A program made the translations under genes and the position numbers. Shown here piece by piece: positions 1 to 64,000 of a DNA stretch of 64,000 nucleotides. Source of the stretch: Chthonobacter albigriseus (GTDB lineage Bacteria > Pseudomonadota > Alphaproteobacteria > Rhizobiales > Pleomorphomonadaceae). Each line of letters opens with the position of its first letter. Position 1 is the stretch's first letter. The notes beneath the pieces were generated by a model that was not told the DNA's origin, did not search any database, and worked only from the letters and a program-made list of their open reading frames with translations. Location of the stretch: assembly GCF_013839445.1 (NCBI RefSeq), contig NZ_JACDIT010000005.1:62001-126000 (forward strand), in the 5' to 3' direction.

Positions 1-396
1 GTGGCGAGCGAGGTGAAGCAACTGGCGTCGCAGACCGCCAAGGCGACCCAGGACATCGAAGCGCAGATGAGCGGCATCCAGTCATCCACCAACCGGACCG
101 TGATCCGGATCGCGGATATCGCCAAGCGGATCGACGAGCTGGATTCGATCGCCGCGGCCGTTGCAGCCGCGGCCGAGCAGCAGAATGCCGCAACGGGCGA
201 GATCGCCCGCGGCATCCAGGATGCGGCGGCCGGTGCGGCGCATGTGGCGCACAACATCACCAGCGTCCGGACCTCGGCCACGGAGAACGGCAGCGCAGCC
301 CGCGGGCTGGTTTCCGCAGCTTCGTCGCTCAGCGAACAGGCGTCGTCACTCGAGCGGCAGGTGTCCGATTTCCTGAAGACGGTGCGTGCGGCCTGA
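1..396 (+). CDS. methyl-accepting chemotaxis protein, C-terminal fragment
   Basis: The frame is open at base 1, so the gene starts outside the window and the first GTG is probably an internal valine codon. The 131 visible residues carry the distal part of the chemoreceptor signalling domain: VASEVKQLASQTAKAT followed by long alanine-, glutamine- and glutamate-rich heptads, as in the antiparallel coiled-coil hairpin that contacts CheA and CheW. Such receptors relay ligand binding to the CheA kinase. The ligand-binding part is not visible, so the stimulus and the membrane or soluble nature cannot be told. Confidence 0.9.
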   Translation: MASEVKQLASQTAKATQDIEAQMSGIQSSTNRTVIRIADIAKRIDELDSIAAAVAAAAEQQNAATGEIARGIQDAAAGAAHVAHNITSVRTSATENGSAARGLVSAASSLSEQASSLERQVSDFLKTVRAA

Positions 397-403
397 GGGC
401 ACA

Positions 404-449
404 GCGGGCAGGTCGAACGGGCGAAAAACCGCCTTCTCGACCCGCCCGC
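404..449 (+). terminator. hairpin after the chemoreceptor gene
   Basis: GCGGGCAGGTCGA (404-416) pairs with TCGACCCGCCCGC (437-449), a 13-bp arm with one mismatch and a 20-nt loop, starting 8 bases after the chemoreceptor stop. There is no T-run, so it is a weak candidate for an intrinsic terminator and could instead be a 3-prime stabilising hairpin. Confidence 0.35.
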
Positions 450-453
450 GGCG

Positions 454-485
454 TTGACATCGAAAGGGACCATCCGTATGGTCCC
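454..485 (+). promoter_or_regulatory. sigma-70 type promoter with overlapping palindrome, before rpmJ
   Basis: TTGACA (454-459), a 17-bp spacer and TATGGT (477-482) fit a housekeeping promoter. A perfect inverted repeat, GGGACCAT-N4-ATGGTCCC (466-485), spans the -10 element and would suit a repressor operator or an early hairpin. The transcript would have a leader of about 140 nt before the L36 start. The palindrome does not look like a Zur box. Confidence 0.5.
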
Positions 486-630
486 GCCGATCTCGGGCCG
501 GGTGATGAACTCGGCCCGTTCCAATCGACACGATCGGATCCAGTCGAACCGTCGCCGGCGGCACCATCCTCCCTTCCGAGGAGGCGGGAGCAAGCCCTGC
601 GGTTCGAAAGGCTCCGGAAGGACCGAACCC

Positions 631-756
631 ATGAAGATCAAGAACTCGCTGCGGTCGCTTCTGGGCCGTGACCGGAACAACCGCCTGGTGCGCCGCAAGG
701 GCCGCATCTTTATCATCAACAAGAAGAACCCGCGCTACAAGGCGCGCCAGGGCTGA
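631..756 (+). CDS. rpmJ: 50S ribosomal protein L36, cysteine-free type
   Basis: This 41-residue, strongly basic protein begins [17 protein letters not shown] and ends NPRYKARQG, matching the short L36 of the large ribosomal subunit. It has no cysteine, so it is the zinc-independent (YkgO-like) form, which is the usual and often only L36 in alphaproteobacteria. L36 binds 23S rRNA near the peptidyl-transferase region. The gene stands alone, with its own promoter-like sequence and a long leader containing several short hairpins (for example 494-518). Confidence 0.93.
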
Positions 757-846
757 TGCCCCGGACGGGGGCCTGACAAAGCCCCCCGGTGTTCACGATC
801 ACTCGATGATCTCGACGGCGCGTGCCGGGAAGCCTATCTTCCCGGC

Positions 847-1536
847 ATGCGCTTTTTCATGTCCGCGATCATCGTCCTGACCTGCATTGCCGGATCGGCC
901 GCCGCCCAGGCGCCCCCCGCCGAACCGCTGAAGCCGCCGCCGACACGGCCGCAGCTTCCCTCGGAGCCTTCGCTGGACAATCCGGCGCTCGAACAGCGAC
1001 CGCCCAAGGACGCGAACAGCGACCGTGCGGCGCAATCGGCCCTTCCGCCCAACGCCAAGCAGGAGCTCGACGAGCTCTATGCGAAACTTGCGGTCGCCAA
1101 GACACCCGAGGAGGCGCATCCGCTGGAACAGCGCATCCTGCAGCGACTGGCGGTCTCGGGAAGCGCGACCGTGGACCTGCTGATGAGTTGGACCGACAAA
1201 GCGCTGGCGGCGAACGACTATCCGGCCGCCCTGGACCTTCTTGACGAAGCCCTGGCGCTGAAGCCCGACTATGTCGAAGGCTACAACCGGCGCGCCACCA
1301 TCTATTATCTGCTCGACGACTACACACGCTCCATCGGCGATATCGAACGGACTCTTTCGCTGGAGCCGCGCCATTTCGGGGCCTTGGCAGGTCTCGGAGC
1401 GGTTCTCACCGAACTCGATCAGCCGGAGCGGGCCCGCTCGATCTACGAACGGACGCTCAAGATCAATCCGCAGCTGACGACCGTGAAGGAAGCGCTCGCG
1501 GAGCTCGACAAACGATCGGCCGGTCGGGACCTTTGA
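847..1536 (+). CDS. exported tetratricopeptide-repeat protein
   Basis: The 229-residue product starts with a signal peptide (MRFFMSAIIVLTCIAGSAAA, cleavage near residue 20) followed by a proline-rich linker to about residue 55. The rest is helical, with at least three recognisable TPR units near residues 118-220, such as NDYPAALDLLDEALALKPDY and LDQPERARSIYERTLKINPQ. TPR arrays are protein-binding scaffolds; a periplasmic location follows from the signal peptide. The partner is not evident. The following hydrolase starts 28 bases after the stop and may be co-transcribed. Confidence 0.8.
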   Translation: MRFFMSAIIVLTCIAGSAAAQAPPAEPLKPPPTRPQLPSEPSLDNPALEQRPPKDANSDRAAQSALPPNAKQELDELYAKLAVAKTPEEAHPLEQRILQRLAVSGSATVDLLMSWTDKALAANDYPAALDLLDEALALKPDYVEGYNRRATIYYLLDDYTRSIGDIERTLSLEPRHFGALAGLGAVLTELDQPERARSIYERTLKINPQLTTVKEALAELDKRSAGRDL

Positions 1537-1564
1537 CCGTGTTTCGGACAGGCGGCTCGCGTCG

Positions 1565-2533
1565 ATGATCCTCGGGTGGCTGACGCTTGGTGTCGCCGGA
1601 CTCTTCGGTGCACTGGTGGGGGTGACCGCGGTCGGCAACGCCAGGATCGGCGCTCGGCTGGCGGCAGTCGGCGCCTATGCGGAGGTGGACGGCGTTTCCG
1701 TCCACTACGTCGATCGCCCCGCGGATGCCGACCCGAGGAACCCTGGGCTCCCCTTGGTGGTGATCCACGGCGCCAGCGGCAACCTTCACGAGCCCCGCGC
1801 GGCTCTCGACCGGCATCTCCGGCACCGGCGCGTCATCTATGTCGACCGTCCCGGACACGGGCACTCGAGCCGGCCCGCGCGGCGCTGCGCCGCGCCCTCG
1901 GTCCAGGCCGACGTCCTGGTCGGCCTGCTCGACCGACTCGGCGTCGAGCGCGCCATTCTCGTCGGCCATTCCTGGGGAGGGGCGGTTGCCGCCGCGGCCG
2001 CGGTTCTTCATCCGGGCCGGGTCGCCGGACTGGTCTTCATCGCGCCCGCCACCCATCCCTGGCCGGGCGGTGTCACCTGGTACTACCGGGTCGCAGCGCA
2101 CCGATACCTCGGCCCGGCATTCGCCTGGACCCTGGCCTATCCGCTTGGCCGCCTCCTGTTGGAACGCGCTGCCAAGGGCGTCTTCGATCCAGGGCCGGTG
2201 CCGGAACGCTATCCGCGCGAGGCTCACATCGAACTGGTGCTCCGGCCGCGATCATTCGTCGCCAATGCCGAGGACGTGGCGGATCTGAAGGAGAACGTGA
2301 TCGCCCTGTCGCCACGCTATCCGGAGATCACCGCGCCGACCGTCATTGTCACGGGCGATCAGGACAGCGTCGTGTGGCCGTCCATCCATTCGCACGGGCT
2401 GCTACGGGACATCCAGGGGGCTGAGATGATCGAATTGCCAGGGGCTGGCCACATGCCCCACCACACGCACCCACAGGTGGTCGTGGAGGCGGTGGAGACG
2501 GTCAGCCGCCGCGCCAGCATGGTCCCCGCCTGA
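1565..2533 (+). CDS. alpha/beta-fold hydrolase
   Basis: This 322-residue protein has an N-terminal hydrophobic stretch (residues 1-25) that may anchor it in the membrane, then a classical alpha/beta hydrolase core. Visible are the oxyanion-hole region VIHGASGN (about 67-73), the nucleophile elbow GHSWGG (Ser136), an acidic residue in TGDQDSVVW near 264 and the histidine in GAGHMPHH near 297, giving a complete Ser-Asp-His triad. The family covers esterases, lipases, epoxide hydrolases and haloperoxidases; nothing here fixes the substrate. It converges on pyruvate kinase. Confidence 0.85.
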   Translation: MILGWLTLGVAGLFGALVGVTAVGNARIGARLAAVGAYAEVDGVSVHYVDRPADADPRNPGLPLVVIHGASGNLHEPRAALDRHLRHRRVIYVDRPGHGHSSRPARRCAAPSVQADVLVGLLDRLGVERAILVGHSWGGAVAAAAAVLHPGRVAGLVFIAPATHPWPGGVTWYYRVAAHRYLGPAFAWTLAYPLGRLLLERAAKGVFDPGPVPERYPREAHIELVLRPRSFVANAEDVADLKENVIALSPRYPEITAPTVIVTGDQDSVVWPSIHSHGLLRDIQGAEMIELPGAGHMPHHTHPQVVVEAVETVSRRASMVPA

Positions 2534-2539
2534 CGGTGC

Positions 2540-3976
2540 TCAGATTCCGCTGAGGCCGTCGGCGCCGATGAAGGCGATACGCAGGAGGTTCGTGGCGCCT
2601 GGGGTCCCGAACGGAACGCCGGCGGTGACGATGACGCGCTGCCCGGGTCGGCCGAAGCCTTCCTCGTAGGCGATGCGGCAGGACCGATCGACAAGGTCGT
2701 CGAGATTGCGGGCGTCGTCGCTCACTACGCAATGAAGGCCCCAGACCACCGCGAGCCGTCGCGCCATGGCGCGGTTGGGCGAGAGAGCGATCACGGGGGT
2801 GGTGGGCCGTTCGCGCGATGCGCGGATACCCGTGGCGCCGGACGAAGTGAAGCACACGATCGCGGCCAGCCCAAGGGTCTCGGCGATCTGCCGGGCCGCC
2901 GAGGAGATGACATCGGCGCCTGTCTGCTGCGGATCCGGGCGCTGGGCGTTCAGGATCGAGAGATAGTACTCGTTCCGCTCCACTTCCTCCGCCACGCGGC
3001 TCATGGTGGCGACCGCCTCGATGGGGTAGGCGCCGGCGGCGCTTTCTGCGGAGAGCATGACGGCGTCGGCGCCCTCGAACACGGCCGTCGCAACGTCGGA
3101 CACCTCGGCGCGGGTCGGAACGGGGGACTGGATCATCGACTCCAGCATCTGGGTCGCGACCACCACCGGTTTGCCGGCCTTGCGGGCGGCGCGGGTGATG
3201 CGCTTCTGGATGCCGGGGACCTGTTCGAGCGGCATCTCCACGCCGAGATCGCCGCGGGCGACCATCAGGCTGTCGGAGAGCTCCATGATCTCCTCCAGTC
3301 GGTCCACCGCCTGGGGCTTCTCGATCTTGGACATGATGCCCGCCTTGCCGCGGACAATCTTGCGCACTTCCGCAACGTCTTCGGCGCGTTGGACAAAGGA
3401 GAGGGCGATCCAATCGACTTCGGCGTCCAGCGCCGCGAGCAGGTCGGCGTGGTCCTTGTCGGTCATCGCTCCAGTGGTGAGGATGGTGTCCGGAAGGCTG
3501 ACGCCCTTGCGGTCGGAGATCTTACCGCCGACCTCGACTTCCGTGACCGCGTTGCGTCCATCGCAGGTCAGGACGCGCATCCGCAATTTGCCGTCGTCGA
3601 TCAGCAACCGATGGCCGGGCTGCAAGGCTTCCAGGATCTCGGGGTGGGGCAGGTGGACGCCGCTGGCGTCCCCGTCGATCTTGTCGGCGTGAAACTCGAA
3701 ACGTTGACCGATCTCCAGCACCTGCGGGCCGTTCGCGAAGGTGCCGACCCGCAGCTTGGGGCCCTGCAGGTCCGCCAGGATCCCGATCGGCCGGCCGTGC
3801 TCCACCTCGACGGCACGGATCTTGGTCACGAGGTCGCGCAGCTTGTCGTGGCTGGTGTGGCTCATGTTGATCCGGAAAACGTCGGCGCCGGCCTTGTGCA
3901 GCCGTCCGATCGTCATCTGGTCGGAAGAGGACGGGCCGAGCGTGGCGAGGATCTTCACCTTGCGATTGCGCTTCAT
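2540..3976 (-). CDS. pyk: pyruvate kinase
   Basis: Pyruvate kinase makes pyruvate and ATP from phosphoenolpyruvate and ADP, the last step of glycolysis. At 478 residues it has the normal bacterial length. The N-terminus RKVKILATLGPSS, the substrate loop LADLQGPKLRVG (69-77), the active-site signature MSKIEKP (215-221, with Lys217 and Glu219) and ARGDLGVE (240-247) are all present, followed by an intact C-terminal effector domain. It lies 5 bases downstream of a DUF1036 gene on the same strand, so the two are probably one transcript, an arrangement common in alphaproteobacteria. Confidence 0.97.
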   Translation of the reverse strand: MKRNRKVKILATLGPSSSDQMTIGRLHKAGADVFRINMSHTSHDKLRDLVTKIRAVEVEHGRPIGILADLQGPKLRVGTFANGPQVLEIGQRFEFHADKIDGDASGVHLPHPEILEALQPGHRLLIDDGKLRMRVLTCDGRNAVTEVEVGGKISDRKGVSLPDTILTTGAMTDKDHADLLAALDAEVDWIALSFVQRAEDVAEVRKIVRGKAGIMSKIEKPQAVDRLEEIMELSDSLMVARGDLGVEMPLEQVPGIQKRITRAARKAGKPVVVATQMLESMIQSPVPTRAEVSDVATAVFEGADAVMLSAESAAGAYPIEAVATMSRVAEEVERNEYYLSILNAQRPDPQQTGADVISSAARQIAETLGLAAIVCFTSSGATGIRASRERPTTPVIALSPNRAMARRLAVVWGLHCVVSDDARNLDDLVDRSCRIAYEEGFGRPGQRVIVTAGVPFGTPGATNLLRIAFIGADGLSGI

Positions 3977-3981
3977 CGGCC

Positions 3982-4476
3982 CTAGTTCCCCTCTTTGGTG
4001 GGCTGATACAAGTGGATGGTCCAGCTACGCTGTTCGGCGGTGTCGATCTCGAAGAAGCCGGTGCGCTCATATCCCCGCGCGACGCAATCCTCGATGCCCT
4101 GGATGGTGAACATCTTACGTCGGGTGCACATGAAGGCCTTGCCGCTCCACTCGCCACCGCGCCGCGAGTCCACCGCGTAGATGTAATAGTAGCGGGATCC
4201 CAAGGCCCCGGTCAGAAGCGGGCCGCATTTGCCGCCCTCGATGTTCCACCAGCCCTCGCTTCTCCAGCCTTCCTTGCCTTTGTAGCCGAGCGCCACCGAA
4301 ACGGTGGAGTCGGTCTTGTTGCAGAGGCGAAGGTCGGCCAGGGCCGCGGTCGTCGTCAGCCCAAGTCCGACGAGCGTTCCGGTCAGGATGGTGAGCAGGT
4401 GTCGCGCCAGCCGGTGCGAGGTCTTCTGCCTTCGCTCCCCAACTTTGCGCTGCATCGTCATCCCTGGCGAGGTCAT
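3982..4476 (-). CDS. DUF1036 family exported protein
   Basis: The 164-residue product has a basic N-terminus and a hydrophobic segment ending TTTAALA near residue 47, consistent with a signal peptide. The mature part starts DLRLCNKTDSTVSVALGYK and contains WNIEGGKC and four or more cysteines, the layout of DUF1036, a small secreted or periplasmic family of unknown function often next to pyk. Starts at 4476, 4461 or 4455 are all possible; the last gives the shortest positively charged leader. Its role in the cell is unknown. Confidence 0.8.
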   Translation of the reverse strand: MTSPGMTMQRKVGERRQKTSHRLARHLLTILTGTLVGLGLTTTAALADLRLCNKTDSTVSVALGYKGKEGWRSEGWWNIEGGKCGPLLTGALGSRYYYIYAVDSRRGGEWSGKAFMCTRRKMFTIQGIEDCVARGYERTGFFEIDTAEQRSWTIHLYQPTKEGN

Positions 4477-4662
4477 TCTTGAGCGCCCGACTTATGGCGT
4501 GGGGCATCACGCACTGTCAACATGACCAGACGCATGACTGGAGGATAAATCGCGATTAGATCTGCGTAAGATGCATGGATAGCTGGCATCACGCGTTCCC
4601 CCTCAGTCCTCGAGCACCGCTGTTGGCCGCGGGCTTTCGACTCGGCTCGTGTCCGCAGCCTC

Positions 4663-5556
4663 TCACGAGCGCGGCCTTGCGATAAAGATCCCTGCCAAAA
4701 TCAGAATGCCACCGACGAGTTGCGGCAGGCCGATCTGCTCGCCCAGAACCACCCAGGCGACAAGGGCTGCCGCTATGGCCTCCATGAAGATGACCAGGGA
4801 CGAAAAGGCTGCAGACAGGTGCCCCAGCGCGTAGGCCAGCAGTCCCTGGCCGCCGGCATGGCTGATGAAGGCGAGCGCCAGCAGGATCGCCAACCCGTTC
4901 CACGACGACGGGAGGATCGTCGGCTCCATGACGAGGGCGACGACCAGGAGGACGGCGGACGTGATCGCGGAGGAGATGAAGGTCACCGTGGCGGCGGAGG
5001 TCGTACGGCGGGCGACGCGGACGGCGAGGAAGTAGGTTCCGAAGAAGATGCTCGTGGCGACCCCGTAGATGTCTCCCAGCAGATGCTCCGGCGTGAGGGA
5101 ATAGGAGCTGCCGAGGAGGACCGCGCCGCCGCCGACGCAAAGAAGGAGACCCAGGAACACGGAGCGTTCGACACGCTCGCCGATCAGGAACCAGGAGCCG
5201 AGAACCACCCACAGGGGCGCCGTCGTCGCCAGGAATGTGGCATTGGCGACGGTGGTGTTCATGACCGCCAGATGCCAGAAGAACAGATCGGCCGTGAAGA
5301 TGACGCCGGCGGTCTGAACAGCGCGGCTGCCGAAGGCGCGGGCGATCGTCCCGCCGTCGTCCTGGCTGCGAGCCCAGGCCCAGAGGAGGGGCATGGCGAG
5401 CGCGACCCGCCAGAACGCGCTGGCATAGGGGCCGACGTCGGCAAGCCGAACCATAACCGGTGAGACGCCCATGGCGAGGGCCCCGGCGACAAGGGCAAAG
5501 AGCGCGGCGACGGCGCGCGGCTGGCCGGGGAGAACGGCGGGTTCGGACGCGGACAT
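4663..5556 (-). CDS. DMT-family (EamA) transporter
   Basis: This roughly 297-residue protein is made of ten hydrophobic helices arranged as two repeats (VAALFALVAGALAMG ... and, in the second half, SIFFGTYFLAVRV ... GGILILAGIFIA), the EamA/DMT fold. Members export metabolites such as amino acids or nucleosides across the inner membrane; the substrate cannot be read from sequence. I chose the ATG at 5556 rather than the TTG at 5571. It interrupts the frequently conserved adjacency of pyk-DUF1036 with the N-formylglutamate amidohydrolase cluster. Confidence 0.85.
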   Translation of the reverse strand: MSASEPAVLPGQPRAVAALFALVAGALAMGVSPVMVRLADVGPYASAFWRVALAMPLLWAWARSQDDGGTIARAFGSRAVQTAGVIFTADLFFWHLAVMNTTVANATFLATTAPLWVVLGSWFLIGERVERSVFLGLLLCVGGGAVLLGSSYSLTPEHLLGDIYGVATSIFFGTYFLAVRVARRTTSAATVTFISSAITSAVLLVVALVMEPTILPSSWNGLAILLALAFISHAGGQGLLAYALGHLSAAFSSLVIFMEAIAAALVAWVVLGEQIGLPQLVGGILILAGIFIARPRS

Positions 5557-5682
5557 TACGGGAGGGAGCAACCGGTTGTTGGCAGGGGTCTGAGGTCGAG
5601 CGCGGGGCGCTGATGTGCGCGGATGGTGCGCGCCGGCGATTGCTATGGCAAGCCCCGTCGGGAGCCCGTATTCTTCCGCGCC

Positions 5683-6525
5683 ATGACGTCACCTAGTTTT
5701 TCCAACGGTATGACACCGGCCCCCTTCGACCCGATCGAATTTATCGATGGCTCCCTCTCCGGCGGGCTCTTGCTGATTTGCGACCACGCGTCGAACGCCT
5801 TGCCCGAAGCCTACGGCAGCCTCGGACTTCCGGCCTCCGAGTTCAGTCGCCACATCGCCTATGACATCGGCGCGGCGTGGATCACCCGGCGGCTCGCCGC
5901 GCGGTTCGGGGCGCCCGCGTTGCTGACCCGGTATTCCCGGCTCCTGATCGATCCCAACCGAGGCGAGGACGATCCGACGCTGGTGATGCGGCTCTCGGAT
6001 GGTGCAGTCGTACCGGGCAACGCGCGGATCGACGACGTCGAGAGACAGGCGCGCATCGACCGCTTCCATCGTCCCTATCACCACGCCATCAACCAGACCT
6101 TGGATGCGATGGCGGCTAGGGGAACGGTTCCGGTGATCGTCTCCATCCATTCCTTCACGGATGCCTGGAAGGGGGTGCCGCGCCCCTGGCACGTCGGGGT
6201 GCTCTGGGACACGGACGATCGGCTGAACCGGCCGCTGATCGACGCGCTCGGAGCGGCAGGCGACCTCGTCGTCGGCGACAACGAACCCTACGACGGCGCG
6301 CTGCTCAACGACACGCTCTATCGCCACGGGACGGCGCGCGGCTTCGCCCATACCCTGATCGAGGTCCGCCAGGATCTGATCGCGGAGGAAGCCGCCGCGT
6401 ATGCCTGGGCCGACCGTCTGCACGACTGCCTGGCTCCGATCCTCGCCGATCCCCATCTGCATACGATCCGGACCTATGGTTCGCGCGCGCTTCAACGCGC
6501 ATTGCCCCCTGGAGTGACCGCATGA
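5683..6525 (+). CDS. N-formylglutamate amidohydrolase family protein
   Basis: The sequence (about 280 residues) begins with the family hallmark LLLICDHASNALPEAYG and continues with HIAYDIGAAWITRRLAARF, SRLLIDPNR, VSIHSFTD and RPWHVGVLWD, supplying conserved metal- and substrate-binding His, Asp, Arg and Glu residues. Family members hydrolyse N-formyl-L-glutamate to formate and glutamate at the end of one histidine-degradation route, but many alphaproteobacterial members are outside hut clusters, as here, so the true substrate is uncertain. ATGs at 5683 and 5710 are possible. Its end overlaps the DUF1244 start by 4 bases. Confidence 0.85.
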   Translation: MTSPSFSNGMTPAPFDPIEFIDGSLSGGLLLICDHASNALPEAYGSLGLPASEFSRHIAYDIGAAWITRRLAARFGAPALLTRYSRLLIDPNRGEDDPTLVMRLSDGAVVPGNARIDDVERQARIDRFHRPYHHAINQTLDAMAARGTVPVIVSIHSFTDAWKGVPRPWHVGVLWDTDDRLNRPLIDALGAAGDLVVGDNEPYDGALLNDTLYRHGTARGFAHTLIEVRQDLIAEEAAAYAWADRLHDCLAPILADPHLHTIRTYGSRALQRALPPGVTA

Positions 6526-6827
6526 GCCCCATCGACGACACCACGCGCACCGAACTGGAGGCGGCCGCCTTCCGACGTCTGGTCGAGCATCTGCGCAGCC
6601 GCCCGGACGTGCAGAACATCGACCTGATGAACCTGGCGGGTTTCTGCCGCAACTGCCTGGCGAACTGGTTCAAGGACGCGGCCGAGGCCCAGGGCCTTGC
6701 GGTCAGCAAGGACGAGAGCCGCGAACTGATCTACGGCATGCCTTATGCGGACTGGCAGGCGCAGAACCAGCGCGAAGCGAGCGCGGAGCAGCGTGCCGCG
6801 TTCGAAGTGAACCGGCCAAAGCATTAA
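6522..6827 (+). CDS. DUF1244 family protein
   Basis: A 101-residue soluble protein with the DUF1244 core: FRRLVEHLRSRPDVQNIDLMNLAGFCRNCLANWF, then YGMPYADWQAQNQ. The CRNC pair in GFCRNCLANW is the recognisable feature of the family and suggests metal or redox chemistry, but no function is established. The ATG overlaps the stop of the preceding amidohydrolase, implying translational coupling, and the GapR-like gene follows about 200 bases on. This trio is a conserved alphaproteobacterial neighbourhood. Confidence 0.88.
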   Translation: MSPIDDTTRTELEAAAFRRLVEHLRSRPDVQNIDLMNLAGFCRNCLANWFKDAAEAQGLAVSKDESRELIYGMPYADWQAQNQREASAEQRAAFEVNRPKH

Positions 6828-7025
6828 AGCCGGGACGCTGCCGAATCGGTTGACGGGACGGCCGCTCCTGGGGCACCCATGGCCCCCGATCCGGCCCGGG
6901 TGGAAGCTCGGGCCGCGCCAAGGCGCCGCGCCCAAACGACGTCGCCAATCGCTCATGGGGAATCGGCCGCCACGCCCGCCGTCGGCGTGCGGACCGATGG
7001 TTCCCCGCCACCGAACGAGGATGTC

Positions 7026-7280
7026 ATGGTTGCAGATGTGGCCGATACCGGGGTCGCCGCCGAGGAGCTGAAGCAGTTCATCGAGCGGATCGAACGCCTC
7101 GAGGAAGAGAAGAAGGCGATCTCGGACGACGTGCGCGACGTCTATGCGGAAGCGAAGGGCCGCGGCTTCGATGTCAAGGCGATCCGCGCGATCGTGCGGC
7201 TTCGCTCGAAGGAGCCGCACGAGCGGGAAGAGGAAGAGGCGATCCTGGAGCTCTACAAGAGCGCGCTCGGGATGGCGTGA
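7026..7280 (+). CDS. gapR: GapR-like nucleoid protein (DUF2312 family)
   Basis: The 84-residue product, started at the ATG at 7026, is a charged coiled-coil protein: [46 protein letters not shown]. This matches DUF2312, the family of Caulobacter GapR, a nucleoid-associated protein that clamps overtwisted DNA ahead of polymerases and stimulates topoisomerases. The [11 protein letters not shown] segment and the basic [11 protein letters not shown] tail are its DNA-facing parts. The frame stays open upstream to 6879, but the extra residues look like non-coding translation. Function in this organism is inferred from family. Confidence 0.85.
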
Positions 7281-7311
7281 CGGTGGGCGAGGGCTTGTCC
7301 GCAGCGGGCGG

Positions 7312-8895
7312 TCAAGCCTTTGCCAGGTTCCCCATCTTCAGGAACACGGGCTGGACAGGGCGCCCGAACAGGACGCCGTCCGGACCGATATCGAGGGCGA
7401 TCCTGTAGACCGCCAGAGCGCCGTCGACCGCCTCGATGGTGCGGTCGATGTCTTCCTGCGTGTGCGAGTAGCTGACCACGAAGGACGGCGCCAGGATGCC
7501 GCGCCGGATCAGTTCGCTCATGAACAGGGTGCGGAAGACCTGAGAAGGCCGCTTGTCCGCATCGCGGGTCGCGAAGACGAGGTTGGTGTCCCGGCCGATG
7601 ATCTCGACATGGCCGGTGAGCCGATGCCTTTCGATCAATTGCTCGACGCCTTCCCGGAGGCGGGCGCCGCGCTCGTGCATGGTGTCGATGACGGGCTCTT
7701 GCTCGACCACGTCGAGAACGGCGATCGCTGCAGCGAGGGCATGGGTTTCCGCGCCGTGGGTGGTGGACAGCAGGAACACACGCTCGCGGTCGTGGTCCAA
7801 TCCACCAAGGCGCATGAATTCGCGCTTTCCTGCGAGGGCGGAGACAGCGAAGCCGTTGCCGATCGCCTTGCCGAAGGTGCAGAGATCCGGCTCGAGGCCG
7901 TAATGGCGCTGGGCCGAGCCGGACGGCCAGCGGAGACCCGAGATCATCTCATCGAGTACGAACAGCGCGCCATGGCGTCGGCAGAGATCCTGGACAGCCT
8001 GCAGGTAGCCGGCCGGCGGATCGATGGATTTGGTCGGCTCCATGACGACCGCGGCGATCGCGTGGGGCTCTGCCGCGAACAGTGCCTCCAGAGCCGGCAA
8101 GTCGTTGTAGGGGAAGGTGCAAGTTAGATCGACGATCTCCCGGGGGATGCCGGCCCGCATCGGCGTGGTTCCGATCGCCCAGTCGTCGTAGGAGAAGAAG
8201 GGGTGATCGGCGCAGATGGCGACCTTGTCTCGCCCGGTATAGGCGCGCGCCAGACGAACGGCTGCCGAGACGGCGGTCGAGCCGTCCTTGGTGAACTTGA
8301 TCATCTCGGCGCCGGGCGCCAGCGCCAGCACCCGTTCAGCGCAGGCCACCTCGATGTCGGCCGGACGGGTGAAGTTCGTGCCCAACTGCATCTGGCGATA
8401 GGCGGCGTCCACGACAGCCGGATACGCGTGTCCGAGCGACACGGCGCGCAGGCCCATGCCATACTCGATGAACTCGTTCCCATCGACGTCCCAGACGTGG
8501 CAGCCCGCACCCCGGGCGATGAAGCCAGGCGCAAGCACGGGATACTGGTCGTCGCCCTTGGCGTAGGTATGAGCGCCCCCGGGGATCAACTTGTGAGCCG
8601 TTCTGCGCAGACCCGCAGACCGGACGAAGCGGTTCGCGCCGGCCGACTGGGTGATGGGCGTGTCCGATACCGGGCGCGTTCGGCGCTGCAGGCGCCAGAA
8701 TTTGAGGGTGGGGTCGCTGAACACCTCCGAGGTGAACCTGTTGGGTTCCCCGTTCGGGCAAGTGTCACCCCACTCGACCATGCGAAAGATGTAGGCGGCC
8801 GGAAGAACTTCGATGATCTCGATCTCGAAGACCTCTCCGCTGATCGTTTGACCGATCACGTCACCGACTTGGAATGTTCCTCGATCGTTTTTCAT
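7312..8895 (-). CDS. class III PLP-dependent aminotransferase, glutamate-1-semialdehyde aminomutase-like, with N-terminal extension
   Basis: From about residue 85 the 527-residue protein is a fold-type I, class III aminotransferase resembling glutamate-1-semialdehyde 2,1-aminomutase: AHKLIPGGAHTYAKGDDQYP, KFTKDGSTAVSAAVRLARAYTGR, the PLP-contacting LDEMISGLRW and the Schiff-base lysine in FGKAIGNGF. The first 80 residues (KNDRGTFQVGDVIGQTISGEVFEIEI...) are not part of the aminotransferase fold and look like a small beta-rich domain. It is probably not the housekeeping hemL; related enzymes serve amino-sugar, capsule or secondary metabolism. It stands alone beside poorly conserved genes, suggesting acquisition. 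Confidence 0.8.
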   Translation of the reverse strand: MKNDRGTFQVGDVIGQTISGEVFEIEIIEVLPAAYIFRMVEWGDTCPNGEPNRFTSEVFSDPTLKFWRLQRRTRPVSDTPITQSAGANRFVRSAGLRRTAHKLIPGGAHTYAKGDDQYPVLAPGFIARGAGCHVWDVDGNEFIEYGMGLRAVSLGHAYPAVVDAAYRQMQLGTNFTRPADIEVACAERVLALAPGAEMIKFTKDGSTAVSAAVRLARAYTGRDKVAICADHPFFSYDDWAIGTTPMRAGIPREIVDLTCTFPYNDLPALEALFAAEPHAIAAVVMEPTKSIDPPAGYLQAVQDLCRRHGALFVLDEMISGLRWPSGSAQRHYGLEPDLCTFGKAIGNGFAVSALAGKREFMRLGGLDHDRERVFLLSTTHGAETHALAAAIAVLDVVEQEPVIDTMHERGARLREGVEQLIERHRLTGHVEIIGRDTNLVFATRDADKRPSQVFRTLFMSELIRRGILAPSFVVSYSHTQEDIDRTIEAVDGALAVYRIALDIGPDGVLFGRPVQPVFLKMGNLAKA

Positions 8896-8987
8896 ACAGC
8901 AACGCCTACGTTATAGCTTCGCCAAACTGCCTCGACCATCATTGATCGCGGCGAGAGGCATGATGACTTCAGTATTTCCGACCCAGC

Positions 8988-9365
8988 CTAGAGCTGGTGC
9001 GGCCGGGCCGCGACGCGCTTCGCGCCCCATTTAATGCGCCGGGCAGTCGGATCGCGGGCTGCTGCCGATGTCGAACTCGCCTCGTCGGCCGCCGCGGTGG
9101 TCAAGGCGTGGAGCGCCTCGATGACCCGGCCTTCAAACCCTTCGGCCATGTACCGGTCGATGGTCCACTCCGGACAATTCTCAAGAACAAAATAAAGGAT
9201 CGCGACTGTCTTGCTCTTCTCCGACGTGACCTCCCCAGCCAGTTCGAAGCAACGGTCGATCAGTATCGCGCCGCTCGGATCAAGACGACCGGCAAGGGCG
9301 CTCCCCGCAATCTCCACAGCTCGATCAAGGCTTGCCACGTCGCCCGTTCCTCCCAGCGCTTGCAC
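8988..9365 (-). CDS. degenerate RelA/SpoT-type HD-domain protein, possibly broken
   Basis: The 125-residue frame, from a GTG at 9365, aligns by eye with the N-terminal HD hydrolase fold of RelA/SpoT-like proteins: AVEIAGSALAGRLDPSGAILIDRC, then LYFVLENCPEWTIDRYMAEGFEGRVIEALHALT. In active relatives the last region reads HDVVED before the W(T)L motif; here it is YFVLEN, so the metal-binding His-Asp pair is gone and hydrolysis is unlikely. An overlapping open frame at 9260-9490 (VGFELPLPQVREDKFLEVTHHDRSG...) may be its original N-terminal part, separated by a frameshift. Real but inactive protein, or pseudogene. Confidence 0.4.
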   Translation of the reverse strand: MQALGGTGDVASLDRAVEIAGSALAGRLDPSGAILIDRCFELAGEVTSEKSKTVAILYFVLENCPEWTIDRYMAEGFEGRVIEALHALTTAAADEASSTSAAARDPTARRIKWGAKRVAARPHQL

Positions 9366-9671
9366 AACACCACGGCTACACGGCCCGAACGATCATGATG
9401 TGTCACTTCGAGGAACTTGTCTTCCCTCACTTGCGGTAATGGTAACTCGAATCCGACGGCCATTGCTTCTGATGCGTGCGCAATGGCACCGGTACCCGTC
9501 GTACGCAATTCTAGAGAACTGCCGGCCGGAGTCGAGTCGCTAGCGACAACTGGCCAAACGGCTTCGACGGCGGGGATGGTGCATCTGCCGTGAAATGGGC
9601 ATAGTTGCGGGCCACATCGGTGCAGCCGGCGTCCGCGCCGGTTCCTTTCGGGATTTTCGGGGCAGATCCTC

Positions 9672-10703
9672 TTGAACCGTCCGACTTCCGCGAAGACGCT
9701 CGCCGTCATCCTCTCCTTCACGCTTGGATTGGCCGGCTGTTCGGCCTTCGACTACGAGCTCGCCCAGTCGGAGCGGAGCATCCAGCCGATCCCGTCGCGG
9801 CTCATGGGCACCATGAACGCCAAGAGCATGGACGCGGGCTCGCCCATTCTGGTGCGCCTGTTCAAGCAGGAGAGCGAACTGGAGGTCTGGAAGCAGGACC
9901 GCGCCGGTCGCTATGCGCTGCTGAAGACCTACCCGATCTGCCGCTGGTCCGGGAAACTCGGGCCGAAGCGGGCCAAGGGCGACCGGCAAGCGCCGGAGGG
10001 TTTCTATTCCGTGGCCTACGGCCAGATGAACCCAGACAGCCGCTACTACCTGTCGTTCAATCTCGGGTACCCCAACCGCCTGGAGGCCGCCCTCGGCTTC
10101 AACGGAGAGGCGCTGATGATCCACGGCGCATGCTCCTCGTCTGGATGTTTCGCCGTCACGGACGAGGCTGCGGGGGAGATCTATGCAGTGGCGCGGGAGG
10201 CGTTCCGCGGCGGCCAGACGGCCTTCCAGGTCCAGTCCTATCCGTTCCGGATGACGGCGGACAATCTCGCCATTCATCGCGACGATCCGAACATGGCGTT
10301 CTGGGCGTCGTTGAAGGACGGCTACGATCACTTCGAACTGACCAGGCAGGAGCCGCGCGTCTCGGCCTGCGGTGGACGCTACGTCTTCAACGTGGCCAAC
10401 GGCTCGACCCTGGATCCGCTCGCACCCTGTCCGGCGCTTGAGGTGGATCCGTCCATTGCCGCGGCAGTAGCCAGGAAGCAGCAGGAGGATGCTGCAGCGG
10501 CAGCGGCGCTCGCCCAGTCGGTCGCGCTTCCGTCCATGTCGTATGTGGACGGCGGCATGCACCCCAGCTTCCGGGCCATCCTCCGGCAATCCGGTCCCGA
10601 GAAGCTCGCGTCCATGACGTCCGAGCGCGCTCCGGTCAGCCGCCCGGATGCGGCGCTTGCCGACCCCTACCGCCCGCTCGACGGGGTATCCCGCGGCTCG
10701 TAA
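9672..10703 (+). CDS. L,D-transpeptidase (YafK-like) lipoprotein
   Basis: The 343-residue product starts at a TTG and has a lipoprotein signal, TLGLAGC, with lipidated Cys23. The catalytic L,D-transpeptidase segment is LMIHGACSSSGCFAVTD, with His151 and nucleophile Cys159, preceded by PEGFYSVAYGQMNPDSRYYLSFN, typical of the YafK/DpaA branch. Members of that branch cut or form links between peptidoglycan and proteins at the cell surface. The last 100 residues are alanine- and proline-rich and unrelated to the catalytic fold. The start has only a weak ribosome-binding site. Confidence 0.82.
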   Translation: MNRPTSAKTLAVILSFTLGLAGCSAFDYELAQSERSIQPIPSRLMGTMNAKSMDAGSPILVRLFKQESELEVWKQDRAGRYALLKTYPICRWSGKLGPKRAKGDRQAPEGFYSVAYGQMNPDSRYYLSFNLGYPNRLEAALGFNGEALMIHGACSSSGCFAVTDEAAGEIYAVAREAFRGGQTAFQVQSYPFRMTADNLAIHRDDPNMAFWASLKDGYDHFELTRQEPRVSACGGRYVFNVANGSTLDPLAPCPALEVDPSIAAAVARKQQEDAAAAAALAQSVALPSMSYVDGGMHPSFRAILRQSGPEKLASMTSERAPVSRPDAALADPYRPLDGVSRGS

Positions 10704-10735
10704 CCGCTCTGTGTCCGCTCAAGGTCCTTCTCGAC

Positions 10736-10761
10736 GGAACGAGTAGGTCGGGCTGATCGTT
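10736..10761 (+). promoter_or_regulatory. EcfG (general stress response) promoter before csbD
   Basis: GGAAC (10736-10740), a 17-bp spacer and CGTT (10758-10761) match the consensus GGAAC-N16/17-CGTT recognised by the alphaproteobacterial stress sigma factor EcfG/RpoE2. It lies 45 bases before the start of a CsbD-type stress gene, a classic member of that regulon. Confidence 0.75.
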
Positions 10762-10806
10762 TCCCCATCACGGCTACTGAGCCGCCAACCGTGAAGGGAG
10801 ACTGCC

Positions 10807-10998
10807 ATGGGCAGCATGAGCGACAAGATCAAAGGCAAGGCCAATGAGGCTGTCGGCAACCTGAAGCAGGGTGTGGGCCGGGCCACGGACGATCCTGCCC
10901 TGGAAGCGGAAGGTCACCTCCAGGAGCGCAAGGGCGAAGGCCAGCAGGTGGTCGGCAAGGCCAAGGACGCTGTGAAGACCGCCGTCGACAAGCTCTGA
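10807..10998 (+). CDS. CsbD family stress protein
   Basis: A 63-residue, charged, cysteine-free protein: MSDKIKGKANEAVGNLKQGVGRATDDPALEAEGHLQERKGEGQ. This is the CsbD pattern (KxKGxxNExxGxxKxxxGxxTgd). CsbD-like proteins are small abundant cytoplasmic stress proteins whose molecular role is not known; in Bacillus CsbD is controlled by the general stress sigma factor. The upstream EcfG promoter indicates the same kind of control here. A ribosome-binding site (GGGAGA) precedes the ATG, and a clear terminator follows. Confidence 0.92.
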   Translation: MGSMSDKIKGKANEAVGNLKQGVGRATDDPALEAEGHLQERKGEGQQVVGKAKDAVKTAVDKL

Positions 10999-11128
10999 CG
11001 TCTCGACGCGGCATGCCGACAGACCCAGACCGACGCTGTCACGCTCGTGTGACGCTGAATATTCGAATGTGAAGGTGCGCGAACGGACTGGCTTCCACCC
11101 AAGCCTATCCATTCTCGATCGCGGCCTT

Positions 11129-11163
11129 GCCCGTCGTCCTGAACCAGGGCGACGGGCTTTTTC
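11129..11163 (+). terminator. Rho-independent terminator after csbD
   Basis: GCCCGTCG (11129-11136) pairs with CGACGGGC (11150-11157), extended inside by CCTG/CAGG, and is followed by TTTTTC. It sits between the convergent csbD and LLM genes and reads in the csbD direction. Confidence 0.75.
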
Positions 11164-11165
11164 GT

Positions 11166-12206
11166 TCAGTACGAGCGCTCTGCAAGCGCCGCCCTGACGC
11201 GCGGCGCAACCACCGTGCCCAGCAGTTCGATCGATCGCAGCATGCGCTCGTGCGGCACGGTCCCGACGCTCATCTGCATCAGGAACCGGTCATGGCCGAA
11301 GATCCGATGGTGGAACAGGATCTTCTCGACGATCTGGTCGGGGTCGCCGACCATGAGGTGACCGCGCAGATCGAGCGCGGCGTCGTAGGCGCTCCGCGAC
11401 AGGCCGGACCATCCGCGTTCGCGACCGATTCGCCCCATGGTCTCGGCGTAGGGTGGAAAGAAGACGTCGGCCGCCTCCCTCGCATCGTCGGCGATGAACC
11501 CGTGGGTGTTGACGCCGACCGCCAGCCGGGTCGGATCCACGCCGGCCCTTCGGGCGGCTTCACGGTAGAGGTCCACCAGGGGGCCGAAGCGTTCGGGCTG
11601 GCCGCCGATGATGGCGATCATCATCGGCAACGCCAGCGCACCGGCCCGCACGGCCGACTGGGGCGTTCCGCCGACTGCGATCCAAACGGGGAGCTCGCGT
11701 TCCGGACGCGGGTAGACACCGAGGCCGGGAATGGCGGGCCGCAGTCCGCCGGGCCAGGTCACCTTCTCCTGACCGCGGATCCGCAGCAGAAGGTCCAGGT
11801 TCTCACTGAAGAGGCGGTCGTAATCGGACAGGTCGTAACCGAACAGCGGAAAGGATTCGATGAAGGATCCACGGCCGGCCATGATTTCGGCGCGGCCCTC
11901 CGACAGGAGGTCCACCGTCGCGAACTGCTGGAAGACCCGGACGGGGTCGTCCGAACTCAGGACGGTGACGGCGCTGGTGAGCTTGATGCGCTTGGTTCGT
12001 GCGGCAGCGGCCGCCAGGACGACTGCGGGCGACGAGACGATGTAGTCCGGCCGGTGATGCTCGCCGATGCCGAAGACGTCCAATCCGACACTGTCGGCGA
12101 GCTCGATCTCCTCCATCAGGTTCTTCAGGCGCTTCGAGCCTGACAGTACCGCACCGGTTTGGGGATCCGGCGTCGCTTCCACGAAAGTGCAGATCCCGAT
12201 TTCCAT
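11166..12206 (-). CDS. LLM-class flavin-dependent oxidoreductase
   Basis: The 346-residue protein has the luciferase-like monooxygenase TIM-barrel pattern: [74 protein letters not shown], then [16 protein letters not shown] and a C-terminal [13 protein letters not shown]. Members use reduced FMN (or F420) and oxygen to oxidise diverse substrates such as sulfonates, nitriles or alkanes. The substrate is not evident. It lies downstream of the guanidine operon on the same strand, but 283 bp and a strong hairpin separate them, so I treat it as independent. Confidence 0.88.
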
Positions 12207-12439
12207 GCAGCCTCCGACGTCGGACGCAGGCCCGTTCCCCGCGAACTCAGCGACTCTATACGGTCGCCGGGAGACGTCGTCGATTGGTGGAACGGGAATG
12301 GGACCGGCACCCGCAACGTGTTCCGGTCAGAGACGCCCTGCACGAAGCGCGAGCAGGCGGTAAAGGACGCGCCGAACACGAGCCCAGGACCGGCGGATCG
12401 CCTCGCGCGCTTTCACTGGCCGCTCCTTGGGATCGGAAG

Positions 12440-12465
12440 GCGGGACGGTGGCTGCACCGTCCCGC
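12440..12465 (-). terminator. strong hairpin at the end of the guanidine operon
   Basis: GCGGGACGGTG (12440-12450) and CACCGTCCCGC (12455-12465) form a perfect 11-bp stem with a 4-nt loop, 25 bases downstream of the hupE stop. There is no T-run, so it may act as a 3-prime stabiliser or Rho-assisted end rather than a classic terminator. Confidence 0.5.
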
Positions 12466-12489
12466 GTTGAAGTCGCGCCGAAGCGTGGA

Positions 12490-13065
12490 TCACACCGCGC
12501 CGACGAGCGTCGCGACTCCGAGCGCGGCGGTGACCGCTCCGGTGGCGCGCAGGATGACCGCGTTGCGGCGGCCGGCGACGCCCAGCGCGACGCCGCCTGA
12601 ATGGAGCAGAGCGGTCGCCAGTGCAAAGCTCACGAAGAAGGCAACACCTGACGCGTCGGTGGGCATCTCGGCCCCGTGTGCCGCGCCGTGGAAGGCGCCG
12701 AACAAGGCAACCATTGCCAAGGCCGGTACCGCGGGGAGCCTACGGCCGACGGCCAGGATCGCGCCGAGCGCGACGAGCGACACGGCGATGCCTGCTTCGA
12801 TGCCCGTACCGCCGAACCCGGCAGCGCCCAGGGCGCCACCGGCGACCATGGCCGCGACAAAGGCGGCAGGCAGCGCCAGCACCATGCGGCCGCCGAGCGA
12901 CAGCGCGATGATCCCGACGGCCACCATCGCGAGAAAGTGGTCGGCGCCGGTGAACGGATGGGCGAAGCCTTCGACGGCTCCGTGGACGTGATCGGCGTTT
13001 CCATGGGCGAAGGCGGCCGTTGGGGCCAGCAGCGCCGCGGCGGTGAGAGCGAGCATCCTCTTCAT
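12490..13065 (-). CDS. HupE/UreJ family nickel permease
   Basis: Started at MKRMLALTAAALL (13065), the product has about 191 residues: a signal-like first helix ending AAFA, then HGNADHVHGAVEGFAHPFTGADHFLAMVAVG and five further hydrophobic helices with HGAAHGAEMP. The HxxxGFxHPxxGxDHxLAM block is the HupE/UreJ signature; these small inner-membrane permeases bring nickel to hydrogenase or urease systems. It is the last gene of the riboswitch operon. No urease or hydrogenase is nearby, so supply of nickel to the guanidine hydrolase is the natural role (inference). Confidence 0.85.
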   Translation of the reverse strand: MKRMLALTAAALLAPTAAFAHGNADHVHGAVEGFAHPFTGADHFLAMVAVGIIALSLGGRMVLALPAAFVAAMVAGGALGAAGFGGTGIEAGIAVSLVALGAILAVGRRLPAVPALAMVALFGAFHGAAHGAEMPTDASGVAFFVSFALATALLHSGGVALGVAGRRNAVILRATGAVTAALGVATLVGAV

Positions 13066-13093
13066 CGTGTGATCTCCTGGAGTGGGTGCGGCG

Positions 13094-13621
13094 TCAGTGG
13101 CCAGCGATTTCGATGCGTGCTGCGTCCGAACGGTCATGCAAGGAGCGGGCCTCCATGAAGCCCAGCCGGATGACCTCCCGGCCGTCGTGATAGAGAAAGG
13201 ACAGGCGTCGGCGACGGGACGTCATCTTGGCCGGAAGCGGGTCGTAACGGACCCCGTCGCCGCCAACCAGCGGCATCACTGCACCAACGTCCACGACATC
13301 CTCGGTCTGGACGCGAAGCAGGTGGAGCCGCTGGCCATCGCCGGTCTCGCCGACGAAGGGAATGCCGGCGAGGCGCAGGAAGCTGACCGGATCCGGTGCG
13401 CGACCGAAACCCTCCAGGAAGGCAGTCTCGACGAGGTCGAGGTCGACGGTGCGCGGATCCTCGGCGGAATGGGCGTGTCCGTGCGGCAGATGAGGCGTCT
13501 GCCACTGCACGGACTTGGGTCCGGGCGCGTTGTGACCGACGCGTCCGGGTTCTGGGTGGTGGACATGGCTGTGGGCATGGCCGTGGTCGTGCCCGTGGTG
13601 GTGATCGTGGCCGCGATGCAT
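13094..13621 (-). CDS. histidine-rich protein of unknown family, guanidine operon
   Basis: The 175-residue product opens with a metal-binding tail, MHRGHDHHHGHDHGHAHSHVHH, with a second cluster at LPHGHAH. The remaining part (residues 58-170, PRTVDLDLVETAFLEGFGRAPDPVSFLRLAGIPFVG ... SRRRRLSFLYHDGREVIRLGFMEARSL) looks like a compact alpha/beta domain that I do not recognise. It has no P-loop or zinc-finger cysteines, so it is neither HypB nor HypA. It starts 2 bases after the hydrolase stop and is followed by hupE, so nickel storage or delivery to the hydrolase is the best guess. Confidence 0.75.
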   Translation of the reverse strand: MHRGHDHHHGHDHGHAHSHVHHPEPGRVGHNAPGPKSVQWQTPHLPHGHAHSAEDPRTVDLDLVETAFLEGFGRAPDPVSFLRLAGIPFVGETGDGQRLHLLRVQTEDVVDVGAVMPLVGGDGVRYDPLPAKMTSRRRRLSFLYHDGREVIRLGFMEARSLHDRSDAARIEIAGH

Positions 13622-13623
13622 GG

Positions 13624-14829
13624 TCAGAAGCTCACCGGCTTGTCGATGATGGACTTGTGCTTTCCGAGCGTGCCGTGGGCGACCATGGAGCCGAGGGCCT
13701 CCACGACCACGCGCACGCCGAGAAGGGCGGTGATGTCGGATGTGTCGTAGGGCGGGGAGACCTCCACGACCTCAAGGCCGCAGATCCCCGGCGCGCTCAC
13801 CAGACCGAGGAGCTTAAGCGCCTCGCGGGGGAGGAAGCCGCCCGGCTCGGGCCATCCGGTGCCGGGGACGAAACCGCAGTCGACACTGTCGACGTCGAAG
13901 GAGATGTAGACCGCGTCGGCGTCCTTCCAGGCGAGTTCGAGCGCGATCTCGGCGGTCTTCTCCAGTCCCACCTTTTCGATGTCGTCGATGGTCATGACGT
14001 TGGTGTTGCGCTTGCGCGCTTCCGAGACGCCGTAGCGGGGTACCTGCCAGCCACCGATGCCGAGCTGGACGAGGTTGGTGGCCGAGACGTTCGGGAGGTT
14101 GGTCGCCCAGAACCAGGGCGTCGTGTGCATGCGCTCGTCGAGATCCTTTTCCTGGATATCGATGTGGCGATCGAAATGGATGATGCCGATGCGCTTGGAG
14201 GTCACGTCGGCGATGCCGCGAACGCAGGGGAAACCGATCGAATGGTCGCCGCCGAGCATCACGGGCAGGGCGCCGGATGAGGCGACATGGCTGACACCGC
14301 GGGTGATCTGGTCGAACGACTTCTCCAGGTTTGCGGGGATGGTGAAGACGTCACCGGCATCGCAGAGCGTCATCTGCTCGCGCAGATCCACGCCGAGCTC
14401 GTAGTTGTAGGGCGTGTAGAGCGCCGAGATGCGCCGCATGCCCTGGGGTCCGAAACGCGTTCCCGGGCGGTAGGTGGTGCCGCTGTCGAAGGGGATGCCG
14501 ATCACCGCGGCGTCATAGCGGCCGACGTCCCGCACGTTCTCCACGTATGGAGCCTTCAGGAAGGTGTTGATGCCGGCGAAATGGGGGAGTTCGCCGCGCG
14601 CGAACGTCGGGATCGATTTGTCGGTCAGAATGTCGGCACCGGGCAGGCCCATCTCCAGGGCCCACTTCTGTTCGGCCCGCCAGCCGTCCTCCGGCAGGCG
14701 GCCTTCCGCCTCGATGGACTTCCAGCCCTGCATCTCCTTCATCGCGAAGTTCGGATGGTGGCGACGCAGGCGCTCTCGCAGCGGTGCGGCGCCGGCCCGA
14801 CGGCTGGCTCTTGTTGGTTCTTGTCTCAT
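13624..14829 (-). CDS. gdmH: nickel-dependent guanidine hydrolase, GdmH-like (arginase fold)
   Basis: The 401-residue protein belongs to the arginase/agmatinase (ureohydrolase) superfamily, with metal ligands GGDHS (His196), FDRHID (Asp220, His222, Asp224) and SFDVDSVD (Asp312, Asp314). Compared with agmatinase it has a long N-terminus and the segments LPGADILTDKSIPTFARGE and HFAGINTFLKAPY, and an Arg in the usual D-A-H-x-D motif; these recall Sll1077/GdmH of Synechocystis, which hydrolyses guanidine to urea and ammonia with Ni2+. The upstream guanidine-I riboswitch and linked transporter strongly support that. Its start overlaps the ABC ATPase stop. Annotation pipelines would probably call it agmatinase. 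Confidence 0.88.
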   Translation of the reverse strand: MRQEPTRASRRAGAAPLRERLRRHHPNFAMKEMQGWKSIEAEGRLPEDGWRAEQKWALEMGLPGADILTDKSIPTFARGELPHFAGINTFLKAPYVENVRDVGRYDAAVIGIPFDSGTTYRPGTRFGPQGMRRISALYTPYNYELGVDLREQMTLCDAGDVFTIPANLEKSFDQITRGVSHVASSGALPVMLGGDHSIGFPCVRGIADVTSKRIGIIHFDRHIDIQEKDLDERMHTTPWFWATNLPNVSATNLVQLGIGGWQVPRYGVSEARKRNTNVMTIDDIEKVGLEKTAEIALELAWKDADAVYISFDVDSVDCGFVPGTGWPEPGGFLPREALKLLGLVSAPGICGLEVVEVSPPYDTSDITALLGVRVVVEALGSMVAHGTLGKHKSIIDKPVSF

Positions 14830-15638
14830 GGGCTTTCTCCCTCGGGTTGATGGGGGTGATTGTCGCGGGCACCAAGGCTCCTGGCGACGCGGGCCAAGTC
14901 TCCGGCGACGGGAGGCTTGGCAGGGTTGTTGGGAACGTCATGGGCGATGTGGGCGCCATAGGCCGTGGGGGCCTGCGGATCGCGGCGGATCTTGTCGAAA
15001 ACGAGGATCCGGTCGGCGAGCTTGAACGCTTCCGAGATGTCGTGGGTGACCATCAGGATAGTCATGCGGGTCTCGTCCCAGATCTCGCGGAGGAGATCGT
15101 GCATCTCGCCGCGGATACCAGGATCCAGGGCGCCGAAGGGTTCGTCGAGCAGCAGCACTTTCGGGCGGCCGAGCAGGGTCTGTGCGATCGCGAGCCGCTG
15201 CTGCATTCCGCCGGAGAGTTCGGCGGGGTATCGGTTGCGGGCGTGGGCGAGGCCAACACGCTCCAGCAGGGCCTCGGCGTCGACCCGCGCCTCCTTCCGG
15301 CGCACGCCGAAGGTTCGTGCGAATGGCCCCGCCGCCTTGAAGTCGGCAACGAGGATCAGGTTTTGGAGGGCTGTGAGGTGCGGGAACACCGAGTAGCGCT
15401 GGAAGACGATGCCGCGGTCGGGATCCGGCTCGGGAGCAATTGGTGCGCCGTCGATCGTCAAGGTGCCCTTGGTGGCCTGCTCCTGGCCGAGGATGATCTT
15501 CAGGAAGGTGGTCTTGCCGCAGCCGGATGCTCCGACCAGCGCGCAGAAGGAACCGGACTCCACAGTGAGAGACATGCGCTCAAGGACGACGGCGTCGTCG
15601 TAGCGCTTTTCGAGATCGCGAACCTCGATACGGCTCAT
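14826..15638 (-). CDS. ABC transporter ATP-binding protein, NitT/TauT type
   Basis: A 270-residue ABC ATPase with Walker A GASGCGKTT (about 37-45), Q-loop, signature LSGGMQQRLAIAQ, Walker B VLLLDEPFGALD and the switch histidine in MVTHDISEA. Length and sequence fit the SsuB/TauC-like ATPases of nitrate, taurine and sulfonate importers, the type repeatedly found in guanidine-I riboswitch operons. It powers the permease encoded just upstream; both ends overlap neighbouring genes by 4 bases (ATGA), indicating coupled translation. Confidence 0.92.
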   Translation of the reverse strand: MSRIEVRDLEKRYDDAVVLERMSLTVESGSFCALVGASGCGKTTFLKIILGQEQATKGTLTIDGAPIAPEPDPDRGIVFQRYSVFPHLTALQNLILVADFKAAGPFARTFGVRRKEARVDAEALLERVGLAHARNRYPAELSGGMQQRLAIAQTLLGRPKVLLLDEPFGALDPGIRGEMHDLLREIWDETRMTILMVTHDISEAFKLADRILVFDKIRRDPQAPTAYGAHIAHDVPNNPAKPPVAGDLARVARSLGARDNHPHQPEGESP

Positions 15639-16456
15639 CGGCCCGCCTCCCGCGGATGCGCCCAGGGGAACGCGGAAATCGAGAGGCGCGCCAGGATCCA
15701 GTCCATCAGGACGGCCAGCAGGGTGATCCAGACGACGTAGGGAAGGATGACGTCCATCGCCATGTAGCGGCGGACCAGGAAGATCCGGTAGCCGAGGCCT
15801 TCGGTGGATGCGATCGCCTCCGCAGCGATCAGGAAAAGCCAGGCCGGACCAAGCTGCAGCCGGACTGCCACGAGCAGGCGGGGCAGTACCTGCGGCAACA
15901 CCAGGCGGATGATCATGGCCCAGGTCGAGGCGCCCAGCGTCTGCGCCTTGACGATGAGCTCTTCCGGGATGTCGGCGGTCCGGCCGGCGATATCGCGGAT
16001 CATCACGGGGGCAATGCCGAGAGCGATGAGGGTGATCTTGGACGCTTCCCCGAGGCCGAGCGCGATGAACAGTATCGGCAGGACCGCGAGGGGTGGAATG
16101 ACGGAGAGGACGGCGACGAAGGGGCCCAGCGTCGCGCGGATACGGGGGATGAACCCGATCGCGATACCCAGAGTGAGCGCGGACAAGGTCGCCGCACCGA
16201 CGCCGATACCGAGGCGTTCGAGGCTGGCCAGGGTGTCCGACCAGAGCAGAATGTCGCCGGAGCGTTTTTCAGGCTCGGTGGCGAGCGCGAGGAAGGCCCG
16301 CCACATCTGGGGGATGGAGGGCAGCAGCTTGTCGTCGGGGTTGGCGGAAAGCCTCTGCGCCGATGCGTAGACGTAGGCGCCCAGCACGAGCAGGATGGGC
16401 AGGGCGCCGAGAGCAAGCGAGCTGCCGCGGCCGGGTCTTGCGTTGACGAGCCTCAT
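15635..16456 (-). CDS. ABC transporter permease, NitT/TauT type
   Basis: Started at the ATG at 16456 (MRLVNARPGRG), the product has about 273 residues and six membrane helices, with the binding-protein-dependent permease motif DIPEELIVKAQTLGASTWAMIIRLVLPQVLPRLLVAVRLQLG that docks on the ATPase. It forms the inner-membrane channel for the solute captured by the binding protein at 18333-19397. Operon context predicts guanidine as substrate. The start overlaps the stop of the preceding gene in an ATGA. Confidence 0.9.
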   Translation of the reverse strand: MRLVNARPGRGSSLALGALPILLVLGAYVYASAQRLSANPDDKLLPSIPQMWRAFLALATEPEKRSGDILLWSDTLASLERLGIGVGAATLSALTLGIAIGFIPRIRATLGPFVAVLSVIPPLAVLPILFIALGLGEASKITLIALGIAPVMIRDIAGRTADIPEELIVKAQTLGASTWAMIIRLVLPQVLPRLLVAVRLQLGPAWLFLIAAEAIASTEGLGYRIFLVRRYMAMDVILPYVVWITLLAVLMDWILARLSISAFPWAHPREAGR

Positions 16457-17181
16457 GCGGCATCTCCCGCAGCCGGGGGAAACGGAGACTGTCGCCGCTC
16501 GCCGACCAGCCAAGGAAGGGTTGAGAGCTCCACCACCCAATCCGTCCCGCTCGCGCCCAATGTGCCCATGGCGACTTCGCAGTCGAGAAGATCGGCGAGG
16601 GCGCGGGCATCTCCCCGCCCCGCGGCCTCGGCGGCCTTCTCGGCAAGGATCCCCGGTGCAGGGCGAGCGGGCCGACGGTCCATGGCGGTCATTACGGTGT
16701 CGCCAACGCGAACTGCGATCGCTCCGGTCGCGGGCGTCTGCAGAGCCTCAAGCGTTGGGAGCGGGCCTTCGATGTCCTGCCACCAATGCTCCACGTAGGC
16801 GGCATCGGTGCCCGTTTCGACCAACATGCGGCCGCGGCGGGCGGCGTGTCCGCGATCGATCACGCCGGTAGGGGCGAAGTCGATCTGCCGGGCCCAGGTG
16901 CACACGTCGCCCTCGACCGTGAGTACGCCGGCGAAGGCCTCCTGACCGGCGAGGGCGACCGCGTCGGCGACGGTCAGGTCGGCGAAGCCGCGAGCGCCGG
17001 CCGCCGGCCGCGGGACGGGAAGGCGGATGTCGCAGTACCAGGCTTCGGTCTGCAGCCAGAACACCGTCGTCGCCACGTCGCCCCGCCCGTCTCCCCATTC
17101 GATGGAGAGACGGCGCCACAATCCGCGAAACATCGGGGCGACCGCCGCCGGCCCGGGAGCCGGTGAATTCGCCGCGGTCAT
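16453..17181 (-). CDS. HRI1-like protein of unknown function in the guanidine operon
   Basis: A 242-residue soluble protein without signal peptide. The first 145 residues are beta-rich: GLWRRLSIEW, TVFWLQTEAWYCDIRLPVP, GQEAFAGVLTVEGDVCTWARQIDFAP, GRMLVETGTDAAYVEHWWQDI. The order of W, FAG, ETG and W motifs resembles one lipocalin-like half of the HRI1 family (a yeast protein with bacterial relatives of unknown role); I make this match by eye. The C-terminal 90 residues look like a second beta barrel. It overlaps both neighbours by 4 bases, so it is made in step with the oxygenase and permease. Small-ligand binding is possible but untested. Confidence 0.6.
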   Translation of the reverse strand: MTAANSPAPGPAAVAPMFRGLWRRLSIEWGDGRGDVATTVFWLQTEAWYCDIRLPVPRPAAGARGFADLTVADAVALAGQEAFAGVLTVEGDVCTWARQIDFAPTGVIDRGHAARRGRMLVETGTDAAYVEHWWQDIEGPLPTLEALQTPATGAIAVRVGDTVMTAMDRRPARPAPGILAEKAAEAAGRGDARALADLLDCEVAMGTLGASGTDWVVELSTLPWLVGERRQSPFPPAAGDAA

Positions 17182-18239
17182 GTAGGGGCCGCGGCCCCGT
17201 GCTTGGCTTCCTGGCCGAAGGAGGAGAGCGCCATGCTTCCCTCCGGCAGGCTCAGCTCGCCGGTTTCCAGCTTCTTCTTGAGGTAGGCGAAGCTCTGCAT
17301 GGTTTGCGCCCAGAGATGCTCGCCGGCATAGAGCGGCTGGTAGCGGGTCGGCTCACCCGGCTTACGGAAGACCTCCAGGGGCTCGACGAGCGTGTTGAAG
17401 TCACAACCGAAGAAGAGGGGGAAGGAGTAGCGCTCGGCCTTCACCTTGCGGACGCGGTGGGAGGTCGCGACCAGGGCGCCGTTCGTCCAGACCTCCAGCA
17501 TGTCGCCGATGTTGACGACGAAGGCGTCCTCCACAGGCGGCGCGTCGATCCACTGGCCGTCGCCGTTCATGACCTCCAGACCCGGCGCGGTGGGCAGCAG
17601 GATCGTGAAGATCTCGTAGTCGGTGTGGGCCCCGATTCCTGGCCGGTCCTCAGGCTGATCGGGATCGAAGGGGTAGTGCAGCAGGCGGAGTTGGCTGACC
17701 GGCACGTTCACATGGCGCTCGAAGGTGTCCTCCGGCACGTCGAGAGCTACGGCGAGCGCCCGGGCAAGGCGTCGGCCCAGCGACATCGCGGCCTCGTAGT
17801 AGGCAGTGACGTCTTCCCGGAAGCCGGGCAGGTCGGGCCACTGGTTGGCTCCGCACATCGGAGTTCCTGCGACGACGGCCGGGTGGTCGGACGGCAGGTC
17901 GATCGCCAGATCGAAACCTTCCTTGCTGTCCGGCTTCTGGCTGTCGAAGCCTTCTTCGCCCGGCGGGACATATCCGCGGTGGTTATCGGACAGCCCGATG
18001 TAGACCTTCATCTTTTCCTCGTGAGGCAGAGAGAAGAAGGTCTTGGCCTGCGTCAGCAGCCGGTTGCGCAGGTCCCGGTCGATGCCGTGGCCGGTGATGT
18101 AGAGGAAGCCGCAGTCGCGGGCCGCCTTGCCGAGCGTGACCGCGACATCCTTCCGGTCGGCCTCGTCGGGCGAGGCAAGGCCGGAGATGTCGACGATGGG
18201 CAGCGATTGGAACGCGGTGTGGACTGGCGTGTCCGTCAT
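17178..18239 (-). CDS. Fe(II)/2-oxoglutarate-dependent oxygenase, isopenicillin-N-synthase family
   Basis: The 353-residue protein has the DIOX_N start LPIVDISGL ... CGFLYITGHGI and a jelly-roll core with all iron ligands: HTD (His205, Asp207) in GIGAHTDYEIFTIL and His261 in ATSHRVRKV. Arg270 in the RYS triplet would hold 2-oxoglutarate. Enzymes of this family hydroxylate or cyclise small molecules; the ethylene-forming enzyme and plant homoarginine 6-hydroxylase are relatives that release guanidine from arginine or homoarginine. Position inside a guanidine-riboswitch operon makes a guanidino substrate plausible (inference). Stop and next start overlap. Confidence 0.88.
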   Translation of the reverse strand: MTDTPVHTAFQSLPIVDISGLASPDEADRKDVAVTLGKAARDCGFLYITGHGIDRDLRNRLLTQAKTFFSLPHEEKMKVYIGLSDNHRGYVPPGEEGFDSQKPDSKEGFDLAIDLPSDHPAVVAGTPMCGANQWPDLPGFREDVTAYYEAAMSLGRRLARALAVALDVPEDTFERHVNVPVSQLRLLHYPFDPDQPEDRPGIGAHTDYEIFTILLPTAPGLEVMNGDGQWIDAPPVEDAFVVNIGDMLEVWTNGALVATSHRVRKVKAERYSFPLFFGCDFNTLVEPLEVFRKPGEPTRYQPLYAGEHLWAQTMQSFAYLKKKLETGELSLPEGSMALSSFGQEAKHGAAAPT

Positions 18240-18283
18240 GGGGTCTCGTCCTCGCTCAGAATGCCGGTCGTCCGGCGAGGTTC

Positions 18284-18306
18284 GCGGCGGGTCTGGCGCC
18301 CGCCGC
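18284..18306 (-). other. intercistronic hairpin after the binding-protein gene
   Basis: GCGGCGGG (18284-18291) and CCCGCCGC (18299-18306) form a perfect 8-bp stem in the only sizeable gap (93 bp) of the operon. Hairpins here are common after binding-protein genes and would raise the level of the first message relative to the rest; that role is inferred. Confidence 0.4.
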
Positions 18307-18332
18307 CCCGGGTCGTCCCGGACCGTCTCCGT

Positions 18333-19397
18333 TCAGAGTTCGCCCTTGGCCGCCATCGCCATGAAGCTGCTGTCGAAGCGGAGCTTCACGTTGTCCTTGG
18401 AACCGAGGATCGTGCCGTCCGGAAAGGCGATGCCGACGGCATCCACGCTGGCCGCGTTAGTGCCGAGAATGCCGTGGTCGAACAGGAAGTTGCGGACAAG
18501 GTCCATCGTCTGGACGTTGTCCTTGCTCTCCGTGAAGGCGACCGCGTCGGCTGGCTTGTAGAACATGGCGGTGGCGGCGAGTTGGGCCTTGTAGCCGGCG
18601 AGATCGGTGCCCGACGCCTTGCCCATCTCCTCCAGCGCGGCCTCACCTTCAGGCGTGCCGGACGTCATCAGCGACATGACCTCGAACCAGGCGCCGACGA
18701 GTGCCTTGCCGAAGGCGGGGTTGTCCTTCAGCGTGTCGGTGTTGACCGCCATCAGGTCCATGATCTCGCCGGGGATCTGCGTGGAGTCGAACACGGACTT
18801 GGCGCCGGGCTTGGCCAGGATTTCCGACACCATCGGGTTCCAGGTGACGACGGCGGTGACGTCGGCCGTTTCCCAGGCGGCGACCATGTCGGCATCCGAC
18901 GTGTTGACGATGGTGAGGTCCTTCTCGCTGAGGCCGACAGTGTCCAGGGCCCGCGCGAGCATGTAGTGGGAGACGGAGAGCTCGACGATGTTGACGCTCT
19001 GGCCTTTGATGTCGGCCAGCGTCTCCTTGTCCTTCAGGATGATCGCATCGTTGCCGTTGGAGAAATCGCCCATGATCAGGATGGTGGTATCGACGCCGCC
19101 GCCGGCGGGGATCGAAAGGGCATCCATGTTGGTCATGCCGCAGCCGTCGAAGCCGCCGGCGGTGTACTGGTTGATGCTCTCAACGTAGTCGTTGATGCGC
19201 GTGATCTCGACCGTGATCCCGTACTTGTCGGCCCACTTCTTCATGATGCCGCTGTCGGCCAGATAGCCCCAGGGCATCCAGCCGGCGTAGATCGACCAGC
19301 AGACCTTGAAGTCCTTCTTCTCGGCCGCTTGGGCGTGAAACGGGGCGGTGAGGAGCACCGCGGCGGCAAGGAGCGAACCGAACACTCTGGACTTCAT
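18333..19397 (-). CDS. ABC transporter substrate-binding protein, NitT/TauT type, probable guanidine binder
   Basis: The product (354 residues from the ATG at 19397, with AAGGGG 6 bases upstream) has a signal peptide MKSRVFGSLLAAAVLLTAPFHAQA and a periplasmic binding protein fold of the SsuA/TauA/NrtA type: FKVCWSIYAGWMPWGYLADSGIMKKW, FDGCGMTNMDALSIPAGGGVDTTILIMGDFSNGNDAI, WNPMVSEI. It is the first gene behind the guanidine-I riboswitch, and homologous transporters accompany guanidine-degrading enzymes elsewhere. It should deliver guanidine to the permease at 15635-16456. Confidence 0.88.
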   Translation of the reverse strand: MKSRVFGSLLAAAVLLTAPFHAQAAEKKDFKVCWSIYAGWMPWGYLADSGIMKKWADKYGITVEITRINDYVESINQYTAGGFDGCGMTNMDALSIPAGGGVDTTILIMGDFSNGNDAIILKDKETLADIKGQSVNIVELSVSHYMLARALDTVGLSEKDLTIVNTSDADMVAAWETADVTAVVTWNPMVSEILAKPGAKSVFDSTQIPGEIMDLMAVNTDTLKDNPAFGKALVGAWFEVMSLMTSGTPEGEAALEEMGKASGTDLAGYKAQLAATAMFYKPADAVAFTESKDNVQTMDLVRNFLFDHGILGTNAASVDAVGIAFPDGTILGSKDNVKLRFDSSFMAMAAKGEL

Positions 19398-19488
19398 GCG
19401 CAACCCCTTCGTCTCGGTCCGATGGACCGTGAATTCTCGCGATGGGGGCCAGCCGGCGGCGTGCGGAGGTCAGGTTCGCGCCGGCAAA

Positions 19489-19604
19489 CCCGTGCAGTGA
19501 CCTCCCGGGATTTTGTCCCGCCGTGTCTCCGGCCTGTCGCGCCGGAGTGCGTCTCTCGGACCAGCGCCATTGATATGGCCGGAACCCTAGACGCACTGCA
19601 CGGG
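19489..19604 (-). promoter_or_regulatory. guanidine-I (ykkC) riboswitch
   Basis: Read on the minus strand, the aptamer shows the ykkC landmarks in order: CTAGGGTTCCGG (19590-19579), CTGGTCCGAGAG (19564-19553), then ACACGG, CGGGA and TCCCGGGAG (19526-19502). The flanks CCCGTGCAGTG (19604-19594) and CACTGCACGGG (19499-19489) make a perfect 11-bp P1 helix. The aptamer ends about 90 nt before the binding-protein ATG. No T-tract terminator follows, but CGGTCC-N3-GGACCG (19429-19415) lies just before the Shine-Dalgarno, and its CGGACC could pair instead with GGTCCG of the aptamer, suggesting translational control. Confidence 0.93.
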
Positions 19605-19735
19605 ACTTGTTTTGCAAGGGATGGGCCAAGCGGCGCCAAGCGCCTAAATCGCAAGACAGGCCGGCCCGGAGGCCCCCGTTTGCACCGCTGAAGGCCAGCG
19701 CTGCCTATGAAATAGGCGGACCATCGGGGTCCACG

Positions 19736-19760
19736 AAAAAGGCCGCCCTTGCGGGCGGCC
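19736..19760 (-). terminator. Rho-independent terminator after the DUF882 gene
   Basis: On the minus strand GGCCGCCC-N4-GGGCGGCC is followed by TTTTT. It closes the DUF882 transcript before the riboswitch operon begins. Confidence 0.85.
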
Positions 19761-19787
19761 GTTTCTCGGCAGAATGGGTGAACCTTG

Positions 19788-21611
19788 TCAGCGCAGCGCC
19801 AGGTCCTGTCGTCCGGCAAAACGGACCGTGGCGATCCGGATCACGGCGTCGCCCTGGAAGCGGCTGTAGGAGAGGTCGCCCGATGCCGCAGGCTGGAAGC
19901 CGGCCTGGAGCACGGCGACCGGTGCGGCGAACATCATACCGTCCCGCCGTTGGTCAGGGTGGATCAGAACGGCGAAGGAACGGCCCGCCATGCCCTGGTA
20001 GGGATCGTAGACCGGCAGGTCGACTGGCGGCAGGAAGGTGGTGAGCGTCGCCAGCTGGTCTTCGCGGGCTGGCGGCAAGGCGACGGCCGGGTCGGCCCGG
20101 CCGGTCTTGGCGTCCGGCGTGCTGGCCGGGGCGGGAGCCACCCCCAGGATGGAAGCGCCGAGCGAGGCCTGGACGATCTTGGGAACGCTGCGCCGAGCCG
20201 GAGCCGTCGGCTGCGCGTCCGGCAGGGCCGGCAGGGCGGCCAGGGAGTCCGGCGCGGCGTAGCTCAACGTCGTCGGCGGCGTCGCATCCGGTGCCGCCGC
20301 GGCGACCTCGGCCAGCGCGAGCTGCGCGTTGGCAGGTTCGTCGGCCAACGGCTGGATCGCCGGAAGTGTCGGGCGGACCGCAGGCGCTTCGGCAACCACC
20401 GCCGCCGGAGGCGGAGCGATCTCCAGGACCGGCTTCAGCGGCGGGACGACGGGCGCCTCGAGCATGGCCAGCTGCATCTGCGCCAGGGCCTTCAGCTCCT
20501 GGGGCTTGCCGCGCGGCAGTGGTGGCGGCGTCGCTTCCGCCACGATGACGGGCTTCGGCACGGCAGGAATGGTCGCTTCCGCCAGCGAGGCGGGGGCGGG
20601 GGCTTCGGCCGGAACCGCAGCCCTGGCGAGGACGACCGGTTGCGGCTCGGGAGCCGGCGGCGGCGTCACCTTGCGGGTGCGGACCGGAGCGGGCTCCTCC
20701 TCGGCGGCGATAGCGGGACCTTGGGTCGCTGCCGCCTCTTCGACGGACTCGTCCTCGTCGTCGCCGAAGAGCATGGCGAGCAGACCGCCGCCCTTCTTGG
20801 CTCCGGACTTCTCGTCGGCCATTGCGACGGCACTGGTCGTCGATCCGTTGCGGCGCAGTTCGGACAGGGCCTGCTGGTAGCCGGCGAGGGGCTTTCCGTC
20901 GGCCGGCAGGTGCACGGTCTTGCCGTCGGGGAACAGCTGCGACAGCTGCGTGCGGGTCATGCGCGGCCAGGACCGCACGTTGCCCACGTCGATGTGCACG
21001 AAGGGGCTGTTGGAGCGCGGATACCAGCCGACGCCGCCCCGCTGCATCTTCATCCCGATCGCGCGGAGCTTGTTGATCGACACGTCCGGCAGGAAGAAGT
21101 CCATCGCCTTGCCGAGCGTGTGCTGGCTGTGCTTGGCCACCGCCTTGGAGCGCGACCGAAGCATGTTGTTGGTCGGCAGCGAGCGATAGGCGGATACGAT
21201 GTGGATCGGTTGCCGCGATCCGGACTGACGGTAGATTTCCCAAACCGTGTCGAACAGGCGCGGGTCCATGTTCGTCGGCTCGTTGCGTCGCCAATCGCGC
21301 AGGAAGTGATTGAGCTGCTTCAGCGCCGACGGAATGAAGCGCCCGTCCTTCTTGTAGGTGATCGTCAACCGCTCACGCGTGTGCGTGTAGTAGAGATCGA
21401 GCGTCCGGTTTTCGGCCGCAGCCGGCACGGTGGTCGCCACCATCAGCGTCGCAACCGCGCCGCAGAGGGCCGCCACCAGACGATTGATTCCGAAGGACGG
21501 CGTTTGCCGGCCACCGGGGGCGGTCGTACGCGCGCTCGCCGGACCATGTCCGGGTTGCGCAGGAGCGGCTTCCGCCGCAGTCGACCGATCAGTTACAGAT
21601 GTCCGTTTCAA
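19788..21611 (-). CDS. DUF882 (M15-type) peptidoglycan peptidase with long Ala/Pro-rich tail
   Basis: Residues 45-67 form a signal or anchor segment (RLVAALCGAVATLMVATTVPAAA). The region to about residue 235 is the DUF882/YcbK fold: YRSLPTNNMLRSRSKAVAKHSQHTLGKAMDFFLPDV and SPFVHIDVGNVRSWPRM, carrying the zinc-binding His and Asp residues of M15 metallopeptidases that cut peptide stems of murein. The remaining 350 residues are alanine-, proline- and valine-rich, low in complexity and probably disordered. The start is uncertain; the frame begins at a TTG with AGGA upstream. It is next to an L,D-transpeptidase, so a cell-wall role fits. Confidence 0.8.
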   Translation of the reverse strand: MKRTSVTDRSTAAEAAPAQPGHGPASARTTAPGGRQTPSFGINRLVAALCGAVATLMVATTVPAAAENRTLDLYYTHTRERLTITYKKDGRFIPSALKQLNHFLRDWRRNEPTNMDPRLFDTVWEIYRQSGSRQPIHIVSAYRSLPTNNMLRSRSKAVAKHSQHTLGKAMDFFLPDVSINKLRAIGMKMQRGGVGWYPRSNSPFVHIDVGNVRSWPRMTRTQLSQLFPDGKTVHLPADGKPLAGYQQALSELRRNGSTTSAVAMADEKSGAKKGGGLLAMLFGDDEDESVEEAAATQGPAIAAEEEPAPVRTRKVTPPPAPEPQPVVLARAAVPAEAPAPASLAEATIPAVPKPVIVAEATPPPLPRGKPQELKALAQMQLAMLEAPVVPPLKPVLEIAPPPAAVVAEAPAVRPTLPAIQPLADEPANAQLALAEVAAAAPDATPPTTLSYAAPDSLAALPALPDAQPTAPARRSVPKIVQASLGASILGVAPAPASTPDAKTGRADPAVALPPAREDQLATLTTFLPPVDLPVYDPYQGMAGRSFAVLIHPDQRRDGMMFAAPVAVLQAGFQPAASGDLSYSRFQGDAVIRIATVRFAGRQDLALR

Positions 21612-21948
21612 GCGGTCCTGCCTGCTGTCAGGGTTTCGCGCCAGCCCACCCGAGGATCATGAACGGGAACCATTAAGCAACGGTTTACCGTAACAAATCC
21701 TTTCCAATCCCGAAGCGTCCCCTCGACGATCGATCTGCCCGCCGAGCGCGCAGAGAGTAGTCGGTGATCGGAATTTAGCCAAGAGGTAACCTAGATTGTG
21801 GCGGTCGCCTCTGCCCGCAGCCCGAATCTCCAAAGACCCGATCAGAACCGGACGTCGAAATGCGCGCGAATTGCGACCAAAGGGGGGCGGGGACCCCCCT
21901 CCTCAGGTCGTCCGATAGACGTGCTTGACGAAACGTAAAGAGCGGAAA
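21612..21948. other. intergenic region between the two cell-wall genes
   Basis: No gene is visible in these 337 bases. They hold a hairpin GGGGGG/CCCCCC (21883-21900) followed on the minus strand by TTTGG, a weak terminator for the L,D-transpeptidase gene, and TTAA-N7-TTTA (21673-21687), one base short of a CtrA box, upstream of the DUF882 gene. Confidence 0.4.
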
Positions 21949-23667
21949 TCAGCCGGAGGGGAGCCCCAGCGCAGCCTTCACGGCCTTGGTGTGCCCGTAG
22001 AGATCGTCCCGCAACTGCAGAGTCCCGGCCTCGTCGACCCAGGCGTTGAAGTAGCCGATGTGGACCTTCAGATGGTGGGTCAGGTCCAGGCGGCGCTCGT
22101 CACCGCCGAACAGCGCCTTGACGTGCTCGACGTCCCACATCGGTTCGCCACGCAACAGTTCGGCGGCGAAGGAGAGCGGATCGTCGACGCGGACGCAGCC
22201 GTGGCTGTAGGCGCGGTAGTCGCGCTGGAACAGCTTGCGGGACGGCGTGTCGTGAAGGTAGACGGCGTGCTGGTTGGGGAACATGAACTTGATGTTGCCG
22301 AGGGCGTTCGCCTCGCCGGGCACCTGGCGGATGTGGACGGCCCGCATGGCGTTCTCGTCCCAGATCACCGACGCCGGATCGATCTGCTGGCCCTCCCAGA
22401 GCACCTCGTAGCCGTGCCGGGCGAAGAAGTTCACCGGATCGGCCTGGATCTCGGGCAGGAACTCCTTGGTCTTGATGGACTCCGGGACGTTCCAGTAGGG
22501 ATTGACGACGAGGTGGTCCATCTCGTCGCTGAAGATCGGCGTCTGGTTCGCCGGCTTGCCGACCACCACGCGGGCGGTATGGGTGACCTGGCCGGACCGG
22601 ACGATGCGGACCATGAACTCGGGCACGTTGACGAAGACGTAGGACGAGCCGAGCTCCCGCGGCATCCAGCGCCACATCTCCATGTTGGCGATGATGTCGC
22701 CTTCCTCGTCGCGGTCGACCCCGTTGAGGACGGCAAGCGTGCGCGGCCCGATGATGCCATCGGGGATGATACCGGCCTTGCCCTGGTACTCCCGGACGGC
22801 CGCGACCAGTGTTTCGTCGTACACATCCGCGACCAGCGGGTCGGTCGGGGCTGCCACGCCGAGACGCTCGCGCAGGGCAGTGACGCGCTCGTCGTTCATC
22901 CCGGGCTTCAACGTCGGGCCTTCGGCGATCGGCGGCGGCGGCGGGGTCTTTTCGCGGGTGCGGACTTCGGCGAGCTTCGCCTTCAGCTTGGCGAAAGCCT
23001 CGTGGGGCGGGTTGAACCCGTCCAGAACCGCCGCGGGGTCGCTGGCCGTGGAAACCTGTGTCAGCGCATCGGCGGTGTCCAGCCGGGGCGGCTTGCGGGT
23101 GATGTTCTTGCGGTCGATGCTGGCGGGCGCGACGCGCCCTCCGTAGGCTTCGGCGGCGAAGGTCGCCACGGCGAGCGAGATCCGAAGGTCGCGTTCGGCG
23201 ACTGCGGACGGGTCGGTCAGCTTGGCCGCGACATCGGGGATCGGAAATTCGGCCGGGTTGAGCCCGTCTTCCGCCGCCTTCGCCAGCCGAGCGGCCACGG
23301 CCTGTCCGGTCTGGTTCACCACCGAAGCGCTCTCTGTCCAGAGCGGCTTGTTGGCTCGCGATGCGTAGAACGAAGCGACGGCGGCGAAGCGGTTCTTGTC
23401 CGGATAGTTGAGACCCTGCGGGCCAGCGGCAAGCAGGGTCGCGACAGCGGTCTCCACGGGATCGACCGGCGCGACGACCGGTGCTGCAGCGACCGAAGGA
23501 GTCGTCTCGGCTACGGCCGGCGGCGTCGACAGCGGTGTGCGGGTCACGACCGGGGCCGGGCCTGTCCCCAGTCCGACCGGATCAGCCGTGGTCGCCTGCG
23601 CGCCCGCCGAGTGCGCCCCGGCCAGAGCCGTGCCTGCTGCCAGAATCGCGACGAACACCGTCTTCAT
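21949..23667 (-). CDS. L,D-transpeptidase, YcbB/LdtD type
   Basis: Started at MKTVFVAIL (23667), the protein has about 572 residues: a signal peptide, a proline/valine-rich linker, a scaffold domain, a peptidoglycan-binding helix bundle (VTALRERLGV ... AGIIPDGIIGPRTLAVLNGV) and a YkuD-type catalytic domain with HDTPSRKLFQRDYRAYSHGCVRVDDP, containing the SHGCxR nucleophile cysteine. This architecture is that of YcbB-like enzymes that form 3-3 (meso-diaminopimelate to meso-diaminopimelate) crosslinks in the periplasm. Starts at 23697 (with its own upstream GGAG) and 23679 are alternatives. Confidence 0.9.
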   Translation of the reverse strand: MKTVFVAILAAGTALAGAHSAGAQATTADPVGLGTGPAPVVTRTPLSTPPAVAETTPSVAAAPVVAPVDPVETAVATLLAAGPQGLNYPDKNRFAAVASFYASRANKPLWTESASVVNQTGQAVAARLAKAAEDGLNPAEFPIPDVAAKLTDPSAVAERDLRISLAVATFAAEAYGGRVAPASIDRKNITRKPPRLDTADALTQVSTASDPAAVLDGFNPPHEAFAKLKAKLAEVRTREKTPPPPPIAEGPTLKPGMNDERVTALRERLGVAAPTDPLVADVYDETLVAAVREYQGKAGIIPDGIIGPRTLAVLNGVDRDEEGDIIANMEMWRWMPRELGSSYVFVNVPEFMVRIVRSGQVTHTARVVVGKPANQTPIFSDEMDHLVVNPYWNVPESIKTKEFLPEIQADPVNFFARHGYEVLWEGQQIDPASVIWDENAMRAVHIRQVPGEANALGNIKFMFPNQHAVYLHDTPSRKLFQRDYRAYSHGCVRVDDPLSFAAELLRGEPMWDVEHVKALFGGDERRLDLTHHLKVHIGYFNAWVDEAGTLQLRDDLYGHTKAVKAALGLPSG

Positions 23668-23774
23668 CGAACCGCCCATTGCCAATGCACTCCGCACGAA
23701 TACTCATACCTGCTTCGGATGGGTGGGACAGTGCAAGATCGAGCTGGGCGTGTCCGTTCATTCCCTTCGGACAG

Positions 23775-25334
23775 TCACTCCGCCGCCACACCCGCCTCGC
23801 CGTCGTGATCCGCCAGTCCGTATTCCTTAAGCTTACGGTATAGCGTCGAACGGCCAATGCCCAGACGACGTGCGACTTCGGCCATGCGGCCGTTGTAGTG
23901 GTCGATCGCGAGGCGGATCATCTCCTCCTCGATTTCGGCAAGCGTCCGAACGTGCCCGTCGTCCGCGAGTGAGCGCATGAAGCCGAAGGGAGCGGGATCG
24001 CTGCGCTCCGGCTGGGCGACCGCGACCCCGATATAGCCGTCGTGCGGCAACGGCAGGGAGTGAAGCACTTGCGACGCGGGGGTCTCGATCTCGGGTACGG
24101 TCCTGACCTCGTCGGCGCCTTCGACGCGGCGAACCGCGGAGACGTGGCCAACCTGGGCGGCGATCTGCGGGAAGTCGTCGGGGGTCAGGTGCGTGCCGTC
24201 GCAGAGGATCACGGCTCGGAAGACAGCATTCTCCAACTGACGGATATTGCCCGGCCAGTTGTAGGCGGAAAGCATGGCGACTGTTTCGGGTGTCGCCCCG
24301 ACCAGCCGGCGCTTGCCTTCCTCCGCCGCGATCCTGGTGACGAAATGCTCCAGCAAGGTCGGGATATCCTCCTGCCGATCGCGAAGCGGCGGCACGAAGA
24401 TCGGGAAGACGTTGAGGCGATAGTAGAGGTCTTCGCGGAAGCGCCCCTCCTTGACCATGTCGAGCAGGCGTCGGTTGGTGGCGGAGATCAGCCGGAAGTC
24501 CACCTTGATGGAGCGACGGGCGCCAACCGGCTCGATCTCGCCTTCCTGCAACGCACGCAGCAGCTTGACCTGGATGTCGAGCGGCAGTTCACCGACCTCG
24601 TCGAGGAACAGCGTGCCGGTATGCGATTCCTGGAACTTGCCGACGTGCTTGTCGACGGCGCCGGTGAAGGCGCCTTTCTCGTGGCCGAACAGCGTGCTCT
24701 CGACGAGGTTCTCCGGGATCGCCCCGCAGTTCACCGTGACGAAGGGCTTCGTCCGGCGGTCGCTGGATCCCTGAATGGCGCGCGCCACGAGTTCCTTGCC
24801 GACGCCGGACTCGCCCTCGATCAGCACCGGGATGCCGGATGCGGCCGCCCGTTCGCCGAGGCGGATCACGCGCGCCATCTCGGCGCTCTTGGTGACGATA
24901 TCGCGGAAACCGAGCGCGCCGGAGGTGGTCCGGCGGATGCGCCTGATCTCGCCTTCAAGGGCTGTGACCTTGAGCGCATTCTGGATGGCGATGCTGAGGC
25001 GCTCGTGGCTGACCGGCTTGACGATGAAGTCGAAGGCGCCCGCCCGCATGGCGCCGACGACGGTGTCGATGCCGCCACGGGATGTCTGCACGATCACCGG
25101 CTTGGTGATCCCGCCTGCCGACATCCGTCCGAGCACGCCCATCCCGTCCAGGTCCGGCATGACGAGGTCCAGGATGACGAGGTCGACGTCGTCGCCCGCC
25201 GGTCCGCTCAGGACGGCGAGACCGGCCTCGCCGCCGTCGGCGGTCTGGGCTTCGTAGCCGAAGCGGCGGACCGCCTCCTCCAGCAGTCGACGTTGAATGG
25301 GATCGTCGTCGACGATGAGAATCCGTCCGGGCAT
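23775..25334 (-). CDS. sigma-54-dependent response regulator, NtrC family
   Basis: From the ATG at 25334 ([11 protein letters not shown]) the protein has 519 residues: receiver domain with phospho-acceptor Asp56 (VILDLVMP) and Lys106; AAA+ domain with Walker A GESGVGKE (174-181), the sigma-54 contact loop GAFTGA (221-226) and Walker [11 protein letters not shown]; and a Fis-type helix-turn-helix at the end ([24 protein letters not shown]). It would activate sigma-54 promoters after phosphorylation. No partner kinase is adjacent, and targets are unknown. Confidence 0.94.
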
Positions 25335-25505
25335 GTACTCACTCGCTCGGGAGGGGCGGGATCGGTTCGGAGCCCCGCGGTTTTCGGGGATGCGAACGAC
25401 CTGTTCCAATTCGAGCCAGTGTGCGGGGGTAAGGGTAAAGGGTGCCTTAACCGAAGCTTCTGGACGGGCCTGTGAACCGGGAAAACCTGATCGCCGAAAC
25501 CGGCT

Positions 25506-26510
25506 TCACCGCCCGTCCACCGTGAGGATGATCTTGCCGACGTGGTCGGCCTCAAGCCTTTCGTGAGCCTTGGCGGCCTCGCCAAGGGGAAGGACCGTGT
25601 CGATCACCGGAGCCACCTTGCCAGAGGCCAGCAGCGGCCAGACGTTCTCCTCTAGCGCCGCGGCGAGTTTCGCCTTGAAGGCGACGTCGCGGGCCCTGAG
25701 CGTGGAGCCGGTGTGGGTGAGCCGCTTCAACATCAGGCGCGTGAAGTTGACGGTCTGCTTGGCGCCGCGCAGGAAGGCGATCTGCACGATGCGGCCCTCG
25801 ACGGCGGCGGCCTCGTAGTTGCGGTCGATGTAGTCGCCGCCGACCATGTCGAGGATCACGTCGACCCCTTCTCCGGCGGTCGCGGCCTTCACCCGCTCCA
25901 CGAAATCCTCGGTACGGTAGTTGATGCCGACGTCCGCGCCAAGCGACCGGCAGACCTCCACCTTCTCGTCGTTGCCGGCGGTGGCGAACACGGTCGCGCC
26001 GAAGGCTTTCGCGAGCTGGATGGCGGTCGTGCCGATGCCGCTGGTGCCGCCGTGGACCAGGAATCGTTCGCCGGGCTGCAGGCCGGCACGATCGAAGACG
26101 TTCGACCAGACCGTGAAGAAGGTTTCCGGCAGCGCCGCCGCGCGGACGGCGTCGTAGCCGTCGGGCCAGGGCAGGCAGTTCGCGCCGTCGACTGTGACGT
26201 ATTCCGCATAGCCGCCGCCGGCGACGAGGGCGGTGACCTTGTCGCCCACCTTCCAGGGGCCGGCGGACGGTCCGATGGCGACGATCCTGCCGGCCACCTC
26301 GAGGCCGGGGATATCGGAGGCGCCAAGCGGCGGCGGGTAGCCGCCGGTGCGCTGCAGGGCGTCGGGACGGTTGACGCCGGCGGCTTCCACCGCCACCAGG
26401 ACCTCGCGCGGACCGTGGACAGGAACGGGGCGGGTGGTGGGCACCAGAACCTCGGGTCCGCCCGGCCGGGTGATCTCGATCGCGGTCATCGTCGCGGGCA
26501 GGGCGGTCAT
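25506..26510 (-). CDS. NAD(P)H:quinone oxidoreductase, zinc-free MDR family (PIG3-like)
   Basis: From the ATG at 26510, preceded by AAGGAGA, the 334-residue product is a medium-chain dehydrogenase/reductase: PGGPEVLVPTTRPVP, GVNRPDALQRTGGYPPPLGASDIPGLEVAG, the NADPH loop LVHGGTSGIGTTAIQLAKAFGATVFATAG and HTGSTLRARD. It lacks the cysteine cluster of zinc alcohol dehydrogenases. Relatives (QorA, PIG3) reduce quinones with NADPH. It is divergent from DUF1192 and looks like a single-gene unit. Confidence 0.9.
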   Translation of the reverse strand: MTALPATMTAIEITRPGGPEVLVPTTRPVPVHGPREVLVAVEAAGVNRPDALQRTGGYPPPLGASDIPGLEVAGRIVAIGPSAGPWKVGDKVTALVAGGGYAEYVTVDGANCLPWPDGYDAVRAAALPETFFTVWSNVFDRAGLQPGERFLVHGGTSGIGTTAIQLAKAFGATVFATAGNDEKVEVCRSLGADVGINYRTEDFVERVKAATAGEGVDVILDMVGGDYIDRNYEAAAVEGRIVQIAFLRGAKQTVNFTRLMLKRLTHTGSTLRARDVAFKAKLAAALEENVWPLLASGKVAPVIDTVLPLGEAAKAHERLEADHVGKIILTVDGR

Positions 26511-26599
26511 CGTGGGTCTCCTTGGTCGCGCCGACGCTTGGCGCGTCCGGCCTGCGGGAGATATCATCACCGTCGGATCGGTTGAAAGAGGAGGGACGC

Positions 26600-26788
26600 A
26601 TGGCGATCGATGACGAACGTCCGGTCAAACGGCCAGTTCACGAGATCGGGCAAGATCTTGCGGCACTTTCCATCGAGGAGATTGCCGAGCGGATTCAGCT
26701 TCTGAAGGCGGAAATCGACCGCCTTGACGCTGCGCGCGCTGCCAAATCCGCGAGCCGAAATGCCGCAGAAGCATTCTTCAAGCTGTGA
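26600..26788 (+). CDS. DUF1192 family small protein
   Basis: A 62-residue acidic/basic helical protein: VHEIGQDLAALSIEEIAERIQLLKAEIDRLDAARAAKSASRNAAEAFFKL. The LSIEEIAERIxLLKxEIxRL block defines DUF1192, a small alphaproteobacterial family of unknown function predicted to form a coiled coil. GAGGGA precedes the ATG. It is divergent from the quinone reductase gene. Confidence 0.9.
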   Translation: MAIDDERPVKRPVHEIGQDLAALSIEEIAERIQLLKAEIDRLDAARAAKSASRNAAEAFFKL

Positions 26789-26873
26789 GGCCGATCAGAG
26801 TCTGTGCTGAGTACTATGTTACCCCAACCGTATTGTTCCGGACGGGGACTGAATTCAGATTGGATGCATTCTC

Positions 26874-26889
26874 TTAACTTACCGTTAAC
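26874..26889 (+). promoter_or_regulatory. CtrA binding site
   Basis: TTAA-N7-TTAA (26874-26888, followed by C) is a perfect match to the CtrA consensus TTAA-N7-TTAAC. A possible promoter, TTACCG-N16-AGTATT (26879-26906), overlaps it, so phosphorylated CtrA could activate or block the candidate small RNA just downstream. Confidence 0.6.
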
Positions 26890-26912
26890 CATTGCTGTGC
26901 AGTATTGGGGCG

Positions 26913-27006
26913 TCCAGGCTTCTGGATCTTCGAGTGGCTCCTTGTCACTCTTTTTGACGCCTCCCTGTTGACTTGAAGAGCCGTGCTCAGCGCGGCTCTT
27001 TTTTTG
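26913..27006 (+). ncRNA. candidate trans-acting small RNA with anti-Shine-Dalgarno loops
   Basis: About 94 nt between a CtrA-box promoter and a strong terminator fold into three hairpins: TCCAG/CTGGA (26913-26926), GAGTG/CACTC (26932-26950) with GCTCCTTGT in its loop, and the terminator AGAGCCG/CGGCTCT. CCTCCC lies unpaired at about 26961-26966. Pyrimidine-rich CUCC motifs in loops and linkers are the signature of alphaproteobacterial cuckoo/suhB-like RNAs that pair with ribosome-binding sites. There is no open frame here. It could alternatively be just the 3-prime end of the DUF1192 message. Confidence 0.45.
26977..27006 (+). terminator. Rho-independent terminator
   Basis: AGAGCCG (26977-26983) and CGGCTCT (26993-26999) form the stem, followed by a run of seven T (26999-27005). 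It ends the candidate small RNA and any read-through from DUF1192. A further perfect 9-bp hairpin without T-run, GATGCCCAT/ATGGGCATC, lies at 27014-27041. Confidence 0.88.
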
Positions 27007-27203
27007 ACTCCGGGATGCCCATCGGACTAAGAATGGGCATCTGGCATAGTCGTTGCTCCCAAACGTTATCTGTCTGACCGGCAGTCCCGGAACGGAACGA
27101 AACGCGCTATAGTGCGCGAGCGTCCTTTCGGAATGCAGGCCCTTCGGGGCAGGCGAGGAAGACCGGTCGTCTGTTTGTTTCGAGTTTTCAGAGGCGTTGC
27201 GTC

Positions 27204-27740
27204 ATGACCGATACTTCGCAGAACGACCTTTCCACGGAAACGACCATCGCTTTTGCCGACCGGTTCGCCCATTCCGAGACGTTCCGCGATCTGTTCCGCG
27301 AGGGAATGGCGCTGGTGGAGGAGACGGCCTCCTACCTCGACGGCGAGGGCCGCAAGCAGAGCCGGCAGCTGACCCGCAATGCGTCGCTGGTCTACACGAC
27401 GGAATCGATGCGCCTCACCACGCGCCTGATGCAGATGGCGTCGTGGCTGCTGCTGCAGCGCGCCGTCAACGACGGTGAGATCTCATCCGAGCAGGCGAAC
27501 ACGGAGAAGTCCAAGGTTCGCCTCGACACCGCGCCTCCGGCCACCCAGACGGTCGCCTTCCAGGAGTTGCCGGAAGCGCTGCGCTCGCTGATCGAACGCT
27601 CGCTGCGGCTGCAGGAGCGCGTGCGCCATATCGACCAGGCGATCTACGGGCCGAAGGCGACCGGCGGCGACGCGGTCAATCCCGTCGCCCGGGATCTTGG
27701 CCGTCTCGCCGACGCGCTGGGCGCACGCCTCGGCGCCTGA
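27204..27740 (+). CDS. DUF1465 family protein, RcdA-like
   Basis: The 178-residue helical protein contains FADRFAHSETFRDLFREGMALVEETASYLDGEGRKQSR and LTTRLMQMASWLLLQRAVNDGE, the DUF1465 pattern. To my knowledge this family includes Caulobacter RcdA, an adaptor that helps the ClpXP protease destroy the cell-cycle regulator CtrA. A three-helix bundle followed by a flexible tail fits. The gene lies about 315 bp downstream of a CtrA box. Function here is inferred from family only. Confidence 0.8.
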   Translation: MTDTSQNDLSTETTIAFADRFAHSETFRDLFREGMALVEETASYLDGEGRKQSRQLTRNASLVYTTESMRLTTRLMQMASWLLLQRAVNDGEISSEQANTEKSKVRLDTAPPATQTVAFQELPEALRSLIERSLRLQERVRHIDQAIYGPKATGGDAVNPVARDLGRLADALGARLGA

Positions 27741-27768
27741 CCCCGACCGTCCTCCGCCGAGCCAACGG

Positions 27769-27797
27769 AAAAAGCCCCGGATCGCTCCGGGGCTTTT
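27769..27797. terminator. bidirectional terminator between DUF1465 and rpmE
   Basis: AAAAGCCCCGGA-N4-TCCGGGGCTTTT forms a 12-bp stem with A- and T-tracts on both sides, serving the two convergent genes. Confidence 0.9.
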
Positions 27798-27825
27798 CGC
27801 ATTCTCGTCGGTGGAGCCGGCCAGC

Positions 27826-28050
27826 TTACTTGCTGAACAGGCCGCCGAACTTGGAATTGAAGCGCGAGACGCGGCCACCGCGGTCCATGAGCTGCTGGTT
27901 GCCGCCGGTCCAGGCCGGATGAGACTTCGGGTCGATGTCGAGGTTCAGCGTGTCGCCTTCCGCGCCGTAGCAGGAGCGGGTGGTGAACTCGGTACCGTCG
28001 GTCATCACGACCTTGATGGTGTGATAGTCGGGATGAATGCCCTGCTTCAT
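27826..28050 (-). CDS. rpmE: 50S ribosomal protein L31
   Basis: The 74-residue product [29 protein letters not shown] ... [35 protein letters not shown] is ribosomal protein L31, which bridges the large and small subunits. Only one cysteine (SCYG) is present and there is no CxxC motif, so it is the zinc-free long form usual in alphaproteobacteria. The gene is monocistronic with its own terminator. Confidence 0.96.
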
Positions 28051-28354
28051 CGCTTCGTCCTTCGTGGCGGCTGCCGGTGTGGGTGCCAGCGCCTGAATGT
28101 CGGTTCTGGAGCTCGTCCCGTGCCGCGATCCTGCAACACGAAAGCCGCCGACGGAAACCGTGGCGGCCGATCAATGCTCACGTTCGGGCGGTTCTATACA
28201 GCAACACCGGTCCAGCGGCAAGCGCGACGAACCGGGCTTGCGCGACGACACGCCCGGCAGTCCACGAGCGATCGTCCAGCGAAGCAGCCTGCCCTTGCGC
28301 GGGGGTCCGGGTGGTGGTCAATCTCTCCCGCGTTCGAAGCGGGAGGTCGGGTTC
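28051..28354. other. divergent intergenic region between rpmE and the ABC exporter
   Basis: These 304 bases should hold the promoters of both genes. The exporter frame stays open through most of it, but its translation here is arginine- and glycine-rich and unlike a transporter N-terminus. I see no confident promoter. Confidence 0.35.
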
Positions 28355-30148
28355 GTGGCTGAGGTTGAAGCGATGGGGCGTTCCTCCGAGGAGGCTCGGC
28401 CGAAGGTTCGGATCGGACCGCTGCGCGCACTGCTTCCCTTCGCGTTGCGCTACAAGGGGCGACTCGCCGGCGCCATGGTCGCGCTGCTCGCCGCATCCGC
28501 CGCAACCCTGGTGGTGCCCGTCGCGGTGAAGGCGGTGATCGACCATGGCTTCTCGACGGCGGATGCGTCGACGATCGATCGCACCTTTCTCGGTCTGGCC
28601 GGGGTGGTGCTCTGGCTTTCCGCGTCATCCGCCTTGCGCTACTACTTGGTGATGACGCTGGGCGAGCGGATCGTCACCGATCTCCGGGCGGCGGTCTTCG
28701 ACCACCTGATGCGCCTTTCGCCCAGCTTCTTCGACACGGCCCAGTCCGGCGAGATGGTGTCCCGACTGACGGCCGACACCACGCTGATCCGCTCGGCTGC
28801 CGGCTCCAGCGCCTCGGTGGCCCTGCGCAACCTACTGCTCTTCACCGGCGCTTCGGCGATGATGGTGGTGACCAGTCCGCGCCTGTCGCTCTTCGTGCTC
28901 GGCGCCATTCCGCTGATCGTGCTCCCCCTTGTGGCCTTCGGCCGTTCGGTCCGGAAGCGGTCCCGCGACGCGCAGGACACGCTGGCGGAGGCCAGCGCCT
29001 ATGCCCAGGAGACGATTGGAGCGGTGCGCACGGTCCAGGCGTTCACGCAGGAGAGCCATGCGGCCGGACGCTATCGCGGTGCGGTCGAGCGCGCCTTTCG
29101 TGCGGCGCGCAGCCAGCAGCGCTCGCGCGGTGTGCTGACGTTCGCGGCCATGTTCATGATCTTCGCCAGCGTCGTCGCGGTGCTCTGGGTGGGCGCCCAG
29201 GACGTGCTGTCCGGCGAAATGACGGCCGGGACGCTCAGCCAGTTCGTGCTCTACGCGGTGTTCGCCGCCGGGGCGCTCGGAGAACTCAGCCAGGTCTGGG
29301 GCGAGATCTCGCAGGCAGCCGGCGCCACGGAGCGGCTCACCGAGTTGATGGCGATCGTGCCGCAGGTGCGGCCGCCGGCCCGGCCGCAGCCGCTGCCTCT
29401 GCCGCCGCGCGGCACCATCGCCTTCGAGCACGTCTCGTTCGCCTATCCCACCCGGCCGGACCTGCCGTCGCTGGTCGACGTGAGCTTCAAGGTCGCGCCG
29501 GGGGAGACGATCGCCATCGTCGGTCCGTCCGGCGCAGGCAAGACCACGCTGTTCCAGCTGATCCTGCGGTATTACGATCCGGATACCGGGCGCGTGCTGC
29601 TCGATGACGTCGACCTCCGGCACGCCGATCCGCAAGAAGCCCGCAGGCGGCTTGCGCTTGTGGCGCAGGACCCGGTGATCTTCGCCAACTCGGCCTATGA
29701 GAACATCCTTTTCGGTCAGCCGAACGCGTCACGACCCGCGGTGGAGGAAGCGGCGCTCGCCGCCAATGCCGACGGGTTCATCCGGGTGCTGCCGGAGGGC
29801 TACGACACGACGCTCGGCGAGCGCGGCGTGACGCTCTCGGGCGGACAGCGGCAGCGGATCGCCATCGCCCGCGCGATTCTCAAGGATGCTCCGATCCTGC
29901 TTCTCGACGAGGCGACCTCCGCGCTCGATGCGGAGAGCGAGCGACTGGTGCAGGAGGCGCTCGACCGCGTAGCCACCAACCGCACGACCCTGGTCATCGC
30001 GCATCGCCTCGCCACGGTCGTCGGGGCCGACCGGATCCTGGTGATGGACGCCGGGCGGATCGTGGAGGTCGGAACCCACGAGGAGCTCGTCGCGCAGGGC
30101 GGGCTCTACAGCCGGCTCGCGAAGCTTCAGTTCCAGGAACCTGCTTGA
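28355..30148 (+). CDS. ABC exporter, fused membrane and ATPase domains (MsbA/multidrug type)
   Basis: I place the start at the GTG at 28355, nine bases after GGGAGG; ATG 28373 is the alternative. The roughly 597-residue half-transporter has six helices in the first 320 residues, then an ATPase with Walker A VGPSGAGKTT, signature LSGGQRQRIAIARA, Walker B ILLLDEATSALD and the switch region VIAHRLATV. Such homodimeric exporters move lipids or drugs out of the inner leaflet. The repeated AQETIGAVRTVQAFTQE segment is typical of the BmrA/MsbA group. Substrate unknown. Confidence 0.9.
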   Translation: MAEVEAMGRSSEEARPKVRIGPLRALLPFALRYKGRLAGAMVALLAASAATLVVPVAVKAVIDHGFSTADASTIDRTFLGLAGVVLWLSASSALRYYLVMTLGERIVTDLRAAVFDHLMRLSPSFFDTAQSGEMVSRLTADTTLIRSAAGSSASVALRNLLLFTGASAMMVVTSPRLSLFVLGAIPLIVLPLVAFGRSVRKRSRDAQDTLAEASAYAQETIGAVRTVQAFTQESHAAGRYRGAVERAFRAARSQQRSRGVLTFAAMFMIFASVVAVLWVGAQDVLSGEMTAGTLSQFVLYAVFAAGALGELSQVWGEISQAAGATERLTELMAIVPQVRPPARPQPLPLPPRGTIAFEHVSFAYPTRPDLPSLVDVSFKVAPGETIAIVGPSGAGKTTLFQLILRYYDPDTGRVLLDDVDLRHADPQEARRRLALVAQDPVIFANSAYENILFGQPNASRPAVEEAALAANADGFIRVLPEGYDTTLGERGVTLSGGQRQRIAIARAILKDAPILLLDEATSALDAESERLVQEALDRVATNRTTLVIAHRLATVVGADRILVMDAGRIVEVGTHEELVAQGGLYSRLAKLQFQEPA

Positions 30149-30202
30149 TCCTGGACGCGATCGACTTCGGACGGAACCCTCACCGCCTGTCCACCCCAAA
30201 GG

Positions 30203-30239
30203 AAAAGGCCCGCGGGGACGAACCCGGCGGGCCTTTTTT
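30203..30239. terminator. bidirectional terminator between the ABC exporter and ftsH
   Basis: AAAAGGCCCGC (from 30203) pairs with GCGGGCCTTTTTT (30227-30239), giving a GC stem with A- and T-tracts that can stop both convergent transcripts. Confidence 0.9.
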
Positions 30240-30266
30240 GTTTTCACCTCGGTCGGGATCGGCCGA

Positions 30267-32183
30267 TCAGCTCGGCTGCGGCTCCAGACCGCCCGGCTCC
30301 TCGCCACCCTTCGGCTTCAGCCGGGTGGTGGGAACGGCGGAGGAGCGCGGCGGAGACGGCTCGTCGAAGGCGTCGCGCACCGGAGGCTTGCCGTCGAGCA
30401 GGTTCTTGATCTCTTCGCCGGTCAAGGTCTCGTACTCCAGGAGCGCCTTGGCGAGGCGGTCCATGTCTTCCTTGCGCTCGGTGATCACCTTGCGCGCAGC
30501 CTGATAGCCTTCCTCGACGAAGCGACGGATCTCCGTATCGATCTTGCGCATGGTGTCGCCGGAGACGTTCTGCTGGCGCGACACGGCATGGCCCAGGAAT
30601 ACCTCTTCCTGGTTTTCGCCGTAGGCGACGGTGCCGAGTTCCTTGGAGAAACCCCAGCGGGTGACCATGGCGCGGGCGATGCGGGTCGCCTGCTCGATGT
30701 CGGACTGGGCGCCGGAGGTGACCTTCTCGTCGCCGAAGAAGATCTCTTCGGCCACGCGACCGCCCATCGCCATGGCGAGCCGCGACGTCAGCTGCTCATA
30801 GGAGATGGAGACCTGGTCGCGCTCCGGCAGGTACTGGACCATGCCGAGGGCGCGTCCGCGTGGGATGATGGTCGCCTTGTGGATCGGGTCGCAGGCGGGC
30901 ATGTGCAGGGCGACGATGGCGTGGCCAGCCTCGTGGTAGGCGGTCAGGCGCTTCTCGTCGTCCGTCATCACCATGCGGCGCTCGGCGCCCATCATGATCT
31001 TGTCCTTGGCGTCGTCGAACTCCGCCGCGGTGACGAGGCGCTTCGACCGACGGGCGGCGAGCAGGGCGGCCTCGTTGACGAGGTTCATTAGGTCGGCGCC
31101 CGAGAAGCCGGGCGTGCCGCGGGCAAGGGTCTTCAGGTCGACGTCCGGCGCCAGCGGCACCTTGCGGACGTGCACCTTCAGGATCTTCTCGCGGCCGATG
31201 ATGTCCGGGTTCGGCACCATGATCTGACGGTCGAAGCGGCCCGGGCGCATCAGCGCGGGGTCGAGGACGTCGGGCCGGTTGGTGGCCGCGATGATGATGA
31301 TGCCTTCGTTGGCCTCGAAGCCGTCCATCTCGACAAGCAGCTGGTTCAGCGTCTGCTCGCGCTCGTCGTTGCCACCGCCGAGGCCGGCGCCGCGATGGCG
31401 GCCAACCGCGTCGATCTCGTCGATGAAGATGATGCAGGGCGCGTTCTTCTTGGCCTGCTCGAACATGTCGCGGACGCGGCTGGCGCCGACGCCCACGAAC
31501 ATCTCGACGAAATCAGAGCCCGAGATGGTGAAGAAGGGCACGTTCGCCTCGCCGGCGACGGCGCGGGCGATCAGCGTCTTGCCGGTACCCGGAGGGCCGA
31601 CCAGCAGCACGCCGCGCGGGATGCGGCCGCCGAGGCGCTGGAACTTCTGCGGGTCGCGCAGGAATTCGACGATCTCCTGAAGATCCTCCTTGGCCTCGTC
31701 GACGCCAGCCACGTCCTCGAAGGTGACGCGGCCGTGGGCCTCGGTCAAAAGCTTGGCCTTGGACTTGCCGAAGCCCATGGCCTTGCCACCGGCGCCGCCC
31801 TGCATCTGGCGCATGAAGAAGATCCACAGCGCGAAGATGATGATCATCGGCAGCCAGTTGATCAGCGTGCCGATGAGCGAGAAGCCCTCGGTCGCCGGCT
31901 TGGCCTGGATCTGGACGCCCTTCTGGCGCAGGGTCTCGATGTAGTTGGCACCCTCCGGCACATAGGTCTGGAAGGTCGAGTTGTTCTCGTACTTTCCACT
32001 GACCACCCGGTCCATGATGGTCACGTCGCGGACCGTGCCCTGTTCGACCTCCTGAAGGAATTTCGAGAACGAGATCTCGTTGGAGGTCGGGCGCTGACCG
32101 GGGCTCTGGAAGAGCTGGAACAGTGCGATCAGCAGGAGCCCGATGATGACCCACAGGGCGAAGTTGCGGAAGTTAGCGTTCAT
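30267..32183 (-). CDS. ftsH: ATP-dependent zinc metalloprotease FtsH
   Basis: FtsH is the hexameric membrane-anchored AAA+ protease that degrades damaged membrane proteins and regulators such as sigma-32 and LpxC. The 638 residues show two membrane helices (about 8-24 and 106-124) around a periplasmic domain, Walker A GPPGTGKT (196-203), Walker [12 protein letters not shown], second region of homology [19 protein letters not shown] and the zinc site HEAGH (417-421). It lies downstream of tilS, the usual order in Rhizobiales, but with its own promoter. Confidence 0.98.
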
Positions 32184-32268
32184 CGTCGACCTTTAGCGCC
32201 GCCGAAGCGTCGCGGGAAGAGGCATGTCAATCGCCGCCATACCGGAAAACAGTATCGCAGCGGACTTT

Positions 32269-32297
32269 AAGATAGGTTGAGGCAAGTGCCTTGCCAA
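32269..32297 (-). promoter_or_regulatory. probable ftsH promoter
   Basis: On the minus strand TTGGCA (32297-32292), a 17-bp spacer and TATCTT (32274-32269) fit a sigma-70 promoter about 85 bases before the ftsH ATG. GGCAAG-N3-CTTGCC, a small palindrome, overlaps the -35 and spacer. Confidence 0.5.
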
Positions 32298-32417
32298 CCC
32301 GAGAGGCCCGAGTATCCGTCTCAATTCGGGACGTAGTTTACGCGTTGCCAACCAATGGCTGTCGTATGACCGATTTTTGCGCAAAGCGTGCTGTAGAACG
32401 GGATTTCCGGACGTTAC

Positions 32418-33662
32418 TCAGGATTCCCAGTTCGGTGCATCCAGCGCCCTGAGATTTACGCCTTCAGCAGGCTCTCCGGTTTCTGGATGGCATGCCACGG
32501 GCAAGGTGGAAGCTGCGGCTTTCGGAAGATCGGGCCGCCGCTCGTCACCTGCTGCGCTGCGTACCATGATCCCACTCTTCGGCGAAGTCGTGACCTCGAC
32601 GGCAAAACGTCCGTCCCACACAAAAGTGCCGCAACGGTCGATCATCATTTCGGGGAAGCCTGTTCGTCCGGCCTCGGCGTAGAGCCAGAGCCTGCGACCC
32701 CGCGGGTCCAAGGTGACGCCGGCGATCGTCGCCCGGCGCGGTTGGCCGCCCGACAGGCCGCGCCAGAAGGCCTCGATCGGTGCGAGGCGCGGTGAGTAGG
32801 CCTTCGGGCGGACGGTCCGGATCGCGTCGGACAGCAGCCGGAGCGCGATCTCGTCGGGCGCAGCCTCCAGCCGGTCCAGGTCGATAGCGAGCACGCCGCC
32901 GTGGTCGGTCAGGGACAGGCGGCGCACCGTCTCCACCATCGTGTCGAGGGCGGCTGCCGCACGGGCGAGGCGCGCTGCCGTCTCGGTCAGACGCTCGACG
33001 TCAAGCCCGATGTCGGCGAGGACCGGGATCAGCTTGCGCGTGCGGACCCGCAGAAACCGGTCGGCGTCGTTCAACGGATCCTCGGCAAAGGCCACCCCGG
33101 CCGCGCGGCAGGTGGCGACCAGCCTGGCCTTCCGTTCACCGAGCAGCGGGCGGACGAAGCGAACACCGTTAAAGGAACGCTCGCGGGCCATGCCCGCCAG
33201 ACCCCAGACACCGGAGCCGCGGGCAAGGCGCATCAGAACCGTCTCGGCCTGATCGTCAGCGGTGTGGGCGAGGGCGACCGCGTCCAGTCCCATCTGCCGT
33301 GCGGCCTCGGACAGCAGCGCGTAGCGCGCTTCACGGGCGCGCGCCTGCAGGTCCGAAACCGGGGGGGCGCCGTCGTGCGTCCAGCGCAGGATCGTGCAGG
33401 GCAGGTCGAGCGAGGCAGCGAGATCGGCGACGGCGGCGCACTCGCCAGCCGATGCCGGGCGCAGGCCGTGGTCGACGGTCAGCACGTGGAGGCGGGGGCG
33501 GCCGGAGAGGCTCGCCCAGCGATGGAGCAGGAGAAGAAGCGCGGTGGAGTCCGGGCCGCCGGAGACGGCCACTCCGATCGCGTGCAACGACGCCAGATCG
33601 GAGAACAGGAGGGGCAGTTCGTCGTCGTCGAACGGTCGCGCGGCCATCGACGGCGGGTTCAT
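32418..33662 (-). CDS. tilS: tRNA(Ile)-lysidine synthase
   Basis: TilS attaches lysine to C34 of the AUA-reading isoleucine tRNA, changing both its codon and its amino-acid identity, and is essential in most bacteria. The PP-loop SGGPDSTALLLLL lies near residue 35, followed by the usual VDHGLRPAS, LRWTHDG, ARYALL and LAHTADDQAETVLMRLARG blocks. I use the ATG at 33662, one base after the cpoB stop; the frame also opens at 33698. Length (414 residues) is normal. Confidence 0.93.
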   Translation of the reverse strand: MNPPSMAARPFDDDELPLLFSDLASLHAIGVAVSGGPDSTALLLLLHRWASLSGRPRLHVLTVDHGLRPASAGECAAVADLAASLDLPCTILRWTHDGAPPVSDLQARAREARYALLSEAARQMGLDAVALAHTADDQAETVLMRLARGSGVWGLAGMARERSFNGVRFVRPLLGERKARLVATCRAAGVAFAEDPLNDADRFLRVRTRKLIPVLADIGLDVERLTETAARLARAAAALDTMVETVRRLSLTDHGGVLAIDLDRLEAAPDEIALRLLSDAIRTVRPKAYSPRLAPIEAFWRGLSGGQPRRATIAGVTLDPRGRRLWLYAEAGRTGFPEMMIDRCGTFVWDGRFAVEVTTSPKSGIMVRSAAGDERRPDLPKAAASTLPVACHPETGEPAEGVNLRALDAPNWES

Positions 33663-33663
33663 G

Positions 33664-34785
33664 TCAGCAGCCGGCGCTCGCCCGCTGGGCGGTGACACGA
33701 TCGAGCAGGGTGGCGGGGGCTCCCGGATACTTCTTGGCGAGCTCGCCGTAGGTGGCGCAGGCGGCGTCCTTCTCGCCGAGGCCTTCCAGAGAGAGGCCCA
33801 GCTTCAAGAGACTTTCGGGCGCCTTCTGGCTCTTGGGGTAGTCGCGATAGGTGGTCAGAAAGGCGTCGGCCGCTTCCCGGTACTTGTCGCGCGCGAAATA
33901 GGACTCGCCGAGCCAGAAGTGCGCGCTGCCGGCCTGCTCGGAGCGGGGGTGGTCCTTGAGGAAGCGCTTGAAGCTGGTCTCGGCGGCGGCATAGTCGCCG
34001 GAGAGGACGAGGCCGTAAGCCTCATCGTAGGCGGCCTTCGGATCGGTCGGCGGAGCGATGGCGGCAACATCCGCGCCGGCGGCCGGCACGGTGGGCTCCG
34101 TGCCTTGCTGGTCCATCGGCGTGCCCGCCTGGACGCCGGCGGATCCGGACGACACGCCCGGCAGGCCGCCGTCCAGGATCGGTCCGGCGAGGGCAGGGTC
34201 TTCGCCGCGTGCAATCGCGGAGAGATCGAGAGGGCCACCGACCGCGCTGTCGGAGGGCGGTGCGATCGCGGTGCCGTCGCCCGGAATGGTGCCGAGAACC
34301 GTCGGGGGCGCGCCGACGTCCGAGTTGCCGCCGGTCTCGGCGGTGGCCACGGTCGTGCCGGGCGGGGCCGCCGGCCCGCCCAGCGTCGGCGGGACGCCGG
34401 TCGCCGGGGTAGCGGCGGAGCCCGCGTCGGAGCGGCGCTGGGGCTTGCCGCCCTTCTCCAGTTGCTGGAAGCGGAACTCGTTGTCCTCCTGGGTGCGCCG
34501 AAGCGCTTCCTGAAGCTGCTGGACCTGGTAGGTGAGCTGCTCGATCTGGCCGGTCAGCTGGCGCATCTGGTCCTGCATCTGGTCCATGCGCATGGACTGC
34601 TCCGCCAGCGCGGCGGGCGATTGCGCCTGGATCACGCCGCCGCCGCCGAGCACGTCGGCCGGGGGAACCGGTCCGCCGCCGAGCAGCTGGGCTCCGGCCA
34701 AGCCGGTGGCGCCGAGGGTCATGAGCAAGGCGGCTGCGGCGACCTTCAGTCGCCTCCGGCCGCCGAGCGGTTCTTCAATCTTCAT
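33664..34785 (-). CDS. cpoB: Tol-Pal system coordinator CpoB (YbgF)
   Basis: From the ATG at 34785 the 373-residue protein has a signal peptide (VAAAALLMTLGATGLAGAQ), a short coiled coil (SMRMDQMQDQMRQLTGQIEQLTYQVQQLQEALRR), a 150-residue Gly/Pro/Ala-rich linker, and C-terminal TPR repeats (YDEAYGLVLSGDYAAAETSFKRFLKDHP, SAHFWLGESYFARDKYREAADAFLTTYRDYP, APESLLKLGLSLEGLGEKDAACATYGEL). CpoB is periplasmic and links outer-membrane constriction by Tol-Pal to cell-wall synthesis during division. It ends the tol-pal cluster and abuts tilS. Confidence 0.92.
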   Translation of the reverse strand: MKIEEPLGGRRRLKVAAAALLMTLGATGLAGAQLLGGGPVPPADVLGGGGVIQAQSPAALAEQSMRMDQMQDQMRQLTGQIEQLTYQVQQLQEALRRTQEDNEFRFQQLEKGGKPQRRSDAGSAATPATGVPPTLGGPAAPPGTTVATAETGGNSDVGAPPTVLGTIPGDGTAIAPPSDSAVGGPLDLSAIARGEDPALAGPILDGGLPGVSSGSAGVQAGTPMDQQGTEPTVPAAGADVAAIAPPTDPKAAYDEAYGLVLSGDYAAAETSFKRFLKDHPRSEQAGSAHFWLGESYFARDKYREAADAFLTTYRDYPKSQKAPESLLKLGLSLEGLGEKDAACATYGELAKKYPGAPATLLDRVTAQRASAGC

Positions 34786-34945
34786 CAGCTTTGTCCGATC
34801 CTCTCGAACGCAGGCGCCGGCCGGATCTTCCGGATGACCGGCGCCCTCGCCAGTCCGCCTGCGCATAGCATAACTCAGCGCGAGTTCGGCCAAATTTTGG
34901 CCCCGGCACGGGAAAACCGACAGGTCGGTCCGCCGGGCGGAAACG

Positions 34946-34971
34946 GAAAACCCCGCCGTCTCCGGCGGGGT
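34946..34971 (-). terminator. Rho-independent terminator after pal
   Basis: On the minus strand ACCCCGCCG-N4-CGGCGGGGT is followed by TTT. It ends the tol-pal transcript before cpoB, which would then need its own promoter or read-through. Confidence 0.8.
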
Positions 34972-35003
34972 CCTCGCTTGTAGCCTCGACGGCAAGCCCG
35001 GCG

Positions 35004-35519
35004 TCAGCTGCCGGGGTTGTTGATCACGGTCACCGCGCGGCGGTTCTGCGCCCAGCAGCTGTCCTCGTTGCAGAGCGCTACCGGACGCTCCTTGCCGAAG
35101 GAGATGGTCTTGACGCGCTGCGGAGAGACGCCGCGGGAGACCAGGTAGTCGACGGCGGCCTTGGCGCGCCGGGCGCCGAGCGCCAGGTTGTACTCGCGGG
35201 TGCCGCGTTCGTCGGCGTGACCTTCGATCGTCACCGTGTAGCGCGGGTAGAGTGCCAGCCACTGGGCCTGGCGGTCCAGCGTGGAGGCGCCGTCCGGGGT
35301 CAGCGACGACGAGTCGGTCTCGAAGAAGACGCGGTCCCCGACGTTGACGACGAAGTCCTGCGCACTGCCGGGAACGGCGGCGCCGGCTCCGCCGGCCGCT
35401 CCGTTGGCCAGCGAGCTGTCGATCTCGCTCGGGCTCTTTGCGCAAGCGGCGGCAAGGAGTGCGAGACCGAAGACGATGGTCGCGCGGCTGATATGGCTTT
35501 TCGTAACGGACATGAACAT
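35004..35519 (-). CDS. pal: peptidoglycan-associated lipoprotein Pal
   Basis: The 171-residue product has a lipoprotein signal ending LLAAAC (lipidated Cys near 26), a short linker, and an OmpA-like domain with FFETDSSSLTPDGASTLDRQAQWL, VTIEGHADERGTREYNLALGARRAKAAVDYLVSRGV, the murein-binding motif. Pal anchors the outer membrane to peptidoglycan and is recruited by TolB to the septum. The ATG at 35519 has GAGGG upstream; 35513 is the alternative. A two-cysteine C-terminus (LCNEDSCWAQNRRAV) is present. Confidence 0.97.
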   Translation of the reverse strand: MFMSVTKSHISRATIVFGLALLAAACAKSPSEIDSSLANGAAGGAGAAVPGSAQDFVVNVGDRVFFETDSSSLTPDGASTLDRQAQWLALYPRYTVTIEGHADERGTREYNLALGARRAKAAVDYLVSRGVSPQRVKTISFGKERPVALCNEDSCWAQNRRAVTVINNPGS

Positions 35520-35700
35520 CCCGGTAACCCTCTACGTACGACCGGCGGTCTATCGGAAACGTGGTAAACGGCCTTGGTTAATCCTGCGTTGAAGAACGTG
35601 GTTAACCGAGCGTTACCTGCCGATTTTCGCACCGGGTCAATTGCTGCAGCGATGGAGGCGGCCGGCCGGGGGTCCCCACCCGTCCGACCGCTCGATGACT
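35520..35700 (-). promoter_or_regulatory. tolB-pal gap with near-CtrA sites
   Basis: The 181 bases hold two near matches to the CtrA box 24 bp apart: TTAA-N7-TTGA (35578-35592) and TTAA-N7-TTAC (35602-35616). They lie about 60 and 85 bases before the pal start and could time pal expression to the division cycle. Neither is a perfect match. Confidence 0.3.
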
Positions 35701-37065
35701 TCAGTTCAGGAGCGGCGACCATGCCGGGTCCGACCCGAAGGACGGCGTCGGCACGCGCTGTTCGTTGCGGCCGGTGAGATCCACCGACCAGAGCTGCGGG
35801 CCGCCGTTCTGGCCGCCGACGTCGCGGAAGAACATCAGCACCCGACCGTTCGGCGCCCAGGTCGGGCCCTCGTTGTGGTAGCCCTCGGTCAGGATGCGCT
35901 CGCCGGACCCGTCCGGACGCATGACGCCGATAGCGAAGCGCCCGCCCATCTGCTTGGTGAAGGCGATGAGGTCTCCGCGCGGCGACCAGACGGGCGTCGA
36001 ATAGCGGCCCTGGCCGAAGGAGATGCGCTGCGCAGGTCCGCCGCCGCCCGACATGACGTAGAGCTGCTGGTTGCCGCCGCGGTCGGACTCGAACACGATC
36101 TGCGAGCCGTCCGGCGAATAGGAGGGCGAGGTGTCGATCGAGGCGCCGTCCGTCAGCCGCGTCGTGGTGCGCGAGCGCAGGTCCATGGAGTAGATGTTGG
36201 CGTTGCCGTTCTGCTCCAGGCTCATCACCACCCGCTGCCCGTCCGGCGAGAAGCGCGGCGAGAAAGTCATGTTGGGGAAGTTGCCCACCACCTCGCGCTG
36301 GCCGGTCTCGATGTTGAGCAGATAGACCCGGGGATCGCCGGCCCCGAAGGACATGTAGGTGATCTCCTGGGTGGACGGCGAGAAGCGCGGTGTCAGCACC
36401 AGGTCCTGGCCCTTGGTGAGGTAGCGGACGTTGGCGCCGTCCTGGTCCATGATGGCGAGGCGCTTGATGCGTGCGCCTTTCGGACCGGTTTCGTCGACGA
36501 AAACCACACGGGTGTCGAAGTAGCCCTTCTCACCGGTCAGGCGCTCGTAGATCGCGTCGGCGATGATGTGAGCCACGCGGCGCCAATTCTCCGGCGTGGT
36601 GAAGAACTGCTGGCCGGTCAGCTGCTGGCCGGCGAAGACGTCCCAAAGCCTGAAATCCGCCTGGAGCCGACCATCGGGAGCCCGGCTGATCGCTCCCGTC
36701 ACCAGCGCCTGGGCATTGATCACGCGCCAGTTCTGGAAGTTCGGCACGGCGTTGGGGTCGACGAAGCGGTCGACGAAGGAGGCCGGGTCGAGCGTGGCGA
36801 ACAGGCCGGACCGCTTGAGGTCGGCGGCGACGACGCCGGCGATCTCGCGGCCGAGCTGCCCGGCGTCGCCTTGTCCCGCAAAGTCGGGAATGGCGATCGG
36901 CAGCGGCTGCACCGAGCCCTGCGTGATGTCGATGTTGAGCTCGGCTGCCGCGGGCGCGGTCAGGAAGACGGCGGCTGCGAGGGCGACGATGCCCGACCGC
37001 ACGCTCGCCAAGACCTTCCCGAGGAAGTCGGGCGGCGTCTCGAACTTGGCTATCGCTCCCATCAT
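35701..37065 (-). CDS. tolB: Tol-Pal system protein TolB
   Basis: Taking the ATG at 37065 (GGAGAGAAAG upstream), the 454-residue protein has a signal peptide ([16 protein letters not shown]), an N-terminal alpha/beta domain and a beta-propeller with repeated WD40-like units such as [58 protein letters not shown] and [16 protein letters not shown]. TolB is the periplasmic shuttle between TolA and Pal. It lies 76 bp downstream of tolA. Confidence 0.97.
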
Positions 37066-37141
37066 GGGTGCTTTCTCTCCGATTGAATTCGTCAGGAACG
37101 CGTTTGAAACACGGGGATCAGCGCGAAACTGTGGCGTGATC

Positions 37142-38245
37142 TCAGAACATGTCGGAAGGACTGAAGCGGAAGTTGACCACTTTCCATTCCTCGTATTTCT
37201 CGGGCGGCAGGAACGTGTACGGCGAGCATCGCAGCACGGCGCGTGCTGCGCCCTCGGCCGCCACCATGCCCAGGGGGCCGCTCGGCTGTTCAATGATCGA
37301 CGGCAGATCGGACACCGATCCGTCGGGATTGAACACGATGCGTAGCCTGACGATCAGGCTTTCGGCCCCATCCGCGCCGGCCGGATAGTTCCAGCAGGCC
37401 GCGACCGCGGCCTGGAGCGCGGCGATCTCGCTCTGCGACATCTGGGCAACCGGTCCGACCTCACGTTCGGAGCCGAGCGAGGCTTCTTCCGTCGAAGCCT
37501 TCGAGCCACCGCCGGAAGGGTCGACCTTGTTGAGAAGCGCGGAGATGTCCTCAGGGTTGAAGGTGTCCTCGGCCTTCTCCGTCGGCTTGGTCGCCTTCGA
37601 CTGAGTCGGCTTCTTCGTCTCCGTCTTGCGCGGCGTCTCGGTCGGCAGGGCCTGCTGCGGATCGATCGAGGCGGTCTGGACCGGTTCCGGGGGCTTCGGC
37701 CGGGCCTTCGGCTTCACCGCCGGCACGGGCGCGGGCTTGGCCTCCTCCGCAGCCTTGTCAGGCTCGGCCGGCAGTTCGGCTACCTCCACCTTGGGTGGCA
37801 CGGCCGGCGCCGGAGGAGCCGGCTCGGCCTTCGGCGTTTCAGGCGCCGGCTCGGCCTTGGCGGTGTCGGGCGTGGGGGGCTTCGGCTGGGGAGCCTTCGG
37901 CGCGGGGGGCGGCGGGGGCGGTGGTGCCGCTTCCTTGGTCGGCGCCGCGGCCGTGTCGGTCGTCTTCTCGGTCAGTGGGGCCTTCTGGTCGTTGGGCGCG
38001 TTGCCGACCCGCTGCGACTGCGGCGCCGGTAGCTGGGGCTTGGCCTTGCCCTGGCTCGCGGTGTCGGCCTTCGGCGCGGTCTTCTTGCCCTCGGCGATCT
38101 CTGTGACGTCGGAGATGGGCACCAGATCCACCGGCAGCGCATCAACTTCCACGGCCTCGAACGGCTCGGCGCTGGGAAGCGTCACGAGCCCCCAGGTCAG
38201 GAGCAGGACATGTCCGATGACGGACGAGGTGAGACCCAAACGCAT
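37142..38245 (-). CDS. tolA: Tol-Pal system protein TolA
   Basis: The 367-residue protein has a single N-terminal membrane helix ([20 protein letters not shown]), a long proline/lysine/alanine/glutamate-rich middle part (about 60-250, with runs such as [10 protein letters not shown]), and a C-terminal domain ([16 protein letters not shown] ... [17 protein letters not shown]) of the TonB/TolA kind that reaches Pal or TolB. The middle is proline-rich rather than the helical KA-repeat of enterobacteria, as usual in alphaproteobacteria. It follows tolR by 14 bases. Confidence 0.93.
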
Positions 38246-38259
38246 GAAGGACTTCCGAC

Positions 38260-38721
38260 CTAACCTGCGGGCGCCGCGCCCGGATCCTCGACCGTGATCA
38301 GGCCGATCTTCTTGAAACCGGCTGCGGAGATCCGCGCCATCACCCGCATCACCGTGCCGTAGTCGGCATCCCGGTCGCCGCGGACGTAGATGCGGTCCTC
38401 GACACCGTTCTTGGCGATCGCCTGCAGCTTCGGCACCACTTCCTCAAACGGAATCTCGTTGTCCTGAAGGAACACCTTGCCGTCCTTGTCGACCGAGATG
38501 TTGATCGGATCGGTCTGACCTTCCATCGGCTTCGCGGCGGTTTCAGGGAGATCGATGGGCACTCCGACGGTCAAAAGAGGCGCGGAGACCATGAAGATGA
38601 TGAGGAGCACGAGCATCACGTCGACGAAGGGCGTGACGTTGATTTCGCTCATGACGGCGTGACCGCGCCGCTTCCTCCGGCCGCCTCTGCGTCCACCGCC
38701 TCCGACCGCGCCCATGCCCAT
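38260..38721 (-). CDS. tolR: Tol-Pal system protein TolR (ExbD family)
   Basis: A 153-residue ExbD/TolR protein: a basic, glycine-rich cytoplasmic start (GGGGRRGGRRKRRG), then MSEINVTPFVDVMLVLLIIFMV with the proton-conducting aspartate in the single helix, and a periplasmic domain. TolR forms the stator with TolQ that energises TolA. It starts 3 bases after tolQ. Confidence 0.95.
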   Translation of the reverse strand: MGMGAVGGGGRRGGRRKRRGHAVMSEINVTPFVDVMLVLLIIFMVSAPLLTVGVPIDLPETAAKPMEGQTDPINISVDKDGKVFLQDNEIPFEEVVPKLQAIAKNGVEDRIYVRGDRDADYGTVMRVMARISAAGFKKIGLITVEDPGAAPAG

Positions 38722-38724
38722 CGG

Positions 38725-39438
38725 TCAGCTCCGATCGTCGATCTGGCGGGACAGGATGGCTGAGAACTCGTCGGCGAAGCTATCCATCCGAGACCCGATG
38801 CGGCCCGCATCCGACGTGAACTTGTTGTAGGCGAGCACCGCCGGAATGGCCGCCGCAAGGCCGAGGGCGGTTGCGAACAGCGCCTCCGCGATGCCCGGAG
38901 CGACCACCGCGAGGTTGGTGTTCTTGGAGGCCGCGATCGCCTGGAACGAGGTCATGATGCCCCAGACGGTGCCGAAGAGGCCGATGAAGGGGCCGGCGGA
39001 GCCGACGGTCGCCAGCACCAGGAGGCGCGCCTCCAGGCGCTCCATCTCGCGGGTGATGGTGACCTCGATCACCTTCTCGATCCGGTCAGTGAGGCCGAGA
39101 AAAGACGTGCGGCCTGCCTCGTGGCTGCGCTTCCACTCCCGCATCGCGGCGACGAAGACGGCGGCGAGGCCCTGGTTAGGGCGCGAGACGAGCGAGCGAT
39201 AGAGTTCCTCCAGCGACTGGCCGGACCAGAAGATCTTCTCGAAACGGTCCATCGACTTGCGCGCCCGGGTGAAGCTGATCGACTTGTCGATGATGATCGC
39301 CCAGCACCAGATCGACGCTGCGAGCAGGCCGATCATCACCAGCTTCACGACGATGTGGGCCTGCAGGAACATGCCGATCAGGCTGAGATCAGGGCCGGGT
39401 GCTGCAAGTGCCGTCTGTGTGAGGTCGGCCGCGTTCAT
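38725..39438 (-). CDS. tolQ: Tol-Pal system protein TolQ (MotA/ExbB family)
   Basis: From the ATG at 39438 the 237-residue product has three membrane helices: IVVKLVMIGLLAASIWCWAIIID, LVLATVGSAGPFIGLFGTVWGIMTSFQ and GIAEALFATALGLAAAIPAVLAYN. The last two carry the conserved ExbB/TolQ residues of the proton channel. The open frame continues upstream, but that part is charged and unlike TolQ. A 250-bp gap separates it from ybgC. Confidence 0.96.
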   Translation of the reverse strand: MNAADLTQTALAAPGPDLSLIGMFLQAHIVVKLVMIGLLAASIWCWAIIIDKSISFTRARKSMDRFEKIFWSGQSLEELYRSLVSRPNQGLAAVFVAAMREWKRSHEAGRTSFLGLTDRIEKVIEVTITREMERLEARLLVLATVGSAGPFIGLFGTVWGIMTSFQAIAASKNTNLAVVAPGIAEALFATALGLAAAIPAVLAYNKFTSDAGRIGSRMDSFADEFSAILSRQIDDRS

Positions 39439-39688
39439 GGATGTCTCAATGGCCTCTTCAAAAAGCGATCCGTCGAAAAAACCGTCCTGGCCCGATGGTC
39501 GGCGCCCGCTGGCCGGTCGAGCGTTCGACCGGTCCCGGGGCTGCCGGACCTCAGGCCCTGACGGGCATTCGGCGGCGTTCCGAAATTTCCGCAGTGCACC
39601 GGAGATGCCCGCGAAATTTGTCGAAAGCAGGACCCGCCGGCGCCAGTGCCGCAGGGTCCAGTCATGGTTCGTCAAGGTTAAGGAAGGG

Positions 39689-40144
39689 TTATTGGAGCCG
39701 CCCAAAAGCGGACGCCATGTCGGCGGGGATGCGCCGGGGGCGGCCGTTGCCGCCCACCGCCACCACCGTCACCTTGGCCTCGGCGACAAGCTGGTCGCCC
39801 CGCATCAGGCGCTGGTCCAGCACCACCCTGGAGCCGCCGACCTCCAGCACGGAGGTCTCCACCACCAGCGCATCGTCCAGGAACGCCGGCTTCAGGTAGT
39901 CGATCTCCATCCGACGGACCGTGAAGAGGATCGCGTCCGGCGAGGACCTGTCCGCGTGGGCGGACTGGTGGATTCCCATGGCCCGCAGCAACTCGGTCCG
40001 CCCCCGCTCGAAGAAGCGGACATGCGAGGCATGATAGACGATGCCACCGGCGTCGGTGTCCTCCCAGTAGACGCGGACGGGATGGGTGTGAGGCGAGGGC
40101 ACGTCGGGCAAGGGGCTGACCTTTTCGGTGGGGCGAGCACGCAT
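39689..40144 (-). CDS. ybgC: Tol-Pal-associated acyl-CoA thioesterase YbgC
   Basis: The hot-dog-fold thioesterase motif VRVYWEDTDAGGIVYHASHVRFFERGRTELLR, with the catalytic Asp of DTDAGG and the YHASH block, is complete; the product has about 151 residues from the ATG at 40144 (a GTG at 40177 would add 11). YbgC hydrolyses short- to medium-chain acyl thioesters and travels with tol-pal genes in most proteobacteria, although its link to the envelope machine is not settled. Confidence 0.93.
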   Translation of the reverse strand: MRARPTEKVSPLPDVPSPHTHPVRVYWEDTDAGGIVYHASHVRFFERGRTELLRAMGIHQSAHADRSSPDAILFTVRRMEIDYLKPAFLDDALVVETSVLEVGGSRVVLDQRLMRGDQLVAEAKVTVVAVGGNGRPRRIPADMASAFGRLQ

Positions 40145-40225
40145 AGCGACGCCGACCGGCGAAGGCAATCCCGCCACGGCCGCCGCCCGGATGAGGCGGG
40201 TCGACGGACGGGAAGCGAACCTGCT

Positions 40226-41269
40226 TCAGGCGTCGTCGTCCGCAAAAAGCGTGAACTGCGGCGGCTCCGGTCCGCTCGGAACCGGCAGGCCCATGTGCCG
40301 AAAGGCGTGCGGGGTGAGGACGCGGCCGCGGGGGGTGCGTTGGACGAAGCCCTTCTGGATCAGGTAAGGCTCGACGATGTCCTCGATGGCGTCGCGCGGT
40401 TCGGCGATGGCGGCGGCGATCGTCTCGATGCCGACCGGGCCGCCGGAAAAGCTGTGCGCGATGGTCGTGAGGTAGCGCAGGTCGAGGGCGTCGAGGCCGA
40501 TGGAGTCGACGTCGAGCCGGGTCAGCGCCTCGTCGGCGACCCGGCGGTCGATCTTCTCGGCGCCAGCGACGACGGCGAAATCGCGAACGCGGCGGAGCAG
40601 CCGGCCGGCGATGCGGGGGGTGCCGCGGGAGCGGCGGGCGATCTCGGTGGCGCCGTCCTCCGTCATGCCGATGCCGAAGATCCGCGCGCCGCGGCGCACG
40701 ATCAGCTCCAACTCCTCGGTGGTGTAGAACTCCAGGCGGATCGGGATGCCGAAGCGGTCGCGGAGCGGCGTCGTCAGTAGGCCGAGGCGCGTGGTGGCGC
40801 CGACCAGCGTGAACTTGGCGAGGTCGATGCGAACGGAACGGGCAGCCGGGCCTTCGCCGATGATCAGGTCGAGCTGGTAGTCCTCCATGGCCGGATAGAG
40901 GATCTCCTCGACCGCCGGCGACATCCGGTGGATCTCGTCGATGAAGAGGACGTCGCGCTCCTCCAGGTTGGTGAGGAGGGCGGCGAGATCGCCGGCCTTG
41001 GCGATCACGGGACCGGAGGTGGCGCGGAAGTTGACGCCGAGTTCGCGGGAGACGATCTGGGCGAGGGTGGTCTTGCCGAGGCCCGGCGGGCCGACGAACA
41101 GGACGTGGTCGAGCGCTTCGCCGCGCGCCTTGGCGGCGTCGATGAAGACCTGGAGGTTGGCGCGCGCCGGGGCCTGGCCGACGAATTCGGCGAGGGCGCT
41201 CGGGCGGATCGACTGCTCGACATCGTCGGGCCGCTTGTCGGCGGCGACCAGGCGTTTCGGGGTGTTCAT
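40226..41269 (-). CDS. ruvB: Holliday junction branch-migration ATPase RuvB
   Basis: The 347-residue product, started at [16 protein letters not shown] (41269), has Walker [12 protein letters not shown], Walker [10 protein letters not shown], sensor [18 protein letters not shown] and the winged-helix end [26 protein letters not shown]. RuvB hexamers drive branch migration of Holliday junctions with RuvA. The frame continues far upstream but is not RuvB-like there. It lies two genes downstream of ruvC-ruvA. Confidence 0.98.
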
Positions 41270-41393
41270 CGGAGCTCGACCTCGGCGACCGCCGACTCGC
41301 CGGAGCCGGCAGCGGTGTTCGCCTTTCGTTTTTGCACGGGTTGGCCGGCGAGGAAAGGTGCCGCGGCATCGTCGCCGCCTTTGCCTCGCCGGT

Positions 41394-41957
41394 TCAGATG
41401 GGGCTGGGCGGCGGGAACGTCTGGGAATCCTGGATTTCGGCCGGCGGCTCGGCAGGCGGAGGGGGCGGGGGGCGGCGCTTGGGACGCTTGACCGGCGGGC
41501 GTTCGCTGACCCACCAGACGAAGGGCTTGCCGAGGAGAAGGCCGACGACGAAGGCGGCGACCGGCAGGGCGAGGAGAAGCAGGATGGCGGGCAGCCATTT
41601 CGCGAGACCTTCGCCCGGCTGGCTGGACAGCCAGGCCGCCAACCCGCCGGCAAAAGGTATTGCAAACCAAAGGCTTGCCTTGACCGAAGCCGTGGCGAAG
41701 CGCCACGCGGTGTGCACCCGCTCGGCGATGAACATGACGACCATGGCGAGGAAGAGGTCGGCGGCGAGTGCGGCGGCGGCGGCGATGGCGTAGGGGGAGA
41801 GGGCGCCGGCGCCGGTGGGGATGAGCTTCGGCAGGTCGGCGGGCGGTGTTCCGGACGACAGCGGACCGAGGGCAATGACGGCGACGGCGACCACGGCGAA
41901 CAGCGCGAGGTAGAGGACGAAGCAGATGGGGACCATCAGTCCGCGGAAGAAACCCAT
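41394..41957 (-). CDS. four-helix membrane protein with proline-rich tail, unknown function
   Basis: The 187-residue product has four hydrophobic helices (about 5-30, 52-78, 92-112 and 122-146) and a basic, proline-rich cytoplasmic tail ([20 protein letters not shown]). I do not recognise a family. It lies between ruvA and ruvB on the same strand, a place where many Rhizobiales carry a small membrane protein gene, and is probably part of that operon. The base composition is like that of its neighbours. Confidence 0.65.
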
Positions 41958-42068
41958 AGCGTTCTCCGATACTTAGCCGCAAGGGCGGACCGATCGTGTC
42001 GCGGCCTGCCGCCTGTTATCGCGCGGGTGGCGGCGGGGATCAATGCACGGCGAATGCAATCTTGACCG

Positions 42069-42686
42069 TCAGCGGGCGAGTTCCTTCAACCCGAGGCGGA
42101 TGAGCTTCTCGGTGGAGATGTCTTCGCCGGCGGCCTTGGCGGCGGTGGTGACGGCGGCGGCCGCCTGCAACTGGGCGTATCCGAGGTTGACGAGGGCGGA
42201 GACGGCCTCGGCGATCGGGCCAGAAAGGCGAGCTTCGCCAATGTCTTGGGCGGTGCGCAGGACCGACGGGTCGGCGTCGGCGAAGGCGGGGGCCTTGTCC
42301 TTGAGCTCGGTGGCGATGCGCTCGGCGACCCTTTTGCCGACGCCGGGGGCCCTGGAAATCGCGGTCAAGTCCTTGAGTGCAATGGCGGTTGCGAGCGCGC
42401 CGGGGTCGAGGACCGAGAGCACGGCGAGGGCGACCTTGGCGCCGACGCCCTGCACGGTCATAAGCAAACGAAACCACTCGCGCTCGATGTCGTTGGCGAA
42501 GCCGTAGAGGCGGATCATGTCCTCGCGCACATAGGTCTCGATCGACAGCACGGCGGATTCGCCAGCCTTTGGAAGACGTTGCAAGGTGCGTGCGGAACAG
42601 AACGCCTGGTAGCCGACACCGTGGACGTCGAGGATCACCCAGTCGTCACCGAAGCTGTCGACGACGCCTTTCAGCTTTCCGATCAT
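42069..42686 (-). CDS. ruvA: Holliday junction protein RuvA
   Basis: RuvA (205 residues) begins [27 protein letters not shown], the OB-fold domain, followed by the two helix-hairpin-helix motifs ([40 protein letters not shown]) that grip the four-way junction, and the C-terminal RuvB-binding three-helix domain. It starts 6 bases after the ruvC stop, so they are co-transcribed. Confidence 0.97.
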
Positions 42687-42692
42687 CTTTGC

Positions 42693-43208
42693 TTATACCC
42701 CCATGGCGCGCGCAAGACGGGCGGTCGCCGAGCCGCGATGATGGGCGTGGGTGAGGGCGATCGCAAGGGCGTCGGCAGCGTCGTCGGTGGTGAAGACGGC
42801 CTTCGGCATCAGCACCGTAACCATATGGCGGATCTGCACTTTTTCTGCGTGGCCGGCGCCGACGATGGCCTTCTTGACGGCGTTGGGCGCGTATTCGGAC
42901 ACCGGCAGCCCGCGGCGGGCCGGGGCGAGCAGGACGACCCCGCGCGCCTGCCCCAGTTTCAGCGTGGCGCCGGCGTCCTTGTTGACGAAGGTCTGCTCGA
43001 TCGCCGCTTCATCCGGTTGATATTCATGGAGAATTTCGTCCAGCCCGTCGTGGATGGAAACCAGCCGGCGGGCCAGATCGTCGGCCTGGGTGGAGGTCAC
43101 GGAGCCGGATGAGACGAAGCGGACGCTGTTGCCGACGACGTCGATGACCCCCCAGCCGGTGCGGCGGAGGCCAGGGTCGATGCCGATGATGCGGGTGACG
43201 GTGCTCAT
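42693..43208 (-). CDS. ruvC: Holliday junction resolvase RuvC
   Basis: The 171-residue nuclease starts [18 protein letters not shown], providing the first catalytic Asp, and carries [28 protein letters not shown] and the final acidic block [15 protein letters not shown]. RuvC cuts Holliday junctions symmetrically after RuvAB migration. First gene of the ruvCA-(membrane protein)-ruvB-ybgC series. Confidence 0.97.
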
Positions 43209-43386
43209 GCCTTCGGTCTACCCGTTTGTTCCCGATTCGTCCGCAAAAAGTGTAGTCGCGTTTTTCGGGGCCGGAGGCGGCTACGTAGCCCACGACGGCG
43301 GCGGACGGAATTCCGACCCGCGCCCCTTGCGGCCGTCCCTCCCTCCGGCCACAAACCTTGTCCCCGCCACGCCGCACGGCCCCATC

Positions 43387-44163
43387 ATGTCCGATTCGAC
43401 CGCCCCGGCGGACCTCCTCGCCGCGTTCCTCGCCCTGCCGGCGGAGCCGCGCATGCTGCTCGCCTTCGCGGTGGTGCTGGTCGCCGGCTGCGTGCGCGGC
43501 TTCTCCGGCTTCGGGGCGGGGCTGGTCTACGTGCCGGCGGCGGCGGCGCTGTTCGGGCCCAAGGTGGCGGCGGCGACGATCCTGATCTTCGACATCCCGG
43601 TGATGATCCCGCTCACCATCCGCCTCTTGCCGAAGGCGGACGTCAGAGAAGTTATCCCCCTCGCCATCGGCGGTGCGATGATGACCCCCGTCGGATACCT
43701 GACGCTGGCGCACCTCGATCCGGTCGCGACGCGTTGGGTGGTGTCGGTGCTGGTGATCGCCGGCCTTGCCGCCATCGCGGCCGGCGTGCGGTTCCCGCGG
43801 GAGGTGGGCGACCTCACGGCGGGCGGCGTCGGCGCGATGTCCGGCTTCATGAACGGGCTCGCCCAGGTGGGCGGGCCGCCGCTGATCCTGTTCTGGCTTT
43901 CCCGCCAGAAGCCCGCGGTGACGATCCGCGCCTCCGCGGTGCTCTACTTCACCATCGGCACGGTGGTGACGCTCGCCACCTACCTCTGGGGCGGGCTGAT
44001 CACCACCCGGGTGCTCCTGATGGCCGCCTGGATGGCCCCCCTCTACGCCGCCGGCATGATGCTGGGCGGGCTGATGTTCGGGCGGGCGAGCGAGGGGGTT
44101 TATCGGAGGGTGGCGTTCGGGATCATCGCGGGGAGTGTGGTGCTGGGGTTGCCGGTTTGGTGA
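43387..44163 (+). CDS. TSUP/TauE-SafE family permease
   Basis: From the ATG at 43387 the 258-residue protein has seven to eight hydrophobic helices with the family motif GCVRGFSGFGAGLVYVPAAAALFGPKVAAATILIFDIPVM and its second-half counterpart GAMSGFMNGLAQVGGPPLILFWL. TauE/SafE proteins export sulfite, sulfoacetate or similar organic anions. Substrate unknown. It is divergent from ruvC and is the last normal-composition gene before the Gabija-like island. Confidence 0.88.
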   Translation: MSDSTAPADLLAAFLALPAEPRMLLAFAVVLVAGCVRGFSGFGAGLVYVPAAAALFGPKVAAATILIFDIPVMIPLTIRLLPKADVREVIPLAIGGAMMTPVGYLTLAHLDPVATRWVVSVLVIAGLAAIAAGVRFPREVGDLTAGGVGAMSGFMNGLAQVGGPPLILFWLSRQKPAVTIRASAVLYFTIGTVVTLATYLWGGLITTRVLLMAAWMAPLYAAGMMLGGLMFGRASEGVYRRVAFGIIAGSVVLGLPVW

Positions 44164-44458
44164 GGGGGACGTCGAGTAGTATGCTGAGCCTCAGTAACGG
44201 CCATTAATTTCTCTCTGGACGATCGAATCGGAAAGCAACCAACAGATCTGATCTGGAAACGCTGTTTACACTCTGCCCAATGAACAAGTGCCCGGCGCGA
44301 ACGGCTCTCCTTCCTCTTCCGACCTGCGTCCGCGCCAATCTGCCTAGGGCCCTCGTGCGATGATAGGTTGAAATGGTGACGTGCATATCGTCCTAGTGGT
44401 ATTCTACATTGCGAATCGCGGGTGTAGTACTCGACAAACCTAGCTTTGCGGGGCGCGC
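44164..44458. other. left flank of the defence island
   Basis: These 295 bases have no gene and are clearly poorer in G and C than the preceding permease. They hold the promoter of the OLD nuclease gene, with TATTCT at 44400-44405 as a possible -10 element. No tRNA end, direct repeat or integrase attachment site is visible. Confidence 0.4.
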
Positions 44459-46093
44459 ATGAAGATCGCTAAGGTCAAGATCACCAACTTCAAGTGCTAT
44501 GGGGAAACGTTTTCCCTCGCGTTTAACGATGAATTGAACGTTATCGTCGGCGGCAACGAGTCAGGGAAGACTACAATCCTCGAGGCAATCCACTTGGCCT
44601 TGACAGGGATGCTGCACGGCCGCCTGCTCAAAAACGACCTGACCAGCTATCTGTTCAATATAGCCGCCCAGGAAAAGTACGTCGCTAGCCTAAAAACCGC
44701 GGCGCCCCTACCGCCGCCGGCGATCACCATCGAGCTGTTCTTCTCGGGAAATTCGAGCGAACTGGCCGAACTGGAGGGCGACGGGAACTCCGAGAAGATC
44801 AAGGCAAGCGGCGTTACCTACCGAGTCGAGTTCGACGAGGAGAACTACAAGGGCGCATACGAAGCGCTCGTGGCGGCCGGCGAAATGGCCTCCATTCCGG
44901 TGGAATATTACACTGCTACTATGCGGTCCTTCGCCCGCAAAGGGATCACCTCGCGCAATATCCCGATCAAGTCAGCGCTGATCGATTCCTCCAGCGCCCG
45001 CCTGCAGAACGGCTCCGATGTATATGTCTCGCGTATTATACGTGACGCACTGGAAGAGACCGAGCGCGCATCGATCTCGCAGGCGCACCGGAAGCTGAAA
45101 GAAGCCTTCGTCGAGGACAAAAACCTTCAATTAATCAACGAGCGGATCACCAAAGCCGCGAAAATCAGCCAAAAATCGGTCTCCATCTCGGTCGATCTTT
45201 CGTCCCAGACCGCCTGGGAAAGCAGTCTGATGACCTATATCGACTTTATCCCCTTCCAATACATTGGCAAGGGCGAGCAGTGCGTGATCAAAACCAAGCT
45301 CGCCCTAAGCACTAAGAAGAACGCCGAAGCGACCGTCATTTTGCTTGAAGAACCGGAGAACCATCTGTCGCACGCCAGGCTCAATGAACTGATCGCCGAC
45401 CTAACCGCCCAGCACGGCGAGAAACAGATCATCATCTCGACCCACAGCAGCTTCGTGGCAAACAAGCTCGGCCTCGACCAACTGATCGCGCTGCGCGATG
45501 GAAAGGTAGTCCGGATATCCGAGCTCCAGGCCAGCGACTTCTTCAGAAAGCTGGCGGGGTACGACACCTTGCGCTTGGCCTTAGCCAAGAAGGTTATCTT
45601 GGTAGAAGGCGACTCTGACGAACTGGTGGTCCAGCGGGCCTACATGGACGCCAACGGCGGGCGCTTGCCGATCCAGGATGGTATCGACGTCATCTCGGTT
45701 GGCACGGCGTTCTTGCGGTTTCTCGAACTGGCGCTCGCTCTTAAGGTTCCTGCGACCGTCGTCACAGACAACGACGGCGACACCGCCGCTGTGGAGAAGA
45801 AGTACGCCTCGTTCCAGAGCGATTCTTCTATCAAGATTTGTTTTGACCCCGACGTTGATGTGGGGCCACTCAAAGTGAAGGATAAGACCTTCAATTACAA
45901 CACTCTGGAGCCAAAACTTTTAAAGGCAAACAGCTTGGCGACTCTCAACACAGTACTAGGCACAGCCGCAAAGTCAGAAGACGAGCTTCACCTCTATATG
46001 CGCGCCAACAAGACTGATTGTGCACTGACCATTTTCAGTTCGAAAACGGGTATCAACTATCCTGACTACATTACCCGGGCGATAGCGCCATGA
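44459..46093 (+). CDS. gajA: OLD-family ATP-dependent nuclease, Gabija GajA-like
   Basis: The 544-residue protein combines an SMC/ABC-like ATPase, Walker A GGNESGKT (31-38), signature around GKGEQ (270-274) and Walker B VILLEEPENHL (293-303), with a C-terminal TOPRIM nuclease: LVEGDSDE (Glu383) and VVTDNDGD (Asp437, Asp439). This is the overcoming-lysogenisation-defect (OLD) layout. Class 2 OLD proteins pair with a UvrD-like helicase, as here, and the pair is the Gabija anti-phage system, in which GajA nicks DNA when nucleotides are depleted. Composition is less GC-rich than the flanks, suggesting transfer. Confidence 0.85.
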   Translation: MKIAKVKITNFKCYGETFSLAFNDELNVIVGGNESGKTTILEAIHLALTGMLHGRLLKNDLTSYLFNIAAQEKYVASLKTAAPLPPPAITIELFFSGNSSELAELEGDGNSEKIKASGVTYRVEFDEENYKGAYEALVAAGEMASIPVEYYTATMRSFARKGITSRNIPIKSALIDSSSARLQNGSDVYVSRIIRDALEETERASISQAHRKLKEAFVEDKNLQLINERITKAAKISQKSVSISVDLSSQTAWESSLMTYIDFIPFQYIGKGEQCVIKTKLALSTKKNAEATVILLEEPENHLSHARLNELIADLTAQHGEKQIIISTHSSFVANKLGLDQLIALRDGKVVRISELQASDFFRKLAGYDTLRLALAKKVILVEGDSDELVVQRAYMDANGGRLPIQDGIDVISVGTAFLRFLELALALKVPATVVTDNDGDTAAVEKKYASFQSDSSIKICFDPDVDVGPLKVKDKTFNYNTLEPKLLKANSLATLNTVLGTAAKSEDELHLYMRANKTDCALTIFSSKTGINYPDYITRAIAP

Positions 46094-47238
46094 TCGGTGA
46101 GAACAGACTGGTCATTGCGGCCGCCGGCTCCGGTAAGACAACCTACCTCATTGACGAGGCGCTGAAGATCCGCGACCAGCGGGTCCTGATCACCACCTAT
46201 ACGGAGTCAAACGAGGCGGAGATCCGCCAGAAATTTTTCGACGTCGTCGGCCACGTTCCCGCGAACGTGGTGATTATGACTTGGTTTAGCCTCCTTATCA
46301 CCCATGGGGTGAAGCCATTTCAGGGATCCGTGTTTGACTTCCCCGTCAGGGGCATGTTGCTGGTCCAGGCCCCGTCCGCAATCCGATTCATCAACAGCAA
46401 GGGCATCGGGGTCTCCTGGCCCGAAGATGATATCGCCAAACACTTCTTCGACCCGCAAGGCCAAGTCTTCTCCGACAAGCTGTCGAAGTTGGTGATAAGG
46501 TGCAACGAGCGAAGCGGCGGCGCTGTCATCGACAGGCTTAGTCGCGTGTTCCCCAACATATTTGTCGACGAGGTCCAAGACCTCGCCGGATATGATCTAG
46601 ACATTCTGGAGGCGCTGGCGCGAAGCCGGGCTCGGCTGCTCATGGTCGGCGATCCTCGCCAAGTAACCTACCTTACACACAATGAGCGCCGCCACGTAAA
46701 ATACGCCAATGGTGGCATCGCCGAATTCTTGCGGAAACTTCCCAAGAAACTTAAGATCAATATAGACGACAAGAGCTTGAACAGGTCGCATCGTAACAAC
46801 GCGGCCATCTGCGCCGTTTCGTCCAGCCTGTTCCCTGCTATGGCCGCCACCCGAGCTTGCGAATGCGCAACTTGTCGTAGACCACCACCCTCGCACTCCG
46901 GCGTTTTCATTTTGAAAACTTCGGACTACGCGCACTACTTAGCAGCCGTCAGACCAGTGCAGCTCCGTAATAGCATCTCCAGCAGGGGAGTCGATCCGTC
47001 GTTTCCGGCTTGGAATTTCGGAGAGTCCAAGGGACGCGGCTTCGATCACGTGATCATACTTCCAACTGACCCGATGAAGAAATGGCTCGCGAACTCCAGC
47101 AGCCAACTGGCAGCACAAAGTCGAGCGAAGTTCTACGTTGCGCTCACGCGCGCCCGTCACAGCGTGGCCGTTGTCATCGATTGGAAGGCGGCTTCGCTAC
47201 CTGCGGGCTTCTCGCTTTATGATCCAGCCGCCGAGTGA
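46090..47238 (+). CDS. gajB: UvrD/Rep-like helicase, Gabija GajB-like (short)
   Basis: Overlapping the nuclease gene by 4 bases, this 382-residue superfamily 1 helicase has Walker A AAAGSGKT (10-17), motif II DEVQD (160-164), motif III GDPRQ (187-191), motif V around SKGRGFDHVII and motif VI ALTRARHS (351-358). Bacillus GajB is about 110 residues longer; this one seems to lack much of the 1B/2B insertions, so unwinding may be weak and the ATPase may act mainly as a sensor of DNA ends (inference). It ends against a decayed receiver-domain fragment. Confidence 0.82.
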   Translation: MIGENRLVIAAAGSGKTTYLIDEALKIRDQRVLITTYTESNEAEIRQKFFDVVGHVPANVVIMTWFSLLITHGVKPFQGSVFDFPVRGMLLVQAPSAIRFINSKGIGVSWPEDDIAKHFFDPQGQVFSDKLSKLVIRCNERSGGAVIDRLSRVFPNIFVDEVQDLAGYDLDILEALARSRARLLMVGDPRQVTYLTHNERRHVKYANGGIAEFLRKLPKKLKINIDDKSLNRSHRNNAAICAVSSSLFPAMAATRACECATCRRPPPSHSGVFILKTSDYAHYLAAVRPVQLRNSISSRGVDPSFPAWNFGESKGRGFDHVIILPTDPMKKWLANSSSQLAAQSRAKFYVALTRARHSVAVVIDWKAASLPAGFSLYDPAAE

Positions 47239-47247
47239 CGTAGTTCC

Positions 47248-47632
47248 TGCCTTTAGCGAAGTTCTGTGGTGAAGTTGGCATTAACAGGCCAGGGCGTGTG
47301 ATACGGCCCGGCGACGAGTAGCCGCTGACGTAGGCGATGGGGAGGTGGGGGCGTTCGGGGCGGATGGCGTGGGCGACTTCGGCGCTGTTCATGCCGGGCA
47401 TGGTCACGTTGAGGGATGACGAGGTCGGGCTCGGGGCGCTTGAGGAGGTCGGGGCCGGAAGGGGCGTCGGGCGCGGCGAAGGCGCGGTAGCCGGTGGGGC
47501 CTGGGCGACGGCGGGTAGGCGTCGGGCGGCCTTGTGGTGGTCGACCACGAGGACGGTGGCGGGCGGTGTGGCAGCGATGGCCGCTGCGGCGTCGGGGAAG
47601 GGCGGCGGCGGGGAGGTCGGTGCGCTCTTGGG
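47248..47632 (-). pseudogene. decayed copy of a hybrid-kinase receiver domain
   Basis: Minus-strand fragments read VTMPGMNSAEVAHAIRPERPHLPIAYVSGYSS, closely matching [32 protein letters not shown] of the hybrid kinase at 48793-51318. At DNA level 47313-47624 follows 48909-49215 almost base for base, including the promoter-proximal part, but with small insertions that break the frame and with the phospho-acceptor Asp replaced (LNVTMPG for LDFAMPG). The unmatched piece next to gajB (47248-47312) is unrelated to the kinase. Confidence 0.75.
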
Positions 47633-48337
47633 TCAGACGACGGTGGTGCCGAACAGGGCGCCGATGCCGGCGGTGGCGGCCATGGCGAGGGCGCCCCAGA
47701 AGGTGACGCGGAGGGTCGCTCTCGGGATGGCGGCGCCGCCGGCCTTGGCTCCGACGGCTCCGAGGACGGCCAGGAACACCAGCGAGGCGGTCGAGACGAC
47801 GACCACGAGGAGATCGGCGGGCGACAGCCAGGCGGCGAGAAGTGGAAGGGCGGCGCCGACCGCGAAGGTGGCGGCCGAGGTGAGGGCCGCCTGGACCGGT
47901 CGGGCCGCGGTTTCGCTGAGGATCCCGAGTTCCTCGCGCGCGTGTGCGGCGAGCGCGTCCTTGGACGTCATCTGCCGGGCGACCTCGGCGGCGAGCGTCT
48001 GGTCGAGGCCGCGCGCGACATAGATGTTGGTGAGCTCCTCCAGCTCGAAGGCCGGCTGGTCCACGAGTTCGCGGCGTTCGCGGGCGAGATCGGCGGCCTC
48101 GGTGTCCGACTGCGAGCTGACCGACACATACTCGCCCGCGGCCATCGACATGGCGCCGGCGACAAGGCCGGCCGTTCCCGCCAGGAGGATCTCGCCGGTG
48201 CCGGCGGAGGCGGCGGCAACGCCGACGACGAGGCTCGCGGTGGAGACGATGCCGTCGTTGGCGCCGAGCACCGCCGCGCGCAGCCAGCCGATGCGGGAGA
48301 CGAGGTGGCTTTCCGGGTGCATGTGGGAGCGGGGCAT
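47633..48337 (-). CDS. VIT1/CCC1 family transporter
   Basis: The 234-residue protein has the VIT family start SRIGWLRAAVLGANDGIVSTASLVVGVAAASAG, the amphipathic cytosolic part rich in Glu (AGEYVSVSSQSDTEAADLARERRELVDQP) that binds metal, and three more helices. Relatives such as yeast Ccc1 and plant VIT1 export Fe2+ or Mn2+ from the cytosol. The metal here is not known. It stands alone between the receiver pseudogene and a gene-free stretch. Confidence 0.88.
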   Translation of the reverse strand: MPRSHMHPESHLVSRIGWLRAAVLGANDGIVSTASLVVGVAAASAGTGEILLAGTAGLVAGAMSMAAGEYVSVSSQSDTEAADLARERRELVDQPAFELEELTNIYVARGLDQTLAAEVARQMTSKDALAAHAREELGILSETAARPVQAALTSAATFAVGAALPLLAAWLSPADLLVVVVSTASLVFLAVLGAVGAKAGGAAIPRATLRVTFWGALAMAATAGIGALFGTTVV

Positions 48338-48792
48338 CAGCGTCTCCTTGCCATCACCGGTCCGGCCGTCGGGGCCGAACGGTCTCTGCCCGCACCGGGG
48401 GCTTGCCCTGTCGGGCGGTGGTCCGCCGCGCCGAAACGTCGACCCGCGCCCGTCGCCGACAAGGCGGCGATCGCGGGCGATCCGTCCGGTGCCTTCGACA
48501 TGCCGTTGCTCAAGCAGAGGGGGCCCGGCGACAGTCGCCGATCGCGTGCGTTGAAGTCACCGCACAATACTCCAGATCGCCCGGCGGCGCCGAAGCATTC
48601 GTATACGAGGCATTACGACCTGTAACAAACCGCCAGCCGATGAAGAGACGCGGTGGACTCTTCTACGGGTCTGCACGGCAACTGGCCGTGTACCCGTCCA
48701 TGACCGGGGTAGGCGCGACGAACGTGGCCGGAGACCAGGCGCGGCGGACCTGGGGCCTGTCGCCTGCCGCGCTTCGGCGGGATCGCCAGGCT
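48338..48792. other. gene-free stretch upstream of the VIT gene
   Basis: No coding frame here resembles a protein. It contains the promoter region of the VIT gene and the 3-prime flank of the hybrid kinase. I see only small palindromes, such as GGCGACAGTCGCC near 48526, and no clear terminator or RNA. Confidence 0.4.
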
Positions 48793-51318
48793 TCAGCCGG
48801 CTCCCGCCAGCGCGTTCGCCAGGACGGCCTGCAGGTCGTCGATCCGGAACGGCTTGCGGAGCAGCGTCGTGGCGGGCCCCGTGGCGGCCTCGATCGCGGC
48901 AGTGTCGGAGTAGCCGCTGGCGAAGACGATGGGGAGGTGGGGGCGTTCGGCGCGGATGCGGCGGGCGACTTCGGCGCCGTTCATGCCGGGCATGGCGAAG
49001 TCGAGGATGACGAGGTCGGGCTCGTGGCGCTTGATGAGGTCGAGGCCGGACGGGCCGTCGGGCGCGGCGAGGACGCGGTAGCCGATGGCGTCGAGCGAGG
49101 CGACGAGCATGCGGCGGAGGTCCTCGTCGTCGTCGACGACGAGGACGGTGGCGGGCGGGGCGGCGGAGGCGTCGTCGTCGGGCAGGGCGGGGCCGGCGGC
49201 GGCGACGGGGAGCTCGGTGCGCGGCAGCAGCAGGCGCACGGTGGCGCCGCGGCCGGGCACGCTCTCGATGCGGGCGGTGCCGCCGGCCTGCCGGGCGATG
49301 CCGTAGACCTGGGAAAGGCCGAGGCCGGTGCCGCGGCCGACGCCCTTGGTGGTGAAGAAGGGATCGAAGGCGCGGGAGGCGATCTCGGGCGGCATGCCGG
49401 GGCCGGTGTCGGTGACGAAGAGGTCGACGTAGGCGCCGGGCTTCAGCTCGGGGTCGTCCTTGATGTCGGCGAGGCGGGAGCCGATGGTGAGCTGGCCGCC
49501 GCCCTCCATGGCGTCGCGGGCGTTGATGGCGAGGTTGAGGACGGCCATCTCCAGCTGGATCGGGTCTGAGAGGACGGGCGCGTCGCCGCCGTCGAGGTCG
49601 AAGACGAGGCGGACCATAGGGCCGAGGGTGCGGCCGAGCAGGTCGCGCATGCCCTCGACGAGGTGGTTGACCACCAGCGGCTTCAATTCCATGCGCTGGG
49701 CGCGGGAGAAGGCGAGCAGCTGGCCGGTGAGCCGGGCGCCGCGCTCGGCCGCCTCCAAGCTGTGGCCGGCGAGGAGGCGCACGCGCTCGGGGTCGTCCGC
49801 CTTGCGGCGGATCAGGTCGAGCCCGCTGACGACGGCGCCGAGCAGGTTGTTGAAGTCGTGCGCGATGCCGCCGGTGAGCTGGCCGATGGCCTCCATCTTC
49901 TGGACCTGGACGAGGGCGGCCTCCGCCTCGCGCAGGCGGGCCTGCTCGGAGAGGCGCTCGGTGACGTCGTGGACGAGCTGGTAGGCGCCGACGATGACGC
50001 CGCGCTCGTTGCGCAAGGGGCGGAAGCGCATCTCGTAGTCGCGCGGGGGATCGCCGAAGCGGGAGGTGTCGGTGAACTCCTCGCCGGCAAGCGCGCGCGA
50101 CCAGAGGGCGCGGACGGCGGCCTGGTCCTCGAGGCGCTCGGAGAGGACGTCGAGCATGCCGTCGCCGGCCTGGGGGAGGGGGACTTCGAAGATGCGGGAA
50201 AAGGCCTCGGCGGCGGCGCGGTTGATGGCGAGCCAGCGGTAGTTGAGGTCGATCACCTGGACGAGCATGTCGGTGCCGTCGACGATGTCGGCGAGGAGCT
50301 TGCGCTCGGCGAGGGCCTCAGCGACGCGGCGCTCCAGGGTTTCGTTGAGCTCGCGGAGCGCCGCCTCGGCGCGCTTGGCCTCGGTGATGTCCTGGACCAG
50401 GGAGTAGATCCCCTCGACGCGGCCGTCGGGGCGCAGGCGGGGGACGTATTCGACGCGGATGTGGCGCGGGGGGCTGTCCTCGTAGGGCATGTGCTGGTCG
50501 AAGGTGACCCGCTCGCCGGCGAGCGCGCGGTCGAACCAGGACTCGACGGCCGAGAAGGCAGCCTCGCCGACGATCTCGCGGACGGGACGGCCCTGGATCT
50601 CGGCGCGCGGGCGGGCGAACCAGTCCTCGTAGACGCGGTTGACGAACTGGTAGACGAGGTCGCGGTCCATGTAGGCGACGAGCACGGGCATGGCGTCGGC
50701 CAGCATGCGCAGCTCGTTCTCACGCTCGCGCAGGATCGCCTCGACGAGGACGCGGGTGCGCACCTCTTCGGCCTGGCGGCGGGAGGCGACGACGGTGGCG
50801 GTGGTCTCCTGGCAGGCGCAGAACATGCCGGCGACAGCGCCGTTCTCGTCGCGCATCGGGGAGTAGGAGAAGGTGAACCAGGTCTCCTCCGGCGCGCCGT
50901 GGCGGTTCATGACGAGGGGGAGGTTGTCGCGGTAGGTGGCCTCGCCCGACAGGGCGGCTTCGACGAGGTCGGCGAGGTCGGGCCAGATCTCGGCCCAGAC
51001 CTGGCGCATCGGCGCGGCGAGGGAGGCGGGGTGCTTGGCGCCGAGGATCTCGGCATAGGCGTCGTTGTAGAGCATCCGCAGCTCCGGCCCCCAGGCCAGG
51101 AACATCGGGAACTTGGAGCCGAGCATCAGCCCGACCACCGAGCGCAGCGACTGCGGCCAGCGCTCCGGCGAGCCGAAGGGCGAGGCGGCGGGGTCTAGGG
51201 CGCGGATGAGGGCGCCGGCCCTGCCGCCGCCGGCCAGAAAGGCGAGGTGGGGGACGGTCGTGTCCGTGAGCAAGGGTGGTCCTCTTGAGCGCCCCCCGGC
51301 GATCCGTTCGTTCGTCAT
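48793..51318 (-). CDS. hybrid sensor histidine kinase with three PAS domains and a receiver
   Basis: The 841-residue soluble kinase has PAS-like domains at about 75-185, 210-320 and 345-460, then HisKA with the phospho-histidine in [14 protein letters not shown] (about 487), the ATPase boxes [20 protein letters not shown] and [13 protein letters not shown], and a C-terminal receiver with phospho-acceptor Asp773 (VILDFAMPG). No membrane helix is present, so it senses a cytoplasmic signal. No output regulator is adjacent. The receiver-coding end was copied into the pseudogene at 47.3-47.6 kb. Confidence 0.93.
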
Positions 51319-51355
51319 AGCACGAACGGCGGACGCCGGCCCGTCGTTCCCGCCA

Positions 51356-52675
51356 TCAGTTGTAGAGCAGCCCCGGCAGCCACGATCCGATGGCCGGGAA
51401 GATGTAGTAGAGCGCCATCGCCACCAGGACGAGGAGCAGGAAGGGCGTGACGCCGGCGAAGATGTCGGTGAGTTCCACGCCCTTCGGCGCGACGCCCTTC
51501 AGGTAGAAGGCGGCCATCGCCATCGGCGGGGACAGGAACGACGTCTGGATGTTGAGCGCGATGAGGACGCCGAAGAAGAGCGGATCGATGTCGTAGAGGG
51601 CGAGCAGCGGCAGGAAGATCGGCACGAAGATGATGATGATCTCCGTCCATTCCAGCGGCCAGCCGAGTACGAAGATGATGGCCTGGGTGAGCAGCAGGAA
51701 CTGCAGCGGCGTCAGGTTCATGGAGGCGAACCAGGCCTCGATCACCTGCTGGCCGCCGAGGAGGGCGAACACCGAGGCGAAGATCCAGGAGCCGACGAAC
51801 AGCCAGCAGACCATGGCGCTGGAGCGGGCGGTGAGGAAGACCGCCTCCTTGAAGCCGGTCCAGGTGAGGGAGCGGTAGGCGGCTGCGAGGAGCAGCGAGC
51901 CGAGTGCGCCGATGCCCGCCGCCTCGTGCGGCGTGGCGAGCCCGAACAGGATGGAGCCGAGCACCGCCAGAATCAGCGCGGCGAGCGGCACGAAGGAGGT
52001 GAACACCTCCCGCACCACCTGGGAGAGGGGGACGTCGTACTGCTCCTTGGGGAGCTTGGGCGCCAGACTCGGGTTCAGCGTGGCGCGGATCATGACGTAG
52101 AGGATGTAGAGGCCGGCGAGCATCAGGCCGGGCAGCAGGGCGGCGGCGTAGAGGCGCACGACCGACACGCCGGCCATGGCGCCGTAGAGGATCAGCATGA
52201 TCGACGGCGGGATCAGGATGCCGAGGCAGCCGCCGGCGCAGACGACGCCGGAGGCGAGCTTCTTGTCGTAGCCGGCGTTGAGCATGGCGGGCAGCGCGAG
52301 CAGGCCCATCAGCGTGACGACTGCGCCGACGATGCCGGTGGCGGTGGCGAACAGCGCGCAGGTGATCAGGCTGGCGACGGCGAGCGAGCCGGGAATGCCC
52401 TTGGCGGCGAGCTGCAGGGCGTGGAACAGGCGGCCGAGGATGTTCGCCCGCTCGATCAGGTAGCCCATAAAGAGGAAGAGCGGGATGGAGATCAGCACGT
52501 CGTTGGACATCACGCCGTAGGCGCGCTGGACGAGCAGCGGGAAGATGGTGTCGCCGATCGCGTACCAGCCGAAGGTGACGGACAGCGCGACGATGGTGAA
52601 GGCGATGGGAAAGCCGAGGAGGATGGTGAAGAGAAACACGACCAGCATCAGGATGCCGACTTCCGGATTGGTCAT
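51356..52675 (-). CDS. dctM: TRAP transporter large permease, DctM type
   Basis: The 439-residue protein has about 12 hydrophobic helices including LLGFPIAFTIVALS, IPLFLFMGYLIERANI, ILIPPSIMLILYGAMAGVSV and GWPLEWTEIIIIFVPIFLP, the pattern of DctM permeases, which form the sodium-coupled channel of TRAP importers. It overlaps the dctQ stop by 4 bases. With DctQ and the binding protein it takes up an organic acid or related anion. Confidence 0.95.
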   Translation of the reverse strand: MTNPEVGILMLVVFLFTILLGFPIAFTIVALSVTFGWYAIGDTIFPLLVQRAYGVMSNDVLISIPLFLFMGYLIERANILGRLFHALQLAAKGIPGSLAVASLITCALFATATGIVGAVVTLMGLLALPAMLNAGYDKKLASGVVCAGGCLGILIPPSIMLILYGAMAGVSVVRLYAAALLPGLMLAGLYILYVMIRATLNPSLAPKLPKEQYDVPLSQVVREVFTSFVPLAALILAVLGSILFGLATPHEAAGIGALGSLLLAAAYRSLTWTGFKEAVFLTARSSAMVCWLFVGSWIFASVFALLGGQQVIEAWFASMNLTPLQFLLLTQAIIFVLGWPLEWTEIIIIFVPIFLPLLALYDIDPLFFGVLIALNIQTSFLSPPMAMAAFYLKGVAPKGVELTDIFAGVTPFLLLVLVAMALYYIFPAIGSWLPGLLYN

Positions 52676-53253
52676 AGCTTCACTTCCTTGCCATGCTGAA
52701 CGTCGGCGATGATCTGGGTCTCAAGCTCCTCCACGTCGTGCGGCCGCCGCGGCCAGACGCCGGTCTTGAGCGCGATCCCGGCGCGGATCGTCTCGGCGAT
52801 TCCCTGCAGGAGGAGGAAGAAGCCGGCGACGGGAATGACTGTCTTGAAATGGTAGAGCGGTGGTCCGTTCGGGCTCGACGAGGAGTGCTCGTTGATCATC
52901 CAGGCGAACTTGGCGAAGCCGTAGCCGGAGTAGACCAGGGCGATGACGCCGGGGAAGAAGAAGAGGATGTAGAGGACGAGGTCGAGCGCTCCCTGGGCCC
53001 TGACGGGCAGGAGACGGTAGACCAGGTCGGCGCGGACGTGGCTGTTGCGTGACAGGGCGTAGGCGCCGGCCATCATGAACAGCGTGCCGTACATGATGTA
53101 GCTGATGTCATAGGCCCAGGTGGTGGGCCGGCCGAGGACGTAGCGGACGAAGACCTCGTAGCTGACCACGAACGTCAGGATGACGACGCACCAGCCGAAG
53201 GCCTTGCCGACCAGCGTGCTGACGGCGTCGACGAAGAACAGGAAGCGCTGCAT
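52672..53253 (-). CDS. dctQ: TRAP transporter small permease, DctQ type
   Basis: A 193-residue protein with four membrane helices (VSTLVGKAFGWCVVILTFVVSYEVFVRYVLGRPTTW, ISYIMYGTLFMMAGAYAL, ALDLVLYILFFFPGVIALVYSGY, TVIPVAGFFLLLQGIAETIRAGI) and the NSHVRADLVY motif, the usual DctQ pattern. It forms a complex with DctM. A hairpin lies in the gap before it. Confidence 0.92.
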   Translation of the reverse strand: MQRFLFFVDAVSTLVGKAFGWCVVILTFVVSYEVFVRYVLGRPTTWAYDISYIMYGTLFMMAGAYALSRNSHVRADLVYRLLPVRAQGALDLVLYILFFFPGVIALVYSGYGFAKFAWMINEHSSSSPNGPPLYHFKTVIPVAGFFLLLQGIAETIRAGIALKTGVWPRRPHDVEELETQIIADVQHGKEVKL

Positions 53254-53313
53254 GGACCATTCCTGGCTGGCGGAGCTCCGGTGCGCCCGATCGGGCCGCC
53301 GGAATCGGCAGGG

Positions 53314-53343
53314 CCGGCGCGCGCCCTTGGAAGCGCGCGCCGG
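53314..53343 (-). other. intercistronic hairpin between dctP and dctQ
   Basis: CCGGCGCGCGC (53314-53324) and GCGCGCGCCGG (53333-53343) give a perfect 11-bp stem with an 8-nt loop, starting 13 bases after the dctP stop and without T-run. It probably protects the dctP message from 3-prime decay or partly ends transcription, giving more binding protein than permease. Confidence 0.55.
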
Positions 53344-53356
53344 ACACCGGGGTTCG

Positions 53357-54493
53357 TCAGGCCGGGAAGAAGTGCTTGTAGGCCTTCTCGCGGGAGACCT
53401 CCCACTCCAGCTCGAAGCCGACCACGCGCTTGGTCCATTCCTTCTGGCTGTCGATGACCTTCTTGAAGAAGGGATCGGCCGAAAGGCTCTCCACCACGGT
53501 GTCCCAGGCGGTGAGCTGGGCGTCGAGGACCGAATCCGGGGTGCGGATCACGGCGACGCCGGCGTCCTTGATCTTCTGGAGATCGACGGGGTAGCGGGAC
53601 ATCGCCTTCCAGGCCATGTCGGCGGAGGCCGCGTCGGCGGCGTATTTCAGCACCTGCTGGAGCTCGGGCCCGAGGGCGTCGAACTTGGCCTTGTTGTAGA
53701 TGACCTCGAAGCACTCGCTGCCCTGGTGGTAGCTCTGCACCATGTAGGTCTTGGAGACGTCGGGGAAGCCGAGCAGCAGGTCGGACGACGGGTTGTTGAA
53801 CTCGGCGCCGTCGAGCAGGCCGCGATCCATGGCCGGGACGATGTCGGCCGCGCCCATGATGGTCACCGCGACGTTCATCTGCTGGTACATGTCGGCGGCG
53901 AGGCCGTTGGTGCGGTACTTCAGGTTGGCCAGGTCCTCCGGAGAGGTGATCTCCTTCTTGAACCAGCCGAGCGGCTGGGTCGGCATCGGCGCCATCAGGA
54001 AGCCGACGAGGTCGAGGCCGAGCACCTGCTGGACCAGTTCGTCATAGAGCGCCTGCCCACCGCCGTAGCGCACCCAGCCAAGCATCTGGTTGGCGTTCCA
54101 GCCGAAGGAGGGCGGGGTGGCGAAGAGCGAGAAGGCCTTGTTCTTGCCGTACCAATAGCCCGCGACGCCGTGGCCGCCGTCGAGCGCGCCGGCGAGGATG
54201 GCGTCCTGGAGCTGGAGAGCGCCGACGACGGCGCCCGCGGGCAGCAGTTCGATCTTGAGCTTGCCGCCGGAGAGGGCGTTGACGGCCTTCACGTAGTCGT
54301 TGGCATATTCATGGAATATGTCCTGAGACGGCCAGGTACTCTGGATGCGCATGGTGATTTCCTGCGCCCTGGCGACGTTCGGCATCGCAACGGCGGTGGC
54401 GGCCACACCCGCACCCGCGGCTCCGACCAGGAAGTTGCGCCGCGACGTCTTCGCATCTGCAGCATCGACCGTCTTGTCGTCACGCTCTGCCAT
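53357..54493 (-). CDS. dctP: TRAP transporter substrate-binding protein, DctP type, Tat-exported
   Basis: Started at the ATG at 54493 (GGGAGGAAA upstream), the 378-residue product has a twin-arginine signal SRRNFLVGAAGAGVAATAVAMPNVARAQ and a DctP fold: MRIQSTWPSQDIFHEYANDYVKAVNALSGGKLKIELLPAG, GWFKKEITSPEDLANLKYRTNGLAADMYQQM, LLDGAEFNNPSSDLLLGF. The R-T-N segment supplies the carboxylate-binding Arg. It most resembles the group binding 2-keto acids or aromatic acids (TakP/FcbT-like), but the ligand is not determined by sequence. Confidence 0.92.
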   Translation of the reverse strand: MAERDDKTVDAADAKTSRRNFLVGAAGAGVAATAVAMPNVARAQEITMRIQSTWPSQDIFHEYANDYVKAVNALSGGKLKIELLPAGAVVGALQLQDAILAGALDGGHGVAGYWYGKNKAFSLFATPPSFGWNANQMLGWVRYGGGQALYDELVQQVLGLDLVGFLMAPMPTQPLGWFKKEITSPEDLANLKYRTNGLAADMYQQMNVAVTIMGAADIVPAMDRGLLDGAEFNNPSSDLLLGFPDVSKTYMVQSYHQGSECFEVIYNKAKFDALGPELQQVLKYAADAASADMAWKAMSRYPVDLQKIKDAGVAVIRTPDSVLDAQLTAWDTVVESLSADPFFKKVIDSQKEWTKRVVGFELEWEVSREKAYKHFFPA

Positions 54494-54703
54494 CGAATTT
54501 CCTCCCGCCGTGCTTTGCACGATCTGGTGTTATGCATAGAAAAGCTTGCATGTGTTGGGAGGCTTGGCAAGCATGCGGCACGCATTTTGAGGGGCGATGA
54601 CGCCGCACTGAACTATTGTCTAAGGGGGATGGGGAAGGCAGTCGGGGGTCGGCAGTCGGCAGAGGTGGCCGCTCTTCAGTATGCCCTCCCGGCCTGAACC
54701 TTG

Positions 54704-54824
54704 CCGTCATGGTCCGCGTAGGCGGACCACCCACGAGTGTGTGCGGGGTGTGAACGCTAGGTGCGACGGGAGTGCGCCGTGCTGGAAAAATGCGTGGGTG
54801 GTCCGCCTTCGCGGACCACGACGG
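54704..54824. repeat. inverted-repeat element, copy A
   Basis: A 121-bp unit whose ends are a 32-bp inverted repeat (CCGTCATGGTCCGCG... and its near-complement ...CGCGGACCACGACGG). Each arm holds its own small palindrome, GGTCCGCG-NA-GGCGGACC, followed by CACCCACG. The centre (about 57 bp, with GTGCGGGGTGTGAACGCT and GGAAAAATG) is shared with copies B and C. There is no transposase; it resembles a palindromic REP/MITE-like intergenic element. Confidence 0.85.
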
Positions 54825-54916
54825 TGCGAGTGGGGGAGGGATGCGGGAGCTGAGGAGGGCGGGGAGTCGGTTGGAGGCGGCTGCGCTTCGGTCTGCTGGT
54901 CCAACCTCAACCTTTC

Positions 54917-55038
54917 CCGTCATGGTCCGCGCAGGCGGACCACTCATGAGTTTGTGCGGGGTGTGAACGCTGGGTGCGACGGGAGTGTGTCTTGCCGGGA
55001 AAAATGCGTGGGTGGTCCGCCTGCGCGGACCATGACGG
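54917..55038. repeat. inverted-repeat element, copy B
   Basis: Second unit, 122 bp, same arms and core as copy A with scattered substitutions; it starts 213 bp after copy A. The sequence before it, with GGGGAGTCGGTTGGAGGCGG and CCAACCTCAACCT, is also repeated after copy C, so the duplicated segment is larger than the element itself. Confidence 0.85.
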
Positions 55039-55140
55039 TGGGAAGGGGGGCGGTTCGCCTCCGCGGAGCGTCCCGGCGAGAGCGGGGTGGTTCGCCTTCG
55101 CCGGCCGTGATGGCAGAAGAGGAGTGATCCGTCGCCGCAG
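55039..55140. repeat. degenerate arms between copies B and C
   Basis: Three decayed half-arms are visible: GGTTCGCCTCCGCGGAGC, GGTTCGCCTTCGCCGGCC and GATCCGTCGCCGCAGACCATGACG. They keep the shape of the palindromic arm but have lost pairing, suggesting older copies or partial deletions. Confidence 0.5.
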
Positions 55141-55211
55141 ACCATGACGACGAGAGCGGGTGCGGCGGTAGCAGGCCGCGCTTCGCTCTACCCGCTCAAC
55201 CTCAACCTTGC

Positions 55212-55332
55212 CCGTCATGGTCCGCGCAGGCGGACCACCCACGAGTTTGTGCGGGGTGTGAACGCTGGGTGCGACGGGAGTGCGCCGTGCTGGAAAAATG
55301 CGTGGGTGGTCCGCCTTCGCGGACCATGACGG
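55212..55332. repeat. inverted-repeat element, copy C
   Basis: Third unit, 121 bp, nearly identical to copy A in arms and core. After it come GGGGAGTCGGTTGGAGGCGG and CCATGACGGCGGGAGGG (to about 55434), a remnant of a fourth unit. Gene-like open frames across this array exist only because the repeat lacks stops. Confidence 0.85.
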
Positions 55333-55505
55333 CGGGAAGGGGGATGGAAAGAGGAGTTTGGGAGGGTGGGGAGTCGGTTGGAGGCGGCCGCGCTTCGGGT
55401 TGCCCGCTCGACCTCAACCATGACGGCGGGAGGGGGTGAAGACGGACGGAGCGGTGGTCTGTCCGCGGGCACCTTGACGGCGGAAAGGGGCGGGTTGGCC
55501 GGTTG

Positions 55506-55532
55506 GAAAGAGCGGCTAGGGGCCGCTCTTTC
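55506..55532 (-). terminator. terminator after yebC
   Basis: GAAAGAGCGGC (55506-55516) and GCCGCTCTTTC (55522-55532) form an 11-bp stem 20 bases past the yebC stop, ending TTTC on the minus strand. Confidence 0.65.
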
Positions 55533-55552
55533 AGGAACGTCTCGGCGCCGGA

Positions 55553-56302
55553 TCAGGCGGCGTTGAGCTTGGCGAGGATTTCGTCGCTGAGTTCGGAGTT
55601 GGAGTAGACGTTCTGGACGTCGTCGTCGTCCTCCAGCGTGTCGAGGAGCTTGAGGAGGGACTGGGCCTTCTCCTCGTCGAGCGCGGTGGTGGTCTTGGGG
55701 CGCCAGACGATCTTGACGCTTTCGGCGCCGCCGAGGGTGGCCTCGAGGGCCTTGGCGACCTCGTTGAGGCTTTCGAAGGCGCAGATCACCACGTGGTTGT
55801 CGGCGGTGGTCTCCACGTCGTCGGCGCCGGCCTCGATGGCGGCTTCGACCATGGCATCGCCGGTGCCGGCGGAGAGCGGGTAGACGATCTCGCCGACGCG
55901 GTCGAACATGAATGACACCGAGCCGGTCTCGCCGAGGGCGCCGCCGGCCTTGGTGAAGTAGGAGCGGACGGCGGAGGCGGTGCGGTTGCGGTTGTCTGTG
56001 AGGGCTTCCACGATGACGGCAACGCCGCCCGGGCCGTAGCCCTCGTAGCGGACCTCGTCGTAGTTGTCGGTGTCGCTGCCGGCCGCCTTCTTGATGGCGC
56101 GCTCGATGTTGTCCTTCGGCAGGTTGTCGGCGCGGGCGTTCTGGATGGCGAGACGCAGGCGCGCGTTCATGTTGGGATCGGCGCCGCCGAGCTTAGCGGC
56201 GACGGTGATCTCGCGCGCAAGCTTGGAGAAGATCTTCGACCGCTTGGCGTCCTGCGCGCCCTTGCGGTGCATGATGTTCTTGAACTGACTGTGTCCGGCC
56301 AT
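55553..56302 (-). CDS. yebC: YebC/PmpR family protein (TACO1-like)
   Basis: The 249-residue protein begins [53 protein letters not shown], the YebC signature, followed by [36 protein letters not shown]. YebC proteins were first described as DNA-binding regulators (PmpR); related proteins also help ribosomes translate polyproline stretches. Length and all three domains are normal. It is monocistronic here rather than next to ruvC as in many genomes. Confidence 0.96.
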
Positions 56303-56437
56303 GTCTCGCCTCGTGGCGGGACGGCGAAGGGTCCGTCCCGGTCGATCGTTTGGATGGCGGTCTTATAGGCTCGGGACAGGCGGAAATAAAGGGCGGGGCG
56401 CATGGCGCGGGCGATGCGCCCCGCGGTTCGCCGCCGA

Positions 56438-57595
56438 TCAGAAGATCTCGGCGGTCGAGAGGCCGAGGGCGGTGGCGCCGGCGAAGCGGGCCTGCGGGCC
56501 GGGCTGGAGCGGGTGGAAGCGCGCGCCCTGGATGTCGCGGAAGCGGCGCTCCAGCGCGTTGCCGCGGTAGAAGCTGGCGCCGCCGGCCAGCTGCATGGCG
56601 AGTTCCACTGCGCGGATGGCGTTGTCGGCGACGAGGGTCCGGCCGATCATCACCTCGTTGACGGTGTCGGCGGAAGGCTCATTGCGGGCGACCGTGTCGA
56701 GCATCCAGCGATGCGCCATCTGGGCGGCGCGGAGGGCGGTGTCCATGCGGCCGGCGAGATCGATGGCGTCGGGCGTCGCGGGCTTCCGGCGGGCCATGGC
56801 GACGGCGATGTCGCGGGCGCTTTCGGCGACGCCGAGGTAGGCGGCGTAGACGAGCGGGAAGGCGATCGTCGCGATGATATGGAAGACGGGGTGCCACTTG
56901 CCGGCGTCGCGGGAGAAGGAGACGCCCGCGTCGGGGACGAAGAGGTTCTCGATCACCACGTCGTTGGAGCCGGTGCCGCGCATGCCGAGGGTGTGCCAGG
57001 TGTCGAGGATGCGCACGGCGGGCGACTTCATCGGGGCGGCGAAATGGATGACCTTGGCCGAGCCGTCTTCGGCGCGCAGCACCGCGCCGGTCATCAGGAG
57101 GTCGCCGCGCTCGGCGCCGGAGGTGAAGAGCTTGCGGGCGGTGATGGCGTAGCCGTTCTCCACCTTGGTGGCCTCGCCGGAGCCGGCGATCCAGTCGGAG
57201 CCGCCGCTGGAGAGGAGCACCAGCCGTTCCGCGGCGATGCGGCGGAGCAGCGGCTCGACGGCGGCGACCTTCTGGTGCCGCCAGCGCCAGGCGGGGATGG
57301 CCACCTGGTGGGTGTGCATGGCGAAGGCGAGGGCGGTGGAGCCGCAGCTGTGGGCGATGACGCGGAGCATGTCGGCGAGTTCGGCGACGTCGGCGCCGCG
57401 GCCGCCGAGCTCGACGGGCACGCCCGCCTCCATCAGGCCGGCCTCCTTGAGGAGGTCGTAGTTGGCGGCGACGAAGGCGTCGGTCTCGTCGGCCTCGGCG
57501 GCCCGGTCTGCGAAGGCGGGGGCGAGGCGGCGGGCGGTGTCGGCGACGGTGTCATCGGCGAAGGTGGCCGGTCCGGTGGTGTAAAGGCTGGTCAT
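56438..57595 (-). CDS. acyl-CoA dehydrogenase family flavoprotein
   Basis: The 385-residue protein has the acyl-CoA dehydrogenase/HpaB-like fold: N-terminal helices (AANYDLLKEAGLMEAGVPVELGGRGADVAELADMLRVIAHSCGSTALAFAMH), a beta domain with KLFTSGAERGDLLMTGAV and DTWHTLGMRGTGSNDVVIENLFVP, and a C-terminal helical part ending RRFRDIQGARFHPLQPG. The usual catalytic Glu of beta-oxidation enzymes is not evident, so it may belong to the DszC/NcnH-like monooxygenase subgroup. It is divergent from an HxlR regulator. Confidence 0.85.
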   Translation of the reverse strand: MTSLYTTGPATFADDTVADTARRLAPAFADRAAEADETDAFVAANYDLLKEAGLMEAGVPVELGGRGADVAELADMLRVIAHSCGSTALAFAMHTHQVAIPAWRWRHQKVAAVEPLLRRIAAERLVLLSSGGSDWIAGSGEATKVENGYAITARKLFTSGAERGDLLMTGAVLRAEDGSAKVIHFAAPMKSPAVRILDTWHTLGMRGTGSNDVVIENLFVPDAGVSFSRDAGKWHPVFHIIATIAFPLVYAAYLGVAESARDIAVAMARRKPATPDAIDLAGRMDTALRAAQMAHRWMLDTVARNEPSADTVNEVMIGRTLVADNAIRAVELAMQLAGGASFYRGNALERRFRDIQGARFHPLQPGPQARFAGATALGLSTAEIF

Positions 57596-57654
57596 GGTAT
57601 CCTCCCGTATGCACAGCGAAGGTGTGGACCATGGGGCCTGCGGGGGGCGGGCGA

Positions 57655-57670
57655 TAGTTCACGAACTGTA
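57655..57670. promoter_or_regulatory. palindrome in the acyl-CoA dehydrogenase/HxlR divergent promoter
   Basis: AGTTC-AC-GAACT (57656-57667) is a perfect 5-bp inverted repeat in the 144-bp gap between the divergent genes and is the best candidate for the HxlR operator. A second small repeat, CAGTATGCTG, lies at about 57704. Confidence 0.4.
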
Positions 57671-57739
57671 CCGGTGCGGCGGATGGGCGGCGCCGGCGAT
57701 CCGCAGTATGCTGCGTGAGTTATGCATGGAGGCTTCGTC

Positions 57740-58432
57740 ATGACCGAACGCGGTGGATACGGCCAGTTCTGCCCGGTGGCGATGGCCTCGGAGGTGCTCT
57801 GCTCGCGCTGGACGACGCTGATCGTGCGGGAGATGCTGTGCGGGACGCGGCACTTCAACGACCTGCGCCGCGGCGTGCCGCGGATGTCGCCGGCCCTGCT
57901 TTCCAAGCGGCTGAAGGAACTGGAGCGGATGGGGATCGTGGTGGCGATCCCGAACAAGCGGGGGGTGACGGAGTATCACCTGTCGCCGGCGGGGGAGGAC
58001 CTGCGGCCGGTGATCATGGGGCTGGGATTCTGGGGGCAGAAATGGGTGGAATCGCAGCTATCGCTGCGCAACCTCGACCCGTCGCTGCTGATGTGGGACA
58101 TGCGGCGGCACCTGAAGCCGGAGCCGCTGCCGCCGCGCCGCTGCACGATACAGTTTCTGTACCCCGAACTGCCGGCGAGCCAGCAGGCCTGGTGGCTGGT
58201 GATCGAGAACGGGACGGTGGACCTCTGCGGCTTCGACCCGGGATACGAGGTGGATCTCCTGGTGACGACGTCGCTGAAGAGCATGACGTCGATCTGGATG
58301 GGGCTTTCCACGGTGCGCCAGGAGATGGCGGCGGGGGTGCTGACGCTGGACGGTGACCGGGCGATCGCGACGTCGATGCAGGCGTGGCTGGGACTGAGTC
58401 CGTTCGCGGGCGGCACCCGGTCGGCGGCCTGA
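57740..58432 (+). CDS. HxlR-family regulator with C-terminal sterol-carrier-like domain
   Basis: From the ATG at 57740 (GGAGG 8 bases upstream) the 230-residue protein has an HxlR winged helix in residues 1-100: FCPVAMASEVLCSRWTTLIVREMLCGTRHFNDLRRGVPRMSPALLSKRLKELERMGIV, with the redox-type cysteine near the start. The extra 120 residues (FLYPELPASQQAWWLVIENGTVDLCGFDPGYEVDLLVTTSLKSMTSIWMG...) look like an SCP2-type ligand-binding domain, a known two-domain arrangement. It probably controls the adjacent dehydrogenase in response to a small hydrophobic ligand or oxidant. Confidence 0.85.
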   Translation: MTERGGYGQFCPVAMASEVLCSRWTTLIVREMLCGTRHFNDLRRGVPRMSPALLSKRLKELERMGIVVAIPNKRGVTEYHLSPAGEDLRPVIMGLGFWGQKWVESQLSLRNLDPSLLMWDMRRHLKPEPLPPRRCTIQFLYPELPASQQAWWLVIENGTVDLCGFDPGYEVDLLVTTSLKSMTSIWMGLSTVRQEMAAGVLTLDGDRAIATSMQAWLGLSPFAGGTRSAA

Positions 58433-58438
58433 GGGAGG

Positions 58439-59257
58439 CTACCAGAAGCCGGGGAGCGCTTCGCTGAGGCGGCCACCGAGGCGGACGGGAGCGACGGCTT
58501 CGGCGAGGCCGGTGCGGTCGGACACCTCCACGGCGAGGCCGGAGAGGGTGGGCTCGCCCATCGACGGGGTGAAGCGGCCGGTCGGGATCTTGCGCAGGAA
58601 GCGGGAGATGGGCTCGTCCTTCTCCATGCCGAGCACGCTGTCGTAGTCGCCGGTCATGCCGGCGTCGGACATATAGGCGGTGCCGTGGGGGAGGATCTGG
58701 TGATCGGCGGTGGGCACGTGGGTGTGGGTGCCGACGACGAGGCTGGCCCGGCCGTCCAGCCAGTGGGCCATCGACTGCTTCTCGGAGGTGGCCTCTGCGT
58801 GGACGTCGACGACGACGGCGTCGGCCTGCTCGCCGAGCGGGCAGGCGGAGAGCTCGCGGTCGATGGCGGCGAAGGGGTCGTCAAGGGCGTCCATGAAGAC
58901 GCGCCCCATGACGTTGGCGACGAGGACGCGGGCGCCGTTGCGGGCCATGAAGAGGTTGGCGCCGCGGCCGGGCGTGCCGGCGGGGAAGTTGGCGGGGCGG
59001 AGCAGGCGGTCCTGGCGCTCGATGAAGACGAGGGCCTCGCGCTGGTCCCAGATATGGTTGCCGGTGGTGACGACGTCGGCGCCGGCGTCGAGGAAGTCCT
59101 GGCAGATCTCCTCGGTGATGCCGAAGCCGCCGGCGGCGTTCTCGCCGTTGACGACGACGAAGTCGAGCCGGTAGTCGGCCACCAGCGCCGGCAGCTTCTC
59201 GGCGATGGCAGTGCGGCCGGAGCGGCCGACGACGTCTCCCACGAACAACAGGCGCAT
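58439..59257 (-). CDS. YmdB-like metallophosphoesterase (TIGR00282 family)
   Basis: The 272-residue protein carries the calcineurin-like metal sites: LFVGDVVGRSGR, VNGENAAGGFGIT, TTGNHIWDQRE, VVVDVHAEATSEKQS and VGTHTHVPTAD. This matches YmdB-like enzymes, reported to hydrolyse cyclic nucleotides such as 2',3'-cAMP and to affect RNA-linked regulation. It is 16 bases downstream of the folate cyclo-ligase gene, a pairing seen in other alphaproteobacteria. Confidence 0.93.
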   Translation of the reverse strand: MRLLFVGDVVGRSGRTAIAEKLPALVADYRLDFVVVNGENAAGGFGITEEICQDFLDAGADVVTTGNHIWDQREALVFIERQDRLLRPANFPAGTPGRGANLFMARNGARVLVANVMGRVFMDALDDPFAAIDRELSACPLGEQADAVVVDVHAEATSEKQSMAHWLDGRASLVVGTHTHVPTADHQILPHGTAYMSDAGMTGDYDSVLGMEKDEPISRFLRKIPTGRFTPSMGEPTLSGLAVEVSDRTGLAEAVAPVRLGGRLSEALPGFW

Positions 59258-59273
59258 GGTCTGCCGGCTTCCC

Positions 59274-59939
59274 TCAACTTGCGGCGGGGATGATCAGGTC
59301 CCGCTCGGTGACGATCGCGTGGAGGGGGACGTCGTGCGGCTCCATCGGGACCGCGTCGGCCTCCTGGACCGAGAAGGCCACGCCGATCAGGCGCGGATCG
59401 TAGCCCGCGGCCCGGAAGCCGGCGATGGTGATATCGTAGTAGGCCTTGCCGTAGCCGATGCGGCCGCCGCGACGATCGAAGACGGAGAGCGGGACGAGCA
59501 TCACCTCGGGCACCACCTCCGGGCATTCCGGGCCCGGGCCGTAGGTGCCGAAGCCGAGCGGGACGAGCGGGCTGGCCGGATCGAAGGCTCGGAACACGAG
59601 GTCGGGCTTGCGGATGATCGGCAGGCCGACCGCATGGCCGCGCGCGACGAGGCGCTCGGCGGCGGGGCGCAGGTCCACCTCCGAGCGGATCGGCAGGAAG
59701 GCGCTGACCGGCGCGCCGGCGGGAATGTCGAGGGCGAGGATGCGGTCGGCGATGTCGGCGGACCAGCGGGCGCGGTCATCCGGGTCGAGCGCGTCGCGGC
59801 GGGCGAGGCTGGCGTTGCGCAGCGCGGACTTCTGAGCGGCGAGATCGGTGGGCAGGGCCGGCGGCTCCGGTCGGGCGATGGCATCGGGCGCGAGCGCCGA
59901 CAGCGGTCCACCCGACGGAAGAGATTGAATCTGGAGCAA
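59274..59939 (-). CDS. ygfA: 5-formyltetrahydrofolate cyclo-ligase
   Basis: The 221-residue enzyme (TTG start at 59939) converts 5-formyl-THF to 5,10-methenyl-THF with ATP. Recognisable are KSALRNASLARRDALD near the start, VSAFLPIRSEVDLRP, and the C-terminal signature VPLSVFDRRGGRIGYGKAYYD that binds folate and Mg-ATP. In proteobacteria this gene sits immediately downstream of the 6S RNA gene, as here. No better start codon with a ribosome-binding site is visible; a perfect palindrome lies just upstream. Confidence 0.93.
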   Translation of the reverse strand: MLQIQSLPSGGPLSALAPDAIARPEPPALPTDLAAQKSALRNASLARRDALDPDDRARWSADIADRILALDIPAGAPVSAFLPIRSEVDLRPAAERLVARGHAVGLPIIRKPDLVFRAFDPASPLVPLGFGTYGPGPECPEVVPEVMLVPLSVFDRRGGRIGYGKAYYDITIAGFRAAGYDPRLIGVAFSVQEADAVPMEPHDVPLHAIVTERDLIIPAAS

Positions 59940-59948
59940 TTTCTTGTC

Positions 59949-59970
59949 GACCTGACGATTTCGTCAGGTC
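59949..59970 (-). promoter_or_regulatory. perfect palindrome between 6S RNA and ygfA
   Basis: GACCTGACGA-N2-TCGTCAGGTC, a perfect 10-bp inverted repeat, lies 9 bases before the ygfA start and 20 bases after the 6S RNA stem. It may be an operator, a processing signal, or a hairpin limiting ygfA translation. There is no T-run. Confidence 0.4.
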
Positions 59971-59990
59971 GGAAAGCGCTCTAGCGTGGC

Positions 59991-60152
59991 GCCCCGCGGC
60001 GACCGTCGGAATTTCGATCCCGGGAACCTACAGTGTAGGTGGGAGCCGTTTGTCCGAGCCCACGGGCCCGGTCAGGCACAGCCCCCGTTCGGAATCGTAA
60101 GGCCCCGGGGATATTAGAGTTCCTAACGAGAAGCGCAGCGACGCCACGGGGC
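59991..60152 (-). ncRNA. ssrS: 6S RNA
   Basis: About 162 nt on the minus strand, closed by GCCCCGTGGCG (60152-60142) and CGCCGCGGGGC (60001-59991), the 6S terminal stem, with a large partly unpaired centre between inner GC stems. 6S RNA mimics an open promoter and captures sigma-70 RNA polymerase in stationary phase. The identification rests on stem architecture and on position, directly before ygfA and near zapA, the conserved arrangement. Exact ends are approximate. Confidence 0.75.
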
Positions 60153-60426
60153 GAATATAGGGGTGTATGGGTCCGGGGGGAAGGGGCGGGATGGGGGATG
60201 CGGCGTCGGGGAGCGCGATGGTTCGCCCGGTGCCGGTTCTGGGCCGGGGATTTGGGCGGCAAACAGATTAGAACAGCTATATATTTGGGAAACGATTGTC
60301 TCTTGTGTCCTCTTCTTTGGATTTTTATGGCTCTACGCCAATTAAAACATGAAAGTAAGTATTTATCCCTATAATCTGATCTTCCTGCGGGGTCGTAGAC
60401 GCCTTGAAAAAGAGGGAGGTCAAGCC
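60153..60426. other. AT-rich gap between 6S RNA and the small unknown gene
   Basis: The first 100 bases should contain the 6S promoter (TATATT on the minus strand at 60159-60154). From about 60262 to 60400 the sequence is strikingly AT-rich for this chromosome and has no gene; it probably holds the promoter of the unknown gene at 60427. It separates zapA from the 6S RNA, which are usually adjacent. Confidence 0.4.
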
Positions 60427-60711
60427 ATGGCGGTCGGTTCGCAGGCATTCAGCTTCGAGGTGCGGATCGAGGACGGTCGATCCGCCCGGTTCTCGTCGCT
60501 GACAGAAGCGCGTGCGATGATCCGGTTCGTCACCGAACGGGGACAGGGTGCGGTTCTGCTCGTGGTGGGACAGGATGAACGGCGCGGACGCGCGGTCGTC
60601 TACCCGCTGTCGCACCATCAAGCGGAGCCGCGCCTGAAGCAGGGCGAGGTCGACGCGGGCGCTCGCCGCACGCCACACTCGCCGTCATCGTCGTCGCCGA
60701 GCGCCGGGTAA
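60427..60711 (+). CDS. small protein of unknown function
   Basis: The ATG at 60427 follows GGGAGGT by 6 bases and gives 94 residues: FSFEVRIEDGRSARFSSLTEARAMIRFVTERGQGAVLLVVGQDERRGRAVVYPL and then a low-complexity Ser/Pro-rich tail. The first 60 residues could form a small alpha/beta domain. I do not recognise a family. It lies on the opposite strand inside the zapA-6S-ygfA neighbourhood and has an AT-rich upstream region. Confidence 0.55.
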   Translation: MAVGSQAFSFEVRIEDGRSARFSSLTEARAMIRFVTERGQGAVLLVVGQDERRGRAVVYPLSHHQAEPRLKQGEVDAGARRTPHSPSSSSPSAG

Positions 60712-60741
60712 GCAACGCGGCTCCCGAGGACACGCCGTCGG

Positions 60742-61116
60742 CTATTCGGCCGCCTCGTCCTGGCCGGCGAGAGCGTGGGCGAGCTGGTCCAGCCGGCTGG
60801 CGGCGGTGATGATGCGCGCGGCGATCTGATCCTCGACCTCGTTCTGGCGGGCGACGAGGCTGCCGCGATCGGCCTTGAGGGTTTCCACTTCCCCTTCCAG
60901 GGCGCGCAGGCGACGCTCCGTTTCGGAGAGCTGGTCGAGCACAGTGATGGCGCTCATCACGGTCAAGCGCTGGTCGCCGATCTCGCCGAACACGCCGCGA
61001 AGCTGGTCGATGGTGCCGTCGAGCCGGGTGGCGAGGCCCACAAGGTGGTCCTCCTGGCCGTCGTCGCACGCCATGCGGTAGGTCTTGCCGGCAATCGTTA
61101 CAGTGACTTGCGCCAT
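60742..61116 (-). CDS. zapA: cell division protein ZapA
   Basis: The 124-residue protein, started at 61116 (MAQVTVTIAGKTYRMACDDGQEDHLVGLATRLDG), has the ZapA globular N-terminus and a C-terminal coiled coil (LSETERRLRALEGEVETLKADRGSLVARQNEVEDQIAARI). ZapA bundles FtsZ filaments at the division site. The DUF4164 gene lies 8 bases upstream on the same strand. Confidence 0.93.
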   Translation of the reverse strand: MAQVTVTIAGKTYRMACDDGQEDHLVGLATRLDGTIDQLRGVFGEIGDQRLTVMSAITVLDQLSETERRLRALEGEVETLKADRGSLVARQNEVEDQIAARIITAASRLDQLAHALAGQDEAAE

Positions 61117-61124
61117 ACTCTTGA

Positions 61125-61406
61125 TCACCCGCCGTGGGCATCCAGGACGGCGCGGATCGACTCCATCGCCGCAACCAGCCGCCTCGACACTTCCTTGTTG
61201 GCATCCTCCAGGCGTCCGGCGCGCAGCATGGCCCCGTCGAGATCGAGTGCGAGACGGGACCTGTCCTCGCCGAGGCGCGTGACCTCGTCGCGGAGGTCCG
61301 CGATGGTGCCATCGGCACCACGGCGACGTTGAACGGCCGCCGACAGGCGGTCGATCGACGTGTCCAGTCTTGCTAGCGCCGCATCCAGCGACACCGTCTC
61401 GGGCAT
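61125..61406 (-). CDS. DUF4164 family coiled-coil protein
   Basis: From the ATG at 61406, with GGAGG 5 bases upstream, the 93-residue product is helical throughout: LDAALARLDTSIDRLSAAVQRRR ... LRDEVTRLGEDRSRLALDLDGAMLRAGRLEDANKEVSRRLVAAMESIRAVL. This is the DUF4164 pattern, a small protein regularly encoded before zapA in Rhizobiales and plausibly a ZapB-like partner (inference). Confidence 0.85.
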   Translation of the reverse strand: MPETVSLDAALARLDTSIDRLSAAVQRRRGADGTIADLRDEVTRLGEDRSRLALDLDGAMLRAGRLEDANKEVSRRLVAAMESIRAVLDAHGG

Positions 61407-61759
61407 CCATGCCTCCGTCCGGCCGGCGAAGCGGCCCGTCCCGTTTTTTGACCACACTTCGCCTTGCGTTGCCAACCCGGAACATGAAGGTCACCCGCCA
61501 ATCCCTGTGAATTCGTTGGGGATCCCGGGGCGTGCATGCGTCAGCGCAAGTGCGGTGAGGGGTTCCAATCGCAAGAATTTTCAATTGGTCCAAAGACGTA
61601 TATCGCGATTGACAGGCGGTCGCGGACTGCTATTCATCCACGCGCCCACAGCAGCCTTTCACCGTTCCGGACCAGCGACGTCAGAGCGCGGCTCGGTTCC
61701 AATGCTTCTTCCGGGTGGCCCGGTTCCGCGGACCTCCCCCCGAATGCCAAGGGTCCGTC
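61407..61759. other. divergent intergenic region DUF4164/tkt
   Basis: These 353 bases contain no gene. They hold promoters for both directions; the tkt one is listed separately. No riboswitch or terminator is evident. Confidence 0.4.
61609..61636 (+). promoter_or_regulatory. probable tkt promoter
   Basis: TTGACA (61609-61614), a 16-bp spacer and TATTCA (61631-61636) match a sigma-70 promoter about 120 bases before the transketolase ATG. Confidence 0.55.
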
Positions 61760-63745
61760 ATGGTCTCTCCTGCCCTGTTCTCCGAAATGGCCAACACCAT
61801 CCGCGCGCTCTCCATGGACGCGGTTGAAAAGGCCAAGTCCGGCCATCCCGGCATGCCGATGGGCACCGCCGACATCGCCACGGTGCTGTTCGGGGACGTG
61901 ATCAAGTTCGATGCGGCGGCGCCGCGCTGGGCCGACCGCGACCGCTTCATCCTGTCGGCCGGCCACGGTTCGATGCTGCTCTATTCGCTGCTGCACCTGA
62001 TCGGCGTGGAGGAGATGACGCTCGACGAGCTGAAGAACTTCCGGCAGCTGGGCTCGAAGACGGCCGGGCATCCGGAGTTCGGCTATGCCGCAGGCATCGA
62101 GACGACCACCGGGCCGCTAGGACAGGGGCTGGCCATGTCGGTCGGCTTCGCGCTTGCCGAGCGCCTGCTCAACGCGCGCTTCGGCGACGACCTTGTCGAT
62201 CACCGCACCTGGGTGATCGCCGGCGACGGCTGCCTGCAGGAAGGCGTGAGCCACGAGGCGATCTCGCTGGCCGGCCACCTCGGCCTGTCCAAGCTGACGG
62301 TGATCTGGGACGACAACAACATCTCGATCGACGGACCGGTGACGCTGTCGGAGACCGGCGACATCACCAAGCGGTTCGAGGCGGCCGGCTGGGTGACCCG
62401 GCGGATCGACGGGCACAACCAGGCGGAGATCGCCGAGGCGCTCGCCTGGGCGAAGACGACGACCAAGCCTGCGCTGATCGCGGCCAAGACCACCATCGGC
62501 AAGGGCGCGCCGAACAAGGCGGGTTCGCACTCCGTGCACGGTTCGCCGCTGGGGGCGGACGAGATCTCGGCAACGCGCGCGGCGCTGCAGTGGAACCACG
62601 GGCCGTTCGAGATCCCGCAGGAAGCCTTGAAGGCGTGGCGCGAGGCCGGTGCACGGTCCCGTGCGGCACGCGAGGCGTGGGAAGCCCGCGTCGCCAAGCT
62701 GGACGCTGCGACCCGCGCGGACTTCGAGCGGCGGCTTTCGGGCGTGCTGCCGGAGGGCTTCGCGGTTGCCGCGCAGGCCTACAAGGAGAAGCTCGCCGCC
62801 GACAAGCCGAAGGTGGCGACCCGCAAAGCTTCGGAAATGGCGCTGGAGGTGATCAACGGCGCGATCCCGGAGATGATCGGCGGCTCGGCCGACCTGACCG
62901 GTTCCAACCTGACGAAGACCAAGTCTCAGGTCTCGGTGAAGCCGGGCGACTTCTCGGGCAGCTACGTCCACTACGGCATCCGCGAGTTCGGGATGAGTGC
63001 GGCCATGAACGGGCTCGCGCTGCACGGCGGCATCATCCCCTACGGCGGCACGTTCCTGGTGTTCACCGACTACGCCCGCCCGGCGATCCGCCTATCGGCG
63101 CTGATGCACCAGCGTGTGATCTACGTGATGACGCACGACTCCATCGGCCTCGGCGAAGACGGGCCGACGCACCAGCCGGTGGAGCACCTGGCGGCGCTGC
63201 GGGCGATCCCGAACCTCCTGGTGCTCCGCCCGGCGGACGCGATGGAGACGATGGAAGCCTGGCAGGTGGCGCTGGAGAGCGACACGCGGCCCTCGATCCT
63301 GGCGCTGTCGCGGCAGAACCTGCCGGCGCTGCGGCTGGAGGCGAGCGCGGAGAACCTGACCGCCAAGGGCGCCTACGAGATCGCCGGCACGGACGGAGAG
63401 GCGGCGGTGTCGATCTTCGCGACCGGGTCCGAAGTGGCGATCGCGGTGGACGCGAAGGCTCTGCTGGAGGCGGGGGGCGTGAAGACGCGGGTGGTGTCGG
63501 TGCCCTCGTTCGAACTGTTCGCCGCCCAGCCGGAGGCCTACCGCAAGGCGGTGATCGGCTCGGCCAAGGTGAAGGTCGGCGTGGAAGCGGCGATCCGCAT
63601 GGGCTGGGACAGCCTGATCGGCTCGGACGGCGTGTTCATCGGCATGCACGGCTTCGGGCTGTCCGGCCCGGCGGAGAAGCTCTACGCCCATTTCGGCATC
63701 ACGCCGGAGGCGATCGCCAAGGCCGCGCAGGAGCGGCTGGCTTAA
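61760..63745 (+). CDS. tkt: transketolase
   Basis: Transketolase transfers two-carbon units between sugar phosphates in the pentose-phosphate pathway using thiamine diphosphate. From the ATG at 61760 it has 661 residues: [15 protein letters not shown], the ThDP motif GDGCLQEG ... [10 protein letters not shown], the central [17 protein letters not shown] / [28 protein letters not shown] signature and the C-terminal domain. All active-site histidines of the family are in place. It leads the tkt-gap operon common in this order. Confidence 0.97.
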
Positions 63746-63931
63746 GCCTCTTTGCACTTTCTGCAGGGTTCAACCAAAGATCGGGGTTGATCTTGATCGC
63801 GCAAGCGGAGAAACGAAGGCCCCGATCAAGTTTCCATCAAGGGACGACCGAGGAAAGGCCGCGCGGCTCTCGAAGCCTCCAGAAATCCCCCATCGCGGCC
63901 TGCGGTGACCCCTTCGGCGAGGAGAAGTAGC

Positions 63932-64000
63932 ATGGCTGTCAAGGTTGCCATCAACGGGTTCGGCCGCATCGGCCGCAACGTGCTGCGTGCCATCATCGAA
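63932..64000 (+). CDS. gap: glyceraldehyde-3-phosphate dehydrogenase, N-terminal fragment
   Basis: The window ends 23 codons into this gene. MAVKVAINGFGRIGRNVLRA is the NAD-binding start of type I GAPDH, with the INGFGRIGR fingerprint of the Rossmann fold. GGAGAAG precedes the ATG. It follows tkt by 186 bp on the same strand, matching the tkt-gap-pgk order of many alphaproteobacteria. Confidence 0.95.
   Translation, partial: MAVKVAINGFGRIGRNVLRAIIE

Follow-up and report, generated by a model that had tools for sequence, protein, structure and literature searches.

How does a guanidine-I aptamer act on the operon behind it, and through which helices? The question is raised by a leader in the genome of Chthonobacter albigriseus, within a stretch of 64,000 nucleotides that was analysed as a whole (hereafter referred to as the window). 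The initial annotation had assigned this leader to the guanidine-I class, with translation as the likely point of control, and had made two structural proposals: a perfect 11-bp P1, and a small hairpin ahead of the Shine-Dalgarno sequence, one arm of which could alternatively pair with the aptamer. The features identified here, all on the reverse strand, are collected in Table 1.

Table 1. Promoter, leader elements and genes of the guanidine operon, in order of transcription (positions in the window).
Feature	Positions	Strand	Remarks
Sigma-54 type promoter TTGGCCCATCCCTTGCA (GG-N10-GC)	19613..19629	-	predicted start about 19602
Guanidine-I aptamer (RF00442)	19500..19601	-	86.6 bits, gathering 63
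P0 helix, 5' strand GUGCAG	19596..19601	-	cognate pairing above swapped, 0/2000
P0 helix, 3' strand CUGCAC	19492..19497	-	same tests as 5' strand
Anti-aptamer helix AA, 5' strand GGAGGUCA	19498..19505	-	overlaps aptamer 3' edge; forms across P0; swap 0/2000
Anti-aptamer helix AA, 3' strand UGACCUCC	19465..19472	-	swap 0/2000
Inner hairpin IH, GGUUUGC-loop-GCGAACC	19473..19490	-	stacks inside AA in predicted OFF fold
Competing hairpin H2, GGGUUUGCCGGCG (19491-19479) with CGCCGGCUGGCCC (19458-19446)	19446..19491	-	12 pairs; exclusive with AA/IH
Anti-Shine-Dalgarno GGCCCC	19445..19450	-	overlaps H2 3' strand
Spacer hairpin GGUCC AUC GGACC	19416..19428	-	hairpin conserved, mean z -1.9 in 38 leaders
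Shine-Dalgarno GAAGGGG plus UU	19402..19410	-	pairs with anti-Shine-Dalgarno
ABC importer substrate-binding protein (TIGR03427)	18333..19397	-	555.6 bits; ATG at 19397
2-oxoglutarate/Fe(II) dioxygenase, MgdH-like	17178..18239	-	by family and position
MgdL-like protein, 242 aa, without Pfam family	16453..17181	-	D51/R53; 4-base overlap with dioxygenase gene
ABC permease	15635..16540	-	
ABC ATPase	14826..15638	-	
GdmH-type guanidine hydrolase (ureohydrolase family)	13624..14829	-	similarity to solved GdmH
His-rich protein, 175 aa, without Pfam or NCBIfam match	13094..13621	-	
HupE/UreJ family protein	12490..13137	-	homologue in 16/80 relatives

Aptamer, closing helix and promoter

An Rfam scan of the window returned a single guanidine riboswitch, a Guanidine-I match at 19601-19500 (E 4e-14, model positions 1-107), and at 86.6 bits against a cut-off of 63 the covariance-model search suggested by the initial annotation falls above threshold. 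The blocks CUAGGGUUCCG, CUGGUCCGAGAG, ACACGGCGGGA and CCCGGGAG are all found in the aptamer, in agreement with the claim that every conserved ykkC block is present, as are those that define membership of guanidine-I (CUAGGGUUCCG, GGUCCGAGAG, ACACGG-GGGA and CCCGGGAG); the class-defining blocks are invariant, or almost so, across 26 aligned relatives. The marker position (A46) that follows CCG (CCGAGAG), mapped by motif with the rule taken from PMC6031431, is an adenosine in the window and in all 26 relatives. Genes for guanidine transport and degradation sit downstream of the aptamer, and this context, together with the Rfam score, supports the guanidine function that had been assigned to the operon. 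Judged by these features the aptamer is an ordinary guanidine-I member, which would bind guanidine.

The aptamer is present in a single copy in the 4.64-Mb genome. Guanidine-I was found in 6 of the 20 genomes of the family; in the order, 100 of the 397 genomes had a match at E <= 0.001, and 76 of them exceeded the curated threshold. Locus L007, from a genome of the window's family, matches locus L083 of Methylobrevis albus. Two other RNAs were matched in the window: the alphaproteobacterial sRNA BjrC1505 (26869-27005, forward strand, 80.4 bits, cut-off 50, with a terminator at its end), and 6S RNA (59988-60144, reverse strand, 63.5 bits, cut-off 46.4).

The helix described as a perfect 11-bp P1 has to be reinterpreted. 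The complementarity of its strands, CCCGUGCAGUG/CACUGCACGGG, is genuine, but the P1 of Rfam is UGCGUC/GACGCA (19595-19590 with 19553-19548), and the longer helix closes the whole aptamer, at the position of P0, its two innermost pairs overlapping P1. The conserved part of this P0-like helix is only a 6-bp core, GUGCAG/CUGCAC, while the outer CCC/GGG extension is paired in just 14-17 of 39 leaders. These Group A leaders were picked by a pairing P0 motif, so that the pairing rate of the core (39/39) arises partly by construction. Among relatives, the core shows three changes from A-U to G-C and one from G-C to A-U, and the flanking outer pair changes from C-G to U-A. P0 was not found in other classes of the phylum, where 24 leaders gave a value of 8.33 against 8.36 by shuffling. 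A second alphaproteobacterial subgroup of guanidine-I (L031, L078, L086, L088, L094, L109, L138) shows a short flanking complementarity, UGAG/CUCA or CGAG/CUCG, which is perhaps another form of P0 with a different platform.

The limit of P0 conservation coincides with a promoter-like site. For the comparison of platforms I used 74 alphaproteobacterial leaders, 38 of which are non-redundant (below about 80% identity). Reading 70 bases upstream, a sigma-54 site scoring at least 10 of 14 is recognised in all 38 non-redundant leaders, against 0.9 expected by shuffling, and in 37 of them the distance between the -12 C and the P0 core is 13-15 nt. In the window, transcription is predicted to start 1 nt before the GUGCAG core. 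The conservation of P0 would end at GUGCAG because the sequence further out is promoter and not RNA, and with a start near 19602 most of the outer CCC of the 11-bp helix is therefore probably left out of the transcript. Of 66 further guanidine-I leaders from Alphaproteobacteria, 53 carry the sigma-54 site as well, where 1.1 would be expected; among 24 from other classes it occurs in 9, with a different spacing.

This site suggests that guanidine-I operons are under general nitrogen control. NtrC dyads and other enhancer dyads showed no enrichment 45-250 nt upstream among the leaders, and because of this the nitrogen input is putative. Some 4 kb upstream of the operon (23775-25409, reverse strand) lies the gene of a response regulator that resembles a sigma-54 activator, a possible partner of the promoter.

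Competing helices and the ribosome site

Four elements, of varying sequence, compete across the 38 non-redundant leaders: P0, an anti-aptamer helix (AA), an inner hairpin (IH) and a competing hairpin (H2). The AA strands are CCGGGAGA/UCUCCCGG in many relatives, as against GGAGGUCA/UGACCUCC in the window. IH has the consensus GGUUUGC-GCRAACC, with 92.9% of cells paired and compensatory changes in five of its seven pairs, and none of 500 shuffles scored as high. H2 is made of the 5' strand of IH paired with a strand past AA, and where the former shifts from GGUUUGC to GGUUCGC, its two alternative partners change with it. The 3' strand of H2 is in turn complementary to the ribosome site, with ACCCC facing GGGGU in Mesorhizobium, and ACUCC facing GGAGU, UCUUCG facing CGAAGG, or UCCUUUU facing AAAAGGG in other leaders; in some, it reads UGUGCGC and pairs with GCGCACA, between the Shine-Dalgarno sequence and the start.

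Because the AA register is shifted in the window's subgroup, strand-swap tests replaced a whole-platform alignment for the AA and H2 counts. Since the leaders share kinship, the permutation counts are not strict probabilities: swapping strands among leaders lowers the complementarity of AA and of P0 (0/2000 permutations each), of H2 (cognate 21.6, swapped 18.1, 0/2000) and of IH (6/2000), and weakens the pairing of the H2 3' strand with the ribosome site (cognate -13.98, swapped -11.88 kcal/mol, 0/2000), whereas the control pair, spacer with ribosome site, shows no effect (577/2000).

Folding energies point in the same direction. When P0 and P3 are enforced, the ribosome site opens at a median cost of 4.5 kcal/mol, compared with 7.6 kcal/mol when AA is, and 31 of 35 leaders show a difference in this sense; the mean ON/OFF difference drops from 3.04 to 0.02 +/- 0.33 if the sequence that connects AA to the ribosome site, and only that, is shuffled. 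With folds beginning at the predicted start, the difference is 2.62, against -0.27 +/- 0.34 when shuffled, and 29 of 35 leaders agree. The window RNA folded from this start, with no ligand and by a nearest-neighbour model that leaves out the tertiary contacts of the aptamer, adopts the OFF state, favoured by 2.9 kcal/mol (AA 0.92, P0 0.006); the cost of opening its ribosome site is 6.6 kcal/mol in the OFF and 4.8 kcal/mol in the ON state. For the window itself, the ON and OFF states differ by a modest 1.3-1.8 kcal/mol in opening cost, and the Shine-Dalgarno sequence is still mostly paired if P0 is locked without H2 being enforced. I regard the leader counts and predicted energies as strong comparative evidence, not as proof. 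The identity of the aptamer, the conservation and co-variation of the helices, the tuning of ribosome-site accessibility and the conserved promoter-like site are all shown here.

By prediction and by comparison, the platform thus has mutually exclusive folds, one of which hides the ribosome site. I take the leader, at a probability of about 0.78, to be a riboswitch of the guanidine-I class whose platform turns translation on; I infer guanidine binding, the direction of switching, the nitrogen input and any Rho-coupled polarity. Transcription would probably start at the sigma-54 promoter, 1 nt before P0. When guanidine is absent, the 3' edge of the aptamer would pair with the downstream strand to form AA around IH, which is incompatible with P0 and occupies the 5' strand of H2; the 3' strand of H2, left free, would then pair with the Shine-Dalgarno sequence and exclude ribosomes. 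Guanidine would stabilise the aptamer and its closing helix P0, thereby blocking AA, so that H2 could form and sequester the anti-Shine-Dalgarno; the ribosome site would open, and the importer and guanidine-degrading enzymes would be made. Given the sigma-54 start, nitrogen status and guanidine may therefore both be needed. I would give even odds to the wider proposal that an alphaproteobacterial guanidine-I lineage not described before acquired a P0 in which the 5' strand stands at the head of a transcript made from a sigma-54 promoter, with P0 against AA controlling ribosome access, and so set a gate of nitrogen starvation and guanidine on guanidine hydrolase operons.

Alternatives to the translational reading

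In the main alternative the aptamer is the same but acts chiefly on transcription, which would end prematurely within the leader or early in the gene, either by way of Rho or at a weak intrinsic terminator, the ribosome-site exchange being secondary. GC-rich untranslated leaders frequently attract Rho, and AA/IH forms a stable hairpin. Control of transcription in the ON direction has moreover been reported for guanidine-I (PMC12186494, PMC12508155, PMC11410670). An intrinsic terminator is the usual, although not a defining, platform of the class. As the initial annotation had noted, however, there is no T-tract terminator downstream: no terminator-like site was found between the window's aptamer and the gene, and across all 74 leaders, the roughly 110 nt 3' of the aptamer are free of T5 runs. 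The two T-tract terminators that were found (19760-19741 and 19734-19716) lie upstream of the promoter, and probably end the preceding gene. The linking stretch, moreover, is fitted specifically to the ribosome site, and a switch acting on transcription alone would have no need of this. A mainly transcriptional output therefore seems unlikely, and the translational mode first proposed is supported, both by the lack of a terminator and by a conserved platform with two states, in which the ribosome site is either hidden or exposed.

The initial annotation had also placed the switch in the small hairpin before the Shine-Dalgarno sequence (given as 19415-19429), whose arm CGGACC would pair with GGUCCG of the aptamer without guanidine and be released upon binding. 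The hairpin itself exists, as 5 bp at 19428-19416 between the anti-Shine-Dalgarno and the Shine-Dalgarno sequences, and in the window the proposed pairing extends to eight consecutive pairs (shuffle p 0.02). Relatives, however, keep the hairpin and not the complementarity, which occurs at the chance level (7 of 38 leaders, 6.96 expected); enforcing it costs about 10-11 kcal/mol relative to the minimum, and it leaves the Shine-Dalgarno sequence uncovered. I consider this exchange very improbable: the element appears to be only a conserved spacer hairpin, and the comparisons support a switch carried by P0, AA and H2, within 19505-19446, which the initial annotation had not recognised. Still less probable is a ykkC subtype-2 riboswitch for PRPP or ppGpp, in which, and not in guanidine-I, P0 is reported to close a four-way junction (PMC6031431): the window aptamer does have this helix, formed from both of its ends, but it has the adenosine of guanidine-I where those aptamers have a pyrimidine (PMC6031431), and the operon downstream consists of guanidine genes, no purine or amino-acid synthesis genes being found there.

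The operon and related systems

The operon genes overlap for the most part. The ureohydrolase matches GdmH of Synechocystis (7ESR/7OI1) at E 9e-159 over residues 38-390, and the guanidinase of Nitrospira inopinata (9FEK) at E 6e-154; this full-length similarity to structurally solved GdmH places it in that family. Among 80 relatives of the importer protein, GdmH accompanies 57 and the His-rich protein 56, the latter directly following GdmH in 56 of the 57 GdmH operons examined. The His-rich protein is likely a nickel accessory factor, a candidate nickel chaperone, and the HupE/UreJ protein likely a nickel permease. At the importer loci, truncated contigs being left out, the platform accompanies 52 of 57 GdmH operons and 1 of 20 non-GdmH operons (Fisher 1.5e-12), and platform and pathway therefore seem to travel together.

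Inserted among the importer genes of this GdmH-type operon are the MgdH-like and MgdL-like genes (16453-18239). In Vreelandella, MgdH and MgdL take the methyl group off methylguanidine, with D49 and R51 as the catalytic residues of MgdL (PMC12508155). The 242-aa protein shows no direct homology to solved structures or to plasmid genes. Compared by residue position with the published pair, its D51 and R53, invariant in 16 of 16 homologues, fit the reported D49/R51, and an MgdH-like gene is its operon neighbour; several of its homologues are encoded no more than about 10 kb away from other guanidine-I matches. The two genes thus have the make-up of an MgdH/MgdL pair, and methylguanidine may be a second substrate of the operon. 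MgdH was found at this position in 3 of the 80 importer relatives (L074, L075 and L081), with MgdL in two of the three. The Vreelandella boliviensis operon (PMC12508155) likewise combines a guanidine-I riboswitch, an ABC importer and the MgdH and MgdL pair, but it encodes the guanidine carboxylase pathway, with which the pair has so far been reported, and carries an internal guanidine-II switch, whereas the window has a GdmH operon with one switch.

With guanidine-I (ykkC subtype 1, RF00442) the leader shares the conserved blocks, the P1/P2/P3 fold, the guanidine import and degradation genes and a predicted ON switch. It differs in possessing P0, reported absent from the class (PMC6031431), and in a platform predicted to control ribosome access, where the class is known as a transcription-terminator ON switch (PMC12186494). 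The aptamer class itself is already known; for a P0 helix or a translational platform in guanidine-I, no description turned up in the open-access literature searched, outside which lie the original guanidine-I papers from Nelson et al. and from Reiss et al. With the PRPP/ppGpp aptamers (ykkC 2a/2b) the leader has in common a P0 that closes the four-way junction with P1, P2 and P3 and joins in the expression platform, and it is set apart from them by the guanidine-type marker adenosine, the S-turn blocks, the guanidine genes and the lack of a terminator. In a large lineage, a single aptamer class seems to have been redirected towards ribosome control, with a closing helix like that of its PRPP/ppGpp relatives, and this lineage offers a comparative test of how the coupling of one aptamer to different outputs is achieved. 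Its link with GdmH operons and sigma-54 sites also gives an indication of how alphaproteobacteria in soil and in the sea decide to use guanidine, and perhaps methylguanidine, as a nitrogen source. The closest parallel in output is found in guanidine-II and guanidine-III, whose aptamer folds are unrelated to that of the window, but in which guanidine turns on translation by freeing the Shine-Dalgarno sequence (PMC12186494), as is predicted here.
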